A DNA stretch of 64,000 nucleotides from Wenzhouxiangella sp. XN201 (lineage in GTDB: Bacteria; Pseudomonadota; Gammaproteobacteria; Xanthomonadales; Wenzhouxiangellaceae). The notes under the pieces were generated by a model. The model did not search any database. It was not told the origin of the DNA and worked only from the letters and a program-made list of their open reading frames with translations. Each line of letters begins with the position of its first letter. Position 1 is the stretch's first letter. Below, one piece after another: positions 1 to 64,000 of the stretch. The stretch is taken from the NCBI RefSeq assembly GCF_011008905.1, contig NZ_JAAIVI010000019.1, positions 62,001-126,000 on the forward strand, read 5' to 3'. Both the position numbers and the translations under genes were made by a program.

Positions 1-1
1 G

Positions 2-847
2 CAGGTCAGCGGCGTACAGCGCGTGCTGGGCGAACTCGACCGACACTGGCTGGCCGGATCGCGCGCGCGACTGTTCGTGGTCGATTTTCGCCCGATCGTG
101 GCCGAGTTGCGAAACAAGGTCGGCGGACAGTACTGGCAGGTACTGCTCAAGCGCCTGATGATGCGCGCGGCCGAACCGCTGGCCCGACGCACCGGTGCCG
201 GCGCACTGATCACGGGCGAGGCCCTGGGCCAGGTTTCCTCGCAGACCCTGGCCAATCTCGGCGCGATCACTGCCCACACCGACATGCCCGTGCTGCGGCC
301 GCTGGTGGGGTTCAACAAGAACGAGATCATGGATCGTGCCCGCGCCATCGGTACCTTCGAGGCCAGTGCCGGCAACGCCGAGTTCTGCGCGCTCGACGGC
401 GGCCGGCCGGTGACCAGCGGACGGGCGCGCGATCTCGACCGACTTGAAGGCTCGCTCGATCTGACCCTGCTCGACCGACTGGTCGAGGAAGCACGGGTGA
501 TCGAACGATCCGAATTCGGCCGCATCGAGCCCGACGAGGTATCGCTCGAGCGGGTCCCCGAGGGCATGGCCGTGATCGACCTGCGCGAGGAGCAGGCCCA
601 CGCCGACTGGCACTGGCCCGGGGCCATCCAGCTCGACTTCGATCGTGCCTGCCGATTTGCCGGCGCCCTGCCGAAGGATCGCGATTACCTGCTGGTGTGC
701 GAATTCGGCCTCAAGAGCGCCTGGCTGGCCGAGACCATGCGACGTGAAGGCTTCCGCGCCTGGAGCTTCCGCGGCGGCATTCGCCGTCTCGAAGCCCACG
801 CGCGCGCCGTGGGTGTGGACGAAGCGAGTGCCTCGCCGGCCGCTTAA
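2..847 (+). CDS. thiI: ThiI, tRNA 4-thiouridine synthase, C-terminal part (5' end outside window)
   Basis: Open at the left edge; the reading frame enters at base 2, so only the C-terminal 281 residues are present. ThiI adenylates and then thiolates U8 of tRNAs and can supply sulfur for thiamine thiazole. The block around bases 200-255 (ITGEALGQVSSQT) is the hallmark end of the adenylation (AANH) domain. A cysteine at 386-388 in AEFCALDGG matches the position of E. coli Cys344. The last ~100 residues form a rhodanese domain with the persulfide-carrying cysteine at 698-700 (LLVCEFGLKSAW), equivalent to E. coli Cys456. So this is the long, rhodanese-fused form. It ends tail-to-tail with the SDR gene, overlapping it by 4 bases. 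The start and the THUMP domain cannot be seen. Confidence 0.93.
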   Translation, partial: QVSGVQRVLGELDRHWLAGSRARLFVVDFRPIVAELRNKVGGQYWQVLLKRLMMRAAEPLARRTGAGALITGEALGQVSSQTLANLGAITAHTDMPVLRPLVGFNKNEIMDRARAIGTFEASAGNAEFCALDGGRPVTSGRARDLDRLEGSLDLTLLDRLVEEARVIERSEFGRIEPDEVSLERVPEGMAVIDLREEQAHADWHWPGAIQLDFDRACRFAGALPKDRDYLLVCEFGLKSAWLAETMRREGFRAWSFRGGIRRLEAHARAVGVDEASASPAA

Positions 848-1587
848 CCGTAGCGCGCAATCATCCGCAGGGGCAGAATCTTGAGCAGCCAGCCAATCGG
901 CCGCCAGGGCCAGGCCGGTACGCAGGCCGTGGTCTTTTCGGCCTCGATCGCCCGCACCATGGCGCGGCTGCCGGTTTGGGCGTCGACTTCGAAAGGCATC
1001 TTGTCGGCGTCTTCATTGAGCTCGGTTCGAATGAAACCCGGCAGCAGGGTGGTGACCTTGATCGGGGTGTTCATCAGCTCGGCGCGGATCCCCTCGGCCA
1101 GGTGCGACAGGCCGGCCTTGCTGGCGGCATAGGCGGTCATCGAACGCGGCAGACCGCGCACCGCGCTCATCGAGGAGACCAACACCAGGTGCCCGCGACC
1201 CTGCGCGCGGAAGATTTCGACGGCCGCTTCGCACTGGGCCAGGGCGGCGACCAGGTTGGTCTCCATCACGCGGCGATTGTGCTCGAAGTGTCCGGTGCCG
1301 ATACGCCGCCCGTCGCCAACGCCGGCATTGACGATGACCCGGTCTAGCGAACCGAGTACAGCGGTAAAATCACGGAACACCTCGAACACCCGATCGTGAT
1401 CGTTCACGTCCAGATCGCGCAACTCTACCCGGACGTCGTGCTGCGCCATCAGTTCCTTGCGCAGGGTTTTGAGCCGTTCCACGCGACGGGCGCACAGGGC
1501 CAGGTTGTGGCCGGCCGCGGCGAACTCGCGCGCCATGCCTTCGCCCAGCCCGGAACTCGCCCCGGTAATCAGGATGTTCTTGCTCAA
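844..1587 (-). CDS. SDR-family oxidoreductase
   Basis: A 247-residue classical short-chain dehydrogenase/reductase, a family that carries out NAD(P)-dependent oxidoreduction of a carbonyl or alcohol. Residues 8-15 (TGASSGLG) are the Rossmann cofactor motif, NAG is at about 87-89, the catalytic serine lies near 139, and the YxxxK pair is Tyr153/Lys157. Arg34/Arg35 after the second strand suggest NADPH preference (inference). The start is TTG and overlaps the TGA of the upstream GGDEF gene (TTGA, 4 bases), so the two are probably translationally coupled. The substrate cannot be told from sequence. The C-terminus is hydrophobic (WLLKILPL) and may touch the membrane. Confidence 0.88.
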   Translation of the reverse strand: MSKNILITGASSGLGEGMAREFAAAGHNLALCARRVERLKTLRKELMAQHDVRVELRDLDVNDHDRVFEVFRDFTAVLGSLDRVIVNAGVGDGRRIGTGHFEHNRRVMETNLVAALAQCEAAVEIFRAQGRGHLVLVSSMSAVRGLPRSMTAYAASKAGLSHLAEGIRAELMNTPIKVTTLLPGFIRTELNEDADKMPFEVDAQTGSRAMVRAIEAEKTTACVPAWPWRPIGWLLKILPLRMIARYG

Positions 1588-3056
1588 GTTGCTCCCTCGG
1601 TCGTCGGACCGGCCACACGATCGCGACCGGCGCGCTTGGCCGCGAGCAGCGCGGCATCCGCTCGATCGAAGGCCTGGGTGACCGATTCGGTCGGACCGAT
1701 CTCGACGACGCTGAACGTGGCCGAAAAGGTCTCGGCGTGATCATTGAAAGAGATGTCATGGAACGTTCGCCGTAGCTGCTCACAGCGCTCGGCCGCCTGC
1801 TGGGCATCGCAGCCACTCATCAGCAGCATGAACTCATCGCCGCCGAAACGACCAAACAGATCGCCGCGCCGCATATGGTGACCCACACGATCGGCCGCTT
1901 CCACGAGCACGGCGTCGCCAACCAGGTGCCCCAGGTCGTCGTTGATCTGCTTGAAACGGTCGATGTCGAAGATGACCAGCGTCGCGGGCTCTCCCGATCG
2001 TCGGGCATCGGCCAGCTCGCGGTGGGCACGTTCAAAGAAATAGCGTCGATTAATCACGCCGGTGAGTTCATCGACATCGGCCAGCTGGCGCAGTTGACGG
2101 TTCTGCTCCATCAGGACCGGCACCGACAGACCGAAATAAGTACTGGCGGCAATCACCGTGATGGCGAACTGGTACACCATGGCCTGTTCCATCAGGCCGA
2201 ACACTCCGACGCATATCGCGATCAGGGTACTGAAGGCAGCCAGGCTTGTCGCCACGCGCAGCGCCCCCTCGGTGTAGGTGATCCACATCTGCGGGATGAT
2301 CAGGAAGAAAACCGAAAAGGCCAGCAGCTCGCCACGCTCGGAGACGGCGGCCGTAAGCACCATGACGGCGACCAGCAGCGACAGCAGTACCGATGTTTTC
2401 AGAATCCAGGATTGCCGCGAAATGGACGGCGAGGGCAGGGCCAGCAGGACGAACCAGCGCTTGGGCCGGGGGAAGACCTGTTCCAGCAGGCCGATGAAAA
2501 GCGGTGCCAGCGCGATCGTCGCGGCCATGTCGCCGATCCACCAGGGCAACCACAGCCCGGCGCTTTCTTCGGCACCGATCATGCCGCCGAAAATAAGCGC
2601 CTGAACCCCGAACAGCGCGGCCAGCAGGGCGGAAAGCGACCCGGTGATCAGAAAGGCGATGATCTGGGACGGCACGCTGATCTCGCGTGAGCGCAGCACC
2701 AGGCGGATCAGCACCCAGGCGCCCAGCCCGTAGGCGCCGATATGGGAAACTGCGAACAGGATGGCCGAGGGCAGGAGCTCCCAGGCCGTTTCCTCCATCG
2801 TGTAGATACGACCGGCCCAGAGACTGACTACGATGCAGCTCACCACCAGCACTGGCACCACGCTACGGCCGAGCACCAGCAGCGCCGCCAGCGTCAGACC
2901 GGCTGGCGGAAACCAGATGCTGGCATGCGGCGCGTACTCCATGAGCGCGGACACACGCCACAGCAGAATCCAGCCCAGGCCGAGTGCGGCCATACGCAGC
3001 CACCACGCGCTTTTGCTGAGCGCGCGGTCGCCTTGTGCCTCGGTGGCATTCGACAT
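1584..3056 (-). CDS. MASE1-type membrane diguanylate cyclase (GGDEF)
   Basis: 490 residues. The first ~300 hold about eight hydrophobic segments with the MASE1-type pattern (YAPHASIWFPPAGLTLAALL near the N-terminus). A GGDEF domain follows, beginning at DELTGVINRRYFF, with an intact RFGGDEF motif near residue 405. Five residues upstream is RRGD, matching the RxxD inhibitory site, so the enzyme is predicted to be active and product-inhibited in making c-di-GMP. The longest frame would start inside the tRNA-Ala gene; the start was set at the first ATG after it, MSNATEAQ. It is followed by an SDR gene with a 4-base overlap. The sensed ligand is unknown. Confidence 0.9.
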   Translation of the reverse strand: MSNATEAQGDRALSKSAWWLRMAALGLGWILLWRVSALMEYAPHASIWFPPAGLTLAALLVLGRSVVPVLVVSCIVVSLWAGRIYTMEETAWELLPSAILFAVSHIGAYGLGAWVLIRLVLRSREISVPSQIIAFLITGSLSALLAALFGVQALIFGGMIGAEESAGLWLPWWIGDMAATIALAPLFIGLLEQVFPRPKRWFVLLALPSPSISRQSWILKTSVLLSLLVAVMVLTAAVSERGELLAFSVFFLIIPQMWITYTEGALRVATSLAAFSTLIAICVGVFGLMEQAMVYQFAITVIAASTYFGLSVPVLMEQNRQLRQLADVDELTGVINRRYFFERAHRELADARRSGEPATLVIFDIDRFKQINDDLGHLVGDAVLVEAADRVGHHMRRGDLFGRFGGDEFMLLMSGCDAQQAAERCEQLRRTFHDISFNDHAETFSATFSVVEIGPTESVTQAFDRADAALLAAKRAGRDRVAGPTTEGAT

Positions 3057-3148
3057 TTGTTGCAAACTATCACCCCTTGTGCTTCCACAGCGAAGATTCC
3101 ACGCCGCGGATATCCGTGGATCATAGCAGGGAGGGGTCAAAAAAGAAG

Positions 3149-3224
3149 TGGTGGAGCCGAGGGGAGTCGAACCCCTGACCTCAGCAATGCGAATGCTGCG
3201 CTCTCCCAACTGAGCTACGGCCCC
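3149..3224 (-). tRNA. tRNA-Ala(CGC)
   Basis: 76 nt with encoded CCA. The acceptor arm pairs GGGGCCG with CGGCTCC (one G-T pair). The D arm carries AGCTCAGTTGGGAGAGC, the anticodon stem is CAGCA/TGCTG with loop TTCGCAT giving anticodon CGC, and the T arm contains GGTTCGACTCC. It reads GCG codons, which are common in this GC-rich DNA. It lies 92 bases upstream of the MASE1-GGDEF start on the same strand. Confidence 0.97.
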
Positions 3225-3292
3225 ACGGGATCAGGCTGGCCGGGCATTTTACCCAATTTCCCGGCCGAAAGACAGCAACCAATTCTGACACC

Positions 3293-4495
3293 GTGGGTCC
3301 AACTCACCGCCCCCCCGCGAATGGAATCGACTTGACGCCCACACCTTACCTGCACGCCTCGGACCTGCACGGCCTGGCCAGACTGGCTGTCGACGGCGTG
3401 GCCGGAACCAGTCACCTGGTGGAGCACCTGCACGGCACCGTGGCCGGGTTCGCTGCGCCCCTGGGTCCGCCAGCGCCGGATCGCACCCGCGGTATTACCG
3501 GCCTGGTGTATCGGGCGGTGCGCGGTGTCAACGCAACGGTGGGCGCCTCGATCGATGCGGTGGCCGCGCCGGTTCTTGCGCGACTGCCGCGCCCGGGGCG
3601 GTCCGAGATCCGGGAGCACTGGCTCGCCGCACTCAACGGCGTGCTGGGCGACCACCTGGCCACCAGCAACAATCCGCTGGCCATTCCCATGTCGTTTCGC
3701 CTGGACGGCGAGGCATTGGAGATAGCGCACACGGCGCTGTCGGAGCGCATCGATGAACCGTCGGGAAAGTTGCTGATCGCCGTCCACGGCCTGTGTATGA
3801 ACGACCTGCACTGGGCAAAAGCGACTGCGAGCGGCCGTCAACGGGGCATGCCGGCCCGTCTCGGCAAGGCCTTGGATTTCACGCCGCTGTACCTGCACTA
3901 CAACTCCGGCCGGCGGGTTGATGACAACGGCGGCGAATTCGCCGCGCTGCTCGAGACGCTGGTCGATCACTGGCCAGTGCCGGTCGAGTCGATCACAATC
4001 CTGGCCCACAGCATGGGCGGGCTGCTGGCGCGAAGCGCCCTCGACCAGGGGCTTCGGGCGGGGCATCGCTGGCCAGAATCGCTGGATCGCATGGTCTACC
4101 TGGGCACGCCGCATCATGGCGCGCCGCTGGAGCGGGCGGGCCATCGCTTCGAGACTCTGCTCGGCACCAGCCCCTACAGTGCGCCGTTCACGCGACTGGG
4201 CAAGATCCGGAGTGCGGGCATCATCGACCTGCGTCACGGCGGCTTGCCGGTTTCAGATGCGGGTGTCGAGGAATTCGCCATTGCCGCCACCGCCCGCACC
4301 CGGGCCGGCAGCCTCGCCGGCGGGCTGCTCGGCGACGAACTCGTGCCGGTCGACAGCGCCCTGGGCCGCCATCCGGATCCGGATCGGGCTCTTGGGATTC
4401 CGGAGGACCGGTGCCGGGTTATCTCCGGCGCCGGTCATGTGGGCCTGCTACACCACCCCGAGGTCTATCGCAGCCTGCGCCGCTGGTTGCGTTGA
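3293..4495 (+). CDS. Alpha/beta hydrolase, lipase/esterase-like
   Basis: About 400 residues. The nucleophile elbow is AHSMGG with Ser240; GDELVPVDS contains the likely acid, and GAGHVGLLHH supplies His382. A YLGTPHHGAPL segment (after LDRMV) is typical of triacylglycerol lipase and PGAP1-like hydrolases. No signal peptide or clear membrane segment is seen. The start is uncertain: GTG at 3293 gives the full frame, but no good ribosome binding site precedes it, and TTG at 3332 is possible. It stands alone, convergent with the M24 peptidase downstream. The substrate is unknown. Confidence 0.8.
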   Translation: MGPTHRPPANGIDLTPTPYLHASDLHGLARLAVDGVAGTSHLVEHLHGTVAGFAAPLGPPAPDRTRGITGLVYRAVRGVNATVGASIDAVAAPVLARLPRPGRSEIREHWLAALNGVLGDHLATSNNPLAIPMSFRLDGEALEIAHTALSERIDEPSGKLLIAVHGLCMNDLHWAKATASGRQRGMPARLGKALDFTPLYLHYNSGRRVDDNGGEFAALLETLVDHWPVPVESITILAHSMGGLLARSALDQGLRAGHRWPESLDRMVYLGTPHHGAPLERAGHRFETLLGTSPYSAPFTRLGKIRSAGIIDLRHGGLPVSDAGVEEFAIAATARTRAGSLAGGLLGDELVPVDSALGRHPDPDRALGIPEDRCRVISGAGHVGLLHHPEVYRSLRRWLR

Positions 4496-4516
4496 ACGGA
4501 ACCCTTTCGGGCCGAG

Positions 4517-5887
4517 CTACCGAATCCGGTGCCACTCGGTCTGGCGGCCGGCCAGATAGATCACGCGCTCGCCGTCGAACACGGCCGTCTGCTCGAGCTT
4601 GATGTTGACGAGCTGGTCGTCCCATTCCGGCACGGCTGTCTTGATGCTGCCCTCGATGGCGTAGACGGTATTGGCGTGCAGCGGCCAGTCGCCGGTGTCT
4701 GCGACCTCGGCGGGCAGGTCCCACATGCCGATGGTCGGCCCCGGACCGTGGCCGACGTAACCGATCGGGTGGGTATAGATGTTGAACGACCAGGGAGCGT
4801 CGGCCATGGCTTCCTGGGCGGTCGCGAGAATCTCGTTGCCGCTGCGCCCGGTGACGAACTCGTCGGTCAGGCCGTCCTGCCAGCGGTTGCCCGCCGCCAG
4901 CGCGTCGACCAGGCCTTCGGGCACCTCGGCCTCGCCGGGTTTCAGGACGTAACCCATTTCCTGGGTGTCGGTACACAGCTTCAGGTAGCAGATGCCAACG
5001 TCGGTATGCAGCACATCGCCGGGCTGAATGGTCCCGGACGTGCCGCAGAACGGCGTGTCTTCCGCGCACTCGCCACCCGGACGCTGGATATTGACGTAGG
5101 GCATGAACCAGGGATCGAGCCCCAGCTCTTCGAAGCGCTGGCGGATGAACCAGGCGACATCATCGGTATGCGTCACGCCGGGCGTGATCACGCGACCCGA
5201 AAAGGCTTCGGCAATCACGCCACGGGCAATCGAGACCACGTGCGGGTAGACGGCCAGCTCGCGCTCGCTGCGCGTTTCGAGCCAGCGCACCACCAGTTCC
5301 TCGGCCGGCACCAGGCGGTCTTCGAGTTCATCCGGTAAAGCGGCGATCAGCTTGCGATGCAGGCCGTGGGTCAGGCCGTCGGCTTCCGGCCAGGTGTCGG
5401 ATACGTTGATGCCGATGCGCTCCGGGTCGCGCTCTGCAACCAGCTCGCCCAGGGCCTGCCACTGTTCGTCCAGCGAACCCCCTTCCCAGGCCGATTCGTA
5501 GGGTTCGCCCAGCGGATAGCGATTGACGGTCAGGCGATCGAGCCCGCCGTCTTCGTTCCGATGAAAGACCAGCATGGTGGTGCGCCGGGCGGCAAAGCTC
5601 GGCTGCGGTACCAGGGTGAAGTAGACCGGATCCTCGGCATATTCGCGGTTGAGTACCAGCCACATGTCGATACCGGCCTCGTCCATCAGGCGCGGCAGCA
5701 GGTTTTCGAGCCGGTCGGTCAGCATGGCATTTTCCGGCTCGATGCGATCGCGCGAACTGAGCACGGCGCGCTCGGCGGATTCGATCACGCGGCCCTGCTC
5801 GGCCGCGGGCAAGCCGGTGGCGAATAGCGATAGCGCGAGCCCCGCGGTCGGCACGAGCGCCGACAGCAGCGTTGATTTACCTGTCAT
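4517..5887 (-). CDS. Secreted M24-family metallopeptidase (Xaa-Pro aminopeptidase-like)
   Basis: 456 residues. ATG at 5887 is preceded by a strong AAGAGGAGAG site and opens a signal peptide (LLSALVPTAGLALSLFATG, then PAAEQ), so the protein is exported. The C-terminal half has the pita-bread metal ligands in order: HTDVG, CTDTQEMGY, a histidine in THPIGYVGHGPGP, YAIEG and KLEQT. Two cysteines near ECAEDTPFC could form a disulfide in the periplasm. The N-terminal domain is of the creatinase type. M24 members cleave X-Pro bonds using two metal ions; the exact specificity is not deducible. It is separated by 35 bases from chaB upstream on the same strand. Confidence 0.87.
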   Translation of the reverse strand: MTGKSTLLSALVPTAGLALSLFATGLPAAEQGRVIESAERAVLSSRDRIEPENAMLTDRLENLLPRLMDEAGIDMWLVLNREYAEDPVYFTLVPQPSFAARRTTMLVFHRNEDGGLDRLTVNRYPLGEPYESAWEGGSLDEQWQALGELVAERDPERIGINVSDTWPEADGLTHGLHRKLIAALPDELEDRLVPAEELVVRWLETRSERELAVYPHVVSIARGVIAEAFSGRVITPGVTHTDDVAWFIRQRFEELGLDPWFMPYVNIQRPGGECAEDTPFCGTSGTIQPGDVLHTDVGICYLKLCTDTQEMGYVLKPGEAEVPEGLVDALAAGNRWQDGLTDEFVTGRSGNEILATAQEAMADAPWSFNIYTHPIGYVGHGPGPTIGMWDLPAEVADTGDWPLHANTVYAIEGSIKTAVPEWDDQLVNIKLEQTAVFDGERVIYLAGRQTEWHRIR

Positions 5888-5922
5888 CGTCTCTCCTCTT
5901 GCGGTTCGGGCGTCAGGCCTTC

Positions 5923-6138
5923 TCAGTCGTTCTTCCGGACCCAATTACCGTCATCGTTCTTTTCGTACGACTCCTTGACCGCCGACCAGGCCACGCGGTG
6001 GGCGATACCCTCGCGATCGGACTTGCCGGCATACTGTTTCCAGGCCGAGTTGAACGCTTTGCGATAAATCGTCTGAGCACCCTGCGGAAGATTGTCGGTC
6101 ACCGAATCGGGCAGGTCGTCGTTGCGTGCGTACGGCAT
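5923..6138 (-). CDS. chaB: ChaB family protein
   Basis: 71 residues matching E. coli ChaB closely: N-terminal MPYARNDDLPDSV, middle IYRKAFNSAWKQY, then HRVAWSAVKESY. ChaB was named as a regulator of the ChaA cation antiporter, but its biochemical role is not well established. No chaA lies next to it. It follows the coiled-coil gene by 3 bases, so the two are probably co-transcribed, and it precedes the M24 peptidase by 35 bases. Confidence 0.9.
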   Translation of the reverse strand: MPYARNDDLPDSVTDNLPQGAQTIYRKAFNSAWKQYAGKSDREGIAHRVAWSAVKESYEKNDDGNWVRKND

Positions 6139-6141
6139 GAC

Positions 6142-6435
6142 TTACTTGAAGTGTGACTTGAAGTAGTTGAACGAATTCTGCAGCGCATCCCAGGTGTATT
6201 CGGCTTCGCGCTTGAGCTTGTTCCACTGCAGTTCCCCGCCGGCCCGAACCTCGTCGAGCTTGTTGGCCAGGTCCTTGCGTCGGCTCCGCATTTCGGCAAT
6301 GCGCTCGTGGTATTCCTCGCGCGATTTCGAACTGACTTCTTCGGCGCGGCCCTGGAATTCGTCGATTTTCTCGTCGAGTTCGTCAAGATGGGATTTGAGC
6401 CGCTCGATGAAAGCCTTGCGTTCTTCACTGCTCAT
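6142..6435 (-). CDS. Small coiled-coil protein, unknown function
   Basis: 97 residues, highly charged, with long heptad-like stretches (RLKSHLDELDEKIDEFQ and RKDLANKLDEVR), so mainly helical coiled coil. No signal peptide. The start was placed at the ATG preceded by GGAG with 6-base spacing; a GTG one codon earlier is the alternative. It looks like the small stress-associated coiled-coil proteins often found beside ChaB or CsbD genes, but no specific family was recognised. Confidence 0.7.
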   Translation of the reverse strand: MSSEERKAFIERLKSHLDELDEKIDEFQGRAEEVSSKSREEYHERIAEMRSRRKDLANKLDEVRAGGELQWNKLKREAEYTWDALQNSFNYFKSHFK

Positions 6436-6535
6436 CACTGTCTCCAGTCATTGAATGGGTCGTGCCTGGAGAAGTTTACGCCAGTTGCCGGAAACGCATC
6501 GTCAAAGTGCCGGTATGGCTTTCTTGCCGCCGCAA

Positions 6536-6634
6536 TCAGGCCAACCACGCGAACAGGCCGAGCAGGCCCCAGACGGCAATCAGGGCTACCATTCGGCGGG
6601 CGGTCAGGCGGGAATCATTTTCAGGGATCAACAT
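6536..6634 (-). CDS. Candidate 32-residue membrane peptide
   Basis: A short frame with start ATG at 6632-6634 and TGA at 6536-6538. It encodes MLIPENDSRLTARR followed by one hydrophobic segment (MVALIAVWGLLGLFAWLA) at the C-terminus, giving an N-in single-span topology with positive charges on the cytoplasmic side. A GGAG sits 7 bases before the start. It is transcribed away from the HxlR regulator, and the two palindromic operators lie between them, which supports a real regulated gene. Function unknown. Confidence 0.5.
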   Translation of the reverse strand: MLIPENDSRLTARRMVALIAVWGLLGLFAWLA

Positions 6635-6669
6635 GACGGTTCTCCGTTTCTCCGTTGGGTTCCGATATA

Positions 6670-6686
6670 GGTTGCATTTTGCAACC
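6670..6686. promoter_or_regulatory. Palindromic operator 1 (GGTTGCA-N3-TGCAACC)
   Basis: A perfect 7-bp inverted repeat around TTT, located 36 bases upstream of the small membrane peptide start and 59 bases upstream of the HxlR gene. Likely HxlR-family binding site, by position and by its match to operator 2. Confidence 0.65.
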
Positions 6687-6708
6687 TGGTTATAGCCTAC
6701 CCCTATGA

Positions 6709-6723
6709 GTTGCAAAATGCAAC
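6709..6723. promoter_or_regulatory. Palindromic operator 2 (GTTGCA-N3-TGCAAC)
   Basis: The second copy of the GTTGCA/TGCAAC palindrome, centred 38 bp from operator 1 and ending 21 bases before the HxlR start codon. The copies differ in the central triplet (AAA versus TTT). Position suggests autorepression. Confidence 0.65.
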
Positions 6724-6744
6724 CTAATCCGCCAAACTAGTGTC

Positions 6745-7263
6745 ATGAGCAAAGACCAAGCCTGCCAAGGCAACTGCCCGATCGCCCGCGTGACCGCCCT
6801 GCTGGGCGACGGCTGGAGCCTGATGATCATCCGTGAGGCCTTTCTGGGCAGCAGCCAGTTCAACGATTTCGAGAAGCGCCTGGGCATTGCGCGCAATATC
6901 CTGTCCGACCGCTTGCGCAAGCTGGTCGAGGCCGGATTGCTCAAACGCAAGGCCTCCCAGACCGACCGGCGCGTGGTCGAGTACAAGCTGACGGAATCGG
7001 GGCGTGCCCTGTTCCCGGTGCTGATCGCGCTGTCGCAATGGGTCGAGGAACACCTTGGCGATCCCTGCCATTCGGTGCGCTACATCGAGCGCGCCACCGG
7101 CGAGGAGATTCAGCGCATACGGGTGTTGAGTACCGACGGACGCGCGCTCGACGTCCACGAACTGGCCATGCTGCCCGGTCCCGATGCCGATCCGGCGCTC
7201 AGGGCCCGACTGGTTGCGGCCATCGAGCAGGCCGAAAGCCGGCCAGCCCGTGCAGGATCGTGA
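6745..7263 (+). CDS. HxlR-family winged-helix transcriptional regulator
   Basis: 172 residues. The N-terminal 100 residues are a classic HxlR domain: CPIARVTALLGDGWSLMIIR with a lead cysteine pair (Cys6, Cys11), FNDFEKRLGIARNILSDRL as the recognition region, and VVEYKLTESGRAL as the wing. Two cysteines near the N-terminus make redox or electrophile sensing possible (inference). The C-terminal ~60 residues extend beyond the usual short HxlR length. Two palindromes just upstream are probable binding sites, so the gene likely controls itself and the divergent small peptide. Confidence 0.9.
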   Translation: MSKDQACQGNCPIARVTALLGDGWSLMIIREAFLGSSQFNDFEKRLGIARNILSDRLRKLVEAGLLKRKASQTDRRVVEYKLTESGRALFPVLIALSQWVEEHLGDPCHSVRYIERATGEEIQRIRVLSTDGRALDVHELAMLPGPDADPALRARLVAAIEQAESRPARAGS

Positions 7264-7365
7264 TCGACATCTGGGCCGGCTCATCGCGACCAGGCAAAGC
7301 GGGCTGGTTCATCCGAAGAGTGCCTGGCGTGGCAGCGGCTGCTCGCGGCGGCTTTTGGAGGACTG

Positions 7366-8865
7366 ATGCCGGTCTTCTGGTTCCGGCGGACTGAACGCCC
7401 CGCACCGGCCGATTCGGCCGCGCTGCCGCGCGAAACCGGGCAACAAACACAGCTGGGCCAGACGCTCGCCGAGCAGCTCAGCGAGCATCCCGGCGAGAGC
7501 GGCCTCCACCCACTTAACGACCCGCTCGACGCCTTCGCCGCGCGTTACCTGTTGGCACACGCCGCCGAACGCACGCTCGATGTGCAGTACTACATCTGGG
7601 GCAATGACCTGACCGGTGCGCTGATGCTGAGTGCCCTGCTCGAGGCGGCCAACCGTGGCGTTCGCGTGCGGCTTTTGCTCGACGACAACGGCATCCAGGG
7701 CCTGGACGACAGGCTGGCGGCCCTGGACAGCCACGAAAACATCGAGGTGCGGCTGTTCAATCCCTTCGCCCTGCGCTGGCCGCGTTGGGTCAACTACCTG
7801 ACCGATTTCCGTCGCATCAATCGGCGCATGCACAACAAGTCCTTCACTGCCGACAGCCAGGCTACCGTTGTCGGTGGGCGTAACATCGCCGACGAGTACT
7901 TTGCCGCCGGCACTGGTTTGCTGTTTGCCGATCTGGACGTGATCGCCGTCGGCCGGGTGATCGAGGACGTCGCGGCCGATTTCGACCGCTACTGGAACAG
8001 CGAGTCGGCCTGGCCGATCGAGAATCTGATCGAGCCCACGGAAAACGACCCGATCGGCTACCTGCGCCTGGAAGCCCGCCAGTTCGAACAGGACGAGCGG
8101 ACAATCGCCTACCTCGACAAGTTCGAGCACTCGGCTTTCATCGAAGCTTTTCTCGACGGCCGGCTGGAAATGTTCTGGGGGCGAGCGGAACTGGTTAGCG
8201 ACGACCCTCACAAGATCCTGGACAAGCCCGGCTCGAAGGGTCCGCTCAGCGAGCAGCTGCGGGAAGCCGTCGGTCTTCCGACCGATCGGATCTACGTGGT
8301 CTCGCCGTACTTCGTACCGACACGCTCTGGCGCGAAACTATTCACGGAGCTGGCCGAAAGCGGGGTGGAAGTGGTCGTGCTGACCAATTCCCTGGAAGCC
8401 ACCGACGTCGCCGCCGTGCATTCGGGCTACAGCCGCTATCGCAAACGCTTGCTCAAGGCCGGCGTGAAGCTCTACGAGATGCAGCGTCTCTCGGGACAGG
8501 AGCGGATGCGGGGCAAGGGGCCGCTGGGGAGCTCGGGATCGAGCCTGCACGCCAAGACCTTCGCTGTAGACGGCAAACGCGTGTTCGTCGGATCGTTCAA
8601 CTTCGACCCCCGCTCGGCACAACTCAATACCGAGATGGGCCTGTTGATCGACAGCCCGGAACTGGCCGGGCAATTGGCCGAGACCTTTGCCGGGGAAGTC
8701 CCGCAGTACGCCTACTCGGTGCACCTCGACGGCCACGGCGGGCTGTACTGGATCGAGCGAACCGAGTCGGGCAAGGTCCGCCACGAGCACGAGCCGCACA
8801 CCAGCGCGTGGAAGCGCATGGGCGTGGCCATCCTGGCACGACTACCGATCGTCTGGCTGCTCTAG
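7366..8865 (+). CDS. Phospholipase D-family cardiolipin synthase (ClsC-like)
   Basis: 499 residues with two HKD motifs: MHNKSFTAD with His156 and LHAKTFAVD with His395, each followed by the GG/GS-N element (VGGRNIADEYF; VGSFNFDPRS). Such enzymes join phospholipids by phosphatidyl transfer to form cardiolipin. The N-terminus lacks a strong membrane anchor or clear signal, as in E. coli ClsC; the C-terminus ends in a short hydrophobic tail. TGGAGG lies 5 bases before the ATG. It is convergent with, and overlaps by 4 bases, the borosin methyltransferase gene, so no separate terminator exists between them. Confidence 0.88.
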   Translation: MPVFWFRRTERPAPADSAALPRETGQQTQLGQTLAEQLSEHPGESGLHPLNDPLDAFAARYLLAHAAERTLDVQYYIWGNDLTGALMLSALLEAANRGVRVRLLLDDNGIQGLDDRLAALDSHENIEVRLFNPFALRWPRWVNYLTDFRRINRRMHNKSFTADSQATVVGGRNIADEYFAAGTGLLFADLDVIAVGRVIEDVAADFDRYWNSESAWPIENLIEPTENDPIGYLRLEARQFEQDERTIAYLDKFEHSAFIEAFLDGRLEMFWGRAELVSDDPHKILDKPGSKGPLSEQLREAVGLPTDRIYVVSPYFVPTRSGAKLFTELAESGVEVVVLTNSLEATDVAAVHSGYSRYRKRLLKAGVKLYEMQRLSGQERMRGKGPLGSSGSSLHAKTFAVDGKRVFVGSFNFDPRSAQLNTEMGLLIDSPELAGQLAETFAGEVPQYAYSVHLDGHGGLYWIERTESGKVRHEHEPHTSAWKRMGVAILARLPIVWLL

Positions 8866-9695
8866 TTGCCCCGCCGATACTGCTGATAGGCGCCCAGGAC
8901 CAGATCGGAAGCTCGCACACCAAGCCGTTCGAGCCGTTCGGCGCTCAACTCGGGCGCGCCCGCCGGCGGCAGGTACAGGGTCGATGCCTGGGTGAAGCGC
9001 GCCTCGTGCAGCCGATTGAGTGGCACGGGCTCAATGCGGGCTTCGTCAAGGGGAAAGACCGCGGCCTCGTAAATCGTGACTGGATGCTCGGCCGGGTAGG
9101 TCTCGCCCAGAACTTCGGCCAGAACGCGGACCCACTCCGGATCGTGTTCGAAGGCCTTGCGACCGAGATCGCCGAGGGTGATCGGCTGCCACAGGATCAA
9201 TGCCGCGGTCGGGTCGAAGCGGCGCGCGTGGAGCAGGAAATCGGTGGCCTCGAAACTCTGGCAGCCGTGGACGGCCGGGTCGAGCCCGAGGTCGGCGAAC
9301 AGGCAGTCCTCGGCCGAGATGCCGGGATACATCACGGCACGGTAGCCGGCCGCGCGCGCCTGGCGCACGGCTTCGTGGGCCGGCCAGACGAAGACGCCGG
9401 GATGGCCGTAGAAGGCGGCGCAGACATGCCGGCCTTCCTCGAGCGGAGCGAGGATTCGCCGCACCATCTCGGCATAACTGTCGTCGCGCTGCCGTCCGAC
9501 GGCGTAGCTGTCCTGCAGCGATTCGATGCCGGCATTGATTTCTCGCAGGCGCTCGAGGGTCAGCCCGTCGACCACCGTGAAGACGCGGTCGGCGGCAGCG
9601 ATGACATGCTGCGTTTCACGGGTGAGATGGCCGCCCGGGCGAATGCCGGTACCGACGACGCTCAGGCGGCCGATGCTTGTGGCGTTTTCCGACAT
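8862..9695 (-). CDS. Borosin-type peptide backbone alpha-N-methyltransferase (split)
   Basis: 277 residues of the tetrapyrrole methylase fold. Core motifs match the methyltransferase domain of the fungal borosin OphMA: VVGTGI (13-18), FYGHPGVFV (95-103), PGISAEDCLFADLGLDP (124-140) and GCQSFEATDFL (144-154). By my alignment Tyr64, Arg70 and Tyr74 fall on OphMA Tyr66, Arg72 and Tyr76, residues implicated in catalysis. Unlike OphMA, the enzyme stops after the fold and carries no substrate peptide. The substrate is encoded 18 bases upstream by the 67-aa gene. It is predicted to use S-adenosylmethionine to methylate backbone amides of that peptide. Its ribosome binding site may be masked by a hairpin. 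Confidence 0.9.
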   Translation of the reverse strand: MSENATSIGRLSVVGTGIRPGGHLTRETQHVIAAADRVFTVVDGLTLERLREINAGIESLQDSYAVGRQRDDSYAEMVRRILAPLEEGRHVCAAFYGHPGVFVWPAHEAVRQARAAGYRAVMYPGISAEDCLFADLGLDPAVHGCQSFEATDFLLHARRFDPTAALILWQPITLGDLGRKAFEHDPEWVRVLAEVLGETYPAEHPVTIYEAAVFPLDEARIEPVPLNRLHEARFTQASTLYLPPAGAPELSAERLERLGVRASDLVLGAYQQYRRGN

Positions 9696-9707
9696 CAGCC
9701 GCCTGAG
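9661..9707 (-). promoter_or_regulatory. Inverted repeat able to mask the methyltransferase ribosome binding site
   Basis: CTCAGGCGGC occurs just upstream of the methyltransferase ATG on the minus strand (9698-9707). Its exact complement lies in codons 9-12 (9661-9670). The 10-bp stem would close a 27-base loop containing the start codon and would bury the AGGCGG site, lowering methyltransferase translation relative to the precursor. Confidence 0.5.
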
Positions 9708-9713
9708 CCCGTT

Positions 9714-9917
9714 TCACACGATCAGTAATTGCACGGCAGCGTCGTCCACGCCGGCTTCACGACGCAGGGCATCCTTGTCGCCGGAAAGAAAGTGCTTCTG
9801 GTGCTCTTCCGGTACACCATATTCGTCCATGACGGCTTTCGGATCTTGCTTGAAACGTTCGAGCGTTTCCGGATCCTCACCCAGAACGGCGACGAATTTG
9901 CGGGTTTTCTCGGACAT
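9714..9917 (-). CDS. Split borosin precursor peptide
   Basis: 67 residues. Residues 6-55 form a helical leader (FVAVLGEDPETLERFKQDP, then AVMDEYGVPEEHQKHFLSGD) with the pattern of the substrate-side domain of OphMA (LALDPKALADYKADHRAF and RAALELGD there) and of LigA-like borosin binding domains. The tail after residue 57 is VDDAAVQLLIV; its hydrophobic C-terminal VQLLIV is the likely methylated core (inference, by analogy with valine/isoleucine/leucine-rich borosin cores). A strong AAAGGAG lies 5 bases before ATG, clearly better than that of the methyltransferase. It follows the amine oxidase by 51 bases in the same operon. No recognisable protease or exporter is adjacent. Confidence 0.88.
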   Translation of the reverse strand: MSEKTRKFVAVLGEDPETLERFKQDPKAVMDEYGVPEEHQKHFLSGDKDALRREAGVDDAAVQLLIV

Positions 9918-9968
9918 GGAATCTCCTTTGATGGGGGTTGCGGGAAAGTTGGGCGGCCGAGCCAGCGG

Positions 9969-11477
9969 TCAGGAATTGAGCCAGTCGGGCGCCGATAAAT
10001 GGAAGCATCGTTGCAGCATGTCTTCGGTGGTCTGCAGCGCACCCTCGACCCAACCCTGGGCCGTGCTGTAGGTCTCGCCGCAAAGATGGACGGGCAGTCC
10101 GGTGATCGGGGCACACATCGATTCGGTCACTTCCCAGCTCTTCCAGCCGGGCAGCCAGTTGTGCCAGCCGCCGCCGTAAGGCCAGTGCGTCCAGTCGATG
10201 AAGCGCCCGGCCGTGGGCTGGGGCACATCGACGCCATGCATTTCGCTCAGCTCGCGTCGGATTTCGGTGAGTGCGACCGGGCTGAGATCACTCGCCAACT
10301 CGGCACCGCGCCCGCTGTCGGGCGTCAGCGCACGCCAGAAACTGACCGCATCGGTGTCGGGATAGCTGGCCAGCATCAAGGCCTGGCCCGAACCCTTGTC
10401 CACGCCCAGGTAGTAGCACTGGCGCATGGGCAGGTCGGTATGCGACACGCCATAGGAACCGCGCCCGATGCGGCCCGGGCCGTCGGGCACGTCCCGCCAC
10501 CATGGCTTGTCGAAAGTCAGGAAGATCTTGCAGTTGGGTACGCTGTCGACCGAGTCCATGGTTGTGGTCAGACCACCCTGACGCAAATCGGGACTGGCAT
10601 CGACGAGCGCACTCAGCGCGAGCTTCGGCACGGCCAGAACCAGGCGGTCGGTGCCGACCGCGCTCGTGCCCTCCTTCGAATCGACCATCAGGCGCAGCCC
10701 CTTGCCGTCGCGTTCGACACGCTCGACGACATGACCTTTGAGCACCGCCACGCCGGCTTGCTCGAGCACTTCCGCCAGCCGCTCGGGCAGGTGCTGGTAG
10801 CCGTGCGTGAGCCGAAACCACTGACCGCTTTGTTCGACCACGACGGCGACCATGGCGTCGAAGCCGTTCCAGTTCGACAGCAGCGCATTGGAGCTGATCA
10901 TGCCGCGCAGTGCGAGCCAGGCCTCGTTGCTGATCACGCGCGAGAGCAGGTTCCAGAAGCCCCAGCGCCACAGCGGCCGGCCGTCGAACTCGTGCTGCTT
11001 GAGGTAGTCGAGTGTCTGCTCACGGCTACCGTCGGGATCGTTCGGCCACAACTTCTTGATGTCGGGAGCGATCCGGGTGCAGGCCAGATCGAGCAACTGG
11101 TAATAGCTCAGCCCCTGCTCATCCGGCGCCAGGTTGTAGGGCTGCTTCTTCGGGTCGGCGAACTCGGCGATCCGGAAGCGCGTTGCGCGCAGCCAGGCAA
11201 AGTCGGGCTCGGGTGCGACTGGCTCCTTCGGCAGGTCAAGCGCCCGGCTGCACAGCCCATAGACCAGCGGCTGCCGGTCGTTGAAGAACATGCCGCCGAG
11301 TTCGGCCGGAAGGGTGCTGTCGGGCTGCATGCGCAGGGACCACAGCCGGCCGCCGATGCGATCAGTGGCCTCCAGCACGGTCAGACTGGCAGAATCGTGC
11401 CCGGCTTCGAGCAGGCGCCAGGCGGCATACAGGCCGGATACACCGGCGCCAATAATCGTGATCTTTGCTTGTTTCAT
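9969..11477 (-). CDS. FAD-dependent amine oxidase, in the borosin operon
   Basis: 502 residues of the flavin monoamine oxidase family. The N-terminus has the ADP-binding motif ITIIGAGVSGLYAAW, an acidic end of the second strand in VLEATDRIGGRLWS, and the C-terminal FAD-contact segment HLCGETYSTAQGWVEGAL. No signal peptide is present, so it is cytoplasmic. The start was set at the ATG overlapping the TGA of the upstream cyclase (ATGA); the longer frame only reads through that gene. These enzymes oxidise amines or amino acids to imines with release of peroxide. Its place directly upstream of the precursor suggests either peptide tailoring or an independent amine substrate; the sequence does not decide. 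Confidence 0.87.
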   Translation of the reverse strand: MKQAKITIIGAGVSGLYAAWRLLEAGHDSASLTVLEATDRIGGRLWSLRMQPDSTLPAELGGMFFNDRQPLVYGLCSRALDLPKEPVAPEPDFAWLRATRFRIAEFADPKKQPYNLAPDEQGLSYYQLLDLACTRIAPDIKKLWPNDPDGSREQTLDYLKQHEFDGRPLWRWGFWNLLSRVISNEAWLALRGMISSNALLSNWNGFDAMVAVVVEQSGQWFRLTHGYQHLPERLAEVLEQAGVAVLKGHVVERVERDGKGLRLMVDSKEGTSAVGTDRLVLAVPKLALSALVDASPDLRQGGLTTTMDSVDSVPNCKIFLTFDKPWWRDVPDGPGRIGRGSYGVSHTDLPMRQCYYLGVDKGSGQALMLASYPDTDAVSFWRALTPDSGRGAELASDLSPVALTEIRRELSEMHGVDVPQPTAGRFIDWTHWPYGGGWHNWLPGWKSWEVTESMCAPITGLPVHLCGETYSTAQGWVEGALQTTEDMLQRCFHLSAPDWLNS

Positions 11478-13285
11478 GCTTCCTCGTGTCTCGCCGGGGC
11501 GCGTGAGGGCCCGTGCCGGAAGGGTGTGGCCTTGTCGGGATCGAACAGCACGGCCCGGTTGCGACCGGCCTGCTTGGCCTGGTAGAGCGCCTGGTCGGCC
11601 ATGCGCAGAATGTCGCTGACCGTACACGTCGGCGAGATACTCGACACTACGCCAATGCTGGTGGTCACGGGCATCTCCGCGCCTTCGAACAGGAACGGCC
11701 GTTCGGCGACTTCGTCGATGATCCTACCGGCTACCTGCTGGCCGGTCCGATCATTCTGATCGGAAAGAACGATCACGAACTCGTCGCCGCCAAGCCGGCA
11801 AATCACATCGCCCTCGCGCAGCACGCGCTGACAGCGCCGCACCAGTTCGCGCAGCACCATATCGCCGGCAGCGTGGCCGTACTCGTCGTTGGTTTCCTTG
11901 AAATTGTCGAGGTCGAGGATCAGCACGGCCCGGTCAAAGGAGTCGGCCGAAGCGCCCGGCATGACGTTGTCGAGGTAGGTCTGCAGAAAGCGCCGGTTGT
12001 AGGCGTCGGTCAACGGGTCCAGGTTGGCCAGGCGGGCGGCCTTGTGCTGCTCCTCGATGGCCCGGGCGTGGCGCTCGTAGAGCTGACGTACGCGCCAGGT
12101 CAACCCAAGTGCCAGAATGCTGGCTTCGACCACCGAGCCGAAGTAGATCAGGTATTCGAACAGGCTGGTGCGCGGCACCAGGTCGAGCGACATGAACACC
12201 CGCGCGAATCCGCTGATGATGAATACCAGCCAGGCAGCCAGGAAAATGTAGCCCTCGGTGGCACCCCGGCGGCCAGCCAGGTAGGCGCCGGCAATCAGCA
12301 GGATCTGGAACAGAAGCTGGACCGGCTGCAGGGCGGTGAGGATCAGCGGCAGTCGCTGATCGGGCAGGATCAGCGCGGCGGTGGCCATAAGGGCTATCAC
12401 GCCGATCAGGATGCGGATGGTCCGGCTCAGGCGCGGCGCGTGACGCTGCGGATGCACGAATGCCAGGAAGAAAAGCCCGATGGTCACCAATGCCAGCATG
12501 TTGATCACGGCGTACAGCTTTGCGACGTACGCCAGAAGAAAGTCGGGGAGTACGTAGTTCTGCAAGAGCCCGGAATCCATACCCAGCAACAGCAGGACGC
12601 TGGCCATCGCCAGCACATAGAACAGGTGACCGCGCTGGCGAAGATTCAGATACAGGATGAAGTTGTGGAAGATCAGGGCGATCAACATGCCGAACACGAG
12701 CCCGAAGACAAGGAAGTGGTTGGTCTTCGATTCGGCGAAAGTCGATCGGCTCTCTATCCACAACTCCACCGGCTGGAGACTGTCCTGAACGGTATCGACA
12801 CGGATCAGCAGGGTCTGGACTTCTCCGGACGGCACCGTGAAGTCCGAAACGAACTGCCGGCCGACCGTATCCATCGTGATTGTTTCATCGTAGGCCGCGC
12901 GAAATTCCCGCAACTGGCCGTCCTCATCCGGGACGTAGACTTCAAACGCCTGGAAGAAACGCCGCGCGACGCGCAGCACATACTGACCATCGGATGCAGG
13001 CGGGGCGGCCACCTGGAGTTTCAGCCACAGCGGGGGCGCGTTGCGCTCCAGCTCCGGGGAGTAACGTTCAAAGCCTGCATCGCTGCGAAGCAGGGATTCC
13101 GGATTCAGCGCACCCTCCGGGTCCGGGCGCACGGCCGCGGCCTGCTTGATGTCGCCGATGGTGCCTTCGTCAGGGAGCTGAATGACGTCTGCGCGGTGCT
13201 GTGCCAGGAGGGGGGCGGAAGCCGCAAGCAAGAGCAGGGCGCACGCCAGGCGTGCCAACCAATGGCGCCCCGTGCGGTCGCTCAC
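11474..13285 (-). CDS. 7TMR-DISM diguanylate cyclase, first gene of the borosin operon
   Basis: 603 residues from a GTG that opens a signal peptide (WLARLACALLLLAASAPLLAQ). Then come a periplasmic 7TMR-DISMED2-type beta domain (about 30-190), a seven-helix 7TMR-DISM membrane domain (about 195-400), a short coiled linker (RHARAIEEQHKAARLA) and a GGDEF domain with RLGGDEF near residue 500. REGD upstream matches the RxxD inhibitory site, so it should make c-di-GMP under feedback control. DISM domains are thought to bind small carbohydrate-like or other periplasmic ligands. A TTG at 13378 would give a longer protein but places 31 residues before the signal peptide. It overlaps the amine oxidase start by ATGA. 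Confidence 0.88.
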   Translation of the reverse strand: MSDRTGRHWLARLACALLLLAASAPLLAQHRADVIQLPDEGTIGDIKQAAAVRPDPEGALNPESLLRSDAGFERYSPELERNAPPLWLKLQVAAPPASDGQYVLRVARRFFQAFEVYVPDEDGQLREFRAAYDETITMDTVGRQFVSDFTVPSGEVQTLLIRVDTVQDSLQPVELWIESRSTFAESKTNHFLVFGLVFGMLIALIFHNFILYLNLRQRGHLFYVLAMASVLLLLGMDSGLLQNYVLPDFLLAYVAKLYAVINMLALVTIGLFFLAFVHPQRHAPRLSRTIRILIGVIALMATAALILPDQRLPLILTALQPVQLLFQILLIAGAYLAGRRGATEGYIFLAAWLVFIISGFARVFMSLDLVPRTSLFEYLIYFGSVVEASILALGLTWRVRQLYERHARAIEEQHKAARLANLDPLTDAYNRRFLQTYLDNVMPGASADSFDRAVLILDLDNFKETNDEYGHAAGDMVLRELVRRCQRVLREGDVICRLGGDEFVIVLSDQNDRTGQQVAGRIIDEVAERPFLFEGAEMPVTTSIGVVSSISPTCTVSDILRMADQALYQAKQAGRNRAVLFDPDKATPFRHGPSRAPARHEEA

Positions 13286-13377
13286 GCGCGAAGCCCTGTG
13301 AAATTGCGGCGGACGCCGTAGATCATCTGCTGACAGTTCCCTCGACCCTTCGACCCAAAGAGTAAACGTGCAGGGCA

Positions 13378-13393
13378 ATCAAGTCCACTTGAT
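13378..13393. promoter_or_regulatory. 16-bp palindrome upstream of the borosin operon
   Basis: ATCAAGT-CC-ACTTGAT, a perfect 7-bp inverted repeat between the fetB-like stop and the cyclase start, about 93 bases before the chosen GTG. It is a possible operator for the cyclase/borosin operon; no flanking promoter boxes were convincing. Confidence 0.35.
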
Positions 13394-13432
13394 CACACAA
13401 ACCCGAGGCATTCATGACACCGATCGCCGGCA

Positions 13433-14230
13433 TCAACGGCTCAGACGATCGATGCGCAGTCGCTCGCGTTTGTCGAACAGTCGCCGACTGCCCATCGACA
13501 CCGCCGCCATGGTGCCGAAACCCGTCCCGGCGGCAATGGTGAACATGATCAGGATCTGGTACTTGACCGCCAGCGCCGGCGGGCTGCCGGCCAGGATCTG
13601 GCCGGTCATCATGCCCGGGAGACTGACCAGGCCGGCCGCGGCCATGGCATTGATGATGGGAATCATGCCCGAGCGCATGGCGTTGCGACGAATCTCGGAA
13701 ATGGCCTCCACCCAGGTCTGGCCCAACATCAGGCGATGCTCGATCAGCGCGCGCTCGCGCCAGGCCGACTCGGTCAGGCGGTCCAGGCTCAGGGCCACGC
13801 CAGTCATGGTGTTGCCCAGCAGCATGCCCAACAGCGGAATGGCGTACTGCGGCGAGTACCAGGGATCGGGTCCGATCACCACCACCAACGCAAGCACGGT
13901 CACGCTGAACGCCGAAACGAACATCGACACGGTTCCGATACCGAAGGCCCAGCCGCCGGTGAAGCGATGCTTCTGGCGCACCATCACCTCGCGCCCGGCC
14001 AGCAGCAGCATGGCCAGCGCCATCAGCGCGATCCAGCCCAGGGCGCCAACGGCAAACAGGGCTTCGAGGACCAGGCCGACCAGCGCCAGCTGCACCACGG
14101 TTCGGCCCGCGGCGATCAGCAGCGAGCCGGCCAGACCCAGGCGGGTCAACCACATGCTGCCGGCCAGGGCCAACACCAGCACCGCCGCCAGGGCCAGCTG
14201 CCACCAGCTGAGATCGATCACGCTACTCAT
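13433..14230 (-). CDS. fetB: FetB-like ABC transporter permease
   Basis: 265 residues with about seven hydrophobic segments. It matches the FetB/YbbM family in length (E. coli 259) and in motifs such as GRTVVQLALVGLVLEALF, GNTMTGVALSLDRL and the cytoplasmic LMLGQTWVEAISEIRRNAMR. FetAB has been described as an iron exporter that protects against peroxide stress; function here rests on that homology. ATG overlaps the TGA of the ATPase gene (ATGA), which sets the start. Confidence 0.83.
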   Translation of the reverse strand: MSSVIDLSWWQLALAAVLVLALAGSMWLTRLGLAGSLLIAAGRTVVQLALVGLVLEALFAVGALGWIALMALAMLLLAGREVMVRQKHRFTGGWAFGIGTVSMFVSAFSVTVLALVVVIGPDPWYSPQYAIPLLGMLLGNTMTGVALSLDRLTESAWRERALIEHRLMLGQTWVEAISEIRRNAMRSGMIPIINAMAAAGLVSLPGMMTGQILAGSPPALAVKYQILIMFTIAAGTGFGTMAAVSMGSRRLFDKRERLRIDRLSR

Positions 14231-14829
14231 GCCGCCAGCTCCAACCGCGAACCGGCCACGCGAAAATGCCGGTCTGCGACACGCTCGATCTGCGCCATGC
14301 TGTGCGCCACCCACAGGGTCGGCAAGTGACGTTCGCGAATCAGCCGCATCAACCAGCCCTCGACCCGTTCGGCGCTGTCATCGTCGAGATTGGCGGTGGG
14401 TTCGTCGAGCAGCAGGGCGCGCGGCCCGGTCGACAACGCGCGCACCAAGGCCAGGCGCTGCTTTTCGCCTGAAGACAAGCGCATCACCGGCCAATCCTCG
14501 ACACCGGCCTCGAAGCCCAGCTCGGCCAATGCGTCCGGCATGGGCCGGGCGAAGTGTGCACCGACCTGCTCGTGCCACCACTGACTTTCGGCCGGGACCA
14601 GCATGACGGCACGGCGCCACTCGTGAGCCGGCATCGCCGCCTGTTCATGCTCACCCAGGCGAGTGCGACCTTCGTGCGGCTCGAGATCGGCAACGGCACG
14701 CAGCAGGCGCGTCTTGCCCGAGCCCGACGGCCCGGACACGCACACGATCTCTCCCGGCGCCACTTTCAGATCGACATTCGCGAGTGTTCCGACGCCAAGC
14801 TGCTCGAGCTCGAGCATTTCGGCTTCCAC
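14227..14829 (-). CDS. fetA: FetA-like ABC transporter ATP-binding protein
   Basis: 200 residues. Walker A is GPSGSGKT near residue 33, the signature is LSSGEKQR, Walker B with D-loop is LLLDEPTANLD, and the switch histidine is in WVAHS. It is short, like E. coli FetA (YbbL). It forms a two-gene operon with the FetB-like permease. The upstream gene cysK is divergent, with 117 bases between the start codons. Confidence 0.83.
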   Translation of the reverse strand: MEAEMLELEQLGVGTLANVDLKVAPGEIVCVSGPSGSGKTRLLRAVADLEPHEGRTRLGEHEQAAMPAHEWRRAVMLVPAESQWWHEQVGAHFARPMPDALAELGFEAGVEDWPVMRLSSGEKQRLALVRALSTGPRALLLDEPTANLDDDSAERVEGWLMRLIRERHLPTLWVAHSMAQIERVADRHFRVAGSRLELAA

Positions 14830-14946
14830 GTATTGTTCACTCCCGCGTTTCCGACCAAAGTGTAAGCTACGTCAGATATCGGTTCTGACAACGACTGTCG
14901 ACACTCGCTGTCAAAGCGTCTACACCCGAAAGCGGGAGACCCGAAC

Positions 14947-15915
14947 ATGATCCACGACAACATTCTCCAGACCATCGGCCGAACGCCGGTGGTGCGCGTC
15001 AATCGACTTGCTCCGAAGCACGTCGATTTATTCGTAAAGGCCGAGTTCTTCAACCCACTCTCGTCGGTCAAGGACCGATTGGCCATCGGCATCATCGAAG
15101 ACGCCGAGCAGCGCGGAGAGCTCAAGCCGGGCCAGACCGTGGTCGAGGCAACCTCCGGCAACACCGGCATCGCGCTGGCCATGGTCTGTGCGGCCAAGGG
15201 TTATCCCTTCGTGGCCGTGATGGTGGAAACCTTCTCGATCGAGCGGCGCAAGTTGATGCGCGCACTGGGCGCCAAGCTGATTCTCACGCCCAAGGAGGAA
15301 AAAGGCACGGGCATGGTCAAGAAGGCGAAAGAACTGGCCGACAAGCACGGCTGGTTCCTGGCCCGCCAGTTCGAAAACGAGGCCAATCCCGCCTATCACC
15401 GCAACACAACGGGTCCGGAGATCCTGCGCGATTTCGCCGGCAGGCGGCTGGACTACTTCGTCTCCGGCTGGGGTACCGGCGGTACGCTCACCGGCGCCGG
15501 CGAAATGCTCAAGCTTGCCCGTCCCGGGATCAGGATCGTCGCCACCGAACCGGACCAGGCGCAGTTGATGGCCGGCAAGGAATGGCAGGCACACAAGATC
15601 CAGGGATGGACGCCCGACTTCCTGCCCAAGGTGCTCAAGCTCGACATCGCCGACGAGATCGTGCCGGTCACCGACGAGGAAGCCCGCGACACCGCCCTGG
15701 CACTTGCCAGCAAGGAAGGCATCTTTACCGGCATCTCCGGCGGTGGAACGGTGGCTGCCGCGCTGAAGGTTGCTGAAAAGGCCGAGGAGGGCAAAAGTAT
15801 CCTGGCCATGCTGCCCGACACCGGCGAGCGCTACCTCTCGACCTTCATGTTCGAAGACATCAGCGAAGGCTCCGACGACGAGTGGCTGGCCGAGTACGGC
15901 ACGGGCAACAACTGA
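14947..15915 (+). CDS. cysK: Cysteine synthase A (O-acetylserine sulfhydrylase)
   Basis: 322 residues, a PLP enzyme making cysteine from O-acetylserine and sulfide. The PLP lysine is Lys42 in NPLSSVKDR, the substrate-binding loop is TSGNTG, and the phosphate-binding loop is GWGTGGTLTG. It ends with the TGERYLST segment typical of CysK. CGGGAGA precedes the ATG. It is divergent from the FetAB-like genes and is followed by a stem-loop. Cystathionine beta-synthase-like activity cannot be excluded by sequence alone. Confidence 0.93.
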   Translation: MIHDNILQTIGRTPVVRVNRLAPKHVDLFVKAEFFNPLSSVKDRLAIGIIEDAEQRGELKPGQTVVEATSGNTGIALAMVCAAKGYPFVAVMVETFSIERRKLMRALGAKLILTPKEEKGTGMVKKAKELADKHGWFLARQFENEANPAYHRNTTGPEILRDFAGRRLDYFVSGWGTGGTLTGAGEMLKLARPGIRIVATEPDQAQLMAGKEWQAHKIQGWTPDFLPKVLKLDIADEIVPVTDEEARDTALALASKEGIFTGISGGGTVAAALKVAEKAEEGKSILAMLPDTGERYLSTFMFEDISEGSDDEWLAEYGTGNN

Positions 15916-15938
15916 ACTTCCTCACACGCTGAGCAACG

Positions 15939-15970
15939 CCGCCCGGTTGCCGGTCTCGGCAGCCGGGCGG
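15939..15970. terminator. Stem-loop between convergent cysK and the DUF11 repeat gene
   Basis: A 13-bp GC-rich stem (CCGCCCGGTTGCC with GGCAGCCGGGCGG, one G-T pair) and a 6-base loop. The T run is weak on both strands, so it may act as a bidirectional terminator only in part. Confidence 0.6.
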
Positions 15971-15976
15971 GTCCCC

Positions 15977-18900
15977 TTATGAGCGCAGGCGCCAGATGGC
16001 GGCCAGGCCGAGCAGCATGGTGAGCATCAGCAGACCCCAGAAGTTCACGATCGGAACGTCTTTGACCTCACCGATCTGGACGACGGCGGATGCCGCAGAG
16101 GATTGTCCAAGCGAGGAGTCCACGGTCACCTGGTTGCCCACGGCTCCGGAAGTCGTCCCCGTGACCTCGACCATCACCGTACAGGAAGCGCCCGCCGCGA
16201 CCGAGCCGCCGGTGTAGCTGAACTCGGTGGCTCCCGGCTCGGCCGTCAGCGTTCCCCCGGTGCAGGTGCTCGAGGCATTGGCCGGGTCGGCTACTGCAAG
16301 CCCGAACTGCAAGGTATCGGTGAAGGAGAGGTCGTCCGCCGGCAGCGGATTGGCCGTGTTGTCGATCGTGATCGTCACCATCGTCGAGCCGCCGAACGGG
16401 ATCTCTTCCGGGCTGAAGGCCTTGTCCACCAACGGTGTCCCGGTGACGTCGAGCGTGTCGATGGCCGGTTCGCTTGTGCCGAGCGACGAGGTGACCGTTA
16501 CGGTGTTCTCGAAGGAGCCGGCATCCGGTGCGGTGACGTCGACCTGGACGCTGCAACTCGTGTTGGCCGGGACCGTGCCGCCGCTATAGCCGAAGGAACC
16601 GGCGCCAGCGACGGCCGTGATCGTTCCGTCGGTGCAGGTGGTCGAGGCATTGGCGGGGTCGGCGACAAGGAGTCCGCCCTGCAAGGTATCGGTGAAAGAA
16701 ACGTTGGTCGCCGGCACCGCGTTGGCCGTATTGTCGATCGTGATCGTCACGGTCGTCGAACCGCCGACCGCGATCTCGCCCGGGCTGAAGGCCTTGGTCA
16801 CCAGCGGCGAGTCGGAAACGACCAGCGTGTCGGTCGCCGGCGCGCTCATGCCGAGTGAAGACGTGACCGTGACCGTGTTGTCGAAGGAGCCGGCATCCGG
16901 TGCGCTGACGTCGACCTGGACGGTGCAACTCCCACCGGCCGGGGCCGTGCCGCCGCTATAGTCGAAGGAGCCGGCGCCGGCCACCGCTGTCAGCGTGCCG
17001 CCGGTACAGGTCGTCGCGGCGTTCGGCGTTGGCGCCACTTCAACGCCGGTGGGCAGATTGTCCGTCACCACGACGTCACTGGCGTCGATCGAGTTGGCCG
17101 TGTTGTCGATCGTCACCGTTACCGTGCTTGAATCGCCGCTCGCGATCACGTCAGGCGTGAATCCCTTCGCCACCGTCGGCGGCGGCCGCACGTCCAGGGT
17201 CGCGGACGCGGTGCCACTCAAACCTGACGTCGAAGTCAACTCGCCCGAAGTGTTGACGTAGGTGCCCATCACGTCGGCGGAAACGTCGACCGAGACAGTA
17301 CACAACGCCCCGGCTGCGACGCTCCCACCGGTGTAGGAGACGGTCCCGCTCCCGGCCACAGCGGTGATCGTGCCACCAGTGCAGCTGGTTGCAGTATTCG
17401 GTGCCGCCGCCACCACCATGCCCGCCGGCAGGTTGTCGGTGAAATCGAGACCGGTGGCCGCAACGGCGCTCGCGGTATTGTCGATCGTGAACTCGAGCGT
17501 GCTCGGAATGCCCTCGCCGACTGTCGCCGGCAAGAAGCTCTTGGAGAAGCCCGGTGCAGGCTCGATGACCAGGTCATCGGTCGCCGCCGGCGCGAGCACG
17601 AATCCGGAAGCCGAGAGGTCGCTGGTCGTGTTTGTGTAGCTGCCCGGCGCGGCGCCCGCCGGCACCTGGACCGTCACGTCGAAGCTACAGCTTTCCTCCG
17701 CGGCGAGACTGCCGCCACTGAAGGTCAGGAATGAGGTGCCGCTGATGCTTGACCCCGCACCGCACACGTCGTTCATCGGCAGGCCGACCGCCGCGAGGCC
17801 CGCGAGTGTCGCCGAGAGGTCGTCGGTAAACGACAGGCCGGTGAGCGCATCGGTGCTGAAGTTCTGGATCGTGAAGGTCAGGACGGCGGTGCCGGTAGCC
17901 GTAGTCGGACCGTCAAAGGCCTTGGATAACCCGGCCTGCTCCACCTGAAGATCGTCACTCGCCGGGCTGCCGGTCACGCCGACGCCATCGATCGTGCCGG
18001 TCACCGAACTCGTGATGTTGGTGGCGGTGGTACCGCTGGGCACCGCGGCGGGGACCTGGAGCGTGACACTGAAGGTGCAGAAGCTTGCGGCTGCCACGTT
18101 ACCGCCGCTGAAAGTCAGCAGCGAGGTGCCGCTGAGCGTACCGCCGCACGCGCCGATCGGCGTTCCGACCGCCTGGAGGCCGGAGAGGGCCGCATCGAGG
18201 TCGTCGGTGAAGGCCACGTCGGTGGCGGGCTCGGTCGGATGCGCGTTGTTGATCGTGAACTGGAGCGTCACCGTGCCGCCGGCTGCGGTCGGATCGTCGA
18301 TGAACTCCTTGTCGATCGTGAGCGGATCGACGATCAGCAGGGTGTCGGTTGCGGGCGCCACGACCACTGGCGAGCCGTCGACCGTACCCGATACCTGCGA
18401 GGTGGTATTGGCGAACTCTCCGGCGGAAGCGCCTGCCGGAACATCGAGCACCACCGAGAAGGCGCACGACCCGCCCGGCGGGAGCGTCCCGCCGGTGAAC
18501 ACGAGCGTGGTCGTGCCGGTGAGTTGCGAACCCGCACCGCACGGGTCCGTCACAGCCGCGCCGTTGTAGGCAAGGCCGGCGATGACGGCGTTCAGGTCAT
18601 CGGTAAAACTGATGCCGGTCGCCGAGGAGCTCGGATCGTCATTGCTCAGCACGAACTCGAGCGTCACGGTGCCGCCGGCCACTGCCGGATCGTCCGTGAA
18701 CTGCTTGGCCGCCTGGAGGCCGGCGATCTCGAGATCGTCGGACGCGGCCGCTCCCTCCACCGCGAGCGCCTCGACCGTCGCGGTAACCGTGCTGGTGGTA
18801 TTGGTATAGGAGCCAGGCATCGCACCGGCGGGGACCTGGAGCGTGACGTCGAAGCTGCACGAAGAGTTGGTCGGGAGCGAACCGCCGGTGAAGGCGAGGG

Positions 18901-20782
18901 TCGTGGTCCCGGAAATCTCGGAGCCGGCCCCACAAGCATCGGCGATCGGCGTGTCGATCGCTGACAGGCCGGCCATTACCGCCGACAGGTCATCAGTGAA
19001 AGCGATGTCGGTCGCCGTGCCGGGCGCACCCTCGGCGCGGGTGAGGGTAAAGCGAAGCGTGACTGTGTCACCTGGCGCGACTGAATCTCCCACGAAAGCC
19101 TTTTCCAGCCGCGGCGCCGCAATGATGCGCACGTCGTCGCTCGCCGGCCGGCCGGTCAGTGGTTCCTCGGCCGGATCGAGGCCGGAAACCTCGCTCGTGG
19201 TGTTGGTGTAGATGCCCGCATCGGTGTCGAGCGGAACCTGGAGGGCGAACGAGAAGGTGCAGCTCGCGCCGGCGGCGAGGTCGATCGTGGAGAACTGGAT
19301 CGTCGTCGTGCTCACGGCAGTCGTGCCGGTGCCATTGCAGTAGCCATCGGCGGGCGCGGTGATCGTCGAACCGGGGATGAAGTCGGTGTAGACGTCCTGG
19401 AAAGTGATGTTGGTGATCGGATCCGCCGAAGGATTCTCGAGCAGGAAATCGACCGTCAGCTCGTCGCCGGCGAGCGCGGGATCGGGGGTCACGGTCTTGG
19501 TGAGGATCGGTGCCGGGGCGATCGCCAGGTCATCGATTGCCGGAGAGCCGGCGGTGGGCTCCCCCGCCACATCGCCGGTGACCGTGCTCGTGGTATTCGG
19601 GTAGCTGCCGGGCGCCACGCCCGCGGGCACCTGGAGCGTGACGTCGAAAGTGCACGATTCACCACCGCCGAGCGTGCCGCCGGTGAGGCCGATCGTGCTC
19701 GCGCCGCTTACCTGCGAGCCGGAGCCGCAGACATCGTTCAGCGGCAGATCGGTCGCCGCCAGGCCCGACAGGGTGGCGTCAAGGTCGTCGGTAAAGGCGA
19801 TATCGCTCGCCGGGTCGCGGGTGAAGTTGTAGACCGTGAAGCGCAGCGTGACGGTCTCCCCGGGTGCGGCGGGATCGTTGATGAAGGACTTGACCAGCGT
19901 GAGCGGTTCCACGGTCACGTCGAGCGCGTCGACGGCGAAGCCGCTCGACTCGAGCGAGCCCGCGGGAGTCGAGGTCAGCTCGCCCGTGCGGTTGACCTGG
20001 AGACCCGGCTCGACCGCCGTCACGTCGACCGAGATCGTGCAGGTTGCACCGGACGCAAGCGGCCCGAACGCGCCGTAGGAAATCGTGCTCGATCCCGGAA
20101 CGGCGGTGATCGCCCCGGCGTCAACTGCCGGGCAAGTGCCGCCCGCGTTTGACGGTCCTGCGACGACGAGTCCGGCGGGCAGCGTGTCGTTGAAGCTGAG
20201 ATTGAAGCGGTCCGATGTGCTCGCGCTGTTGTCGAGGGTGAAGGTGAGCGTGACCGAATCTCCGAGCTGGATCGGATCGGCCGCGAAGCTCTTGGTGAAA
20301 CCCGGGAGCTCGGCATCAACTGTCAGGTCAGCGGTCGCCTGGCCGCTGTTGCCGGCGGTGGACGTGAGGTCGCCAGAGGTGTTGGTGTGGGTGGCGAGCG
20401 TCGACGAAGTCACATCGACCGCGATCTGGCAGGCCTCGCCAGGGCCCACGCTGCCGCCGCTCAGTTCGATCGTTCCCCCACCCCCGGGCGCGGTCACGAC
20501 GCCACCGCAGGTGTTGCTTGCGCTGGGCGGCTGGGCGATCGTCACACCGGCGGGCAGGACGTCGGTGAACGCAAGGTCGTCCGCCGGCGCCACCATGTCC
20601 CCGTTGTTGATGGTAAACGTCAGGCGCGAGGTGCTCCCGGCACCGATCGTGGCCGGGGCGAACGCCTTGGAAAATACCGGTTGCGCGTGCACGGGAGCCG
20701 CGGCGAACAAGGCGCCGGCGCTTACCAACAGTAAAAGAGCGGGACGGAGGAAATGGTCGATCGATCGGAGTGTGTGATTCAC
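15977..20782 (-). CDS. Large secreted DUF11-like repeat protein with C-terminal sorting-like segment
   Basis: 1,601 residues. GTG at 20782 opens a signal peptide (FLRPALLLLVSAGALFAAA, VHAQ). Then come 12 tandem Ig-like repeats of about 120-135 residues, each starting with a KxF or KAFxP element and containing a (T/F)TIxN strand, FTDxL, and a C-x-G...C pair. The C-terminus is VPIVNFWGLLMLTMLLGLAAIWRLRS-like: a PxxxxWG motif, a hydrophobic helix and arginines, resembling IPTL-CTERM sorting signals. It is probably a cell-surface or exported structural/adhesive protein. The last three repeats are the most alike (KAFSPxEI). A TTG at 20845 would add 21 residues before the signal and is less likely. 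Confidence 0.85.
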   Translation of the reverse strand: MNHTLRSIDHFLRPALLLLVSAGALFAAAPVHAQPVFSKAFAPATIGAGSTSRLTFTINNGDMVAPADDLAFTDVLPAGVTIAQPPSASNTCGGVVTAPGGGGTIELSGGSVGPGEACQIAVDVTSSTLATHTNTSGDLTSTAGNSGQATADLTVDAELPGFTKSFAADPIQLGDSVTLTFTLDNSASTSDRFNLSFNDTLPAGLVVAGPSNAGGTCPAVDAGAITAVPGSSTISYGAFGPLASGATCTISVDVTAVEPGLQVNRTGELTSTPAGSLESSGFAVDALDVTVEPLTLVKSFINDPAAPGETVTLRFTVYNFTRDPASDIAFTDDLDATLSGLAATDLPLNDVCGSGSQVSGASTIGLTGGTLGGGESCTFDVTLQVPAGVAPGSYPNTTSTVTGDVAGEPTAGSPAIDDLAIAPAPILTKTVTPDPALAGDELTVDFLLENPSADPITNITFQDVYTDFIPGSTITAPADGYCNGTGTTAVSTTTIQFSTIDLAAGASCTFSFALQVPLDTDAGIYTNTTSEVSGLDPAEEPLTGRPASDDVRIIAAPRLEKAFVGDSVAPGDTVTLRFTLTRAEGAPGTATDIAFTDDLSAVMAGLSAIDTPIADACGAGSEISGTTTLAFTGGSLPTNSSCSFDVTLQVPAGAMPGSYTNTTSTVTATVEALAVEGAAASDDLEIAGLQAAKQFTDDPAVAGGTVTLEFVLSNDDPSSSATGISFTDDLNAVIAGLAYNGAAVTDPCGAGSQLTGTTTLVFTGGTLPPGGSCAFSVVLDVPAGASAGEFANTTSQVSGTVDGSPVVVAPATDTLLIVDPLTIDKEFIDDPTAAGGTVTLQFTINNAHPTEPATDVAFTDDLDAALSGLQAVGTPIGACGGTLSGTSLLTFSGGNVAAASFCTFSVTLQVPAAVPSGTTATNITSSVTGTIDGVGVTGSPASDDLQVEQAGLSKAFDGPTTATGTAVLTFTIQNFSTDALTGLSFTDDLSATLAGLAAVGLPMNDVCGAGSSISGTSFLTFSGGSLAAEESCSFDVTVQVPAGAAPGSYTNTTSDLSASGFVLAPAATDDLVIEPAPGFSKSFLPATVGEGIPSTLEFTIDNTASAVAATGLDFTDNLPAGMVVAAAPNTATSCTGGTITAVAGSGTVSYTGGSVAAGALCTVSVDVSADVMGTYVNTSGELTSTSGLSGTASATLDVRPPPTVAKGFTPDVIASGDSSTVTVTIDNTANSIDASDVVVTDNLPTGVEVAPTPNAATTCTGGTLTAVAGAGSFDYSGGTAPAGGSCTVQVDVSAPDAGSFDNTVTVTSSLGMSAPATDTLVVSDSPLVTKAFSPGEIAVGGSTTVTITIDNTANAVPATNVSFTDTLQGGLLVADPANASTTCTDGTITAVAGAGSFGYSGGTVPANTSCSVQVDVTAPDAGSFENTVTVTSSLGTSEPAIDTLDVTGTPLVDKAFSPEEIPFGGSTMVTITIDNTANPLPADDLSFTDTLQFGLAVADPANASSTCTGGTLTAEPGATEFSYTGGSVAAGASCTVMVEVTGTTSGAVGNQVTVDSSLGQSSAASAVVQIGEVKDVPIVNFWGLLMLTMLLGLAAIWRLRS

Positions 20783-20932
20783 GGCTTCAGCCTTGACGTC
20801 AGAAATGGGCCTAAAAAAGGCGGGGAAGGCAGACCCTAGTGACAATAGCAGAAGTCGGGCGGAGTCGCGCCATGTCTAGTTCCCCTTCTGGCGTCACCCA
20901 GGCTTGATATTGCCGCCCGGGATGCCGCGGCT

Positions 20933-22792
20933 TCAGCTATCTTCGAACCGGTCGGCAAAGATCTCGAGTTCCAGCGACTGGAGCTCGTGGACGCCGAGAT
21001 CGAAGGGCCCACCCGGGGCGTCGGGCGGTTGTTTGATCGGGCCATCGACCGCGATACCCCGCGCGTTGTCGAACATGTCCCCGAATGCCGGAGCGGAGGT
21101 GGCCGCGTCGTTGCAGTAATCGACGGCCGGCGAGGACAGGTTCAGGCGCAGATCGCCGGCGCCGGGGTCACGCAAGCCTGGATCGACGTGACTGTAAAAA
21201 CTGGTCGAGTCGAACCCTGAATCGGGCTCGGCCTGATGACCGATGGTGCAATCGGCACGGGCCTCGGCACCACTCGCTCCCGCACTCACCAGGTCGTTAC
21301 CCGGTTCCCACACGATGCCGCCGTCGAAGTCGAGCGTAGCGAACGATCCTTCGAGCCGGAACACGCGGCCGCCGGCATCGGATTCGAGGTTTCCGGCAAT
21401 GGTGCTCCAGCTCATGAAAAGACCCCCGCTGTCGGCGACGTGGAACAGATCGCTCGAGCCCTGGTTCTCGAAGACCGCCGCGCCTTCCATGACTACCTCG
21501 GCAACGGATTGGTAGGCGGCGCTGCCCAGGCCGCCGTCGGAGAAGTTGCCGTGAATCAGAGTCTGGTCAAAGGTGGCCCGGTTGATACGGCCGAATTCCG
21601 GGCCGAACACGGCGATGCCGCCACCGTCGCCGCCGGCGGTATTGCCGAAGACGACGCTGCAGCGCGATGCAGAATCGAACTGCGGCAGACAATCGCCGGG
21701 AAAGCCTGTCACGCCCCCGACACGTCCCATGGTCAGGTCGGCCTCGCGAACCAGGAGGCCGCCGCCATCTGCGTTGGCAGAATTGGTCGTGATCCGGGTG
21801 TTGACCAGCTCGGCGGTGGAGCCGTCGTCGATCAGCGCCAGGCCGCCGCCGTTGTCGGCGCTGTTTCCGAAGACCACGGCCGAGCGCTCATTGCCCGAGG
21901 CCTCCAGAGTCAGCTCGCCGCCGTTGGCGACATGAATGCCGCCGCCGTCTCCGGATTCATTCTCCGACCCGGCGACGTTGAGCCGGATACCATTGTCGAA
22001 TCCGGCCGTGCGGACCGAAAAACCCTTGCAGCCCGACAGCGCCAAACCGCCGCCGTTGAATACCGCCTGGTTGGAAATCACCGCAGTGTTGAACAGCAGC
22101 ACGGGCGGGTTATTGCCACCGGAAGTATTGAAGCAGGCCAGTCCCCCACCGCCGCCGTCGGCGCGGTTGTTGTGGATGATCGATCCCTGGCCGATCGTGA
22201 CCCAGGCCGTAGGGCTGTCGCTGGCCTGGTCGGTCTCAATGCTGATGCCGCCACCGCTGCCCACGCTCTGCGTGTTGTTGCCGGTTACCAGCACATTGCG
22301 GATTTGTATGCGGTGACGGCCGGAATGGCCCTCGACGCGGACGCCACCGCCGGCGAACGGCGCCAGACCGCCGGTGATCTCGAGATTTTCCAACTCGATG
22401 GTGCGAACCGGATCGGTATCGCTGGCGTTGTAGACCAGGTGAAAGACCCGGCCGGTTCCGTCGGCATCGAGTACGGTCTGCGCACCAGCGCTTGGGCTGC
22501 TCGCCGCGCAAGAGTCATACCCGCCGATGATCCGAAAGGTGTCGACGTTGTCGAAGTCGGCTGCATTAATGCTATAGGTGTTGCCGCGATGATCGGCGGC
22601 ACTTCCGGCAACCCGCACATTGATCGTCGAAAGACCGCCGTCGTTGGCAGCGGTTGCATCGATGGCGTCCTGGATATCGTTGAAATCACAGGCTGAATCG
22701 CCGCTGGGTCCGACCCGCCACTCGCCGATCCCGGCAGATGCCACAGTCGCTATCAGGGCCGACACCACGGCCGTAAACACCCGAAATAGCAT
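20933..22792 (-). CDS. Secreted parallel beta-helix (polymorphic outer membrane repeat-like) protein
   Basis: 619 residues. The signal peptide is LFRVFTAVVSALIATVASA. The body is rich in short glycine/asparagine repeats such as NSADNGGGLALIDDG and NTAGGDGGGIAVFG, with the N(T/S)A-GGG pattern of POMP-type right-handed beta helices. The C-terminus is LEIFADRFEDS, close to the xIFxDGFE tail found on many exported proteins of this bacterial group (memory-based). The ATG overlaps the TGA of the TPR gene by one base (TGATG), so translation is coupled. An adhesin or surface role is inference; no enzyme motif was found. Confidence 0.8.
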   Translation of the reverse strand: MLFRVFTAVVSALIATVASAGIGEWRVGPSGDSACDFNDIQDAIDATAANDGGLSTINVRVAGSAADHRGNTYSINAADFDNVDTFRIIGGYDSCAASSPSAGAQTVLDADGTGRVFHLVYNASDTDPVRTIELENLEITGGLAPFAGGGVRVEGHSGRHRIQIRNVLVTGNNTQSVGSGGGISIETDQASDSPTAWVTIGQGSIIHNNRADGGGGGLACFNTSGGNNPPVLLFNTAVISNQAVFNGGGLALSGCKGFSVRTAGFDNGIRLNVAGSENESGDGGGIHVANGGELTLEASGNERSAVVFGNSADNGGGLALIDDGSTAELVNTRITTNSANADGGGLLVREADLTMGRVGGVTGFPGDCLPQFDSASRCSVVFGNTAGGDGGGIAVFGPEFGRINRATFDQTLIHGNFSDGGLGSAAYQSVAEVVMEGAAVFENQGSSDLFHVADSGGLFMSWSTIAGNLESDAGGRVFRLEGSFATLDFDGGIVWEPGNDLVSAGASGAEARADCTIGHQAEPDSGFDSTSFYSHVDPGLRDPGAGDLRLNLSSPAVDYCNDAATSAPAFGDMFDNARGIAVDGPIKQPPDAPGGPFDLGVHELQSLELEIFADRFEDS

Positions 22793-24417
22793 CAATCACC
22801 CCAGCGCTCGCTGTCGGGCGCGCTCGACGCGAGTCGTTCTCGCCACCGGCGCGCTTGCTCTTCGTCACCGGCATGGTCCGCCGCACGGAGCGCGCCGCGC
22901 AGCGTGTTGTGGCGTCCCGGCCAGACTGCGTCGGACTGCTCGTAGGCTGCCAGCGCCTCCTCGTATCGCTCCAGGGCAGTCAGCAGGTCGCCCAGGGCCT
23001 CGCCGGGCGGATAGAGCGCCCCCGGCGTGACCGGGTGCTTTTCGACCGAGGCCTCCAGCTCGACGGCCCGACGCATCGACTCGACGGCACGCTCGGCGTC
23101 GCCCTCGGCGAATGCGATCCAGCCGTCCAGGATCCGGCGATCGGTTTCGATGTAGACGGCGAAACGCTGGTCGGCGGCGGACTCGGCCTGCCTGGCCAGC
23201 TCGGCCATCCGGCTTTCGGCTTCGCGCGCTCCTTTCAGGTCGTCACTGTGGACCGCACCCAAACCCCGGGCGAACCAGCTGATGCCCTCGGGCCAGGGAA
23301 ACTCGTCCCAGGCAATGTAGTCGGGCGTACGCGGCTCGACGGCCGCTGCCGTTTGCCAATCGCGCCGCTCCACGGCCAAGCGGGCAGGAACGGCCGCCAG
23401 ATGAAAAGCGCCCGGGAAGCTGCCCTGGTGCGGGTGCCTCTTCCACGCGGCGTCGCGGACCTGCTCCGCCCGTGAATCCTGGCCGCGCTGCAGATGGCCG
23501 TAGACCAAGTAGTCGATGGCATGAATGTAGTGGAAGGACAGCGCGCCGCCAACCCTGTGGCCGGCCGCTGCTGCGGCCGATCGCTCGTTCCAGTCGATCA
23601 CCGCCGGCCAGTCGCCCAGGCGCACGTAGATGTGCGACGGCATGTGCAAGGCATGCGGGACTTCCGGCGCGATCTCGCCATATGAGGCGACGATGTCAGG
23701 CGCGTTTTCGGCCCGTCCATCGGCGTCGGTGGCATGAATGGTGTAGTGGACCGCGCCGGGGTGGGTCGGCTCCTTCTTCCAGACTTCGGCCAGCACCGAT
23801 TCCGCCTCGTCATGCAGCGCGCCGGCATTCTCGGCTCGTTGCGCTTCGGTCAACAACGACAGTGCGTACAGCGCTGCGATGTCGAGGTCCTCAGGATGAG
23901 CGCGGAAGGCTTCGGCGATACCCTCGATCCAGCCCGGAAGTCGGTTCCAGAGCCGGTCGGTTTCCGGCCCGAAGAACGCGGCGGTGGCCTCGATCAGGCG
24001 CTGTTCGCGCTCACTGTCAACGGTCTCAGCGGCACGCTCGATGGCCTTTCGCCCCCGCTCGATAGCCTCAGTCGAGGGCGTGGTGCCCCACAAGGGCTGA
24101 AACAGCGTGGTGGCAATGCCCCAGTGCGCCATGGCGCAATCCGGGTCGGTGGCCGCAATCGCCTCGAACTCGCCGCGCGCCTGTTGGTACATCATGTGGT
24201 GCATCAGGGCCAGGGCGTGATCGAAATCGGCCCGCACTGCTTCGTCGCAATCTGCCCTGAAATCGACCGTGCCGATATCGGCTTCGGCGGCGACCGGCGC
24301 TTCGTCGTGCATGTCGTGCTGGGCCAGAGCCGACGGCACCGCCAGCACGAGCGCCAGGGTGATCAAGAGCCCACGACCACTGCAAGGTTTAGTCCGTTGT
24401 AGGCGAAGTTCTGACAT
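22792..24417 (-). CDS. Exported tetratricopeptide-repeat protein
   Basis: 541 residues. ATG at 24417 follows AAGGAG with 7-base spacing and opens a signal peptide (GLLITLALVLAVPSALAQ). Histidine-rich HDMHDE follows the cleavage site. The body has helical TPR-type pairs (FDHALALMHHMMYQQARGEF with DPDCAMAHWG; ALERYEEALAAYEQSD with GRHNTL) plus the conserved segments HMPSHIYVRLGDW and HYIHAIDYLVYGHLQ, seen in a family of secreted TPR proteins of unknown role. The histidines could bind metal. It is the first gene of a two-gene unit with the beta-helix protein. Confidence 0.78.
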   Translation of the reverse strand: MSELRLQRTKPCSGRGLLITLALVLAVPSALAQHDMHDEAPVAAEADIGTVDFRADCDEAVRADFDHALALMHHMMYQQARGEFEAIAATDPDCAMAHWGIATTLFQPLWGTTPSTEAIERGRKAIERAAETVDSEREQRLIEATAAFFGPETDRLWNRLPGWIEGIAEAFRAHPEDLDIAALYALSLLTEAQRAENAGALHDEAESVLAEVWKKEPTHPGAVHYTIHATDADGRAENAPDIVASYGEIAPEVPHALHMPSHIYVRLGDWPAVIDWNERSAAAAAGHRVGGALSFHYIHAIDYLVYGHLQRGQDSRAEQVRDAAWKRHPHQGSFPGAFHLAAVPARLAVERRDWQTAAAVEPRTPDYIAWDEFPWPEGISWFARGLGAVHSDDLKGAREAESRMAELARQAESAADQRFAVYIETDRRILDGWIAFAEGDAERAVESMRRAVELEASVEKHPVTPGALYPPGEALGDLLTALERYEEALAAYEQSDAVWPGRHNTLRGALRAADHAGDEEQARRWRERLASSAPDSERWGD

Positions 24418-24519
24418 AACGCATCTCCTTATAGATCCGATTGCGGCGAACAACGCGCCGGCTGATGCAAGAGCGATCAAGCCAATGCGGTGCCCGGACA
24501 CGAGCGCTTACCCCTCGAG

Positions 24520-25344
24520 CTAACCGTGACTGCCGACACCTGCCTGCTCCCGGCCGGGTTGTTCGCGCCAGGCTTTTCCCGGAACCGGAACGAGCTGCGG
24601 CACCTTTTCTTTATAGCGCCGATAGACCTCGCCGTGGTAGCGCTCCAGGTCACGCTCTTCGAGGCGAACGCCGATCAGAATGTAGACGCTCATGCCGGCG
24701 GCGAAGGTCAAGTGGCTGAGCGTCATGTACGGGGTGGCCCAGAACGCCAGCAGGAACCCGAAGTACAGGGGGTGTCGGACAATGCGATAGAACAACGGCG
24801 TGACAAAGCGCGGCGGCTGAGCCTCCCGGCCGCGGAACTGGCTCCAGACCTGCTTGAGCCCGAACAGATCGAGGTGATCGATCAGATTGGTAGCGATGAA
24901 GGTGATACCAAAGCCCACCGCGAATACCGTCCACAGCACCGTCTGGAGGGCGCCGGATTCCACCGACCAGATCACCGGCCCGCTCGGACGCCACTGCCAG
25001 AACAGCACGATCAGCACCAGGCTGGAAATCAACACGTAGACGCTACGTTCGGCCGAGCGCGGCAGGCTGCGCTTGAGCCAGGCCTTGAAACCGGAGCGCG
25101 CCATGATGCTGTGCTGGACGCCGAACAGGGCGATCAGCGCCAGGTTGATGGCCATCGCCAGGCCAGCCGAACCGGTCTCGCGGCCAAAGCTCACCGACTG
25201 TGGCACGAGCCAGGTCAGCGCCGGCAGAGTTTCGGCCAGTGCGGTGGTCTGGAGATTGCCGACAAAGGCGATCAAGTAGAGGAACGTTGGCAGGAAAACG
25301 AAATACGCGACGATCCCGAACAGCAGAATCAGGAATCTTTGCAT
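24520..25344 (-). CDS. mddA: MddA-type methanethiol S-methyltransferase
   Basis: 274 residues, a multispan membrane methyltransferase related to isoprenylcysteine carboxyl methyltransferases and NnrU. Family-specific motifs are visible: FGVQHSIMARSGFKAW, YVLISSLVLIVLFWQWRP, LDLFGLKQVW, VRHPLYFGFLLAFWATP and GVRLEERDL. MddA methylates methanethiol with S-adenosylmethionine to give dimethyl sulfide. GGGAG lies 9 bases before the ATG. It is downstream of the GFA gene on the same strand, with no visible functional tie. A methanethiol source gene is not obvious in the window. Confidence 0.85.
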   Translation of the reverse strand: MQRFLILLFGIVAYFVFLPTFLYLIAFVGNLQTTALAETLPALTWLVPQSVSFGRETGSAGLAMAINLALIALFGVQHSIMARSGFKAWLKRSLPRSAERSVYVLISSLVLIVLFWQWRPSGPVIWSVESGALQTVLWTVFAVGFGITFIATNLIDHLDLFGLKQVWSQFRGREAQPPRFVTPLFYRIVRHPLYFGFLLAFWATPYMTLSHLTFAAGMSVYILIGVRLEERDLERYHGEVYRRYKEKVPQLVPVPGKAWREQPGREQAGVGSHG

Positions 25345-25417
25345 GACTGTTCACTCCCTGGGTGGTGGGGTCCATCCAGAGAAACGGCCTGCCGCAAGAC
25401 GACCCGCCAGTTTTTTG

Positions 25418-25852
25418 CTACTCGGCCATCAGTTCGCCCGAGCCGCCCAGTTCGCTCGGCACATCACGCTGCTTGGGCAGGCCGTCTTTGATTCTCAACA
25501 CCGACTCCTGGTAATGCACGTGTACGCCGGGTTGAAAATCCAGGTCCGGCAACAGGGCGGCATAGACATCAACGAGGCCCATTTCCGGATGGCGAGTGAG
25601 TACGTGGCCGCCGCACTTCCGGCACCACTGCCGGATGCTGCCAGGCGTCTTGCTGTACTCGGCCAGCTGGTCTTCGCCCTTCACCACCTCGACCGCCTCG
25701 GGCGGCCACAGGGTAAAAGCATTGACTGGCCCGGCCGACCAGTGGCGACAGGACTCGCAGTGGCAGTAACCCATGGCCGCCGGTTCGCCGCGCACGGCCA
25801 CTTCGACGGCGCCGCAGATGCAGCGGCCGTGGTGTTCAGGTTGTGTATTCAT
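25418..25852 (-). CDS. GFA (CENP-V) family zinc protein
   Basis: 144 residues. Cysteine pairs in RCICGAVEV, YCHCESCRHWS and WCRKCGGHV are the zinc ligands of the glutathione-dependent formaldehyde-activating (GFA) fold. Members bind zinc; most, including this one, have no proven substrate. GGAGGAG lies 5 bases before the ATG. Confidence 0.85.
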   Translation of the reverse strand: MNTQPEHHGRCICGAVEVAVRGEPAAMGYCHCESCRHWSAGPVNAFTLWPPEAVEVVKGEDQLAEYSKTPGSIRQWCRKCGGHVLTRHPEMGLVDVYAALLPDLDFQPGVHVHYQESVLRIKDGLPKQRDVPSELGGSGELMAE

Positions 25853-25911
25853 GACGACTCCTCCCCGGGCGCCTGGCCCGGGCGCATGCAGATCCCCCTC
25901 TTCAACGCAAT

Positions 25912-26370
25912 TTAGTCGCCGGCTGGAAAGGCGTCAACAGGCTCGACGAATGCAATGAACAGGACACACTCGTCGCCCTCCAGGCACCTGGCCGAATGCG
26001 GAAGCTCCGGCGGCCCCCAGGCATAGGTCCCCGGGGTCAGCACGACCGGATCCTGTCCCTCGTAATCGACCTCCAGTCGGCCCGACACCAGCACCATGCG
26101 CTCGGCCGATGTGTGGGTATGCGCCGGTACCGCCGTGTCCGACGGGAGCTTGAAGAAAATGTCGGCGTCGGGCTGGGCCGGATCCCCATTCAGCACGCCG
26201 ATGCGGCAGGTCTCGGGGAAGAATCCCGGGCAAGGGCCCCACTCGATGGTGGGATCATCCGCGGAATACACCACCGCGCGTTCTCCCGCCAGCGCGGGCC
26301 AGGCCAGGCAGGCAAGCAGGGTGGTCGCCAGCAGGGCCAGCGGTCGTGAGATGCACAGACAACGCAACAT
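25912..26370 (-). CDS. Exported cupin-domain protein
   Basis: 152 residues. The signal peptide LALLATTLLACLAWPALAG is followed by a single cupin barrel: metal ligands HTHTSAE in motif 1 and LPHSARC in motif 2, with GTYAWGPPELPH. The histidine set resembles ChrR-type or quercetinase-like cupins. Cysteines (CPGFFPETC) may pair in the periplasm. AAAAGGAGA precedes the ATG. The substrate is unknown. Confidence 0.82.
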   Translation of the reverse strand: MLRCLCISRPLALLATTLLACLAWPALAGERAVVYSADDPTIEWGPCPGFFPETCRIGVLNGDPAQPDADIFFKLPSDTAVPAHTHTSAERMVLVSGRLEVDYEGQDPVVLTPGTYAWGPPELPHSARCLEGDECVLFIAFVEPVDAFPAGD

Positions 26371-26441
26371 GCCGATCTCCTTTTATATGAGTCTCGAAGA
26401 GTGTATCGGAATGCGGCGATCAAAACCGCCAGGCAATTGCT

Positions 26442-28895
26442 CTAGAACTGTCCCGCGCGGCTTGCGACGCGCTCGAGAACGGGATGCTCAGCCAGGCCAT
26501 TGGCCTCGAATGCCTGTCGGGCCTCTTCAATGTATGTGCTGGCCTCCTCACGGCGATCGAGGCGAGCAAGGATGTCCGCCGCGAGGATGCGGCGATCGGC
26601 GCCGTCAACGACATTGCCAGGCGGTATCGGCGAGGCCAGCAACGGCTCAAGCTCGGACCAGGCGCGCCCGAATTCCCCGGCGCGGAGCAGACAGCTGGCA
26701 CGAGCTTCCCTGAATTGCCCGCCGACCCGAGGGTGATCAAAATATTCGGGGTCAAGGCGATCGATCCTCGCCAGGGCGTTCGCGGGGTCCCTGCCCGCCC
26801 CGCAATCCGCCCAAGAGCGCAGCATCTCGACGATCGAGAGCAGGCGTTGATCGAATTGCTCGTCGTGCTCACGCATCAGTTCATGCGCCCGAGCGAGGTC
26901 GGCGGCGGCCTGATCGTGGCGCCCCAGGCGGGCATGGAACCGGCCGCGATTGCTGTAGTGCAGTGGCCAGTCGTCCGGCTCGAGCCCCCTGACCCTGGCA
27001 TATTCCGCACTCGATCGGGTCAGTTCCTCGAAGGCCTCCTCGACCCGGCCGAGCAGAAACAGGAGTTGGGCGAGGCTTCGTCGCAGCGCGGCGCGATAGT
27101 CCACTGGCTCCTTATAAATGCGGTCGTAGATGGCCAGTGCGCGGCGCGCCCGACGCTCGGCCGTTTCAAAATGGCCCAGACTGCGTTCGAGGCTGACACT
27201 GTTGGCCAGGCTGACAACATAGCCCTGACCGGTCTCTCCCTGTTCTTCGCGAAATGCCGCCGTGGCCATGGCGCGAAAGCGGGCGGCCTCGCGGAGTTGT
27301 CCGTTGGCGGCCTTGAGTCCGGAAAGGGCATCGAGAACACTCGCCCGAACACCGCCATCAGCGCGATCCGGCGGCGGCATCTGCCACCACAGCGGCTCGA
27401 TCATGGTCAGCGCCCGGTCGTGACGGCCGCGGTGACGTTCGACCCAGGAGCGCGTGATGCGGATGCGCGCCAGCAGCTCCCAGTCGTATGGCGCATCAGC
27501 CCACGCCGCCTCGGCCTGGAAAAGAAGTGTTTCGGCCGCCTCGAGCGGGCTGCCGTCGGCAATCATCAGTCGGGCGCGCTGAGTGAGCGCCCGGGCACGG
27601 TCCCGGGCCGACAGCGCAGGCGCTTCCTCGCTCAGCGCCAGCGCCTGCTCGAACAAGGGCTTGGCCTGGTCGTAGAGTGAGCGTGACCGGTAGACCTGGC
27701 CGATGGCCGACAGCATCTCGAACCGTTCTGCCGGACCCGCCAGGCTTGCATCCATTGCCCGCTCGGCACCGCGTTCGAGAATCTCCTCGGTGGTCGGCAA
27801 TTCATCGTGTGGCCGGTCGGGGCGCGTGGCCTGAAAAAGATCGACCAGAAAATCGCTCAGCGCCCGGGCGCGGGCCAGGGCGGCCTCTGATTCAGCCAGC
27901 GCACGTTCGGCCCGCTCGGCTTCGGTACGCGCATGATCTCGTTCTTCGGCCAGCTGCCAGGCCATCCAGGCGCCGCCACCGACGATGATTGCCGCGGCCA
28001 GTCCGACGATGGCCGAGACCGCCGCGTTGCGCTGGACCAGGCGCTGAAATCGATAGAGCGCACCACCGTCATGTGCCGACACCGGGCGGCGCGCCAACCA
28101 GGCCGCAATGTCCGACGCCATGGCCTCGGCCGAGGCATAGCGATGGTCGGGGGTTTCAGCGGTTGCCCGTGCGATAACGGCGCGAAGATCAGGCGGAAGC
28201 TGTTGCCCCCCGACCAGGTCGTCGAGCAATTTTCCAAGCTGCCAGATGTCCGAGGCGGTGGTCAGTTCCTCGCCGGCACGCTGCTCAGGGCTGGCGTAAT
28301 CGGGTGTCAGGCCGTAGCTCGGACCCAGCGCCGCACCCTTGAGCCGGGCGATGCCGAAATCGACCAGGCGCGGCTGACCGCGCTCGTCGACCAGCACGTT
28401 GGAGGGTTTGACGTCACCATGAATCAAACCGCGGCGATGGGCGTGGTGGACGGCGCGACAGAGCGTTTGCATCAGCGCCAGGCGCTGGCGGAGCGAAAGC
28501 TCACCCGCGTGCTCGCTAATGCTTTGGCCGGCAGCCAGGTCCATGGCAAACCACAGCATGCCTTCTTCGGTCTCGCCGCCGTCGACCAGGCGGGCGATGT
28601 TGGGATGGTCGAGGCTGGCCAGCAGTTCGCGTTCGCGCGCCAGCACGGCCCGGCCATCCGGAACCGGCCGGTCGCCGCGCAGCCACTTGAGCGCCACCTG
28701 CTGGGAGAACGCCCCGTCGGCTCGCTCGGCCAGAAACACCACACCGCTACCTCCGCGGCCGAGTTCGCTGACGATACGCCAGGCGCCGATGCGTTCCCCG
28801 ACTTCAGGCTCTCGGATCTCGCTGAGCCGCTTGAGAAAGCGGCGAAAAAGCCGGCCCTCCAGGGCGCCACCGGGTCGGAGCGAATCGTCGTTCAT
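26442..28895 (-). CDS. Membrane Ser/Thr protein kinase with TPR-like sensor
   Basis: 817 residues. The kinase domain (about 25-285) has the glycine loop LGRGGSGVVFLAE, the Lys in VALKWLRG, a catalytic loop IHGDVKPSNVL with His159-Gly160-Asp161 (HGD in place of HRD, Asp kept), DFG, and the ASPEQR segment. A single transmembrane helix lies near residues 300-325 (IVGLAAAIIVGGGAWMAW), then ~480 residues of helical TPR-type repeats, probably periplasmic. ATG overlaps the TGA of the ECF sigma gene (ATGA), which fixes the start and indicates a shared pathway. Confidence 0.88.
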   Translation of the reverse strand: MNDDSLRPGGALEGRLFRRFLKRLSEIREPEVGERIGAWRIVSELGRGGSGVVFLAERADGAFSQQVALKWLRGDRPVPDGRAVLARERELLASLDHPNIARLVDGGETEEGMLWFAMDLAAGQSISEHAGELSLRQRLALMQTLCRAVHHAHRRGLIHGDVKPSNVLVDERGQPRLVDFGIARLKGAALGPSYGLTPDYASPEQRAGEELTTASDIWQLGKLLDDLVGGQQLPPDLRAVIARATAETPDHRYASAEAMASDIAAWLARRPVSAHDGGALYRFQRLVQRNAAVSAIVGLAAAIIVGGGAWMAWQLAEERDHARTEAERAERALAESEAALARARALSDFLVDLFQATRPDRPHDELPTTEEILERGAERAMDASLAGPAERFEMLSAIGQVYRSRSLYDQAKPLFEQALALSEEAPALSARDRARALTQRARLMIADGSPLEAAETLLFQAEAAWADAPYDWELLARIRITRSWVERHRGRHDRALTMIEPLWWQMPPPDRADGGVRASVLDALSGLKAANGQLREAARFRAMATAAFREEQGETGQGYVVSLANSVSLERSLGHFETAERRARRALAIYDRIYKEPVDYRAALRRSLAQLLFLLGRVEEAFEELTRSSAEYARVRGLEPDDWPLHYSNRGRFHARLGRHDQAAADLARAHELMREHDEQFDQRLLSIVEMLRSWADCGAGRDPANALARIDRLDPEYFDHPRVGGQFREARASCLLRAGEFGRAWSELEPLLASPIPPGNVVDGADRRILAADILARLDRREEASTYIEEARQAFEANGLAEHPVLERVASRAGQF

Positions 28896-29437
28896 GCCTC
28901 GAGCCGTCGTCCAAGCCAGTCGCGGGCGTGCTGCCAGTCGCGCTGCACACTGCGCAACGACCGGCCCACGGCTTCGGCCGTTTCTTCTTCGGTCAGGCCG
29001 GCAAAATAGCGGCACTCGACCACCCGCGCCCGATCGGGATGGAGTTCGGCCAGGCGTTCCAGGGCCTGGTCGACGGCCAGGCAGTGCTCGGCCTCGCGGT
29101 ATTCGACGGCGTCAGATTCACGCAATTCGAAATGCGTCGCACCGCCGCCGCGCTTGTCGGCCAGCTGTTCCCTGGCAAAATCGCAGATCAGCTGGCGCAT
29201 CACGCGTGCGGCCAGGTTGAAGAAATGCGCCCGATCGTTGAGCGCGAGATCGCCGCTGTCGAGAAAACGCAGGTAACACTCATGCACCAGGCTGGTGGTG
29301 TCGACCGCCTGGGAGCCTTTGCGGCATCGATGAGCCAGTTGCTTGAGGTCGAGATAGAGCAGGGCCACCAGCCGATTGAGCGCCGGCTGATCGCCGTCGC
29401 TGGCTGCGTGCAGCAATTGTGTCAACTCGCCGGGCAT
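28892..29437 (-). CDS. ECF sigma factor of the kinase-associated type
   Basis: 181 residues from ATG at 29437 (MPGELTQLLHA). Region 2 contains TTSLVHECYLRFLD and NDRAHFFNLAARVMRQLICDFAR; region 4 has AELHPDRARVVECRYFAGLTEEETAEAVGRS. This matches the TIGR02999-like ECF sigma factors that neighbour Ser/Thr kinases. No anti-sigma gene is present; the coupled kinase is the likely controller, perhaps by phosphorylation. The longer frame adds an improbable 33-residue extension. Confidence 0.86.
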   Translation of the reverse strand: MPGELTQLLHAASDGDQPALNRLVALLYLDLKQLAHRCRKGSQAVDTTSLVHECYLRFLDSGDLALNDRAHFFNLAARVMRQLICDFAREQLADKRGGGATHFELRESDAVEYREAEHCLAVDQALERLAELHPDRARVVECRYFAGLTEEETAEAVGRSLRSVQRDWQHARDWLGRRLEA

Positions 29438-29758
29438 GGCCACGACCCTGATCTGGTGGCATCCGCATTTCAGCTTATCACCCGCCCCGGCACGGCTCCA
29501 GTGGCCCGAAACCGGACCATTTCGTCGCCGGCCCACGCAACTAACTGAAAATAAAACAGAAAATAAAGCTCGCTATTTGCGCTGGACCCGCGTATAGTGG
29601 CCGCCAGCTGCAGAACACCGCAGTGGTCGAAACTGAACGTATTCCTTCATCGTTATACCCCCTCAATTTCCACCATCGGTTCCTCTACAGCACGATCGGT
29701 CCGGCCGCGTGGTCGCGACCATTACTTAGTAACTTGTAAATAAAGGTTGAAAGACATC
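29438..29758 (+). other. Non-coding leader of the cold-shock gene
   Basis: 321 bases without a plausible gene. It is clearly AT-richer than its neighbours near 29545-29580 and 29730-29750. A TATAGT box near 29593 could be a -10 element, which would give a 5' UTR of roughly 150-160 bases, as is usual for cspA-type genes. No clear -35 or cold box could be identified. Confidence 0.45.
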
Positions 29759-29968
29759 ATGTCCAGCTCTACCGGAACCGTTAAGTGGTTCAACGATGCA
29801 AAGGGATTCGGCTTCATTCAGCAAGACGGCGGCGGTGCCGACGTCTTCGTGCACTTCAGTGCCATCACCGGCTCGGGCTTCAAGAGCCTGCCGGAAGGCT
29901 CGAAGGTCAGCTATGAAGTGACCGACGGCCCCAAGGGTCCCCAGGCAGCCAACGTCGTCGCTATCTAA
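29759..29968 (+). CDS. CspA-family cold-shock protein
   Basis: 69 residues, a single five-stranded OB fold that binds single-stranded RNA and DNA. RNP1 is KGFGFIQQ and RNP2 is VFVHFSAI; the start [13 protein letters not shown] is diagnostic. ATG at 29759 is preceded by AAAGG; a TTG four codons upstream is less likely. It is followed directly by a strong intrinsic terminator, so it is monocistronic. Such proteins act as RNA chaperones; whether it is cold-induced cannot be seen. Confidence 0.95.
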
Positions 29969-29997
29969 GCGCCGCGACACAATCTGTCTGTTTGAGA

Positions 29998-30021
29998 AAC
30001 CCCGCCGCTGGCGGGGTTTTT
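29998..30021 (+). terminator. Intrinsic terminator of the cold-shock gene
   Basis: A 9-bp stem AACCCCGCC/GGCGGGGTT with a 3-base loop, continuing into a T run (TTTTT). Confidence 0.92.
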
Positions 30022-30070
30022 CATTTCAGGGGTGATTGTTTTCGCCTGCCTGCTGCGCAGGCACGGGAAG

Positions 30071-30659
30071 GGCTGACGCCACAGGCCGCGGCGCGGGCCT
30101 CGACAAGTCAAAGGCGGTTTCGCCCGGCTTGCTTCGCAAGCTCTTTGGGCGAGTAACTTTTGTCAGTCGCGACAAAAGTCACCAAAAACGCTCTTAGAAG
30201 ACGCGGTTGGTCCGCAGGACCAGAAGGCTCCAAGGCTTAACGGAGATACCGCTTCTGCCTTCGCGAGGGCTCGGTCGTGAAACATGGTGATTTCGATAAA
30301 GTCCGGGCGTAGCCCGCACCCAGACAGCACGACCTCGATCGGGGTCGGCTTCGATTGAGGCTGGGGGCAGACCTGCGGGATGGGATGCCGCTCGAAGTCG
30401 TTGTGCCAGAAGCGGGCCGCTGCAGGCGTTATCGCAAGCCAGCATGTTCGGCAGCCGGGCAAGAGCAAAACCCCAGCCACAGTCCGTGAAGCCACTCCGA
30501 CCAGGTATTCCTGAGACGCGACCGTCATCTTTTAAGCGCATTTTTTGGGTACTTTTTTGGCGCGACAAAAAAGTACCTCGCCGCAAGAGCGCGCGAAGCG
30601 CGCCGGGCGAAACCGCCTTTGAAGTGTCGAGGCCCGCACAGCGACCTGTGGCGTCAACC
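30071..30659. repeat. MITE-like long inverted-terminal-repeat element, copy A
   Basis: About 589 bp. The two ends are inverted repeats of ~100 bases: the left end begins GGCTGACGCCACAGG and the right end is the complement of GGTTGACGCCACAGG, both passing through GGGCCTCGAC and CAAAGGCGGTTTCGCCCGGC. Each end also holds inner hairpins (GCTTGC-TTC-GCAAGC; ACTTTTGTC with GACAAAAGT). A second copy in opposite orientation lies at 47031-47620. The centre has no convincing gene, and short frames inside it are not supported. The element appears to be a non-autonomous mobile or structural repeat. Length and ends are read by eye. Confidence 0.75.
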
Positions 30660-30742
30660 AATCCAGCGGCAGCAAACCCGGCGAGCCACCCCGCAAAGTG
30701 CTTAGGTTAAGCTGACCCAAGCTGCAACACCTTGGAGCCACA

Positions 30743-31840
30743 ATGCGAATTCTTCCCAGCCTGCCGACCCTGTCGGCCCTACTGCTCGCAACCCTGATGA
30801 CGGCCACCGCCGGCGCAAACGCGCCGGAAAAATCCCTGGACGCCGAAACCGCCGGGCGTTTTGCCGCGCTGGCGCTTGCCTGCGTCGACCAGGAATATCC
30901 CAATCTCATTCATCACGTCATGGCCGGCGACGACGAGGTCGGCCCGCCGCGAGAACTGACGCCGGCCTTCTACGGCTGCTTCGACTGGCACTCGTCGGTG
31001 CACGGCCACTGGTTGCTGGTGCGCCTGGCCCGCCAGTTTCCCGAGGCGGACTTCGCCGGGAGCGCGCGCGAGAAGTTGGCAGCCAACTTTGCCGAGGCCA
31101 ACCTGCTGGCCGAGGCTGCCTACATGGCGCATCCCGACCGCGACGGTTTCGAGCGCCCTTACGGGCTGGCCTGGCTGCTGCAGCTGGTTGCCGAGCTCGA
31201 TCAGTGGAACGACGAGCAGGCCAATCAGTGGCGCGAATGGCTGCGCCCGGTGGAGAAGACCGCGGTGCGTCGCCTGATGGACTGGATTCCCAAACTGCAC
31301 TACCCGATCCGCATCGGCGAACACGACCAGACGGCCTTTGCCTTTGGGCTGGCTCTCGATTACGCGCGTCAGGTCGAGGACGGGGCGCTGATCGACGTAA
31401 TCGAGGACGCGGCTGATCGCTTCTACGCGGAGGATCGCGACTGTCCGCTGCACTACGAGCCTTCCGGCCACGATTTCCTCTCGCCCTGCCTGGCCGAGGC
31501 CGATTTCATGCGGCGGCTGATGGCCCCGGCAGAGTTCGCGGACTGGCTCGATCACTTCCTGCCGACCATCGGCAAGGACGACTGGTTGCCGGTGGCCGTG
31601 GTCACCGATCGCGCCGACGGCAAGCTGTCGCACATCGACGGGCTCAACCTGGCGCGCGCCTGGATGCTGGAAGGGATCGCCGCGGGCCTGCCCGAGGACG
31701 ACAGTCGGCGCGAAGCACTGCTGGCCTCGGCACGCGAACACGCCAGCGCCGGCCTCGAAGGGGTCAGCGCCGAGCATTACGCCGGTGGTCACTGGCTGGC
31801 CAGCTTCGCCGTCTACCTGGAAACCGGGCGCGGTCTTTAA
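30743..31840 (+). CDS. Exported DUF2891 protein
   Basis: 365 residues. The signal peptide is LSALLLATLMTATAGA. The body has DUF2891 motifs: CFDWHSSVHGHWLLVRL, ERPYGLAWLLQL, IRIGEHDQTAFAFGLAL, and ALHYEP-like CPLHYEPSGHDFLSPCLAEADFM, then GKLSHIDGLNLARAW and AEHYAGGHWLASF. The fold is predicted all-helical toroid; function unknown. The conserved His, Glu and Asp residues hint at an enzyme or sugar-binding role (inference). An inverted repeat overlaps the stop codon. Confidence 0.85.
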   Translation: MRILPSLPTLSALLLATLMTATAGANAPEKSLDAETAGRFAALALACVDQEYPNLIHHVMAGDDEVGPPRELTPAFYGCFDWHSSVHGHWLLVRLARQFPEADFAGSAREKLAANFAEANLLAEAAYMAHPDRDGFERPYGLAWLLQLVAELDQWNDEQANQWREWLRPVEKTAVRRLMDWIPKLHYPIRIGEHDQTAFAFGLALDYARQVEDGALIDVIEDAADRFYAEDRDCPLHYEPSGHDFLSPCLAEADFMRRLMAPAEFADWLDHFLPTIGKDDWLPVAVVTDRADGKLSHIDGLNLARAWMLEGIAAGLPEDDSRREALLASAREHASAGLEGVSAEHYAGGHWLASFAVYLETGRGL

Positions 31841-31882
31841 GGAGCCTCTGAACAACTCTGCACGGGCGCGACGGCTCCTTAA
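31837..31882 (+). terminator. Inverted repeat at the end of the DUF2891 gene
   Basis: TTAAGGAGCC and GGCTCCTTAA, a perfect 10-bp repeat separated by 26 bases, overlapping the TAA of the DUF2891 gene and reaching close to the convergent threonine synthase stop. No T run, so termination is only possible. Confidence 0.35.
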
Positions 31883-31888
31883 GCCGGC

Positions 31889-33034
31889 TCAGGCCGGCAG
31901 CGGATACTTCAAGCCGGTCGCGCAGTTGAACAGCACCACGCGGGCGTCGGCGGCCAGTTGGCCGTCGGCCACCGCGCGGCGCCAGGCGGCATGGGTGGCC
32001 GCACCCTCGGGACACATCAGAACACCCTCGCCACGGCACAGCTCGCGCCAGGACTGAACAATTTCGTCCTCGCCGACCGCCATCGCCGAACCCCCCGATT
32101 CGCGCACCGCATCGAGAATCAGGAAGTCGCCGACGGCCTTGGGCACCCGAATGCCCGCGGCGACGGTATGTGCATTTTCCCAGCGTTCAGCGAATCGCTC
32201 GCCGGCTTCAAAGGCGCGCACGATCGGCGCACAGCCCTCGGCCTGCACCGCGAACATTTTCGGCAACGGCCCTTCGATCCAGCCCAGCGTCATCATCTCG
32301 GCAAAGGCTTTCCACATGCCGATCAGTCCGGTACCGCCGCCGGTCGGATAGAAGATCGCATCCGGCAGCTGCCAATTCATCTGTGCGGCCAGCTCCAGAC
32401 CCATGGTCTTCTTGCCTTCGAGACGGTAGGGCTCCTTGAGCGTCGAGACATCGAACCAGCCTTCGCGCTCGGCGCGTTCGGCCAGTTGTTGCCCGCAATC
32501 GTCGATGTAGCCGTCGACCTCGACCACTTCGGCCCCTGCGAAACGGGTTTCCTCGATGTTGATGCGGGGGGTATCGGCCGGGCAGTAGACCAGGGACTGC
32601 AGGCCGGCACGCGTGGCGTAGGCGGCCAGGGCGGCGCCGGCGTTGCCGTTGGACGGCATGCACAGTTTCTCGAGCCCGAGCTCTCGAGCCATCGCCACCG
32701 CCAGGGCCAGGCCACGCGCCTTGAACGAACCGGTCGGCAGCCGGCCCTCGTCCTTGATCGTCAGACCCGGCGCCTCGGCCAGGTCGATCAGCGGCGTGTC
32801 GATCTCGCCCAGGCGGGGCACCCGCTCGAAGTCGGTGACCGGCAGCAGTTCGCGCCATTTCCAGAAACCGCCGGGGCGGGCCGCCACGGCATCGCGGTCG
32901 ACGGCCCTGGCGATGGCCTCGAGGTCATAGTCGACCAGCAGCGGCCGACCGGCCTCCGACAGGCGATGAATCTTGCCAGCCTCGTAGGGTTCGCCTTCGA
33001 GACTGCAGTGCAAGCCGGTGACGTAGTCGTTCAT
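31889..33034 (-). CDS. Threonine synthase-like PLP enzyme
   Basis: 381 residues, fold type II PLP enzyme. The PLP lysine is Lys105 in TGSFKARG; SNGNAGAALAAYA is the phosphate-side loop, and YPTGGGTGLIGMWKAF binds cofactor phosphate. This layout fits threonine synthase (O-phosphohomoserine to threonine). ATG at 33034 was chosen; MPF three codons earlier is an alternative. It stands alone and is divergent from the TonB receptor. Homologues annotated as threonine synthase can be paralogues beside a second thrC, so the symbol is left empty. Confidence 0.82.
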   Translation of the reverse strand: MNDYVTGLHCSLEGEPYEAGKIHRLSEAGRPLLVDYDLEAIARAVDRDAVAARPGGFWKWRELLPVTDFERVPRLGEIDTPLIDLAEAPGLTIKDEGRLPTGSFKARGLALAVAMARELGLEKLCMPSNGNAGAALAAYATRAGLQSLVYCPADTPRINIEETRFAGAEVVEVDGYIDDCGQQLAERAEREGWFDVSTLKEPYRLEGKKTMGLELAAQMNWQLPDAIFYPTGGGTGLIGMWKAFAEMMTLGWIEGPLPKMFAVQAEGCAPIVRAFEAGERFAERWENAHTVAAGIRVPKAVGDFLILDAVRESGGSAMAVGEDEIVQSWRELCRGEGVLMCPEGAATHAAWRRAVADGQLAADARVVLFNCATGLKYPLPA

Positions 33035-33160
33035 GAAGGGCATTCCGGGTGGGTTGGGAGGCATCAGTCTAACGGAGCCGGGAAGGCTGATGACTTGGAC
33101 CATTCAGTTGGGCCAACCAGAAATGGAGATCTTCAGAAGCACAAGTGAATTGCATATACG

Positions 33161-33185
33161 AACCATTCGCATTATTATTTGCATG
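33161..33185. promoter_or_regulatory. Candidate Fur box upstream of the TonB receptor
   Basis: An AT-rich segment reading GCAAATAATAATGCGAATGG on the minus strand, about 30-55 bases before the receptor ATG. It resembles the Fur pattern of repeated AAT/ATT units, but matching by eye is imperfect. Confidence 0.4.
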
Positions 33186-33215
33186 CTTTTTTACTCCTCA
33201 CTCGCGCATACAACC

Positions 33216-35405
33216 ATGTCAAAAACCCAAACCAAGACCCCACGAACCGTCCTGCTGGCCATGCTGACCGCCGGCATTCTGTCCATGCAGCCGCTTGCGG
33301 CCCAGGAACCGGCCGAGTCGAACGACGAGCGAAACACCGAAGAGACTGCCGAGCGGGAGCGCGAGATCGAGCGCCTGACAGTGGTCGGTGCCCTGTCGCG
33401 CTATTCGGCACTCAAGTCCGACACGCCGATCATGGAAACCGCCCGCTCGGTCTCTATCGAGACCCAGCGCGACATCGTCGACAAGGGCGCGCTGGAACTG
33501 TCCGACGTCTACCAGTTCTCGGCCGGCGTGTTCGGCGAGACCTACGGTTTCGCCACCCGCGGCGACTGGGTCCGCGTTCGGGGCCTGAACGTTCCCGAAT
33601 ATCGCGACAGTCTGCAGGCCCTATTCGGTTTTTATAACAATGCCCGGCCGCACGTGTATTCCCTGGAGCAGGTGGAGATCCTGAAGGGCCCGGCCTCGGT
33701 GCTCTACGGCCAGGGCTCGCCCGGCGGGCTGGTCAACGTGGTCACCAAACGCCCGCGCAGCGATATCCGCCCGGAAGTCGTTGTCCAGTACGGCAGCTAC
33801 GATCATGTCCAGGTGGCCACCGATTTCGGCGGCTCTCTGAACGAGTCGGGCAGCCTGGCCTATCGGGTCACCGCGCTCAACCGCGACAGCGACACGATGG
33901 TCGACTTCGTCCACAACGACACCCTGCTGGTGGCGCCGTCGATCATGTGGAGTCCGAGCCCGATGACCCATGTCACGCTGCTTGGCAGCGTGCAGGAATC
34001 GCGCGCGCGCACCGGCGCCCAGTTCGTGCCCATCAAAGGCGTGCTCGAGCCGGCCGCCAACGGCCGTTTCATCGAGGACAGCACTTTCCTCGGCGAGCCC
34101 GAGTTCGATCGCTACAACACCGATACGGACTCAGTCACGCTATTGGCCGACCATGTCATCAATACCACCTGGTCGCTGGAAGTGACTGGCCGCTGGACCG
34201 AGGGTGGGGCCGACTATCACCAAGCCTGGCCATCGTTCATCGGCGGCGACCGATATGTCTACAACGATAACGGTACGTTTTACCGCGACGGCATGGTGCC
34301 GCGCACCTTCTATGACAGTGACGCGCAATCGGAACAATTTGCCGTCGATTCACGTCTGCGCGCCGATTTCAGCACCGGTGCGCTCCATCACGAGCTGATG
34401 ATGGGCGCGCAGTACCAGGACGTGACCACCGAAAACGACTTCGCCTATGCCTACGCCCTCGGCTACGACTTCGCCACCGGGGGGCCGGACGAAACGCTGG
34501 GCGACCGCTACTGGATCAACCTGTTCGATCCGGCCTATGGCAACGTTCCGCCGGACGAGTTGCTGAACCAGTTTTTCACCGACGGCCCGGAAGCTCACAC
34601 CCGGGACCGGGGCCTCTACCTCAACGACCAGATCAGCATCGGCAACTGGCGCATCACTGCCGGCGTTCGCTACGACGATGTCACCACCGACACAGGCACC
34701 CAGTCGCAGGACGACGACGCCTTCAGCTTCAGCGTCGGCGCACTCTATACCTTCGACAACGGTATCGCCCCGTATGCCAGCTACGCTGAATCGTTCGAGC
34801 CAGTCGTCGGCGTCGACAACCTGACGGGCGAGCCTTTCGACCCGCAGGAAGGTCGCCAGTACGAAATCGGCGTGAAGTACCAGCCGCAGGGCTTTCCCGG
34901 ACAGGTCACCGTGGCCGCATTCGATATCGAGCAGTCCAACCTGCCGAGCCCCGACAGCCTCCCGGGTGCCCCATCGCAACAGGAGGGCGTCGCTTCGGTG
35001 CGCGGCGTGGAAATCGAATCCATTCTCCAGTTCGGCGAGTTCACCGTCGAAGCCAATGCCAGCCGCCTGAACACCGAGAACGCCCGCGGCTTCCGTTTCG
35101 ATTCGGTGCCGCGAGACCAGTTCTCGACCTGGCTCGGCTGGCGCCCGACCGGTATGCTCAGCGGTCTGCAGGCCGGCGCCGGCGCACGCTATGTGGGCGA
35201 GTCCTGGGATGGATACGACGATATTCGCACGCCCGGACAGACCCTGTACGATGTGATGCTCGGCTATGAGACCGGGCCCTGGCAGTTCCGGCTCAATGCC
35301 CGCAATGTCACCGACAAGGAATACCTGGCGACCTGCCTGGCCCGCATCGACTGCTTCTTCGGTGAACGCCGAACCGTGGTCGGTACCGTCGGCTACCGGT
35401 TCTGA
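33216..35405 (+). CDS. TonB-dependent siderophore receptor
   Basis: 729 residues. ATG at 33216 opens a signal peptide (TVLLAMLTAGILSMQPLAAQ). The plug domain includes the segment SVSIETQRDIVDKGALELSD, RVRGLNVPEYRDS, and VEILKGPASVLYGQGSPGG with VNVVTKRP, the classic siderophore-receptor plug. The barrel ends in GTVGYRF, with a final aromatic for outer-membrane assembly. It imports ferric siderophore using TonB energy; the ligand is unknown. The longest frame adds 61 improbable residues. Downstream, a 196-residue membrane protein and a PepSY protein appear to form one operon. Confidence 0.92.
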   Translation: MSKTQTKTPRTVLLAMLTAGILSMQPLAAQEPAESNDERNTEETAEREREIERLTVVGALSRYSALKSDTPIMETARSVSIETQRDIVDKGALELSDVYQFSAGVFGETYGFATRGDWVRVRGLNVPEYRDSLQALFGFYNNARPHVYSLEQVEILKGPASVLYGQGSPGGLVNVVTKRPRSDIRPEVVVQYGSYDHVQVATDFGGSLNESGSLAYRVTALNRDSDTMVDFVHNDTLLVAPSIMWSPSPMTHVTLLGSVQESRARTGAQFVPIKGVLEPAANGRFIEDSTFLGEPEFDRYNTDTDSVTLLADHVINTTWSLEVTGRWTEGGADYHQAWPSFIGGDRYVYNDNGTFYRDGMVPRTFYDSDAQSEQFAVDSRLRADFSTGALHHELMMGAQYQDVTTENDFAYAYALGYDFATGGPDETLGDRYWINLFDPAYGNVPPDELLNQFFTDGPEAHTRDRGLYLNDQISIGNWRITAGVRYDDVTTDTGTQSQDDDAFSFSVGALYTFDNGIAPYASYAESFEPVVGVDNLTGEPFDPQEGRQYEIGVKYQPQGFPGQVTVAAFDIEQSNLPSPDSLPGAPSQQEGVASVRGVEIESILQFGEFTVEANASRLNTENARGFRFDSVPRDQFSTWLGWRPTGMLSGLQAGAGARYVGESWDGYDDIRTPGQTLYDVMLGYETGPWQFRLNARNVTDKEYLATCLARIDCFFGERRTVVGTVGYRF

Positions 35406-35425
35406 TTCAAGGAGATGGATCAGCC

Positions 35426-36016
35426 ATGACGCTCGCTCCCGCAATCGCACTGACCACCGCCGGCGTGCTGGCACTTCGCCTGGCCTGGCACTGGGGTCGT
35501 CAGCAACAGCCCCGCCGGCAGCTGCCGTTGCGCTGCGCCGGCTGGCTGCTGCTGGCAATCGGGCTGGCGCCGTGGGTGCTGACTGGCGGCAGCGATCGCG
35601 GTGTGGCGCTGGCCGTGCTCGTGGTCATGCTGGCCGGACTGGCGCTGGCGCTGTTCGAAGGCTGGCGGGCCTGGAGAGCGCCGATCCGCAGGAAGCGGGA
35701 ACCAACACCTCGCAATGATCTGCCGAAGGCTGAAACCCGGGGCGCGAGTCTGCTGCTGCGCCGGCTGTGGATTTTCTGCCTGGCCGGTCCGCTGGCCCTG
35801 GCCGCCGCGCTGGCCATCGGCCTGGCCCTGTGGCTGGGCCTGGGGCGAATCGGGGTGAGCGACGCCAACGTGCTGGCTGTCGCCATGTTGTCAGTGCCGA
35901 TTGTCTGGTCGATCCTTGCCGTACTGTCGACCATGGAAGGCAGCCTTGGATCGCGAACGCTACTGGTCGCCTTGCCGGGCCTGCTCGGCCTGGCCCTGGC
36001 AGGGGTGGCGGCATGA
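35426..36016 (+). CDS. Small multispan membrane protein between the TonB receptor and PepSY genes
   Basis: 196 residues with about five or six hydrophobic segments and a basic linker (RKREPTPRND) in the middle. No family recognised. AAGGAGATGG precedes the ATG. It starts 20 bases after the receptor stop, and its TGA overlaps the PepSY ATG (ATGA), so it belongs to the iron-uptake operon. A role in ferric-siderophore reduction or transport across the inner membrane is inference from context only. Confidence 0.72.
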   Translation: MTLAPAIALTTAGVLALRLAWHWGRQQQPRRQLPLRCAGWLLLAIGLAPWVLTGGSDRGVALAVLVVMLAGLALALFEGWRAWRAPIRRKREPTPRNDLPKAETRGASLLLRRLWIFCLAGPLALAAALAIGLALWLGLGRIGVSDANVLAVAMLSVPIVWSILAVLSTMEGSLGSRTLLVALPGLLGLALAGVAA

Positions 36017-37497
36017 ACCTGAAGTGGTCGAAACTGCCCTCCGGCCTGGTCGCGCGCATGCTCGGCGGGCACCTCAGCCTGGGGCTGGCCGCCAGCGTGT
36101 TGCTCTACATCCTGTGCCTGACCGGCACCGCCATGGTGTTTCACGAAGAGTTCGGGCGCTGGGAGCAGCCGCAGGTGCCGGAGATGGAGAGCGTTTCCCC
36201 GACTGCCGCAGCGGTGGCGGCGAAGTCGGTACTGGCCGGACTGGAGGGGACGCCACATCATTTCTGGGTGGGCCTGCCTACCGCCACCAACCCACGGCTT
36301 TGGGTAGCCACGAGCGAGCGCACCTGGTTTGCCGACGCCGACGGCCGGATCGTGGCCGAGGCCGATCACGAGTTCGCGCACTTTCTGGAGAAGGTGCACT
36401 ACTACCTGACCCTGCCAATGCTGCCGGGTCTGACACTGGTCGGCATCCTGGGCGTACTGATGGCCGGGCTGTGCCTGTCGGGTTTGCTGGCGCATCCGCG
36501 CCTGTTTCGTGACGCCTTCCGGTTGCGGCTCAAGTCCGGGCCTCGCCTGGCCCAGGCCGACCTGCACAATCGACTGAGCGTCTGGGCCTTTCCCTTTCAC
36601 CTGGTGATCGCGCTGACCGGCGCGGCCATTGGCCTGTCGCTGCTGGTCGCTGCGGTGTTCGCGCCGGTGGTCAACGAGGGTGATACCGAGACCTTTTTCG
36701 ACCCGATCTTCGGCGCGGAAGCCGAAGGCGCCGACACACCAGCACCGCTGGCCGACATCGAGGCTGCGTTGACCAACTTCGCCAACACACACCCCGACAC
36801 CCGCGCCTGGGTGATCAGTTTTCACGATCCGGCCACGGCCGGTCAAAGTGTGGAGATCCTGGCCTACCACCCGCGCCGCCTGATCTTCGGTGACTACGTC
36901 GGCTTCGATGCCGAGGGCAACCTGGGCGGCTGGACCGGGCTGTCCGATGGCGATCTCGGTCAGCAGGTGGTCGCCGCCCTCTATCCACTGCACTTCGGCT
37001 CATTCGGCGGCCTGCCGGTCAAGATTCTTTACGGCCTGCTGGGCCTGGCTGCCTGCGTGGTTGTCGCCAGCGGCGTCAACATCTGGCTGGTCAAGCGTCG
37101 CCAGGCAGCCCGACCGGTGCCCGCTTTCGAGCGTGCCTGGACAGCGACCGTGTGGGGATCGCCGCTGGCCCTGGCGGCCGTGGCCTTCGCCGACCTGGCG
37201 ATCAGCCAGCAGCTGGCCTGGCTGATCGCCCTCTTCTGGACGGTGCAACTGGGCCTGATTGTCGTGGCCATGACCGTGCCGGGTCTGGTTGACCGAAACC
37301 GCCTGCAGCTCGCCACGGCACTACTGCTTGTCCTGGTGGTGGTCCGGCACACCTTCGAGTTTGCCGGCGACGGCGGTAACCCGGCCGCCTGGGGGATCAG
37401 TGCGCTGCTGCTGGTCCTCGCGGCGATCCTTGGCCGCATGGCCCTGCGCGGCCGAAGACAATCCGGCCTTCAGCGAGTGGCAGATTCCACGACCTGA
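36013..37497 (+). CDS. PepSY-domain membrane protein (iron-uptake associated)
   Basis: 494 residues. The N-terminal helix LGLAASVLLYILCLTGTAMVF leads to a first PepSY-type periplasmic segment (FHEEFGRWEQPQVPEM), with HFLEKVHYYLTLP, then LHNRLSVWAFPFHLVIALTG and more helices. This is the layout of PepSY-TM proteins found beside TonB receptors; several are reported or proposed ferric-siderophore reductases, with histidines in membrane helices as possible heme ligands. The start is set by the ATGA overlap with the upstream gene. Confidence 0.83.
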   Translation: MNLKWSKLPSGLVARMLGGHLSLGLAASVLLYILCLTGTAMVFHEEFGRWEQPQVPEMESVSPTAAAVAAKSVLAGLEGTPHHFWVGLPTATNPRLWVATSERTWFADADGRIVAEADHEFAHFLEKVHYYLTLPMLPGLTLVGILGVLMAGLCLSGLLAHPRLFRDAFRLRLKSGPRLAQADLHNRLSVWAFPFHLVIALTGAAIGLSLLVAAVFAPVVNEGDTETFFDPIFGAEAEGADTPAPLADIEAALTNFANTHPDTRAWVISFHDPATAGQSVEILAYHPRRLIFGDYVGFDAEGNLGGWTGLSDGDLGQQVVAALYPLHFGSFGGLPVKILYGLLGLAACVVVASGVNIWLVKRRQAARPVPAFERAWTATVWGSPLALAAVAFADLAISQQLAWLIALFWTVQLGLIVVAMTVPGLVDRNRLQLATALLLVLVVVRHTFEFAGDGGNPAAWGISALLLVLAAILGRMALRGRRQSGLQRVADSTT

Positions 37498-37539
37498 TTG
37501 CGTAGGATGGGGCAGGTTTCAACCGGTTCCGATTCAGCC

Positions 37540-38538
37540 ATGCAACAAACTCTGCGCAAGCCCGGCTTCGGCGAGCGGCTCAAACAACTCGCCTACCTGC
37601 TCAAGCACACCTTCACCATCGTCGGTCGCGACCCCGGCATCGTGCGGCCGTGGGTGCGCATGACGATCTACGGGCTGGTGCTGACCTGCCTGTTCTTCGG
37701 CGCCATCACAGCGTTCATCGTGGACGCCAATGCCACCGGCATGCTGTTGCTGTTCGCTTCGATCGTGCTGTTTGTCTACCGGTACTTCTACGATACCCGC
37801 CAGGAATTGCGCCAGGCCTGGCTGGTCAGCGAAGCGCTCCAGGGCGAGAAGCGTTCAGCCGACGAGGCGAAATCGCGGGTGAAGGAACTGGCCTGGACGG
37901 CACGCAAGATCGCGCTGATCGACCTCCTGGTGGCCTGGCTGATGTCGATGGCGCGCCGGTCAAACAAGGCCGGCATGCTGGTGCGCCTGTTCATGCGCGG
38001 AATCGAGGAAGTCTGGGACCTGGTTAACAACTACCTGCTGCCTTCGGCGGCGGTCGACGGATACGGCATTCGCGACTCGGTCTCGCGCATGGGCACGCTC
38101 AGGGACAATGTGCCCGAAACCCTGGCCGGGGTGTTCGGCATCGACATCGCCGCGCGCGCGGTGGGCAGCATCATGGCACCGGTTTATGCGCTGCTCTTCG
38201 TGGGCTCCATCCTGCTCGGCCTGTGGGTGGGTGATGCCGTACCGGCGTTCTATGCCGGCGATGCCCGTGAAATGTTCAATAACGTCGAGGCCGGCTTCCT
38301 GCCCGACGAAATGCACTTTTCCTGGCTACCGCTGCTGATCGCCATCTGGCTGGGCAAGCTCGGATCGGTGGTGCTCGACCGTTTGACCAATTCGGTCAAG
38401 GTGATCTACTTCTCGATTTTCTACATGCGCATCACCCACGCCGGAGACATCATCCCCGAGATTCGCGACGAACTCGACAGCTACTTGCGCATGGAGGCCG
38501 AGGAACCCGAACCGGTGGCCGAACCCTCGAGCGCCTGA
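37540..38538 (+). CDS. Membrane protein of unknown function
   Basis: 332 residues from ATG at 37540. Helices near 45-65 and 72-90 (MLLLFASIVLFVYRYFYD), an amphipathic charged middle, and hydrophobic segments near 210-230 and 270-285 (LPLLIAIWLGKLGSVV). The C-terminus is acidic (EAEEPEPVAEPSS). No family recognised. It starts 42 bases after the PepSY gene without clear coupling and is followed by the PqiA-like gene. Confidence 0.68.
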   Translation: MQQTLRKPGFGERLKQLAYLLKHTFTIVGRDPGIVRPWVRMTIYGLVLTCLFFGAITAFIVDANATGMLLLFASIVLFVYRYFYDTRQELRQAWLVSEALQGEKRSADEAKSRVKELAWTARKIALIDLLVAWLMSMARRSNKAGMLVRLFMRGIEEVWDLVNNYLLPSAAVDGYGIRDSVSRMGTLRDNVPETLAGVFGIDIAARAVGSIMAPVYALLFVGSILLGLWVGDAVPAFYAGDAREMFNNVEAGFLPDEMHFSWLPLLIAIWLGKLGSVVLDRLTNSVKVIYFSIFYMRITHAGDIIPEIRDELDSYLRMEAEEPEPVAEPSSA

Positions 38539-38591
38539 TCACCCGGGCATTTGGCGATCCGGCAAAGGGCGGCTAAGCTGAGCCGGTTGTT

Positions 38592-39593
38592 TTGCCCGAG
38601 GGCCTCGGCCAAGTGTCCGGAAAGTCTCGCAGTTCGCTGTTTCGTGAACGCCCGCGCCGGGTCGACGTCCCACTGCTGATCGCCGCCTCGGCGATCACGC
38701 TGGTGGTGGGGCTGTTCACGCCAATCGTCAGAATCAGTTCTTCGCTGGCATCCGACAGCTCGTATTCCATCATGGCCGGCATCGCCGGATACTTCAGCGA
38801 CGGCGATATCGTCATTGGATCGATCATCCTGCTGTTTTCCTGCGTGTTCCCGGGCGTAAAACTGGTCGCGCTGGGTTGGCTCTGGTTTGCACCGACCGTG
38901 CGCGAAAACCGGCGGCGCAGCCTGCGCATCATCGAGCCTCTGGGCAAGTGGTCGATGCTGGACGTGCTGGTGGTAATTCTGTTCGCCGGCGCGGTCAAGC
39001 TCGGCCTGATTGCCGACGCCACGGTGCTGTCGGGCGCCTACGTTTTCGGTGCGGCGATCCTGCTGTCGATGATCACGGTGATGGTGATCGCCGCCATCGC
39101 CGGGCCCGAGTATCGCTATCGCTCATCACCGCGCAAGCGCTCTTTTATGCTGCCGGTGCTGGCGATCGCCAGCCTGGTGCTCTTGGCGGCCGGCCTGCTG
39201 CTGCCGATGATGCGGGTGGAGAAGTGGCTGCTGTGGCAGGAGGAGTATTCGGTCCTGTCCGGCGCCTTCAAGCTGGCGGCCGACGGCGAGGTCCTGCTGG
39301 CACTGGGCTTTTTCCTGTTCGTCATCTTGCTGCCGATGCTGGTCCAACTCGCCCTTGTGACGCTGTCACTGTTACAACTTTTCGGCATCGGCAGCGAACG
39401 CGCCATCGCCACGCTGATCGAATTCCAGCGCTGGGCCATGGTCGACGTGTTCGCCCTGGCCTTGTGCATCGCGCTGATCCGCCTGGGCGAAATGGCCAGT
39501 ATCGAGCCCAGGATCGGCCTGTACTGTTTTGCCGCCGCAGTGTTGATTACCCCGATTGTCTCCTTCCGGCTACGCGCTCTGCATCGTCGCTGA
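38592..39593 (+). CDS. Double PqiA-type membrane protein
   Basis: 333 residues containing two related halves, each with four hydrophobic segments. Each half has the paraquat-inducible protein A pattern: FPGVKLVALGWLWF with GKWSMLDVLVV in the first, and LPMLVQLALVTLSLLQLF with QRWAMVDVFALALCI in the second. PqiA family members work with MCE proteins in lipid transport across the envelope; no MCE gene is adjacent. No zinc-ribbon cysteines are seen. TTG at 38592 or GTG at 38613 could start it; neither has a strong ribosome binding site. Confidence 0.75.
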   Translation: MPEGLGQVSGKSRSSLFRERPRRVDVPLLIAASAITLVVGLFTPIVRISSSLASDSSYSIMAGIAGYFSDGDIVIGSIILLFSCVFPGVKLVALGWLWFAPTVRENRRRSLRIIEPLGKWSMLDVLVVILFAGAVKLGLIADATVLSGAYVFGAAILLSMITVMVIAAIAGPEYRYRSSPRKRSFMLPVLAIASLVLLAAGLLLPMMRVEKWLLWQEEYSVLSGAFKLAADGEVLLALGFFLFVILLPMLVQLALVTLSLLQLFGIGSERAIATLIEFQRWAMVDVFALALCIALIRLGEMASIEPRIGLYCFAAAVLITPIVSFRLRALHRR

Positions 39594-39754
39594 CACCCGG
39601 ATGCGGGGCACGCCACCGCTTCGACGGACCGGCCAGGCCCTTGAATCCAGGGCATTAATCGGCTAGCCTGCAGCCGCATCATGAGCATCGGGCCGGGCCC
39701 GCAGGGCCAGGGCCCTCAACAGAGCGGCAGCGCCGCACGGGAAAGAAATTCACC

Positions 39755-40240
39755 TTGCACAATTACTTATATGCGCTGCTGTTACTGGCGGCACCCGGCC
39801 TGAGCGCCGCATCAGATTCACCCATCGACGTGCCCATGACGGATCGCGGCGCATCCACCTTCTACGTAAGTGTCCAGGCCATCGGTACCGCACGCGAGCC
39901 GTTCCTGATCGATACCGGTTCGAGTTATACCGCCATCAATGAAAGCCTGCTCGCGCAGCTGGTTGATGCCCGGCAGGTCGAGTACCTGAAGGATCTCGAG
40001 GGCACGCTCGCCGACGGCTCGACGCAGATCGTGCCGTTGTACAACATCAAGTCGCTGATGGTCGGTGAACGGTGCCTGCTCAGCGATGTGCGCGCCGCCG
40101 TCTTTCCGGGCAAGACACGCAATATTCTCGGACTGAGCGCGCTTCGACCGGCGGCGCCCTTCGGGTTTTCATTCGACCCACCCCGGCTGACACTCAGCCA
40201 CTGCCAAACACCCCAGGCCGGTATCGCTGGCAGCCGCTAG
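39755..40240 (+). CDS. Exported retropepsin-like aspartic protease
   Basis: 161 residues. The signal peptide is LYALLLLAAPGLSAAS. The active-site motif is LIDTGSSYTAIN with Asp53, followed by ILGLSALRPAAPF, the usual hydrophobic-Gly pair of retropepsins. One catalytic Asp per chain implies a dimer. TTG start; no in-frame ATG gives the signal peptide. It is followed by a strong stem-loop. Confidence 0.78.
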   Translation: MHNYLYALLLLAAPGLSAASDSPIDVPMTDRGASTFYVSVQAIGTAREPFLIDTGSSYTAINESLLAQLVDARQVEYLKDLEGTLADGSTQIVPLYNIKSLMVGERCLLSDVRAAVFPGKTRNILGLSALRPAAPFGFSFDPPRLTLSHCQTPQAGIAGSR

Positions 40241-40256
40241 GGCTTGACGCATGCAA

Positions 40257-40289
40257 GGAGCCGGCCGAAGTCCGGCCGGCTCCAGTTTT
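40257..40289 (+). terminator. Intrinsic terminator after the retropepsin gene
   Basis: A perfect 11-bp stem GGAGCCGGCCG/CGGCCGGCTCC with a 5-base loop, followed by AGTTTT. It lies between this gene and the convergent EF-hand gene. Confidence 0.85.
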
Positions 40290-40343
40290 GTGCGTCTTGG
40301 TTTCAGGGTAACCATCAAAGGCTCCCTGGCGAACCCGAATCGT

Positions 40344-40658
40344 TTAGTGCATATCTTGCGGATAGTCCGGGTTCTCGTCTTCGATTTCCCTGACCTCGAA
40401 ACGGGCGAATTCCGCCTTCTCGAGAATCTGATCACTGTTGCGATCGAGCTGGCGGAAACGCTGGGCAAGTTCAGGGTGCCGCAACGCCTCCTGCTCACTG
40501 ATGACGCCATCCCCGTTAGTATCCAGCTGAGTGAGCAGTTCTTTCTGTTCTTCGCTCAGCTTGTGCATATCCTTGTCATCACCGGCCAGCGCCGTGAACG
40601 ACAGGGACAGGGTGGCGATGAGAACGGTCAAGGTGGTCGTTGTCTTCCTGCAATTCAT
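40344..40658 (-). CDS. Exported EF-hand protein
   Basis: 104 residues. AAGGAGAGG precedes the ATG. The signal peptide is LTVLIATLSLSFTALAG. Two EF-hand loops are visible: DTNGDGVISEQE (canonical) and DRNSDQILEKAE (slightly degenerate). A small periplasmic calcium-binding protein. The function is unknown. Confidence 0.85.
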   Translation of the reverse strand: MNCRKTTTTLTVLIATLSLSFTALAGDDKDMHKLSEEQKELLTQLDTNGDGVISEQEALRHPELAQRFRQLDRNSDQILEKAEFARFEVREIEDENPDYPQDMH

Positions 40659-40928
40659 CGTCCTCTCCTTGTTGCTTTGGGCCAGGGCAGCCGCCGAATG
40701 ACTCGAATCGGCTGCTTCACCCACCATCAAGCAAAGTGCATGCCAATCCCGCCGTCAGGCACTACGGGGCGGTTGGCAACAGGTTATGCCTAGCGAACCT
40801 GTCGTCTGTGAGCGACACACCTGCACAGCCAACTCGCCGGACTCCCGACACACGCCCTGCCGCCTGCCCTGCGCGGCCCAACCCGGCTCCTGTCGCCTGG
40901 CTGCGACAGGGTCAGCAGGCCCCGGATT

Positions 40929-42086
40929 TCAAGTGCCAATCCACTGGCAAAGTTGGGCCGTGAGAATGGCCAGGTAATTGCCCAGGGCATAGCCGATCAG
41001 GGCCATCAGGATGGCCACCGGCACCAGGGCCTCGCGATGGTAGGCGGCGACCACGGGCGCCGAGGCGGCCCCGCCGATATTGGCGGCCGAGGCGATCGCG
41101 GCCGAGTGCACGTCGACGCGGAACAGCCAGGCGCCGAACAGGCAAAAGGCGCCGTGGATGAAGATCCAGATGTAGGCACCAAGCACGAACAATGGGGCCT
41201 GGTCGAATCCGGCCAGCGAGGCGCGTGCGCCCATGCCGGCGACGAAGACGTAGATGATCGCCATGGCCAGGGCATGGGAGCCGGGCACGCCGCGTACCGG
41301 GGTGGCCGACAGCGCCAGCGCGAACGTGGTGACCAGCAGCACGGACCAGGTCGAGGTGGTCAGCACCTCGCTAACTTCTGGCAGTAGCGGCGCGATCACT
41401 TTTGCGGCAGTGGCCACCAGGAAGGCCCAGAACAGCAGATACAGATAGTCTTGCATGCGCGGAACGACTTCCTTGCGAGCGTCCTGAGCGGCCGCCGTTT
41501 CCATGCGTTCGATGCGTTCTTCCGGCACCTTGGCCCAGCGGTTGAAACGATCGGCGAAAGCCTTGGAACCGAGCAGGATGGGCAGCCAAACGACGTAGAC
41601 CAGGTTGTCGGCCAAAACGGCCAGGCCGAGCATCTCCGGCGGCGTCTCCAGTGCGCCGGCCACGCCGGCCATGTTGCCGGTGCCGCCGATCCAGCTGCCA
41701 GCCAGCGCCCCGTAGCCTTTCCAGGCTTCCGGATCGAGGCCGCCATGGACAATGGCGTAGGAGACGACGCCGCCGACGACCACGCCGACCGTACCCATCA
41801 GCATCACCAGCACGCCCTTGCCCATGATGCGCACCGCGGACGGCACATTGACGTTGAACAGCATCAGCGCGATGAACACGGGCAGGGCATAGTCACCCAG
41901 ACCGGCATAGACAGGAGAATCCGAGGGAATGAAGCCGACGTTGTTGAGCACCACCGGCGTGGCATAGATGAACAAGAGCGGCGGAAAATAGTTGAATACC
42001 TTCCAGCCGGATTTCTGTTCAAGGTAGAAGAACAGGGCGGCCACCCCAACCAGCACGGTCAGCACCGCCATCGGCATGTCGATCAT
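40929..42086 (-). CDS. DUF819 family membrane protein
   Basis: 385 residues with about 10 hydrophobic segments. Family motifs: NVNVPSAVRIMGKGVLVMLMG, GALAGSWIGGTGNMAGV, and ASAANIGGAASAPVVAAYH near the end. These repeated glycine-rich stretches are typical of the YjcL-like DUF819 group, often thought to be ion or solute transporters on weak evidence. GGGAGAGGGAACC precedes the ATG. Standing alone. Confidence 0.86.
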   Translation of the reverse strand: MIDMPMAVLTVLVGVAALFFYLEQKSGWKVFNYFPPLLFIYATPVVLNNVGFIPSDSPVYAGLGDYALPVFIALMLFNVNVPSAVRIMGKGVLVMLMGTVGVVVGGVVSYAIVHGGLDPEAWKGYGALAGSWIGGTGNMAGVAGALETPPEMLGLAVLADNLVYVVWLPILLGSKAFADRFNRWAKVPEERIERMETAAAQDARKEVVPRMQDYLYLLFWAFLVATAAKVIAPLLPEVSEVLTTSTWSVLLVTTFALALSATPVRGVPGSHALAMAIIYVFVAGMGARASLAGFDQAPLFVLGAYIWIFIHGAFCLFGAWLFRVDVHSAAIASAANIGGAASAPVVAAYHREALVPVAILMALIGYALGNYLAILTAQLCQWIGT

Positions 42087-42219
42087 GGTTCCCTCTCCCG
42101 GTCCGGATCGAGCGAGTCTAGCAAACCGGCCGCTCCGGGGCGCCCCTGAACAACTCTGCGGTGAGTTTTCGAATGTGGCGGTTCCTGCTATGTTGGCCGG
42201 GTAAGCACGCTACCCGGGC

Positions 42220-43467
42220 ATGAGAATGAGCGAAGCAACCAGCAATCGAAACATCGGCAGCGTTTTGCTCGAACTGGGCCGGATCACCGAGGCAGACATC
42301 GAGCGCGCGCTGGAGCACCAGCGCCTGCAGGGTGGCTATTTCGGCCAGGCGCTGGTGGATCTGGGCATCGTCGAGCAGGAGGATCTCGATTTCAGCCTGG
42401 CCGCCCAGGCCAGCCTGCCCTACGTCGTGCCGCAGCCCGACGAAATTCATCCGGACGTGGCCGGACGGGTGCCGCCCACCTGGGCCGAGCGCCACAACGC
42501 CATTCCGGTCGAACTCGACGACGGCTGGTTGACGCTGGTCGTCGACTCCCCGCTCAAGGCCGGGCTGGCCGACGATCTCGCCCGGCGCACCGGATTGTCG
42601 GTCAAACTCGCCTTGTGCTCCGGCCCGCTGCTGCGCGAAGCCATTCGCCGCGTCTACAAACTCGAGCCGGTGCGCCGCCGTTCCGAACAGATCCTCTCGA
42701 TCGAGGGCTTCTGGACGCTGGCAACCTCGCCGAGTGCGCCGCGCTGGGGCCTGACTGTTCGCCATAACCAGGTCACCGGCTGGATCGATCGCGAAGGCCG
42801 GATCGAGCGCCACTGGCTGGTGCACAACTGGCTCGGGTTTCTCGACCGCCTGTTGTCACCGCCGCCGTCGCAGATCCTGCCGGCGCACGGCCGCCGCCAG
42901 TGGCGGGCCAGCGTCCGCCCCGACCAGTCACCAGCGGCGATCACGGTGACCAGCCTGTCGGGACCCGGCGGCCACGACCTGCTGTTCGAACCGGCCCGTG
43001 AGAAGGCCCAGACCCTGGTCGAGCTGCCGGCAGCCTCCATCCTGGCCGCCCTGCGCGAGAAAACGGCCCAGGGTCGGGCCGTGATCGGCGTGCGCAGCCC
43101 GAATGCCGGCGCGGCGCGCAATCTCATTACCCGGCTGCCGAGACTGCTGCTCAAGCCGGGCCATCACTCCGTGTGCCTGTTTCGCGAGGGTGCGCATGCC
43201 ATCAGCGACGATTTGCTGGTGGTCAACCTGCCCGAAGATGCCGCCGAGGATTCGATGTTCGACTTCCTCAAGAAGCTGAGGCTCGATGCCGTCGGCCTGG
43301 AAATCCGGGCCGAAGACGTAGCGATCCGGGAACGGGCCCTGAAACTTGCACCGCTGACCCTCCTGGCCCTCGACGGGTCGGATAAAGATCGCGCGGTCCC
43401 GGGCGTGGACTGCCTGCTGGTCAGTGACAGCGAGGAGCAGCCGCGCTGGACGCTCGAGCCGGCCTGA
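42220..43467 (+). CDS. Orphan GspE N-terminal (MshEN-like) protein without ATPase
   Basis: 415 residues. Residues ~11-70 (IGSVLLELGRITEADIERAL, then FGQALVDLGIVEQEDLDFSL) are a GspE_N/MshEN tandem motif, the domain that binds c-di-GMP in MshE. A second GspE_N-like region follows to about 145. Beyond it there is no Walker A or secretion-ATPase core; instead ~270 residues end in a degenerate beta/alpha region (WTLATSPSAPRWGLTV, LLVVNLPEDAAEDSMFDFL). It may sense c-di-GMP without assembling pili. ATG at 42220 or 42226. Confidence 0.72.
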   Translation: MRMSEATSNRNIGSVLLELGRITEADIERALEHQRLQGGYFGQALVDLGIVEQEDLDFSLAAQASLPYVVPQPDEIHPDVAGRVPPTWAERHNAIPVELDDGWLTLVVDSPLKAGLADDLARRTGLSVKLALCSGPLLREAIRRVYKLEPVRRRSEQILSIEGFWTLATSPSAPRWGLTVRHNQVTGWIDREGRIERHWLVHNWLGFLDRLLSPPPSQILPAHGRRQWRASVRPDQSPAAITVTSLSGPGGHDLLFEPAREKAQTLVELPAASILAALREKTAQGRAVIGVRSPNAGAARNLITRLPRLLLKPGHHSVCLFREGAHAISDDLLVVNLPEDAAEDSMFDFLKKLRLDAVGLEIRAEDVAIRERALKLAPLTLLALDGSDKDRAVPGVDCLLVSDSEEQPRWTLEPA

Positions 43468-43533
43468 CCCGCAGCTTGCGATTCTGGCACCCCATTGCCA
43501 TCATGGCGCCTGCGCTATTTTGGGAGACCCGAC

Positions 43534-43980
43534 ATGAAGTCACCGCTTGCCCTCACCCTGGCTTTCAGCCTGGCCATCGTTCTGCCCCTGGCCCACGCAG
43601 GAGATGAACCCGACATGATCGGCACGATGGGCGACATGCAGCGGTTCATGCACAAGCTCGGCCTGTCGGTGGCGGCGAAGAACCCCGAACTGGTCGATTT
43701 CTACGCCCATGAACTCGAAGAGTCGATCGAGGCCGCTGAATCGATCGACCAGTATCACGATATCCGGGTCGGCGAGCTGACCAAAGCCATGCTGGCACCC
43801 GCCTTCGAGGCTTTCGAGCAGGCCGTCGAGGCACGGGAGCACGAACGCGTCGGCGAACGCTACGACGGCCTGATCGAGGCCTGCAACGCCTGCCATCAGG
43901 CCACCGGTTACGATTTCATACAGATCCGTTCGAACGACAGCAATCCCTACATGCAGTCGTTCGAGCCGGATGAGGACTGA
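43534..43980 (+). CDS. Exported mono-heme cytochrome c (cytochrome c'-like)
   Basis: 148 residues. The signal peptide is LALTLAFSLAIVLPLAHA. A helical region with a single CNACH heme motif at residues 117-121, near the C-terminus, as in class II cytochromes c'. The sixth ligand position is not evident. GGGAGA lies 6 bases before the ATG. It stands between the MshEN gene and the S9 peptidase with no clear operon tie. Confidence 0.82.
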   Translation: MKSPLALTLAFSLAIVLPLAHAGDEPDMIGTMGDMQRFMHKLGLSVAAKNPELVDFYAHELEESIEAAESIDQYHDIRVGELTKAMLAPAFEAFEQAVEAREHERVGERYDGLIEACNACHQATGYDFIQIRSNDSNPYMQSFEPDED

Positions 43981-44149
43981 ACGAGGTTCGTCGACGCAGT
44001 CATTGCCTTCGAACCCGTCCGGGGTGCCGGCAAAGTCGCGCGCCAGCGAACAAGTCGTGACCAATGGGCTATTGGCGGGCCGACCCCCCGGGTATAGGGT
44101 GAATGTCCCCCAATGGTTCGCATGATCCCCAAGGCTTAAGGAGCATCAC

Positions 44150-46903
44150 ATGATCAAGCCCCGTCTGCTGGTCCACGGTCTGGCCGGTGTGGTCGCGCTC
44201 GTGGCGCTGACCGCCACCGCCGCCGAAACCACCAAGCCCCTCGCTTATCTCGATGAGTTGCCGCCACTGCTCGATCGCCAGTTGTTCTTCGGCGACCCCG
44301 AGATTTCCGGCGCGCAGATCTCGCCCGACGGCAAGTTCGTGACCTTCATGCGGCCCTATGAGGGCGTGCGCAACATCTGGATCAAGGGCATCGACGAGGA
44401 TTTCGACAACGCCCGGCCCCTGACCGACGACGAGCGCCCGGTACCCGGTTACTTCTGGAGCCGTGACAGCGAGTACGTGCTCTATGCCCAGGACAAGGGC
44501 GGCGACGAAAACTTCCACGCCTGGGCGGTGGACGCGGACGCCGAGCCGGCCGAAGACAGCGCCGTGCCGCCAGCACGCAACCTGACCGACCTGGACGGTG
44601 TACGCGCCCAGATCTACTCGGTCCCCAAGTCGACGCCAGGCCAGATCATCGTCGGCCTCAATGACCGTGATCCGGCCCTGCACGACGTGTACCGCGTCGA
44701 TATCGAGTCGGGCGAGCGCGAGCTGCTGATCGAGAACAACCAGAACATCGCCGGCTGGGTCGTGGGCCTGGAAGGCAACGTCCGCCTGGCGGTTCGTCAG
44801 ACCGAGGATGGCGGCACGGAGACTCTGCGCGTAAGCGACGGCGAGGTGGGAGAGACGCTCTACACCTGCTCCTGGCAGGAAACCTGCGGCCCGAACCGTT
44901 TCCACTCGGACAACAAGCGCGTCTGGTTCCAGACCAACAAGGGCGAGGACAATGACCTCGTCGGTCTCTACCTGATGGACGCGGAAACCGGGGAAATGGA
45001 ATTCGTAGAGCGCGACCCCGAGGGCGAAGTCGACTTCAGCGGCGCCATTTACTCCAACGCCACCGACGAACTGCTCGCCACGGCCTACGTCGGCGACAAG
45101 CCACGCATTTATCCCAAGGACGAAAGGTTCGAACAGGCGCTGGCCTTCCTGCGCGAGCAGTTGCCCGAAGGAGAAATCGGCCTGCGATCGCTGACCGCCG
45201 ACGACTCGCTGGCACTTGTCAGCCTCTCGCGCGACGTCGATCCGGGTACCGTCTACCTGTTCAACTGGGAAGAGATGGAAGTCAGCGAGCTTTACCGTTC
45301 GCGCCCGGAGCTGCCGGTCGAGCACATGGCCGAAATGCAGCCGATCCGCTATGAAGCCCGCGACGGTCTGGAGATTCCCGCCTACCTGACCACCCCCAAG
45401 GGCGTAGAAGGCGACAATCTGGCCCTGGTGGCACTGATCCACGGCGGCCCCTGGGCACGCGATACCTGGGGCTACAACTCCCTGGCGCAGTTCCTGGCCA
45501 ACCGCGGCTATGCCGTGTTGCAACCCAACTTCCGCGGTTCGACCGGCTACGGCAAAGCCTTCCTCAACGCCGGCAACAACGAGTGGGGCGATGCCATGCA
45601 AGACGACATCACCGATGGCGTCAGGCACCTCGTCGACAAAGGCCTGGTCGACCCCGAGCGGGTATGCATCATGGGCGGGTCCTACGGCGGCTACGCCACC
45701 CTTGCCGGCATGACCTTCACCCCCGAGTTGTACACCTGCGGCGTCGACATCGTCGGCCCGTCCAACCTGATCACGCTGATCAACTCGATCCCGCCCTACT
45801 GGGGCCCGATCCGAAAGATATTCGACCTGCGCATGGGTGATGCCAGCACCGAAGAGGGGCGTGAGCAGCTCGAGCGCCAGTCGCCGCTCAACCACGTCGA
45901 CAAGATCGCCGCACCGCTACTGGTCATTCAGGGCGCCAACGACCCGCGCGTCAAGCAGGCTGAAGCCGACCAGATCGTGGTCGCCATGCGCGAGGCCGGC
46001 TTGCCGGTGGAATACATCGTCGCGCCCGACGAGGGGCACGGCTTCCGCGGCCGCACCAACCGTCTGGCGATGATGGCGCGCATCGAAGATTTTCTGGCCA
46101 CCCATCTGGGCGGCCGCGAGCAGGAAAGCAGGGAAGACGAAGTCGCCACGCGACTCGCCGAGATCACGGTCGATGTCGACAGCGTCGAGCTGCCGGAACA
46201 AGCCGATGAACTCGACGCGGCGCGCACCCTCCCACTGCCGACGCCCGACCCCGACGCCATCGCCCTGGGCACGCTCGAGTACGTGACCGAACTGAATGTC
46301 CAGGGCAACGCCATTCGCATGGAGACGACGCGTACGCTTGCAAAAGCCGAGCAGGAAGCCGGCCCGGTAATCGAAATCGTCTCGAACGCCACTTCGCCGA
46401 TGGGCGAGGCCAGCGACCGGATGGTGATCGACGCGCGCACGCTCAGGCCGATCAGCCGCACACTCTCGCAGGGCCCGGCAACGATCGAGGTCGAGTACAG
46501 CGATCGGGAAGTCACCGGCCGAATCAGCGCCGGCCAGGAGATCCCGATCAACATCGAACTCGACGCGCCAGTCTACGGCAGTGATTCCGCGCTCGAAGCG
46601 GCCATCATGGGTCTGCCTCTGGAAGCAGGCTATCGCACCCCGATCCGCGTCGCCGAAGTCGGCATGCAGCAGCGGGTGCGCTACTTCGTCCTGGAAGTGA
46701 CCGGGCGCGAGACCGTCGAAGTCCCGGCCGGAGAATACGAGGCCTGGAAGGTGAGTCTCGAGGCGCTGGATGGCGAAGGCGGCGACATGACCCTGTGGGT
46801 CACCACCGAGACCCCTCGCAAGGTCTTGCGCGTGCAGGGCGAACTGCCGGCCCAGATGGGTGGTGGTGAATACAACACGGAGTTGACCGGCGTCGGGGAG
46901 TGA
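44150..46903 (+). CDS. Secreted S9 prolyl-oligopeptidase with C-terminal extension
   Basis: 917 residues. The signal peptide is LLVHGLAGVVALVALTATAAE. A beta-propeller region to ~420, then an alpha/beta hydrolase with Ser511 in MGGSYGGYATLAG, Asp598 in GANDPRV and His630 in DEGHGFRG. After ~655 a further 260 residues include IRMETTRTLAKAE and ETVEVPAGEYEAWKVSL, resembling DUF3108-type beta domains. That is unusual for S9 enzymes, which usually stop soon after the His. It cleaves peptides after proline or other residues; specificity is not known. AAGGAG precedes the ATG by 8 bases. A strong terminator follows. Confidence 0.88.
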   Translation: MIKPRLLVHGLAGVVALVALTATAAETTKPLAYLDELPPLLDRQLFFGDPEISGAQISPDGKFVTFMRPYEGVRNIWIKGIDEDFDNARPLTDDERPVPGYFWSRDSEYVLYAQDKGGDENFHAWAVDADAEPAEDSAVPPARNLTDLDGVRAQIYSVPKSTPGQIIVGLNDRDPALHDVYRVDIESGERELLIENNQNIAGWVVGLEGNVRLAVRQTEDGGTETLRVSDGEVGETLYTCSWQETCGPNRFHSDNKRVWFQTNKGEDNDLVGLYLMDAETGEMEFVERDPEGEVDFSGAIYSNATDELLATAYVGDKPRIYPKDERFEQALAFLREQLPEGEIGLRSLTADDSLALVSLSRDVDPGTVYLFNWEEMEVSELYRSRPELPVEHMAEMQPIRYEARDGLEIPAYLTTPKGVEGDNLALVALIHGGPWARDTWGYNSLAQFLANRGYAVLQPNFRGSTGYGKAFLNAGNNEWGDAMQDDITDGVRHLVDKGLVDPERVCIMGGSYGGYATLAGMTFTPELYTCGVDIVGPSNLITLINSIPPYWGPIRKIFDLRMGDASTEEGREQLERQSPLNHVDKIAAPLLVIQGANDPRVKQAEADQIVVAMREAGLPVEYIVAPDEGHGFRGRTNRLAMMARIEDFLATHLGGREQESREDEVATRLAEITVDVDSVELPEQADELDAARTLPLPTPDPDAIALGTLEYVTELNVQGNAIRMETTRTLAKAEQEAGPVIEIVSNATSPMGEASDRMVIDARTLRPISRTLSQGPATIEVEYSDREVTGRISAGQEIPINIELDAPVYGSDSALEAAIMGLPLEAGYRTPIRVAEVGMQQRVRYFVLEVTGRETVEVPAGEYEAWKVSLEALDGEGGDMTLWVTTETPRKVLRVQGELPAQMGGGEYNTELTGVGE

Positions 46904-46928
46904 CGCGAGGCGCGTCCCTGTACTCTGA

Positions 46929-46962
46929 GAAAGGCCCGGCACCGCCGGGCCTTTTCTTTTTT
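46929..46962 (+). terminator. Intrinsic terminator after the S9 peptidase gene
   Basis: GAAAAGG-type stem: AAAGGCCCGGC pairing with GCCGGGCCTTT around ACC, followed by TTTTCTTTTTT. Confidence 0.92.
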
Positions 46963-47030
46963 GGCGCAGGGGCGCCAGGGTGCCCGCGTCGCGGGCTGAT
47001 TGCGGGGGTTCATCATGGTCACTGCCACAG

Positions 47031-47620
47031 GGTTGGCTAATGCCACGGGTCGCCGTGGTGGCCTCGACACTTCAAAGGCGGTTCCGCCCGCCTGCTTCGC
47101 AGGCTGATGGCGGGTAACTTTTTTCCCGCGCGAAAAAAGTCACCAAAAAACGCGCTTAAAAGCAGGCGGTTACGCCTCGAAAACCTCGCCGCGGAGCGGC
47201 TTCACGGACTGTGACTGGGGCATTGCTCTGGCCCGGCTGAGGAACATGCTGGCTCACGATTACGCTTGGCGCGGCCCGCATCTGGCACTACGACTTCGAA
47301 TGGCGTTCCACCCCGACCGCTGTCCCATCCTCAACCGAAGCCAGCCCCGATCGAGGCCGTGCAATCTGCGTGCGGGCTACGCCCAGGCCTTATCGAAGAC
47401 ACCATGTTTCACGACCGAGCCATCGCGAAGGCAAAAGCGGTATCTCCGTTAAGCCCGGGAGATATCTGGTCCTGCGGAACACCCGCGTCTTCTAAGAGCG
47501 TTTTTGGTGACTTTTGTCGCGACTGACAAAAGTTACTCGCCCAAAGAGCTTGCGAAGCAAGCCGGGCGAAACCGCCTTTGACTTGTCGAAGCCGCCAGCC
47601 GCGGCGGCAGCAACGCACAT
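47031..47620. repeat. MITE-like long inverted-terminal-repeat element, copy B
   Basis: About 590 bp, related to copy A (30071-30659) along its whole length but in opposite orientation. The last ~110 bases are nearly identical to the complement of the first part of copy A (for example TCTAAGAGCGTTTTTGGTGA, then GACAAAAGTTACTCGCCC). The left end has the partner repeat with CTCGACACTTCAAAGGCGG. The interior is more diverged. Short frames inside (for example ending VFGDFCRD) are the type of spurious protein that such repeats produce. Confidence 0.75.
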
Positions 47621-47644
47621 CCTAGCGGCAGCCAGGAGTGACCA

Positions 47645-48136
47645 TCACTCCGCCAATCGCTGAAAAACTTCAAGCGCCCGCTGATCAAACAAAACAAAAC
47701 GAACGAGCAAGTCGGAGGGCGCGTGCGCACTCACCGTCTCAAATGCAATCCGCGCCGCCTCTTCCAGCGGATAACCGAAGGCCCCGGCCGACAGCGCCGG
47801 AAACCCGATCGACTTGATGTCGTTTTCCTCGGCCAGGCGTAAGGCATTGCGGTAGCCGTCGGCCAACAGGCGGGCGGCCGGCTCATCAAGTCCATAGCGC
47901 GGGCCGAGGACGTGAATGACCCAGCGGTTGGGCAGGTCGAAGGCTTCGGTGATGACCGCCTCGCCGGGATGAATCGGCGCCATCGGCCGACAGGCCTCGG
48001 CCAGCTGCGGGCCGGCGGCGCTGTGCAAGGCGCCGGCCACGCCGCCGCCGGGCATCAATTGCGCGTTGGCAGCGTTGACCACGGCATCCAGATCGGGCTG
48101 GTTCGCGATATTGCCCCGGACGAGTTCGATCGACAT
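47645..48136 (-). CDS. Macro domain protein (O-acetyl-ADP-ribose deacetylase type)
   Basis: 163 residues. Motifs of MacroD/YmdB macro domains: VNAANAQLMPGGGVAGALHSAAG for ribose and pyrophosphate binding, and FPALSAGAFGYPLEEAA for the second phosphate loop. Members remove or bind ADP-ribose and deacetylate O-acetyl-ADP-ribose; the exact substrate is unknown. GAAGGAGG lies 6 bases before ATG at 48136. It is divergent from mutM, with 52 bases between the start codons. Confidence 0.9.
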   Translation of the reverse strand: MSIELVRGNIANQPDLDAVVNAANAQLMPGGGVAGALHSAAGPQLAEACRPMAPIHPGEAVITEAFDLPNRWVIHVLGPRYGLDEPAARLLADGYRNALRLAEENDIKSIGFPALSAGAFGYPLEEAARIAFETVSAHAPSDLLVRFVLFDQRALEVFQRLAE

Positions 48137-48188
48137 GTCGAACCTCCTTCGCAAACAGTTGTGAGCCTGCTGCCATCATAATAGGCCC

Positions 48189-49001
48189 ATGCCCGAGTTG
48201 CCGGAAGTCGAGACCACACGCCGCGGCCTGAGTCCCTTGGTCGAGGGGCGACAGATCGCCCAGGTGGCGATCCGGCAGCGCCGGTTGCGCTGGCCCGTTC
48301 CTGCCGAGGTCAACGCCATCACCGGGCAGACGATCACGGCGCTGGAACGGCGCGCCAAGTGGCTGATCTGGCGACTGGAGTCCGGTTCGTTGTTGTGGCA
48401 CCTGGGCATGTCGGGCTCGTTTCGCGGCTGGGAAGATCCGCCCGCGCCGGGTGCGCACGATCATGTCGACCTGCAGATCGAAGGAGGCCACTTGATCCGC
48501 TTTACCGATCCGCGCCGTTTCGGCGCCCTGTTGTGGGGCGGGGAGGATCCGCTCGAGCATCCGCGCCTGGCCACGCTGGGTCCCGAACCACTCGGCGATG
48601 AATTCGACGGCGAGCGGCTGTGGCGTCTCAGCCGTGGCCGCAAGGCGTCCGTCAAGCTGTTCATCATGGACGCCAAGACGGTCGTCGGCGTGGGCAACAT
48701 CTATGCCTCCGAGGCCCTGTACGCCGCCGGCATCCACCCGCGCCGGCCGGCGGGACGGATCAGCCTGGCGCGCTACCAGCTTCTGGCCGGCACCATCCGT
48801 CGCACCCTGGCTGACGCGATCGAACTGGGCGGCACCTCGCTCAGGGACTTCACCGTGGGCGACGGTACGCCCGGCTATTTCGGCCAATCATTGAATGTCT
48901 ACGGGCGCGAAGGTGATTCCTGCCCCGGCTGCGGCGAGCCCGTTCGGCGGGAAGTGGTCGGCCAGCGCAGCACTTTTTTCTGTCCACGTTGTCAGCGATA
49001 A
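48189..49001 (+). CDS. mutM: Formamidopyrimidine-DNA glycosylase (Fpg)
   Basis: 270 residues, the usual Fpg length. The N-terminus is MPELPEVETTRRGL, where Pro2 is the catalytic nucleophile and Glu3 its partner. The zinc finger at the C-terminus is CPGCG ... FCPRCQR, and DFTVGDGTPGYFGQSLNVYGR precedes it. It removes oxidised purines such as 8-oxoguanine and cuts the abasic site. It is followed by the DsbD-like gene. Confidence 0.96.
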   Translation: MPELPEVETTRRGLSPLVEGRQIAQVAIRQRRLRWPVPAEVNAITGQTITALERRAKWLIWRLESGSLLWHLGMSGSFRGWEDPPAPGAHDHVDLQIEGGHLIRFTDPRRFGALLWGGEDPLEHPRLATLGPEPLGDEFDGERLWRLSRGRKASVKLFIMDAKTVVGVGNIYASEALYAAGIHPRRPAGRISLARYQLLAGTIRRTLADAIELGGTSLRDFTVGDGTPGYFGQSLNVYGREGDSCPGCGEPVRREVVGQRSTFFCPRCQR

Positions 49002-49045
49002 GGAGTCCACATCCGGTCCACCCTTCGATGGCATCATCGCCGGTC

Positions 49046-51124
49046 ATGAACAACCACTGCATTTCCCGCCCGTTGAGCGTCCTGCTGCTGTTGGCGCTTT
49101 CCGCCGTGGCCTGGGCCCAACCGGGGCCGGTGCAGCAACCGCATATCGAGGTCGAGCTGGTCAGCGAGGTCACGCACGTCCAGCCCGGCGAGCCGTTCCG
49201 GGTCGGCCTGCGCATGCTGCCCGATGCACACTGGCATACCTACTGGAAGAACCCCGGCGACTCGGGACTCGCGACCGAGATGGAATGGACGCTGCCGGGG
49301 GGCGCTCGCGCCTCTGGCATTCACTGGCCCTATCCCGAACGCGTACCCCTGGGCCACCTGGTCAATTACGGCTACAGCGGGGAACACCTCCTGCCGGTCA
49401 CCATCACTCCACCGCCATCGCTCGAAGCGGGAGGTGAATTCCCCGTCTCCCTGGCCGCGGAATGGCTGGTGTGCGAGGAAATCTGCATTCCCGGCGAAGC
49501 CGAACTGTCGATGACCCTGCCGGTTCGCGCCGAGCCACCCGATCCGAACGATGCCGTCGCCGAGCTTTTCGCCTGGGCCGACCAGCGCCGACCCGAGATC
49601 GTGGACTGGCCGGCACGCTTCGATACCAGCGGCGGGCAGCTTGCGATTCAGGTGGCGTCCGGAGCGCTGCCGGCGTCGGACGATTGGGCGGTTTTTGTCG
49701 GCGCCGAGAACATGGTGGACCACGCCCAGCCGGCGGAAACGGCCCAGGCGGAGGGCGTACTGCAGGCCGGCCAGCCCTTGTCGCCCTACCTGGCCGAGGT
49801 GCCGGAATCCATGCCGGTGGTGTTCGTCGATCAGCAATCCGGCCGGGCCTTCGAGGTGAGCGCCGAGGCCGATTCACTGCAGAGCACTGGCGCGGCCGTG
49901 TCGTCCGGTACCGAACCGCCAATCGGCTTGAGCCTGGCGCTGCTGCTGGCATTGGCCGGCGGCGTGCTGCTCAACCTGATGCCCTGCGTGTTCCCGGTTC
50001 TTTCGATCAAGGCGATGAGTTTCGTGGCCGGTGCCGGGCACGATCAGCGCGCCCATGGACTGGCCTACACCGCCGGCGTGGTACTGAGCTTTGCCGTGCT
50101 CGCCGGCGCGCTACTGGCTCTGCGCGCCGGCGGCGAGGCCATCGGCTGGGGCTTCCAGCTGCAGTCGCCCTGGGTGGTTGGCGTGCTCGTCTACGTACTG
50201 TTCGCTCTGGGCCTGTCGCTGTCGGGCGTTTTCAGTTTCGGCAACCGCCTGATGGGTGCCGGGCAGGAATTGACCGAGCGCTCGGGCGTTTCCGGATCTT
50301 TCTTTACCGGCGTTCTGGCCTGCATCGTGGCCAGCCCCTGCACCGCACCGTTCATGGGAGCCGCATTGGGTGCGGCCGTGTTGATGCCCTGGCCCCTGGC
50401 CATGACCGTCTTTCTCGCGCTCGGCTTCGGTCTGGCCCTGCCGATGCTGGTGCTGAGTTTCTCGCCAGGCCTGGCGAGAAGGCTGCCGAAACCTGGCCCC
50501 TGGATGGAAACCTTCAAGCAATTGATGGCCTTCCCGCTCTACCTGGCCGTAGTCTGGCTGCTGTGGGTGTTGGGCCGACAGGTCGGTGCCAATGGCCTGG
50601 CTGCCGTGCTCACCGGACTGGTTGTACTGGCCTTCGTGCTCTGGCTCGGCGGTCGGCGCGCCGGCTCGACCACCATGGCCAGCATCCGCCACACAGCCGT
50701 TGCACTCGGCCTGGTGGCCTCAGTGGCGGCCCTGGGCGCCGGTGTTCGCCTGCAGGAATCGCCCGAGACTGTGGAGAACGCCTGGTGGGAGGATTATTCG
50801 CCGGAACGGCTGGCCGAACTGCGCAACGATCCCGAGCGCGCGGTGCTGGTCAACATGACCGCCGACTGGTGCGTGACTTGCCTGGTCAACGAGGGCGTGG
50901 CGCTAAGCACCGATGCCGTACGCCAGGCACTCGAGACGAACGATGTGGTCTACATGAAGGGCGACTGGACCCGGCGCAACGAGACCATCACCGACTATCT
51001 GTCAGAATTCGATCGCAACGGCGTGCCGCTTTACGTGCTGTACCCGCACGACGGCGGGGAGCCCAGGGTGTTGCCGCAGGTGCTGAGCCCCGGCCTGGTC
51101 ATCAACGCCATCGAAGCGCTATGA
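49046..51124 (+). CDS. DsbD-family thiol:disulfide reductase (ScsB-like)
   Basis: 692 residues. The signal peptide is LSVLLLLALSAVAWAQ. An N-terminal periplasmic immunoglobulin-like domain (to ~290) carries a CEEIC pair at WLVCEEICIP. The membrane core has cysteines in NLMPCVFPVLSIK and ASPCTAPFMGA. A C-terminal thioredoxin domain has ADWCVTC. Electrons are passed from cytoplasmic thioredoxin across the membrane to periplasmic partners. The start is not certain; ATG 49028 is 18 bases earlier. The redoxin 33 bases downstream is a likely client. Confidence 0.87.
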   Translation: MNNHCISRPLSVLLLLALSAVAWAQPGPVQQPHIEVELVSEVTHVQPGEPFRVGLRMLPDAHWHTYWKNPGDSGLATEMEWTLPGGARASGIHWPYPERVPLGHLVNYGYSGEHLLPVTITPPPSLEAGGEFPVSLAAEWLVCEEICIPGEAELSMTLPVRAEPPDPNDAVAELFAWADQRRPEIVDWPARFDTSGGQLAIQVASGALPASDDWAVFVGAENMVDHAQPAETAQAEGVLQAGQPLSPYLAEVPESMPVVFVDQQSGRAFEVSAEADSLQSTGAAVSSGTEPPIGLSLALLLALAGGVLLNLMPCVFPVLSIKAMSFVAGAGHDQRAHGLAYTAGVVLSFAVLAGALLALRAGGEAIGWGFQLQSPWVVGVLVYVLFALGLSLSGVFSFGNRLMGAGQELTERSGVSGSFFTGVLACIVASPCTAPFMGAALGAAVLMPWPLAMTVFLALGFGLALPMLVLSFSPGLARRLPKPGPWMETFKQLMAFPLYLAVVWLLWVLGRQVGANGLAAVLTGLVVLAFVLWLGGRRAGSTTMASIRHTAVALGLVASVAALGAGVRLQESPETVENAWWEDYSPERLAELRNDPERAVLVNMTADWCVTCLVNEGVALSTDAVRQALETNDVVYMKGDWTRRNETITDYLSEFDRNGVPLYVLYPHDGGEPRVLPQVLSPGLVINAIEAL

Positions 51125-51157
51125 AATCTACTTTTCCACCAATCAGGAGAAAGTTAC

Positions 51158-51769
51158 ATGTTCCATCGAAGCATCCAGTTGTTCACCGCAGCCCTGGTGC
51201 TGCTGGCCTCCGCCGCGGTCGTCGCCGCACCGCAGATCGGCGAGCCTGCTCCTGACTTCAGCGTGGTCGACACCCAGGGCAACGTGCACTCGCTGTCGGA
51301 CTATGCGGGCGAGAAGGTGATACTCGAGTGGACCAACCATGAATGCCCCTTCGTGGCCAAGCACTACGGGGCCGGCAACATGCAGGAGCAGCAGCGTATT
51401 GCGCGCGACGAGCACGACGTGGTCTGGCTGAGCGTTATCTCATCGAAGCCCGGCTCCCAGGGCCACGTCAGCCCCGAAAAGGCCGACCAGCTGACCGAAT
51501 CGCGCGATGCCTATCCCGACGCCGTTCTGATCGACGAGTCCGGCGACATGGGCCGCGCCTACGACGCCCGCGTGACGCCGCATATGTACATCATCGACGA
51601 AGACGGCATCCTGCGCTACATGGGCGGCATCGACTCCATTCCCAGCGCCGACCAGGACGATATCCCCGATGCCACGCAGTACGTGGTGGTCGCGCTCGAG
51701 GAACTGGCGGCCGGCGAGGAAGTTTCGCAGACAACCACGCGTCCGTACGGCTGTACCGTCAAGTACTGA
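51158..51769 (+). CDS. Exported thioredoxin-like redoxin (AhpC/TSA type)
   Basis: 203 residues. The signal peptide is LFTAALVLLASAAVVAA. The redoxin core is PAPDFSVVDTQG, then NHECPFVAKHY with a single peroxidatic-type Cys instead of CxxC. It ends in TRPYGCTVKY, a conserved tail with a second cysteine that could resolve it. It follows the DsbD-like gene closely, suggesting that the two work as a periplasmic peroxide or thiol reduction pair. Confidence 0.86.
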   Translation: MFHRSIQLFTAALVLLASAAVVAAPQIGEPAPDFSVVDTQGNVHSLSDYAGEKVILEWTNHECPFVAKHYGAGNMQEQQRIARDEHDVVWLSVISSKPGSQGHVSPEKADQLTESRDAYPDAVLIDESGDMGRAYDARVTPHMYIIDEDGILRYMGGIDSIPSADQDDIPDATQYVVVALEELAAGEEVSQTTTRPYGCTVKY

Positions 51770-51851
51770 CGTTGCCGAGGATTGCCGCGCACTGTACAGC
51801 GAGGCACTGCGGGACTATGCTCAGAGCCTCCAGGATCACAGGGAGTAACCC

Positions 51852-52058
51852 ATGAGCACGAATCGGATCATTGGCATCGTCCTCATCATCATCGGCGGCG
51901 GACTGTTGTTCTTCGGCCTGCAGGCCACCGGCTCGTTCACGGAAGAAATGCACGAGACCTTCACCGGCCGCTTTACCGACGAGACCACCTGGTATCTGCT
52001 CGGTGGCGGTGCGGCGCTGGTCGTCGGTCTCATCATGGCCCTGCGCGGCGGGAAGTAA
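51852..52058 (+). CDS. DUF3185 small membrane protein
   Basis: 68 residues with two transmembrane helices (RIIGIVLIIIGGGLLFFGLQA and WYLLGGGAALVVGLIMAL), matching DUF3185. The function is unknown. CAGGGAG lies 6 bases before the ATG. A perfect 24-bp palindrome follows. Confidence 0.85.
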   Translation: MSTNRIIGIVLIIIGGGLLFFGLQATGSFTEEMHETFTGRFTDETTWYLLGGGAALVVGLIMALRGGK

Positions 52059-52070
52059 GCAGCACTCGAG

Positions 52071-52094
52071 GGTACGGTGCTTAAGCACCGTACC
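52071..52094. terminator. Perfect 24-bp palindrome after the DUF3185 gene
   Basis: GGTACGGTGC-TTAA-GCACCGTACC, a 10-bp stem with a TTAA loop. No T run follows on either side, so termination is possible but not proven. Confidence 0.5.
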
Positions 52095-52152
52095 CCAGCC
52101 CGTTCGTTTCCTCCCCTGGCTATAGTGCCGGCAACCCCAGTCGTTCGACACC

Positions 52153-53289
52153 ATGACCCGCACATCCTCGATTGACACCGCCTGCGTCCATGCCGGCGAG
52201 CAGCATGGCGATAGCCGCTTCGGGCTCAATACCCCGATCGTGACCAGCACCGCCTTCGACTATCGCCAGGAAGGCGTGCGCTACCCGCGTTACGTCAACG
52301 CGCTCAACCACGAGGTCGCCGCCGGCAAGATCGCGGCACTCGAGGGAGCCGAGGCCGCCCGCGTCACCGCCTCAGGCATGGGCGCGATCAGCGCCGTGTT
52401 CCTGAGCCTGATCCAGCCTGGCGACCATGCCGTGATTCTCGACGGGCTCTACGGCGGCACGACCGACCTCATCGAAGGCCTGCTCGAGCCGATGGGCATG
52501 CGATTCACTACGTGGAACGGCGAGCCGGATGCGCTGGCCGGCCTGTTCGAAGAACACACGCGGCTACTGATGGTCGAGTCTCCCACCAACCCGTTGCTGT
52601 CGATCGTCGACCTGGCTTGGACGGCTTCGATCGCACGCGAACGCGGCGTCGTGAGTTTTATCGACAACACCTTTGCCACACCGATCCTGCAGCGCCCGAT
52701 CGAACACGGTTTCGACCTGGTGATGCACTCGGCCACCAAGTATCTGGGCGGCCATTCGGACCTTCTCTGCGGCGCCCTCGCCGGCTCGTGCGAACTGATC
52801 GACCGGATCCACCCCAACATCGTTCGCCTGGGCGCCACGCTCAACGGCCAGGACCTGGCTGTGCTGGAGCGCTCGATCAAGACCCTGGCCGTGCGGGTAG
52901 AGCGGGCCTCGGAGAATGCGGCCGAACTGGCCGGTCGACTGGACCGTGATTCCCGCATCAAGGAAGTGCGCTATCCCGGCCTGGCCGGGCATCCGGGTCA
53001 CGAAGTTGCCGCCCGGCAGATGAGCCGCTTCGGCGGCATGCTCAGCTTCAGCCTGGACGATTCAATCGACCCGGACGGCTTTCTCGATCGGCTCGAACTG
53101 ATTCGCCCGGCTGTCAGCCTGGGCGGGGTGGAATCGACCGTATCGCAGCCATCGAAGACCAGTCATGCCAAGCTCACAGCCGAAAAGCGCGAGGCGCTCG
53201 GCATCGATGATCGTCTGATGCGATTGTCGGTGGGCATCGAAGGGGTGGACGATCTCTGGGCCGACCTCGATCGAGCGCTGAGGCATTAG
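52153..53289 (+). CDS. Cys/Met-metabolism PLP enzyme (cystathionine gamma-synthase/lyase type)
   Basis: 378 residues of the gamma-family of PLP enzymes. The PLP lysine is Lys196 in HSATKYLGGHSD; the phosphate-binding element is SGMGAIS, and ESPTNP plus DNTFATP are family hallmarks. At the position of the methionine gamma-lyase cysteine (YGCT) it has YGGT, favouring cystathionine synthase or lyase over methionine gamma-lyase. These activities cannot be separated safely by eye. It is followed by a repeat-rich intergenic region. Confidence 0.83.
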   Translation: MTRTSSIDTACVHAGEQHGDSRFGLNTPIVTSTAFDYRQEGVRYPRYVNALNHEVAAGKIAALEGAEAARVTASGMGAISAVFLSLIQPGDHAVILDGLYGGTTDLIEGLLEPMGMRFTTWNGEPDALAGLFEEHTRLLMVESPTNPLLSIVDLAWTASIARERGVVSFIDNTFATPILQRPIEHGFDLVMHSATKYLGGHSDLLCGALAGSCELIDRIHPNIVRLGATLNGQDLAVLERSIKTLAVRVERASENAAELAGRLDRDSRIKEVRYPGLAGHPGHEVAARQMSRFGGMLSFSLDDSIDPDGFLDRLELIRPAVSLGGVESTVSQPSKTSHAKLTAEKREALGIDDRLMRLSVGIEGVDDLWADLDRALRH

Positions 53290-53304
53290 CCTGCAAAATC
53301 AACT

Positions 53305-53457
53305 AACCACGGAAGTCACGGAAAACACGGAAATTGAAAAGAATTTGGTGTGGACTCCCGACCACATGCGGCCCGTCTTGAACATCAAAGTCTGGAGTCT
53401 ACTCTCACCATTTTTCAGTAGGTCTTTCTCCGTGCCCTTCCGTGTTTTCCGTGGTTC
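53305..53457. repeat. Inverted-repeat element with ACCACGGAA ends, copy 1
   Basis: About 153 bp. The left end has CCACGGAAGTCACGGAAAAC and ACGGAAA; the right end has the complement, TTTCTCCGTGCCCTTCCGTG, then TTTTCCGTGGTT. The centre is unlike either. This is the small dispersed repeat type whose translations read like NHGRHG or TEGTE in many bacteria (memory-based). Confidence 0.7.
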
Positions 53458-53472
53458 CATAGGGTTTCTGCA

Positions 53473-55074
53473 TCACAACTCCGGCGGCACGCGATGCCTG
53501 CTGGCCTGCTCATAGGCATAAGCCAGGCCTAGCAACGTCGGCTCACTCCAGGCCGAAGCGAAGAACGACAAGCCCACGGGCAGCCCCTCGATCCGACCCA
53601 TCGGCACGGTGATGATCGGATAGCCGGCTCGCGCCGAGGGCGAGGAACTGGCCAGCTGGAAATTGTCGCCGAGTATCAAGTCGGTCAGCCAGGCGGGCGA
53701 ACCGGTGGGTGCGATGATGGCGTCCAGTTCGTGTTCGGCCAGCACCCGATCGATACCCTTCTCGCGACTTTGCTGCAGCATGCGTGACAGGGCGTCGAGG
53801 TATTCCTCGCTTTCGATATCGTCGCGCTCGGCGGCCTCGAATAAGATGGAGCGATTGAAGCGTGCGGTGGCTTCCGGGTCCTTGCGGACGGCCTCGACCA
53901 GGGCCTTGTAGGTTTCGAAGGGGGCGCGCTCGCCCAGGGCGGCGAGATAGGCATCCATGCCGTGATGGAACTCGTGGAGCAACACGTTGAAGGCATCGCC
54001 GTCGATGCTTTCCTCGACGATGGTTTCGATTTCGATGATCTCCGCACCTGCCGCTTCAAGGGCTTCGACGGCCTGGCGCGTCAAGGCCTCGACCCGGTGA
54101 TTCTGCTCCGTCGGGCCCGTCCACAAGCCGAGGCGCTTGCCCTTCAATGCATCGACGTCCAGAAACCGTGTGTAATCGTCATGGCGCTGCACTTCATCGC
54201 CCAAGGTCTTGTCGTCGGCCGCATCCTCGGCCGCCAGCGCACCGAGCAGCAGCGCCGCATCGCGTACCGTGCGCGTCATCGGACCCGCGCTGTCGGTGGT
54301 GTGAGAAATCGGAATAATGCCGCTGCGGCTCCACAGTCCGACCGTGGGCTTGAGTCCGACGATGCCGTTGGCATTCGATGGGCAGACGATGGAGCCATTG
54401 GTCTCGGTGCCAATCGTGAGAGTCGCCAGGCTGGCCGCAGCCGCCACACCCGAGCCCGAACTCGAACCACAGGGATTGCGCCGGGTGTCGTACGGGTTGT
54501 TCACCTGACCACCGAGCCGACTCCAGCCGCTCGACGAAGTGCTGGAGTGAAAATTGGCCCACTCGCTCAGGTTGGTCTTGCCCAGGACGATGGCGCCGGC
54601 TTCGTGCAGTCGTTCGACGATGAAGGCGTCCTTCGGCGGAATGACACCCTCGAGCCAGATGCTGCCGGCGGTGGTCGGCATGTCCGCGGTGTTGATATTG
54701 TCCTTGATCAGCACCGGAATCCCGTGCAACGGTCCACGCACCTTCCCCTCAGCCCGTTCGCGATCAAGCTCGACGGCGCGCTCCAGTGCCTTTTCGTTCA
54801 CGTAACGAACCGCGTTCAACTTCGGCCCCGATCGATCGAGCGCCTCGATGCGTTCGAGGTAGGCGGCGGTAACTTCCTGCGCCGTGAAATCTCCCCGCTC
54901 GTAACCCGCCTGGATGGCGGCCACATCCAGTTCAGCCACGTCGACCGCTGCCATGGCCGACCATGGCAGCAGCGCGATCAGCATCAACAAGGAACCACGG
55001 AACACACGTATGAGCACGCAAGCATTCTGCTGTTCCGTGAGTTCCGTGCCTTCCGTGGTTGCAATGGTGTTCAT
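53473..55074 (-). CDS. Exported amidase (amidase-signature family)
   Basis: 533 residues from ATG at 55074, which overlaps the stop of the S9 gene (TGATG). The amidase signature has Lys124 in VLIKDN, the cis-serine in CGSSSGSG and the nucleophile in ETNGSIVCPS. A signal peptide-like segment, SLLMLIALLPWSAMAA, starts only after ~28 residues; the first ~25 (IATTEGTELTEQQ) come from an ACCACGGAA repeat. The true start could be one of the in-frame GTGs at 55017 or 55005. Substrate unknown; aryl acylamidase-like or peptide amidase-like enzymes are possible. Confidence 0.85.
   Translation of the reverse strand: MNTIATTEGTELTEQQNACVLIRVFRGSLLMLIALLPWSAMAAVDVAELDVAAIQAGYERGDFTAQEVTAAYLERIEALDRSGPKLNAVRYVNEKALERAVELDRERAEGKVRGPLHGIPVLIKDNINTADMPTTAGSIWLEGVIPPKDAFIVERLHEAGAIVLGKTNLSEWANFHSSTSSSGWSRLGGQVNNPYDTRRNPCGSSSGSGVAAAASLATLTIGTETNGSIVCPSNANGIVGLKPTVGLWSRSGIIPISHTTDSAGPMTRTVRDAALLLGALAAEDAADDKTLGDEVQRHDDYTRFLDVDALKGKRLGLWTGPTEQNHRVEALTRQAVEALEAAGAEIIEIETIVEESIDGDAFNVLLHEFHHGMDAYLAALGERAPFETYKALVEAVRKDPEATARFNRSILFEAAERDDIESEEYLDALSRMLQQSREKGIDRVLAEHELDAIIAPTGSPAWLTDLILGDNFQLASSSPSARAGYPIITVPMGRIEGLPVGLSFFASAWSEPTLLGLAYAYEQASRHRVPPEL
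54991..55061. repeat. Inverted-repeat element with ACCACGGAA ends, copy 2 (in amidase 5' end)
   Basis: About 71 bp reading GGAACCACGGAACACACG at the left and TTCCGTGCCTTCCGTGGTT at the right, with the same end sequences as copy 1. It lies in frame at the 5' end of the amidase gene and supplies its first residues. Confidence 0.7.
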
Positions 55075-57113
55075 CACTTACCGCCCGGTTCGGCAAAGTC
55101 CGCGAACCACTTGCGTACCTCGTCGTACCAGTACAACGAGTTGTTGGGCTTGAGTACCCAGTGGTTCTCATCGGGGAAGTAGATCAGGCGCGACTCGATA
55201 TCCTTGCTCTGCAGGGTTCGGAACAGCTCGAAAGCCTGACCGACCGGAACGCGCAAGTCCTGCTGGCCGTGAATGATCAGCGCCGGCGTATCGAAGTGCT
55301 CGGCGTAGTAGTGCGGCGAGATTTCCTGATAGATCTCCGGCATCTCCCAGAAGTTGCCGAAACGCGACGCGTGCACGGCAAAGTCGGCGGCCATCTGCGA
55401 ATACATGTTGTAGACCGGCGCGTGAATCATCAGGGCATTGAAGGGATGGTCCTTGCCGAGCAGGATCGACGACAGGTAGCCACCGTAACTGCCACCACCG
55501 GCCACCATCCGATCTTCGTCGATCCAGTCCTGATCCTCGAACCAGTCCGCCGCGGCGATGGTGTCCTCGTAGGGCGCGGTAATCCAGTCCGGATTGATGA
55601 AATCGACGAAGTCCTGGCCGAAGCCCGAGGACCCGTGGAAGTTGTGCCAGGCGGTGACGTAGCCCCAGGAGGCGAAGGTCTGGGCATTCCAGCGGAAGTG
55701 GAAGGTATCGTTGATCGAACCGTGCGGGCCACCGTGAATGAGCAGGAACAGCGGATACTCCTTGCTCTCGTCGAAGCCCGGCGGATAGTTGACCCACATC
55801 TGGATCTCGGCACCGTCGTGACCGGTGTAGGTCACCGACTCATAGCTACCCGTGTCGACCTCGGCCAGCAGTTCCTCGTTGATCCGGCTCAAGCGACTCG
55901 ACTCGCCGCTGTCGGTGTCGATGCGGACCAGGCGCGGCGGGTAGAGATAGCTCTGGTTGGTGCCGACCAGGGTACCGTCCTCGGCAATCGCCAGGTCGCC
56001 GTAGCTGGTTTGTTCCGTGACGGGCCGGGGCTGGCGTCCCTGCGTACCGATGAAGAACACGCGCACCGTGCCCTCGTCCTCGATCGAGCCGTAGAAGCCG
56101 CTGGCATCCGGCGCCCAGACCAGGCCCGAAGCCGAGCGATCCCAGCTTTCGGTGATGTTGCGCTGCGCCATCGAGTCGAGATCGACCAGCACGATGTCTT
56201 GCGTATCGCCGTAGAAGCCAACGATATCCTGCTGCAGATAGGCCAGGGTTTCGCCATCGGGGCTGAACATCGGCGTGGAGTCACCGGCCTCGTTGTTTTC
56301 GGTCAGGTTGCTTGCTTCCCCGGCACCGATCTCGGCCAGGAACACGTCGTAGTCCGGCTTGATGCCGTCACGCTTGCGATCGGCGACGAAGGCGATATGC
56401 GATTCGTCCGGATGCACGTCGTAGCTGCCAGCGCCGGCGCCCGATCGCGAAAGCTGCCAGCCCAGCGGCTGGGTCAACGGCTCGATATCACCACCGTCGG
56501 CGGGGATGCGGAAAAGATGGTTTTGGCGCTCCTCGTCGATCCAGCGGTCCCAGGACGAGTACGGCAGGGCGTTCCACTGGTGAGCGGACACCTTCGATTC
56601 CTTCTCTTCCTTCAGCTTTTCTTCCATCTCCTTCCAGCCCAGATCCGGCCAGACACTAGAGACGAAATAGATGTGATTACCGACCCACTTGAGGCTGCCG
56701 GCTCCTGTGGGTACTTCGCTCAGGCGCTGGGCTTCGCCGGGGCCGTCCATCCGAAGCACGTAGATCTGCCCGGCTTCGTCTTCGCCACGCTTGGCGACGA
56801 ACGCCAGGCGGTCACCATCGGGAGAGAAAACCGGGCTGGAGGCGTCCTGGCCCTCGACGGTCAGCGGTCGCTCGAGCGAACCGTCGGCGGCGAACAGCCA
56901 CAGCCGGGTCTCGCCCTTGTCTTCCTCGACGTCGTAATCGGTGACCGGCGCGACCACCCAGTCGCCCTCCGGCGAGATCACCGGCGAACCAATGCGGTCG
57001 AGCTCCCACAGCACTTCAGCCGACAGAACCTTGCGTTCGTCATCGCCGTTGTCGCGCTGGGCAAGGGCCAGGGTGGGGAGGAGGAGCAGTAGGGTGAGAA
57101 GCAGTCTATTCAT
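55074..57113 (-). CDS. Secreted S9 prolyl-oligopeptidase family peptidase
   Basis: 679 residues. ATG at 57113 with GAGGG 7 bases before opens a signal peptide (LLLTLLLLLPTLALAQ). A WD/TolB-type beta-propeller (about 30-400) is followed by the hydrolase domain with Ser542 in GGGSYGGYLSS, Asp619 in QQDLRVPV and His651 in DENHWVLKP. This resembles dipeptidyl/acylaminoacyl-peptidases. Its TGA overlaps the amidase ATG, so both enzymes are made together. The longer frame reads into the HAKAQRRQGR repeat. Confidence 0.9.
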   Translation of the reverse strand: MNRLLLTLLLLLPTLALAQRDNGDDERKVLSAEVLWELDRIGSPVISPEGDWVVAPVTDYDVEEDKGETRLWLFAADGSLERPLTVEGQDASSPVFSPDGDRLAFVAKRGEDEAGQIYVLRMDGPGEAQRLSEVPTGAGSLKWVGNHIYFVSSVWPDLGWKEMEEKLKEEKESKVSAHQWNALPYSSWDRWIDEERQNHLFRIPADGGDIEPLTQPLGWQLSRSGAGAGSYDVHPDESHIAFVADRKRDGIKPDYDVFLAEIGAGEASNLTENNEAGDSTPMFSPDGETLAYLQQDIVGFYGDTQDIVLVDLDSMAQRNITESWDRSASGLVWAPDASGFYGSIEDEGTVRVFFIGTQGRQPRPVTEQTSYGDLAIAEDGTLVGTNQSYLYPPRLVRIDTDSGESSRLSRINEELLAEVDTGSYESVTYTGHDGAEIQMWVNYPPGFDESKEYPLFLLIHGGPHGSINDTFHFRWNAQTFASWGYVTAWHNFHGSSGFGQDFVDFINPDWITAPYEDTIAAADWFEDQDWIDEDRMVAGGGSYGGYLSSILLGKDHPFNALMIHAPVYNMYSQMAADFAVHASRFGNFWEMPEIYQEISPHYYAEHFDTPALIIHGQQDLRVPVGQAFELFRTLQSKDIESRLIYFPDENHWVLKPNNSLYWYDEVRKWFADFAEPGGK

Positions 57114-57150
57114 TGTGTTGCCCTCGTTCTTGTCGTGGTGCTGTTTGGGT

Positions 57151-57277
57151 TCACGCCAAGGCGCTAAGGCGCCAAGGACGCGAAGGAAAATCGAATAACT
57201 AGTTTGAAGAAGGGATTGTGTCATCAATCTTTCCAACTCTTCTTGGCGTCCTTGGCGTCTTTGCGCCTTGGCGTGAG
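57151..57277. repeat. Inverted-repeat element with CACGCCAAGGCGC ends
   Basis: About 127 bp. The left arm is TCACGCCAAGGCGCTAAGG with CGCCAAGGACGCGAAGGA; the right arm is the complement, TTGGCGTCCTTGGCGTCTTT with GCGCCTTGGCGTGA. Read on the minus strand it translates as HAKAQRRQGRQE, a well-known spurious product of a widespread repeat (memory-based). It lies between the S9 and DUF3299 genes. Confidence 0.72.
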
Positions 57278-57296
57278 GCCATACCACCACCAACAG

Positions 57297-57791
57297 CTAT
57301 CCGGAGTATGGCTTCAAGGCTTCGACTGCCATGGTGTAGGCGGAGTCGGCGGTTTCGTTGGAGACTTCCTCGATGTTGAGCGTGCCTTCCATGTAGAAGG
57401 CATCCCAGATATTGACCATTTCGATGGGTTCTTTGAGACGGCCGTAGATGATCTGATTGGCCGGCGGCGGCGGGACGTGGATGCAGGCGCCGAAGTAGGG
57501 CACCAGGAAGAAAGTCTCGAGCCGGCCTTCGCCGTCGGTCTCGATCGGCACCACGAAGCCGGGAATCCGGATCCGCTTCCCGTCGAGTTCGCCCACGGTT
57601 TCCCAGGACTGAAACTCTTCGGCCGAGGCATAACCGGAATGATCGACATTCTCGGAGGCATCTTCCCAGGCCGTCCGTTCTTCATCGGGCATCAGGTCCA
57701 TCCACTCGACCTCACGCACGTCGTTGGCCGATATCGTACCGGCCAGGAGCAGGCCAATAACCGCTCCGACCTTGATGAGCTTGTGCTTCAT
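57297..57791 (-). CDS. Exported DUF3299 protein
   Basis: 164 residues. The signal peptide is LIKVGAVIGLLLAGTISA. DUF3299 motifs: WMDLMPDEE, GKRIRIPGFVVPIE, FFLVPYFGACIHVPPPP and ANQIIYG, with MVNIWDAFYMEGTL. The cysteine/histidine pair in GACIHV may bind a metal. It ends the operon of the ABC ATPase and FtsX-like permease upstream, 62 bases after the permease stop. GGGAAC precedes the ATG. The function is unknown. Confidence 0.87.
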   Translation of the reverse strand: MKHKLIKVGAVIGLLLAGTISANDVREVEWMDLMPDEERTAWEDASENVDHSGYASAEEFQSWETVGELDGKRIRIPGFVVPIETDGEGRLETFFLVPYFGACIHVPPPPANQIIYGRLKEPIEMVNIWDAFYMEGTLNIEEVSNETADSAYTMAVEALKPYSG

Positions 57792-57853
57792 GAAGTTCCC
57801 GTTGCTTGATTCGAGTTCACTGATACAAGGGACAGCCGGTCCGGCCGCAGGGT

Positions 57854-59119
57854 TCAAAGCCGGACCTGCATGCCGTCGGCCAGGGTGCGGCGATAAGCCA
57901 TGATCGCCGGAACGAGGGCCACCAGCAAGCCGGCCACGAAAATACCGCCCAGTACCGCCCATTGCCAGGGCTCGGGCAGGGTCACGCCCACCGCCAGGCC
58001 GAATACGTCGAGCAGCCAGGGGCCCAGCGCGACGATTGCTGCCGCGGCCAGGCCGATGCCCAGCAGCAGGCCGGCGGCCACGATCAGGCCGGCCTCGAAC
58101 ACGAGCAGGGCGGCAATCTGCCAGGCGCGCGCGCCGTTTGCGCGCAGGATGGCCATCTCGCGCCGGCGCTCGTTGAGCGTGGTCAGCAAGACGGTGACCA
58201 TGCCGAGCAGGCCGGTGATGACCACCAGCACGGCGACAGCGCGCAGCACCAGCTCGGCCACGCCGGTCAGACGCCACAACTGCTGCAGCGTGATGCCGGG
58301 CATCACCGCCGATATGGCTTCGGCTTCGTATTCGTTGAGATCGCGCTGCAAGCCGAACACCGCCGCGGGCGTCGTCAGGCCGACCAGCACGGCGGAAATC
58401 TCATCGGGCATGTGCTCGTGCGCCTGTTCGCGCGCCTGTTCGGCATCCAGACCCGAGCCGGGTCGATGAACGCCCGATTCCCAGCCGACGTGGATCACCC
58501 CGTAGGCGTTGACCGGAATGTAGAGGTTGCGGTCGACCGGCGTGCCGGTCGGCTCGAGCACCCCGCGAACGGTAAACGGGTGGTCATCGTGCTCGTGCAG
58601 GCTGACATTACCGCCGCCGTGCGCCAGGTGCAGCTCGTCGCCGACCGAGTAGCCGAAGCGCCGCGCCACCTGGTGACCGATGACCACGTCGAACAGATCC
58701 CGAAAAGTTTCGCCGGCGGCCAGTTCGAGCGACTGGCGATCGGCGTAGCGGTAGTGTTCGAAGAAATCCTGCGTCGTCCCGATAACCCGCTCGCCACGAT
58801 GGCTGTCGCCGATCAGCAGCGGGATCGTCCACTCGACCATACGCTGGTCTTCGATGTGCTCGAGCGTGTCGTGGGAAATATTGTTGCCCGGCGTGCCGAT
58901 GCCGAAAACCGTATTGAGCAACAGCTGCACGGGTGCGGTCCGTGCTCCGACGATCAAGTCGGTTCCGGAGACCGAGCGGTAGAAGCCTTCGCGCACATCC
59001 TGGCGCAGTTGCTCGACCATCACCAGCAGCGCGATCGACAGGGCGATGGTAAAGATCGTGAGCACTACCGTCACGCGGCGGTTGAGCAGGGAGTGCCAGG
59101 CCAGGCGCAACAGGGTCAT
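57854..59119 (-). CDS. FtsX/MacB-like ABC transporter permease
   Basis: 421 residues. One N-terminal helix (VTVVLTIFTIALSIALLVMV), a large periplasmic MacB_PCD-like domain (~40-275), and three C-terminal helices with NERRREMAILRANGAR, the conserved cytoplasmic loop of the FtsX family. The periplasmic domain holds clustered histidines (LHEHDDH; QAHEHMPDE), which may bind metal (inference). ATG overlaps the ATPase TGA (ATGA). It probably forms a mechanotransmission or lipoprotein-type complex, with DUF3299 as a periplasmic partner. Confidence 0.86.
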   Translation of the reverse strand: MTLLRLAWHSLLNRRVTVVLTIFTIALSIALLVMVEQLRQDVREGFYRSVSGTDLIVGARTAPVQLLLNTVFGIGTPGNNISHDTLEHIEDQRMVEWTIPLLIGDSHRGERVIGTTQDFFEHYRYADRQSLELAAGETFRDLFDVVIGHQVARRFGYSVGDELHLAHGGGNVSLHEHDDHPFTVRGVLEPTGTPVDRNLYIPVNAYGVIHVGWESGVHRPGSGLDAEQAREQAHEHMPDEISAVLVGLTTPAAVFGLQRDLNEYEAEAISAVMPGITLQQLWRLTGVAELVLRAVAVLVVITGLLGMVTVLLTTLNERRREMAILRANGARAWQIAALLVFEAGLIVAAGLLLGIGLAAAAIVALGPWLLDVFGLAVGVTLPEPWQWAVLGGIFVAGLLVALVPAIMAYRRTLADGMQVRL

Positions 59120-59805
59120 GCCGGCATGTCCGCTCGGTTGATCTCGGCCAGGTCCAGAACGCGGTCGAAGCGCGCAGCCAGATCGCGATCGTGACTGACG
59201 AACAACAGGGCGCTGCCGGCTTCCTCGGTCCGGGCAAACAACAGGGCCAGAAAGCGATCGCGCCGGTCGGCGTCCAGTGCCGACGTCGGTTCATCGGCCA
59301 GGATCAGTTCGGGTTGGCCGATCAGGGCGCGGGCCGCGGCCACCCGTTGTTGCTGGCCGACGCTGAGCTGGTCGGCGCGGCGATGCCACAGCGAGGCCTC
59401 CAGCCCCATGCCTTCGAGCAGCCGGGCGGCCTCTCTTTCCACAGCGCCAGCGCGGTGGGCACGCGCTTTCGAGAAGCGGCAGGGCAACGTGACGTTTGAG
59501 ATCACGTCCAGCCAGGGCAACAGGTTGAACTGCTGGAAAATCACACCGAGATGGTCAGCCCGGAACCGATCCCGACCGCCGCGCGACAGGGCCGACAGGT
59601 CCTGGCCACACAATTCGATTCGTCCGGCCTGCGCAATCACCAGCGCCCCGATTGCCGCCAGCAGGGTCGACTTGCCCGACCCGCTGGGGCCGTGCAGAAA
59701 CACTTTCTCCCGCGGTGCGATCGAAAACCGTTCGATATCCAGTACCGCCTCGTCCTGGCCGGGCCAGGCGAAATGCAGGTCTTCGATGACGAGAACGGGA
59801 TTCAT
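59116..59805 (-). CDS. ABC transporter ATP-binding protein (LolD/MacB class)
   Basis: 229 residues. Walker A is GPSGSGKS, Q-loop FQQFNLLPWLDV, signature LSVGQQQR, Walker B with D-loop LILADEPTSALD, and H-loop FVSHD. The segment FQQFNLLP is typical of the LolD/MacB/FtsE group, matching the FtsX-like permease encoded next. First gene of the three-gene operon ATPase-permease-DUF3299. No MacA-type adaptor is present. Confidence 0.9.
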   Translation of the reverse strand: MNPVLVIEDLHFAWPGQDEAVLDIERFSIAPREKVFLHGPSGSGKSTLLAAIGALVIAQAGRIELCGQDLSALSRGGRDRFRADHLGVIFQQFNLLPWLDVISNVTLPCRFSKARAHRAGAVEREAARLLEGMGLEASLWHRRADQLSVGQQQRVAAARALIGQPELILADEPTSALDADRRDRFLALLFARTEEAGSALLFVSHDRDLAARFDRVLDLAEINRADMPA

Positions 59806-60050
59806 GAGCCCTCATTCTGCCGCATGATGCTCCTGGTTTGGTGATCGCCTTGAAGGCTGTAGGTGGACGCGGCCGGGGGCAGGCGGGGCGCTCGTACGAC
59901 TTGTCCTTCGGCGCGAGATCACGCCTCCGAGCAAGCGGACAGTAAATCCTTCGATCCAAGACGCCAGTTCCTCCAGGTTTGCACCCAAAAGGACCTTGGC
60001 GCACAATTGCCCGCTTGTGAGGACAACGAAATCTTCGGGGACCTGAACCA

Positions 60051-61412
60051 ATGAAAACCACTTCCATTCACGGCATGTGGTCGTCACGGCTGGCCTTCAT
60101 CCTGGCCGCCACCGGCTCGGCTGTCGGCCTGGGCAATATCTGGCGCTTTCCGTATGTGACCTCCGACAACGGCGGCGGTGCCTTCGTCCTGATCTACCTG
60201 GCCTGTATCGCCGTGGTCGGCTTGCCGGTGATGTTCTCGGAGATCGTCATCGGCCGCCGCGGTCGCATGAGCCCGATCAACTCGCTCAAGGAGTTGTCCG
60301 ATGACGCCGGCGCCAGCCGAGCCTGGACCGGCATCGGCTGGATGGGCATCATCGCCGGCTTTCTGGTGCTGTCGTTCTATTCGGTCGTGGCCGGCTGGAC
60401 CCTGCACTACGGATTCCTTTATCTCAAGCAGCTTTTCGGTGGCGCGGCCATTTCCAATCCCCAGGCGACCTTCGAAGGCCTGCTGGGCAATCCGGCCGAA
60501 CTGACCATGTGGCACGCGATCTTCATGGGCATGACCCTCGGCGTCGTGGCCTTCGGCGTGGAGCGTGGTCTGGAGCGCGCGGTCAGTATCCTCATGCCGG
60601 TCCTGCTGGCTTTGTTGCTGATCCTGCTCGGCTACGGGATGAGCACTGGTCATTTCATCGAGGCGGTCGGCTTCCTGTTCAGCCCCGACTGGTCGCAGGT
60701 CTCGGGGTCCATGATCGTGACCGCCATGGGTCAGGCTTTCTTTACCCTCAGCCTGGGCATGTGCGCGATCATGACCTACGGTGCCTACCTGCCTGCCGGG
60801 GTCAGCATTCCGCGCGTGGGTATCACGGTGGCCGCCGCCGACACGGTTGTGGCCCTGGTCGCCGGTCTGGCGATTTTCCCGGTCGTGCTCTCCTTCGGTA
60901 TTGACCCGGCCGGCGGTGGCCCGGGACTGATCTTTACTTCCCTGCCGCTGGCCTTCAACGAGATGCCCTTCGGCACGCTCTACGGCATGATGTTCTTCCT
61001 GCTGCTGTCGGTGGCTGCCTGGACCAGTTCGATTTCCCTGCTCGAGCCCGGTACGGCCTACCTGGTCGAGCGCACCAACCTCGGGCGCAAGGCAGCCGCC
61101 CTGGTCGTCGGCCTGCTGGCCTGGCTGGCCGGCATGGCGTCGGTGTTCTCCTTCAATGTCTGGTCGCACGTGTCGATCGGCGGGCGCGACATCATGAGCG
61201 CCATCGAGCACACCGCCAACAACATCATGATGCCGCTCGGCGGCATGCTGATCGCGGTCTTCGCCGGCTGGGTGCTTTCGAGCAAGATCACCCACGAAGA
61301 ACTCGACAAGAAGATGCCCGACTGGGCCTTTACCGCCTGGTTGTGGCTGGTGCGCGTGGTCACGCCGGCGCTGATTCTGGTCGTTTTGGCGAGCCTCTTG
61401 GGCCTGATCTAA
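60051..61412 (+). CDS. NSS-family sodium-dependent transporter
   Basis: 453 residues with 11 to 12 hydrophobic segments. The diagnostic NSS motif is FILAATGSAVGLGNIWRFPY, followed by NGGGAFVLIYL, and the later helices contain LSLGMCAIMTYGAYLP, all typical of bacterial LeuT/MhsT-like amino-acid symporters. It imports an amino acid or amine with sodium; which one is unknown. The upstream 245 bases from 59806 hold no gene or convincing promoter. Confidence 0.93.
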   Translation: MKTTSIHGMWSSRLAFILAATGSAVGLGNIWRFPYVTSDNGGGAFVLIYLACIAVVGLPVMFSEIVIGRRGRMSPINSLKELSDDAGASRAWTGIGWMGIIAGFLVLSFYSVVAGWTLHYGFLYLKQLFGGAAISNPQATFEGLLGNPAELTMWHAIFMGMTLGVVAFGVERGLERAVSILMPVLLALLLILLGYGMSTGHFIEAVGFLFSPDWSQVSGSMIVTAMGQAFFTLSLGMCAIMTYGAYLPAGVSIPRVGITVAAADTVVALVAGLAIFPVVLSFGIDPAGGGPGLIFTSLPLAFNEMPFGTLYGMMFFLLLSVAAWTSSISLLEPGTAYLVERTNLGRKAAALVVGLLAWLAGMASVFSFNVWSHVSIGGRDIMSAIEHTANNIMMPLGGMLIAVFAGWVLSSKITHEELDKKMPDWAFTAWLWLVRVVTPALILVVLASLLGLI

Positions 61413-61419
61413 CGCCAAG

Positions 61420-62325
61420 CTAGCGACGGATGAAGTCGTCTTTGATCGCCCCGCCCAGCAGCGGGGCGATGTCGATGGCCGCTTCCGGCGCAGCGACGGT
61501 ATTGGTACAGACCACCCGCTCAATCTCGGCAGCAGCCAGCGCTGTCCGTGCCTCGTCCGCAAACAGACCGTGAACGCCCACGGCGACCGGACGGCGAAGC
61601 CCCGCTTCCACGATCCGGCTGGCAGCCTCGATCAGTGTCGTTCCCGATGAGATGATGTCATCGACCAGCACCGGAGTCCGGTGACTCAAACCGCTCAAAT
61701 CCGGATCGGTCAGGGACACGTCTCGATCACCGCGGCGCACCTTGGAGAATACGCGCCAGGGCAGGTCGCGATGGCCGGCGACGGCCGAAACCCACTGCTC
61801 GCTTTCCCCGTCCGGGCCGATCAGCACCGGATCGGGCACCTGATCGGCGATCCAGTCGGCCAGGGCCGGCGCGGCGCCAACCACCTGCGAAGGTATCGAA
61901 TAGATCTCGTCGAGGCCGGCATAGCGGTGCAGGTGCGGATCGACCGTCACCAGCCAGTCGAAGTGTGCCGAAAGCCAGCAGGCGAATGTTCGCGAGGTCA
62001 GCGCCTCGCCCGGCTTGAAACGCTGATCCTGGCGCATGTAGGGCAAGTAGGGGCAGACCAGGCCGACACGGGCGGCGCCAAGGTCACGGGCCAGATCGGC
62101 GGCGAACAGCAGCGCCGGCACACGCTCGTCGGGCCGGTCCAGGCGGGCGACCAACAGCAAGTCGGCGCCGTCGACCGTGTCGTGAAAGCGCAAATAGCTT
62201 TCGCCGTCGGGGAAGCGCCGGTGTTCGAGTTCGACCCGGCCGAGCCCGAGGTGATTGGCCAGCGACGCGGCCAGCTCGCCGGCACCCGGCAAGCTGGCAA
62301 TAGCGATCTTCGACCCGGCACTCAT
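61420..62325 (-). CDS. Ribose-phosphate pyrophosphokinase-like protein
   Basis: 301 residues of the PRPP synthetase family. Family features: RRFPDGESYLRF, DLARDLGAARVGLVCPYLPY, the DPHLHRY segment with metal ligands, and the PRPP-binding loop VLVDDIISSGTTLIEA. It is shorter and more diverged than the housekeeping Prs, so it is likely a paralogue with a specialised role. ATG overlaps the TGA of the phosphorylase (ATGA), marking a tight operon. It probably joins ribose-5-phosphate with ATP, or supports the phosphorylase product in salvage (inference). Confidence 0.87.
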   Translation of the reverse strand: MSAGSKIAIASLPGAGELAASLANHLGLGRVELEHRRFPDGESYLRFHDTVDGADLLLVARLDRPDERVPALLFAADLARDLGAARVGLVCPYLPYMRQDQRFKPGEALTSRTFACWLSAHFDWLVTVDPHLHRYAGLDEIYSIPSQVVGAAPALADWIADQVPDPVLIGPDGESEQWVSAVAGHRDLPWRVFSKVRRGDRDVSLTDPDLSGLSHRTPVLVDDIISSGTTLIEAASRIVEAGLRRPVAVGVHGLFADEARTALAAAEIERVVCTNTVAAPEAAIDIAPLLGGAIKDDFIRR

Positions 62326-63848
62326 TTTTTCTCCGCATCGATTTGAATGATGCCGTTGGTCGCGGCAAACTCGCGCGCATAGTTGAGCTCGCCGCGTGAC
62401 TCGGCGTGAATGCAGTAAAGCGCCTGACCCTTTTCGACCCGATCGCCGAGGCGGACATGCAGGGCCAGGCCGGCCGCCGGTGCGCCGGGCGCACCCGCCA
62501 GTTTGGCGACCTGGGCCAGGCGCCGGTTATCGAAGCGGGTGACGACACCGGAACCGGCCGCAATCATGTCTTCCCGATATGTGGCTTCCGGCGGCGTGAG
62601 CCAGGCGCCCTGGGCCCGGCAAATGGCCTCGAACTTGCGCCGCGCCCGGCCGTCGGCAAGCGCCGCCTCCGCGCTTGCCGCACCCTGACCCGCTTCGACC
62701 GCGCCGGCCAGTTCAAGCAAGGCGCCGGCCAGGAGCACGGCGCGATCGCGCAGGTCGTGCGGCTGATCCGGCGCATTGTCGAGCACCGCCATGACATCGC
62801 GTGCTTCCAGGGCCGGCCCCATTCCACGACCAATCGGCTGGCTGCCGTCGGTGACCATCACTTTCACGACCATGCCGAAGCGTTTGGCGATGCGCTCGAT
62901 GCGGGCTGACAGCTGCTCGGCATCGTGACGGGAACGTACCTTTGCGGTCTCGCCGATGGGGACATCGAGCACCAGGTGGGTGGACCCGGCCGCCACCTTC
63001 TTCGACAACACGGAGGCGACCATCTGGCCTTCCGCGTCGATATCCATCAAACGCTCGACTCGGATCAATGTGTCGTCGACCGGGCTGAGTCGCATGGCGC
63101 CACCCCAGGCCATGCAGCCGCCGTGCTCTTCGACCACGGCTCGAAGCGTTTCGATGTCGAGGTCAACGCGGGTCATGGTCTCGACTGTGTCGGCGGTTCC
63201 GGCCGGGGAGGTAATCGCCCGCGAGGAAGTCTTGGGCATCCACAGTCCGTGCTCGGCCACGATGGCGACCACCAGCGGCGTGGTGCGATTGCCGGGCAGG
63301 CCGCCGACGCAGTGCTTGTCGACAATGATCTCGCGCGACCATTCCAGACGTTCGCCGGCGGCGACCATCGCGGCAATCATGTCGCTGAGCTCGTCGTCAT
63401 CGGGGTCGCGGGCGACCATGCTGGTCAGGAACATGGCCAGGTGCACGTCGGCATAACGCCCGGCGGCGATGTCATTGATGGCCGCATGCATCTGAGCCCG
63501 ATCCAGCCGTTTTCCATACATGCGACCGCGAACGGCGCTGAGCGAAACGATCGGCTGCGGGTGATTGATGTGAATCGGATCGCCCTCGGCAACCTCCAGA
63601 TGCTTCCAGGCGGATTCCGATAGTCCGATTTCGTACGGGTCAAGCAGCCCCGAGTCGACCTGATAAAGGGTGGCGATGATGGATCGGCGACCGTTCTTGA
63701 GCCGTACCCGGGTATGGGCGGAAAAACCTTCCGAGCGGCAGACCGGACAGTCCCGGTGTGTGATCACCACCAGCTGATCATGCGTGTCCAGCCCCAGACG
63801 ACGAGCCAGGAGGTTATTGCCCTCGGGCGCGTCCGATGGGTGGCTCAT
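62322..63848 (-). CDS. AMP/thymidine phosphorylase-like enzyme
   Basis: 508 residues of the pyrimidine/AMP phosphorylase group. An N-terminal ~90-residue beta domain with CPVC (THRDCPVCRSEGF) is followed by the phosphorylase core: VDKHCVGGLPGNRTTPLVVAIVA for phosphate, TSSRAITSPAGTADTVE, and AWGGAMRLSPVDDTLI. The extra N-terminal domain and the sequence VDKHCVGGLPG resemble archaeal-type AMP phosphorylase (DeoA), which yields ribose 1,5-bisphosphate. ATG at 63848 overlaps the stop of the MBL gene (ATGA). Substrate (NMP versus nucleoside) is not proven. Confidence 0.85.
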   Translation of the reverse strand: MSHPSDAPEGNNLLARRLGLDTHDQLVVITHRDCPVCRSEGFSAHTRVRLKNGRRSIIATLYQVDSGLLDPYEIGLSESAWKHLEVAEGDPIHINHPQPIVSLSAVRGRMYGKRLDRAQMHAAINDIAAGRYADVHLAMFLTSMVARDPDDDELSDMIAAMVAAGERLEWSREIIVDKHCVGGLPGNRTTPLVVAIVAEHGLWMPKTSSRAITSPAGTADTVETMTRVDLDIETLRAVVEEHGGCMAWGGAMRLSPVDDTLIRVERLMDIDAEGQMVASVLSKKVAAGSTHLVLDVPIGETAKVRSRHDAEQLSARIERIAKRFGMVVKVMVTDGSQPIGRGMGPALEARDVMAVLDNAPDQPHDLRDRAVLLAGALLELAGAVEAGQGAASAEAALADGRARRKFEAICRAQGAWLTPPEATYREDMIAAGSGVVTRFDNRRLAQVAKLAGAPGAPAAGLALHVRLGDRVEKGQALYCIHAESRGELNYAREFAATNGIIQIDAEKK

Positions 63849-64000
63849 GCCAATTCGTGTTCCGATCCATCGTCGGGCACTTCGCAGTCCCACCCGAGTT
63901 CTTCCTGGATGCGCAGGCGCATCGCGTCGGCAGCATCGGGTTCTCCGTGAACGATGAAGGTCTTCCGCGGCGGTCGTCGAAAGCCTGCAAGCCAGCGCAT
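63845..64000 (-). CDS. C-terminal end of an MBL-fold (beta-CASP) ribonuclease-type protein, partial
   Basis: Only the last 51 residues lie inside the window; the gene continues beyond 64000. It reads RWLAGFRRPPRKTFIVHGE, then RLRIQEELGWDCEVP, which is the RMMBL-type tail of metallo-beta-lactamase-fold RNA-processing hydrolases (HGExxA with the C-terminal LGW element). The TGA overlaps the phosphorylase ATG (ATGA). The active-site metal residues are outside the window, so function is inferred from the tail and the operon. Confidence 0.8.
   Translation of the reverse strand: MRWLAGFRRPPRKTFIVHGEPDAADAMRLRIQEELGWDCEVPDDGSEHELA

Follow-up and report, generated by a model that had tools for sequence, protein, structure and literature searches.

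Split borosins are a known class (PMC8429565). In the type IV pair SonM/SonA of Shewanella oneidensis (PDB 7ltc), the methyltransferase and a short precursor are separate proteins; the accessible text of the same paper gives Tyr58, Arg67 and Tyr71 as active-site residues of SonM and L63 and I65 as the methylated residues of SonA. Fungal borosins of the OphMA kind instead carry enzyme and core as one fused protein. As of 2021, according to that text, no type IV borosin pathway had yet been tied to a final natural product.

We propose that a locus in Wenzhouxiangella sp. XN201 is probably a four-gene minus-strand operon that makes a backbone N-methylated peptide. It lies in a stretch of 64,000 nucleotides, referred to here as the window, and like SonM/SonA it encodes a separate methyltransferase and a short precursor (Table 1). 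An earlier note on this DNA had picked out both reading frames without giving a strand; both are present and on the minus strand, the precursor gene upstream of the methyltransferase gene with 18 bases between them. That note had stopped at the pair and overlooked an oxidase homologue and a 7TMR-DISM diguanylate cyclase encoded upstream on the same strand. The gene order on the minus strand is diguanylate cyclase, oxidase homologue, precursor and methyltransferase; the cyclase stop overlaps the oxidase start codon (ATGA), and the true start of the cyclase may lie downstream of 13378. At the other end, the methyltransferase gene and a convergent PLD-family gene (7366-8865) overlap by 4 bases (8862-8865) where the two genes end.

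TABLE 1 Features of the borosin locus, in window coordinates
Feature	Position	Strand	Basis
Split-borosin backbone alpha-N-methyltransferase (SonM family), 277 aa	8862..9695	-	Homology
Precursor peptide, 67 aa: SonA-like helical borosin-binding domain (approximately residues 7-57) and C-terminal core ending VQLLIV	9714..9917	-	Homology, conservation, pS/pN
Candidate core, precursor residues 58-67	9714..9746	-	SonA alignment and PMC8429565 (accessible text); presumed ungapped extension
FAD enzyme, L-amino-acid-oxidase homologue, 502 aa; GGMF for GGMR, Lys317 kept	9969..11477	-	
7TMR-DISMED2 / 7TMR-DISM / GGDEF diguanylate cyclase, GGDEF motif intact	11474..13378	-	Domain search

The methyltransferase and its precursor peptide

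Among solved structures, the methyltransferase matches SonM (1e-52) and, through its homologous domain, OphMA (5e-43), and every one of the 25 solved sequences that reach 1e-3 or better belongs to SonM or to a fungal borosin enzyme. It contains the motifs FYGHPGVFV and PGISAEDCLFADLGLDP, which the earlier note had described as shared with OphMA. The Tyr64/Arg70/Tyr74 set proposed there as catalytic aligns on SonM Tyr58/Arg67/Tyr71 and is invariant in 18/18 alignment rows, window and SonM included.

The fold carries the Pfam name TP_methylase (3.1e-18), and the best NCBIfam model is YabN; both would suit a tetrapyrrole-type methylase unconnected with peptides, next to an incidental short reading frame. 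We regard this as exceedingly improbable given the SonM and OphMA matches, the Tyr/Arg/Tyr set and a peptide that is itself conserved and matches SonA. All NCBIfam models that came up fall far short of their cut-offs: YabN reaches 45.6 bits where 525 is required, and two cobalamin models reach 12.2 and 20.5 bits where 163 and 391 are required. A cobalamin-type best match without borosin relatives, the outcome that the earlier note had named as contrary, is the reverse of what the 25 borosin matches and these low model scores indicate. A PHROGs search returned nothing for methyltransferase or precursor.

The precursor matches SonA over residues 7-57 (8.4e-6), so that the comparison with the Shewanella pair suggested in the earlier note yields a match for both proteins. 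A LigA name for the precursor (6e-4, under the cut-off) was taken as the SonA-type domain instead, because SonA bears the LigA name in the PDB, and a match to 9mvr (0.0045) was set aside as weak. In the window and eight relatives the precursor spans 67-68 codons from the homologous start (the mechanical reading frames of L003 and L005 start further upstream), and against two relatives pS is 0.74-0.76 and pN 0.23-0.25 (uncorrected), a roughly threefold difference. Because its length is nearly constant and pS exceeds pN, we consider the precursor gene real. Judged by sequence, the enzyme and the 67-residue peptide are a split borosin pair of the SonM/SonA type, as first suggested.

The division of the peptide into a leader and a hydrophobic C-terminal candidate core also holds: the SonA-like domain is followed by the tail VQLLIV, and the tails of the nine precursors read VQLLIV, LQFIII, LQFVIL, MQLIIL, CRLIIF (two), MNFIVL (two) and MNFIIF. 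Window residues 8-57 align on SonA (7ltc_B) 7-56, and SonA residues 63-64 are L-V, consistent with the published L63. No program aligned the tail itself; an ungapped continuation of the alignment would put L64 and I66 of the window on SonA L63 and I65. By analogy with SonM, the precursor would dock through its helical domain on the methyltransferase dimer and be N-methylated with SAM on its C-terminal tail, most likely at L64 and I66. That the pair methylates some residue of the tail appears highly probable from this analogy; that the residues are L64 and I66 is an even call.

Conservation and distribution of the four-gene locus

Relatives of the methyltransferase (1e-10 or better) occur in 144/299 genomes of the order. 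A wider contig search confirmed 559 relatives, and the best 80 were kept as named loci; these best 80 include Gammaproteobacteria, Alphaproteobacteria, Cyanobacteria, Chloroflexota, Myxococcota, Acidobacteriota and two Thermoplasmata archaea. The split borosin pair is of a known, widespread kind and is not rare. The earlier note had taken this core sequence and its operon to be uncommon and borosins with a separate substrate to be known from a few bacteria. The split form is indeed a known class; "uncommon" suits only the operon with the oxidase, which, among the matches listed, occurs in Wenzhouxiangellaceae, while three alphaproteobacterial loci carry the oxidase in other arrangements.

Several of the named loci depart from a simple pair. 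L069, L070, L075 and L083 each contain two adjacent borosin methyltransferase matches, which in L069 form one reading frame of 541 aa. Two precursor-like reading frames with hydrophobic, valine-rich C termini are found in each of L110 (7377-7883, Rhizobium) and L077 (7434-7946, Rhodoblastus).

The diguanylate cyclase, FAD enzyme, precursor and methyltransferase genes occur together in the same order in the window and in 8/8 related loci (L032-L039, 7.8-19.5 kb). By contrast, 0/8 other window genes are present in L035-L039, five of the eight four-gene loci (L035 being a 7.9-kb contig only). We count this retention of four genes while the flanks change as evidence of an operon and against chance neighbours. 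Across 43 genomes of the family, the oxidase is present in 10, an oxidase-type methyltransferase (identity 49% or more) in 10 and both in 9 (Fisher p 1.7e-7, relatedness ignored); in the two discordant genomes, G119 and G209, the gene lies at a contig end.

These observations bear on a simpler account, in which precursor and methyltransferase alone make the product and the oxidase and cyclase are neighbours sharing a promoter. SonM and SonA alone do yield two methylations (PMC8429565, accessible text), and the oxidase is found in only 6/80 named loci (best 80 of 559), so it is no general borosin partner. We nevertheless think this account unlikely, since the four genes stay joined where the flanks change and oxidase and methyltransferase co-occur; an oxidase-precursor fusion and the absence of the substrate Arg from 13/13 oxidases, both described below, argue against it as well.

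A quick tree of 87 enzymes requires two changes of the oxidase label. The oxidase-linked enzymes fall into a Wenzhouxiangellaceae group of 8 (97) and a group of three from Alphaproteobacteria (94), and both groups lie on the side of the tree that holds the gammaproteobacterial GGDEF branch. L113, a long-branched sequence from an Acidimicrobiaceae MAG, joins the Wenzhouxiangellaceae enzymes (91); its 7 kb contain no oxidase, and a precursor-sized reading frame of 86 aa precedes the methyltransferase. The oxidase link may have had a single origin.

The oxidase homologue and its link to the precursor

The best solved match of the oxidase homologue is 8jhe (1e-70), followed by arginine and lysine oxidases, and its predicted structure (pLDDT 81.5) recovers the same L-amino-acid-oxidase (LAAO) relatives by fold (Foldseek 1.1e-42). 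The protein has a predicted LAAO fold and FAD motifs. In Calloselasma LAAO, Arg90 and Tyr372 hold the substrate carboxylate, according to the accessible parts of PMC6149928 and PMC7052187. A GGMR motif is present in 8jhe, 8jt7/8t8a, 7eih/7eii and the unlinked LAAO of L136. We take Arg90 of the Calloselasma enzyme to be the Arg of this motif.

At this position the 13 oxidases of the borosin-linked group (window, nine family loci, L047, L056 and L065; the family locus L130 is cut before its borosin genes) have F in 12 and H in 1, and Arg in 0/13. The L065 motif reads GGAS-F, and the others follow GGM. With 8jhe, aligners open a gap of one residue at the Arg, so equivalence there is judged by the motif; the alignments with 8t8a and L136 have no gap. 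Lys317 is invariant in a 13-row alignment (11 of the borosin-linked group, L136 and 8jhe), and the L136 Lys in this column aligns with the residue mutated in 7eii (titled K387A). Among 398 genomes of the phylum, the one other oxidase relative at 1e-40 is L136, from G641; because it keeps the Arg and has no methyltransferase or precursor within 17.5 kb, we used it as a control. With the carboxylate-binding Arg replaced and the active-site Lys kept, the oxidase homologue looks active, yet not built for free amino acids. On the strength of GGMF in place of GGMR, we describe it as LAAO-like and do not class it as an L-amino-acid oxidase.

Three alphaproteobacterial loci among the best 80 of 559 relatives, L047, L056 and L065, also have the oxidase near the methyltransferase. 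In L056, an alphaproteobacterial MAG, a single reading frame of 600 aa comprises the oxidase and a C-terminal SonA-like stretch. With this fusion as query, the alignment to the window runs past the oxidase stop codon and on into the precursor, which is in the same frame; at 1e-40, 398 genomes of the phylum yield only the Wenzhouxiangella genome itself and one unlinked LAAO. The SonA-like stretch has a weak LigA match (0.017, under the cut-off) that is independent of our own model; the stronger score from that model is circular, since the model was built from a seed of L056, L047, L065, L040 and window-type precursors. The predicted structure of the fusion (pLDDT 66, last 22 residues below 50) is too poor for docking or tail placement. 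The fusion is one MAG sequence and may be an assembly error or frameshift; as a sequence, it is suggestive of oxidase action on the peptide.

In L047 the precursor overlaps the oxidase end in another frame. In L065 a TIR-domain protein (4498-5946) is encoded upstream, followed by oxidase, precursor and methyltransferase in that order. The methyltransferase of L047 and that of L056 are each preceded by a class III cyclase-AAA/STAND-TPR protein. An anti-phage role was considered and rejected: no PADLOC model matched the window methyltransferase, precursor or cyclase. The oxidase matches one desaturase-like PADLOC model (2.3e-12), and partners in the alphaproteobacterial loci match TPR, AAA and TIR models.

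The LAAO grouping by sequence and by fold, together with the retained Lys, would also suit an ordinary amino-acid oxidase whose H2O2 or keto acid is sensed by the cyclase, the borosin being a separate output. We judge this quite improbable: the carboxylate-binding Arg (PMC6149928 and PMC7052187, accessible parts) is absent from every one of the 13 enzymes, and the precursor fusion would lack an explanation. We favor instead a flavoenzyme of LAAO fold, without the carboxylate Arg, that would oxidize the precursor or its cleaved product. Conserved linkage, the L056 fusion and the missing Arg point to such a second, oxidative step, for and against which we see the balance as equal. LAAO chemistry takes amines as substrates, not amides, so the peptide would need a free amino group, perhaps after cleavage; none of the four operon genes encodes a protease.

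GGDEF partners and comparison with known systems

The protein encoded upstream of the oxidase matches PF00990 (1.7e-43), with an intact GGDEF at residue 530; by domain and motif it is probably a diguanylate cyclase, and c-di-GMP synthesis is predicted. Among the best 80 of 559 relatives, a same-strand GGDEF gene accompanies the methyltransferase in 33/36 gammaproteobacterial loci and 0/44 others (start to start, nearest copy at most 3.3 kb, extra copies up to 5.3 kb). The 33 loci are related, 11/33 being Chromatiaceae, mostly Rheinheimera. The Wenzhouxiangella genome has 49 GGDEF matches, and the chance of a same-strand one within 3.5 kb is approximately 0.05; given the relatedness of the loci, multiplying this chance across them says little. 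As to the three exceptions, the contig of L104 ends where the GGDEF gene would come; no GGDEF gene was found in L067, a MAG with an enzyme that clusters with cyanobacterial ones; and in L119 a TPR hybrid histidine kinase comes straight after the precursor. This Alteromonadaceae kinase (L119, 7983-13094; two receivers, Hpt) stands where related loci have GGDEF.

A precursor-like reading frame lies directly upstream of 34/43 GGDEF genes in 35 loci (L043 and L066, on the same contig, counted once), with scores up to E 0.2 accepted and models seeded with some of these loci. In Marinicella (L085, 5754-13748), three pairs of precursor-like reading frame and GGDEF gene surround one methyltransferase, and the model found 2/3. 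The Wenzhouxiangella genome has a second borosin methyltransferase (G000:C20), 40% identical to the first; its locus, L040 (61000-80500), holds, in one row, a 70-aa precursor, the methyltransferase and three GGDEF genes, of which two encode clear TPR repeats.

The link between GGDEF and borosins is partly known already, since a figure legend of PMC11395268 includes GGDEF as a domain in a scheme of borosin types. The main text of PMC8429565, as accessible, contains neither "GGDEF" nor "diguanylate", and the open-access literature searched yielded no paper with "borosin" and "diguanylate" together. In the window, the 7TMR diguanylate cyclase would tie the mature peptide to c-di-GMP signaling, the peptide being either a ligand or a regulated product; we put this forward tentatively, at somewhat less than an even chance, and cyclase and peptide could merely be co-regulated.

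Precursors are paired with a range of putative sensors: 7TMR or TPR diguanylate cyclases, a TPR hybrid histidine kinase and class III cyclase-STAND-TPR proteins. One broader reading, which we offer as speculative and rather doubtful, is that proteobacterial split borosins are ligands or effectors of dedicated signaling proteins and not stand-alone antibiotics, and that an LAAO-derived flavoenzyme gives the N-methylated peptide a second, oxidative modification in the window's branch. To our knowledge, such LAAO-derived modification of an N-methylated peptide has no precedent in a RiPP pathway. Within the open-access papers searched, none combined an L-amino acid oxidase with a RiPP precursor peptide, and the only one to mention both borosins and an amine oxidase is a graspetide paper.

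The paralogue in the same genome and the gammaproteobacterial precursor-GGDEF loci likewise have methyltransferase, precursor and GGDEF on one strand, but no oxidase was found in them and their gene order differs; of nine of their cyclases, six have TPR ahead of GGDEF (some of it weak) and three have an unnamed region there, whereas that of the window is 7TMR. The oxidase shares fold, FAD motifs and active-site Lys with bacterial LAAOs (HTAncLAAO2 8jhe, arginine oxidase 8jt7/8t8a, lysine oxidase 7eih), but its group has the GGMR Arg replaced and is linked, once fused, to a peptide precursor. A search for the sonM/sonA locus at 1e-80 among 369 genomes gave no match; L063 and L066, which group with SonM in the tree (89), both have a GGDEF gene. 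With SonM/SonA the window shares the Tyr/Arg/Tyr set, the helical binding domain and the tail spacing, while its tail stops at the hydrophobic stretch, and its operon also holds an LAAO-like oxidase and a 7TMR diguanylate cyclase. The conserved flavoenzyme beside the pair, in one locus fused to a precursor, could perform a second tailoring step, and that precursors are paired with second-messenger enzymes suggests a possible signaling role for these peptides.
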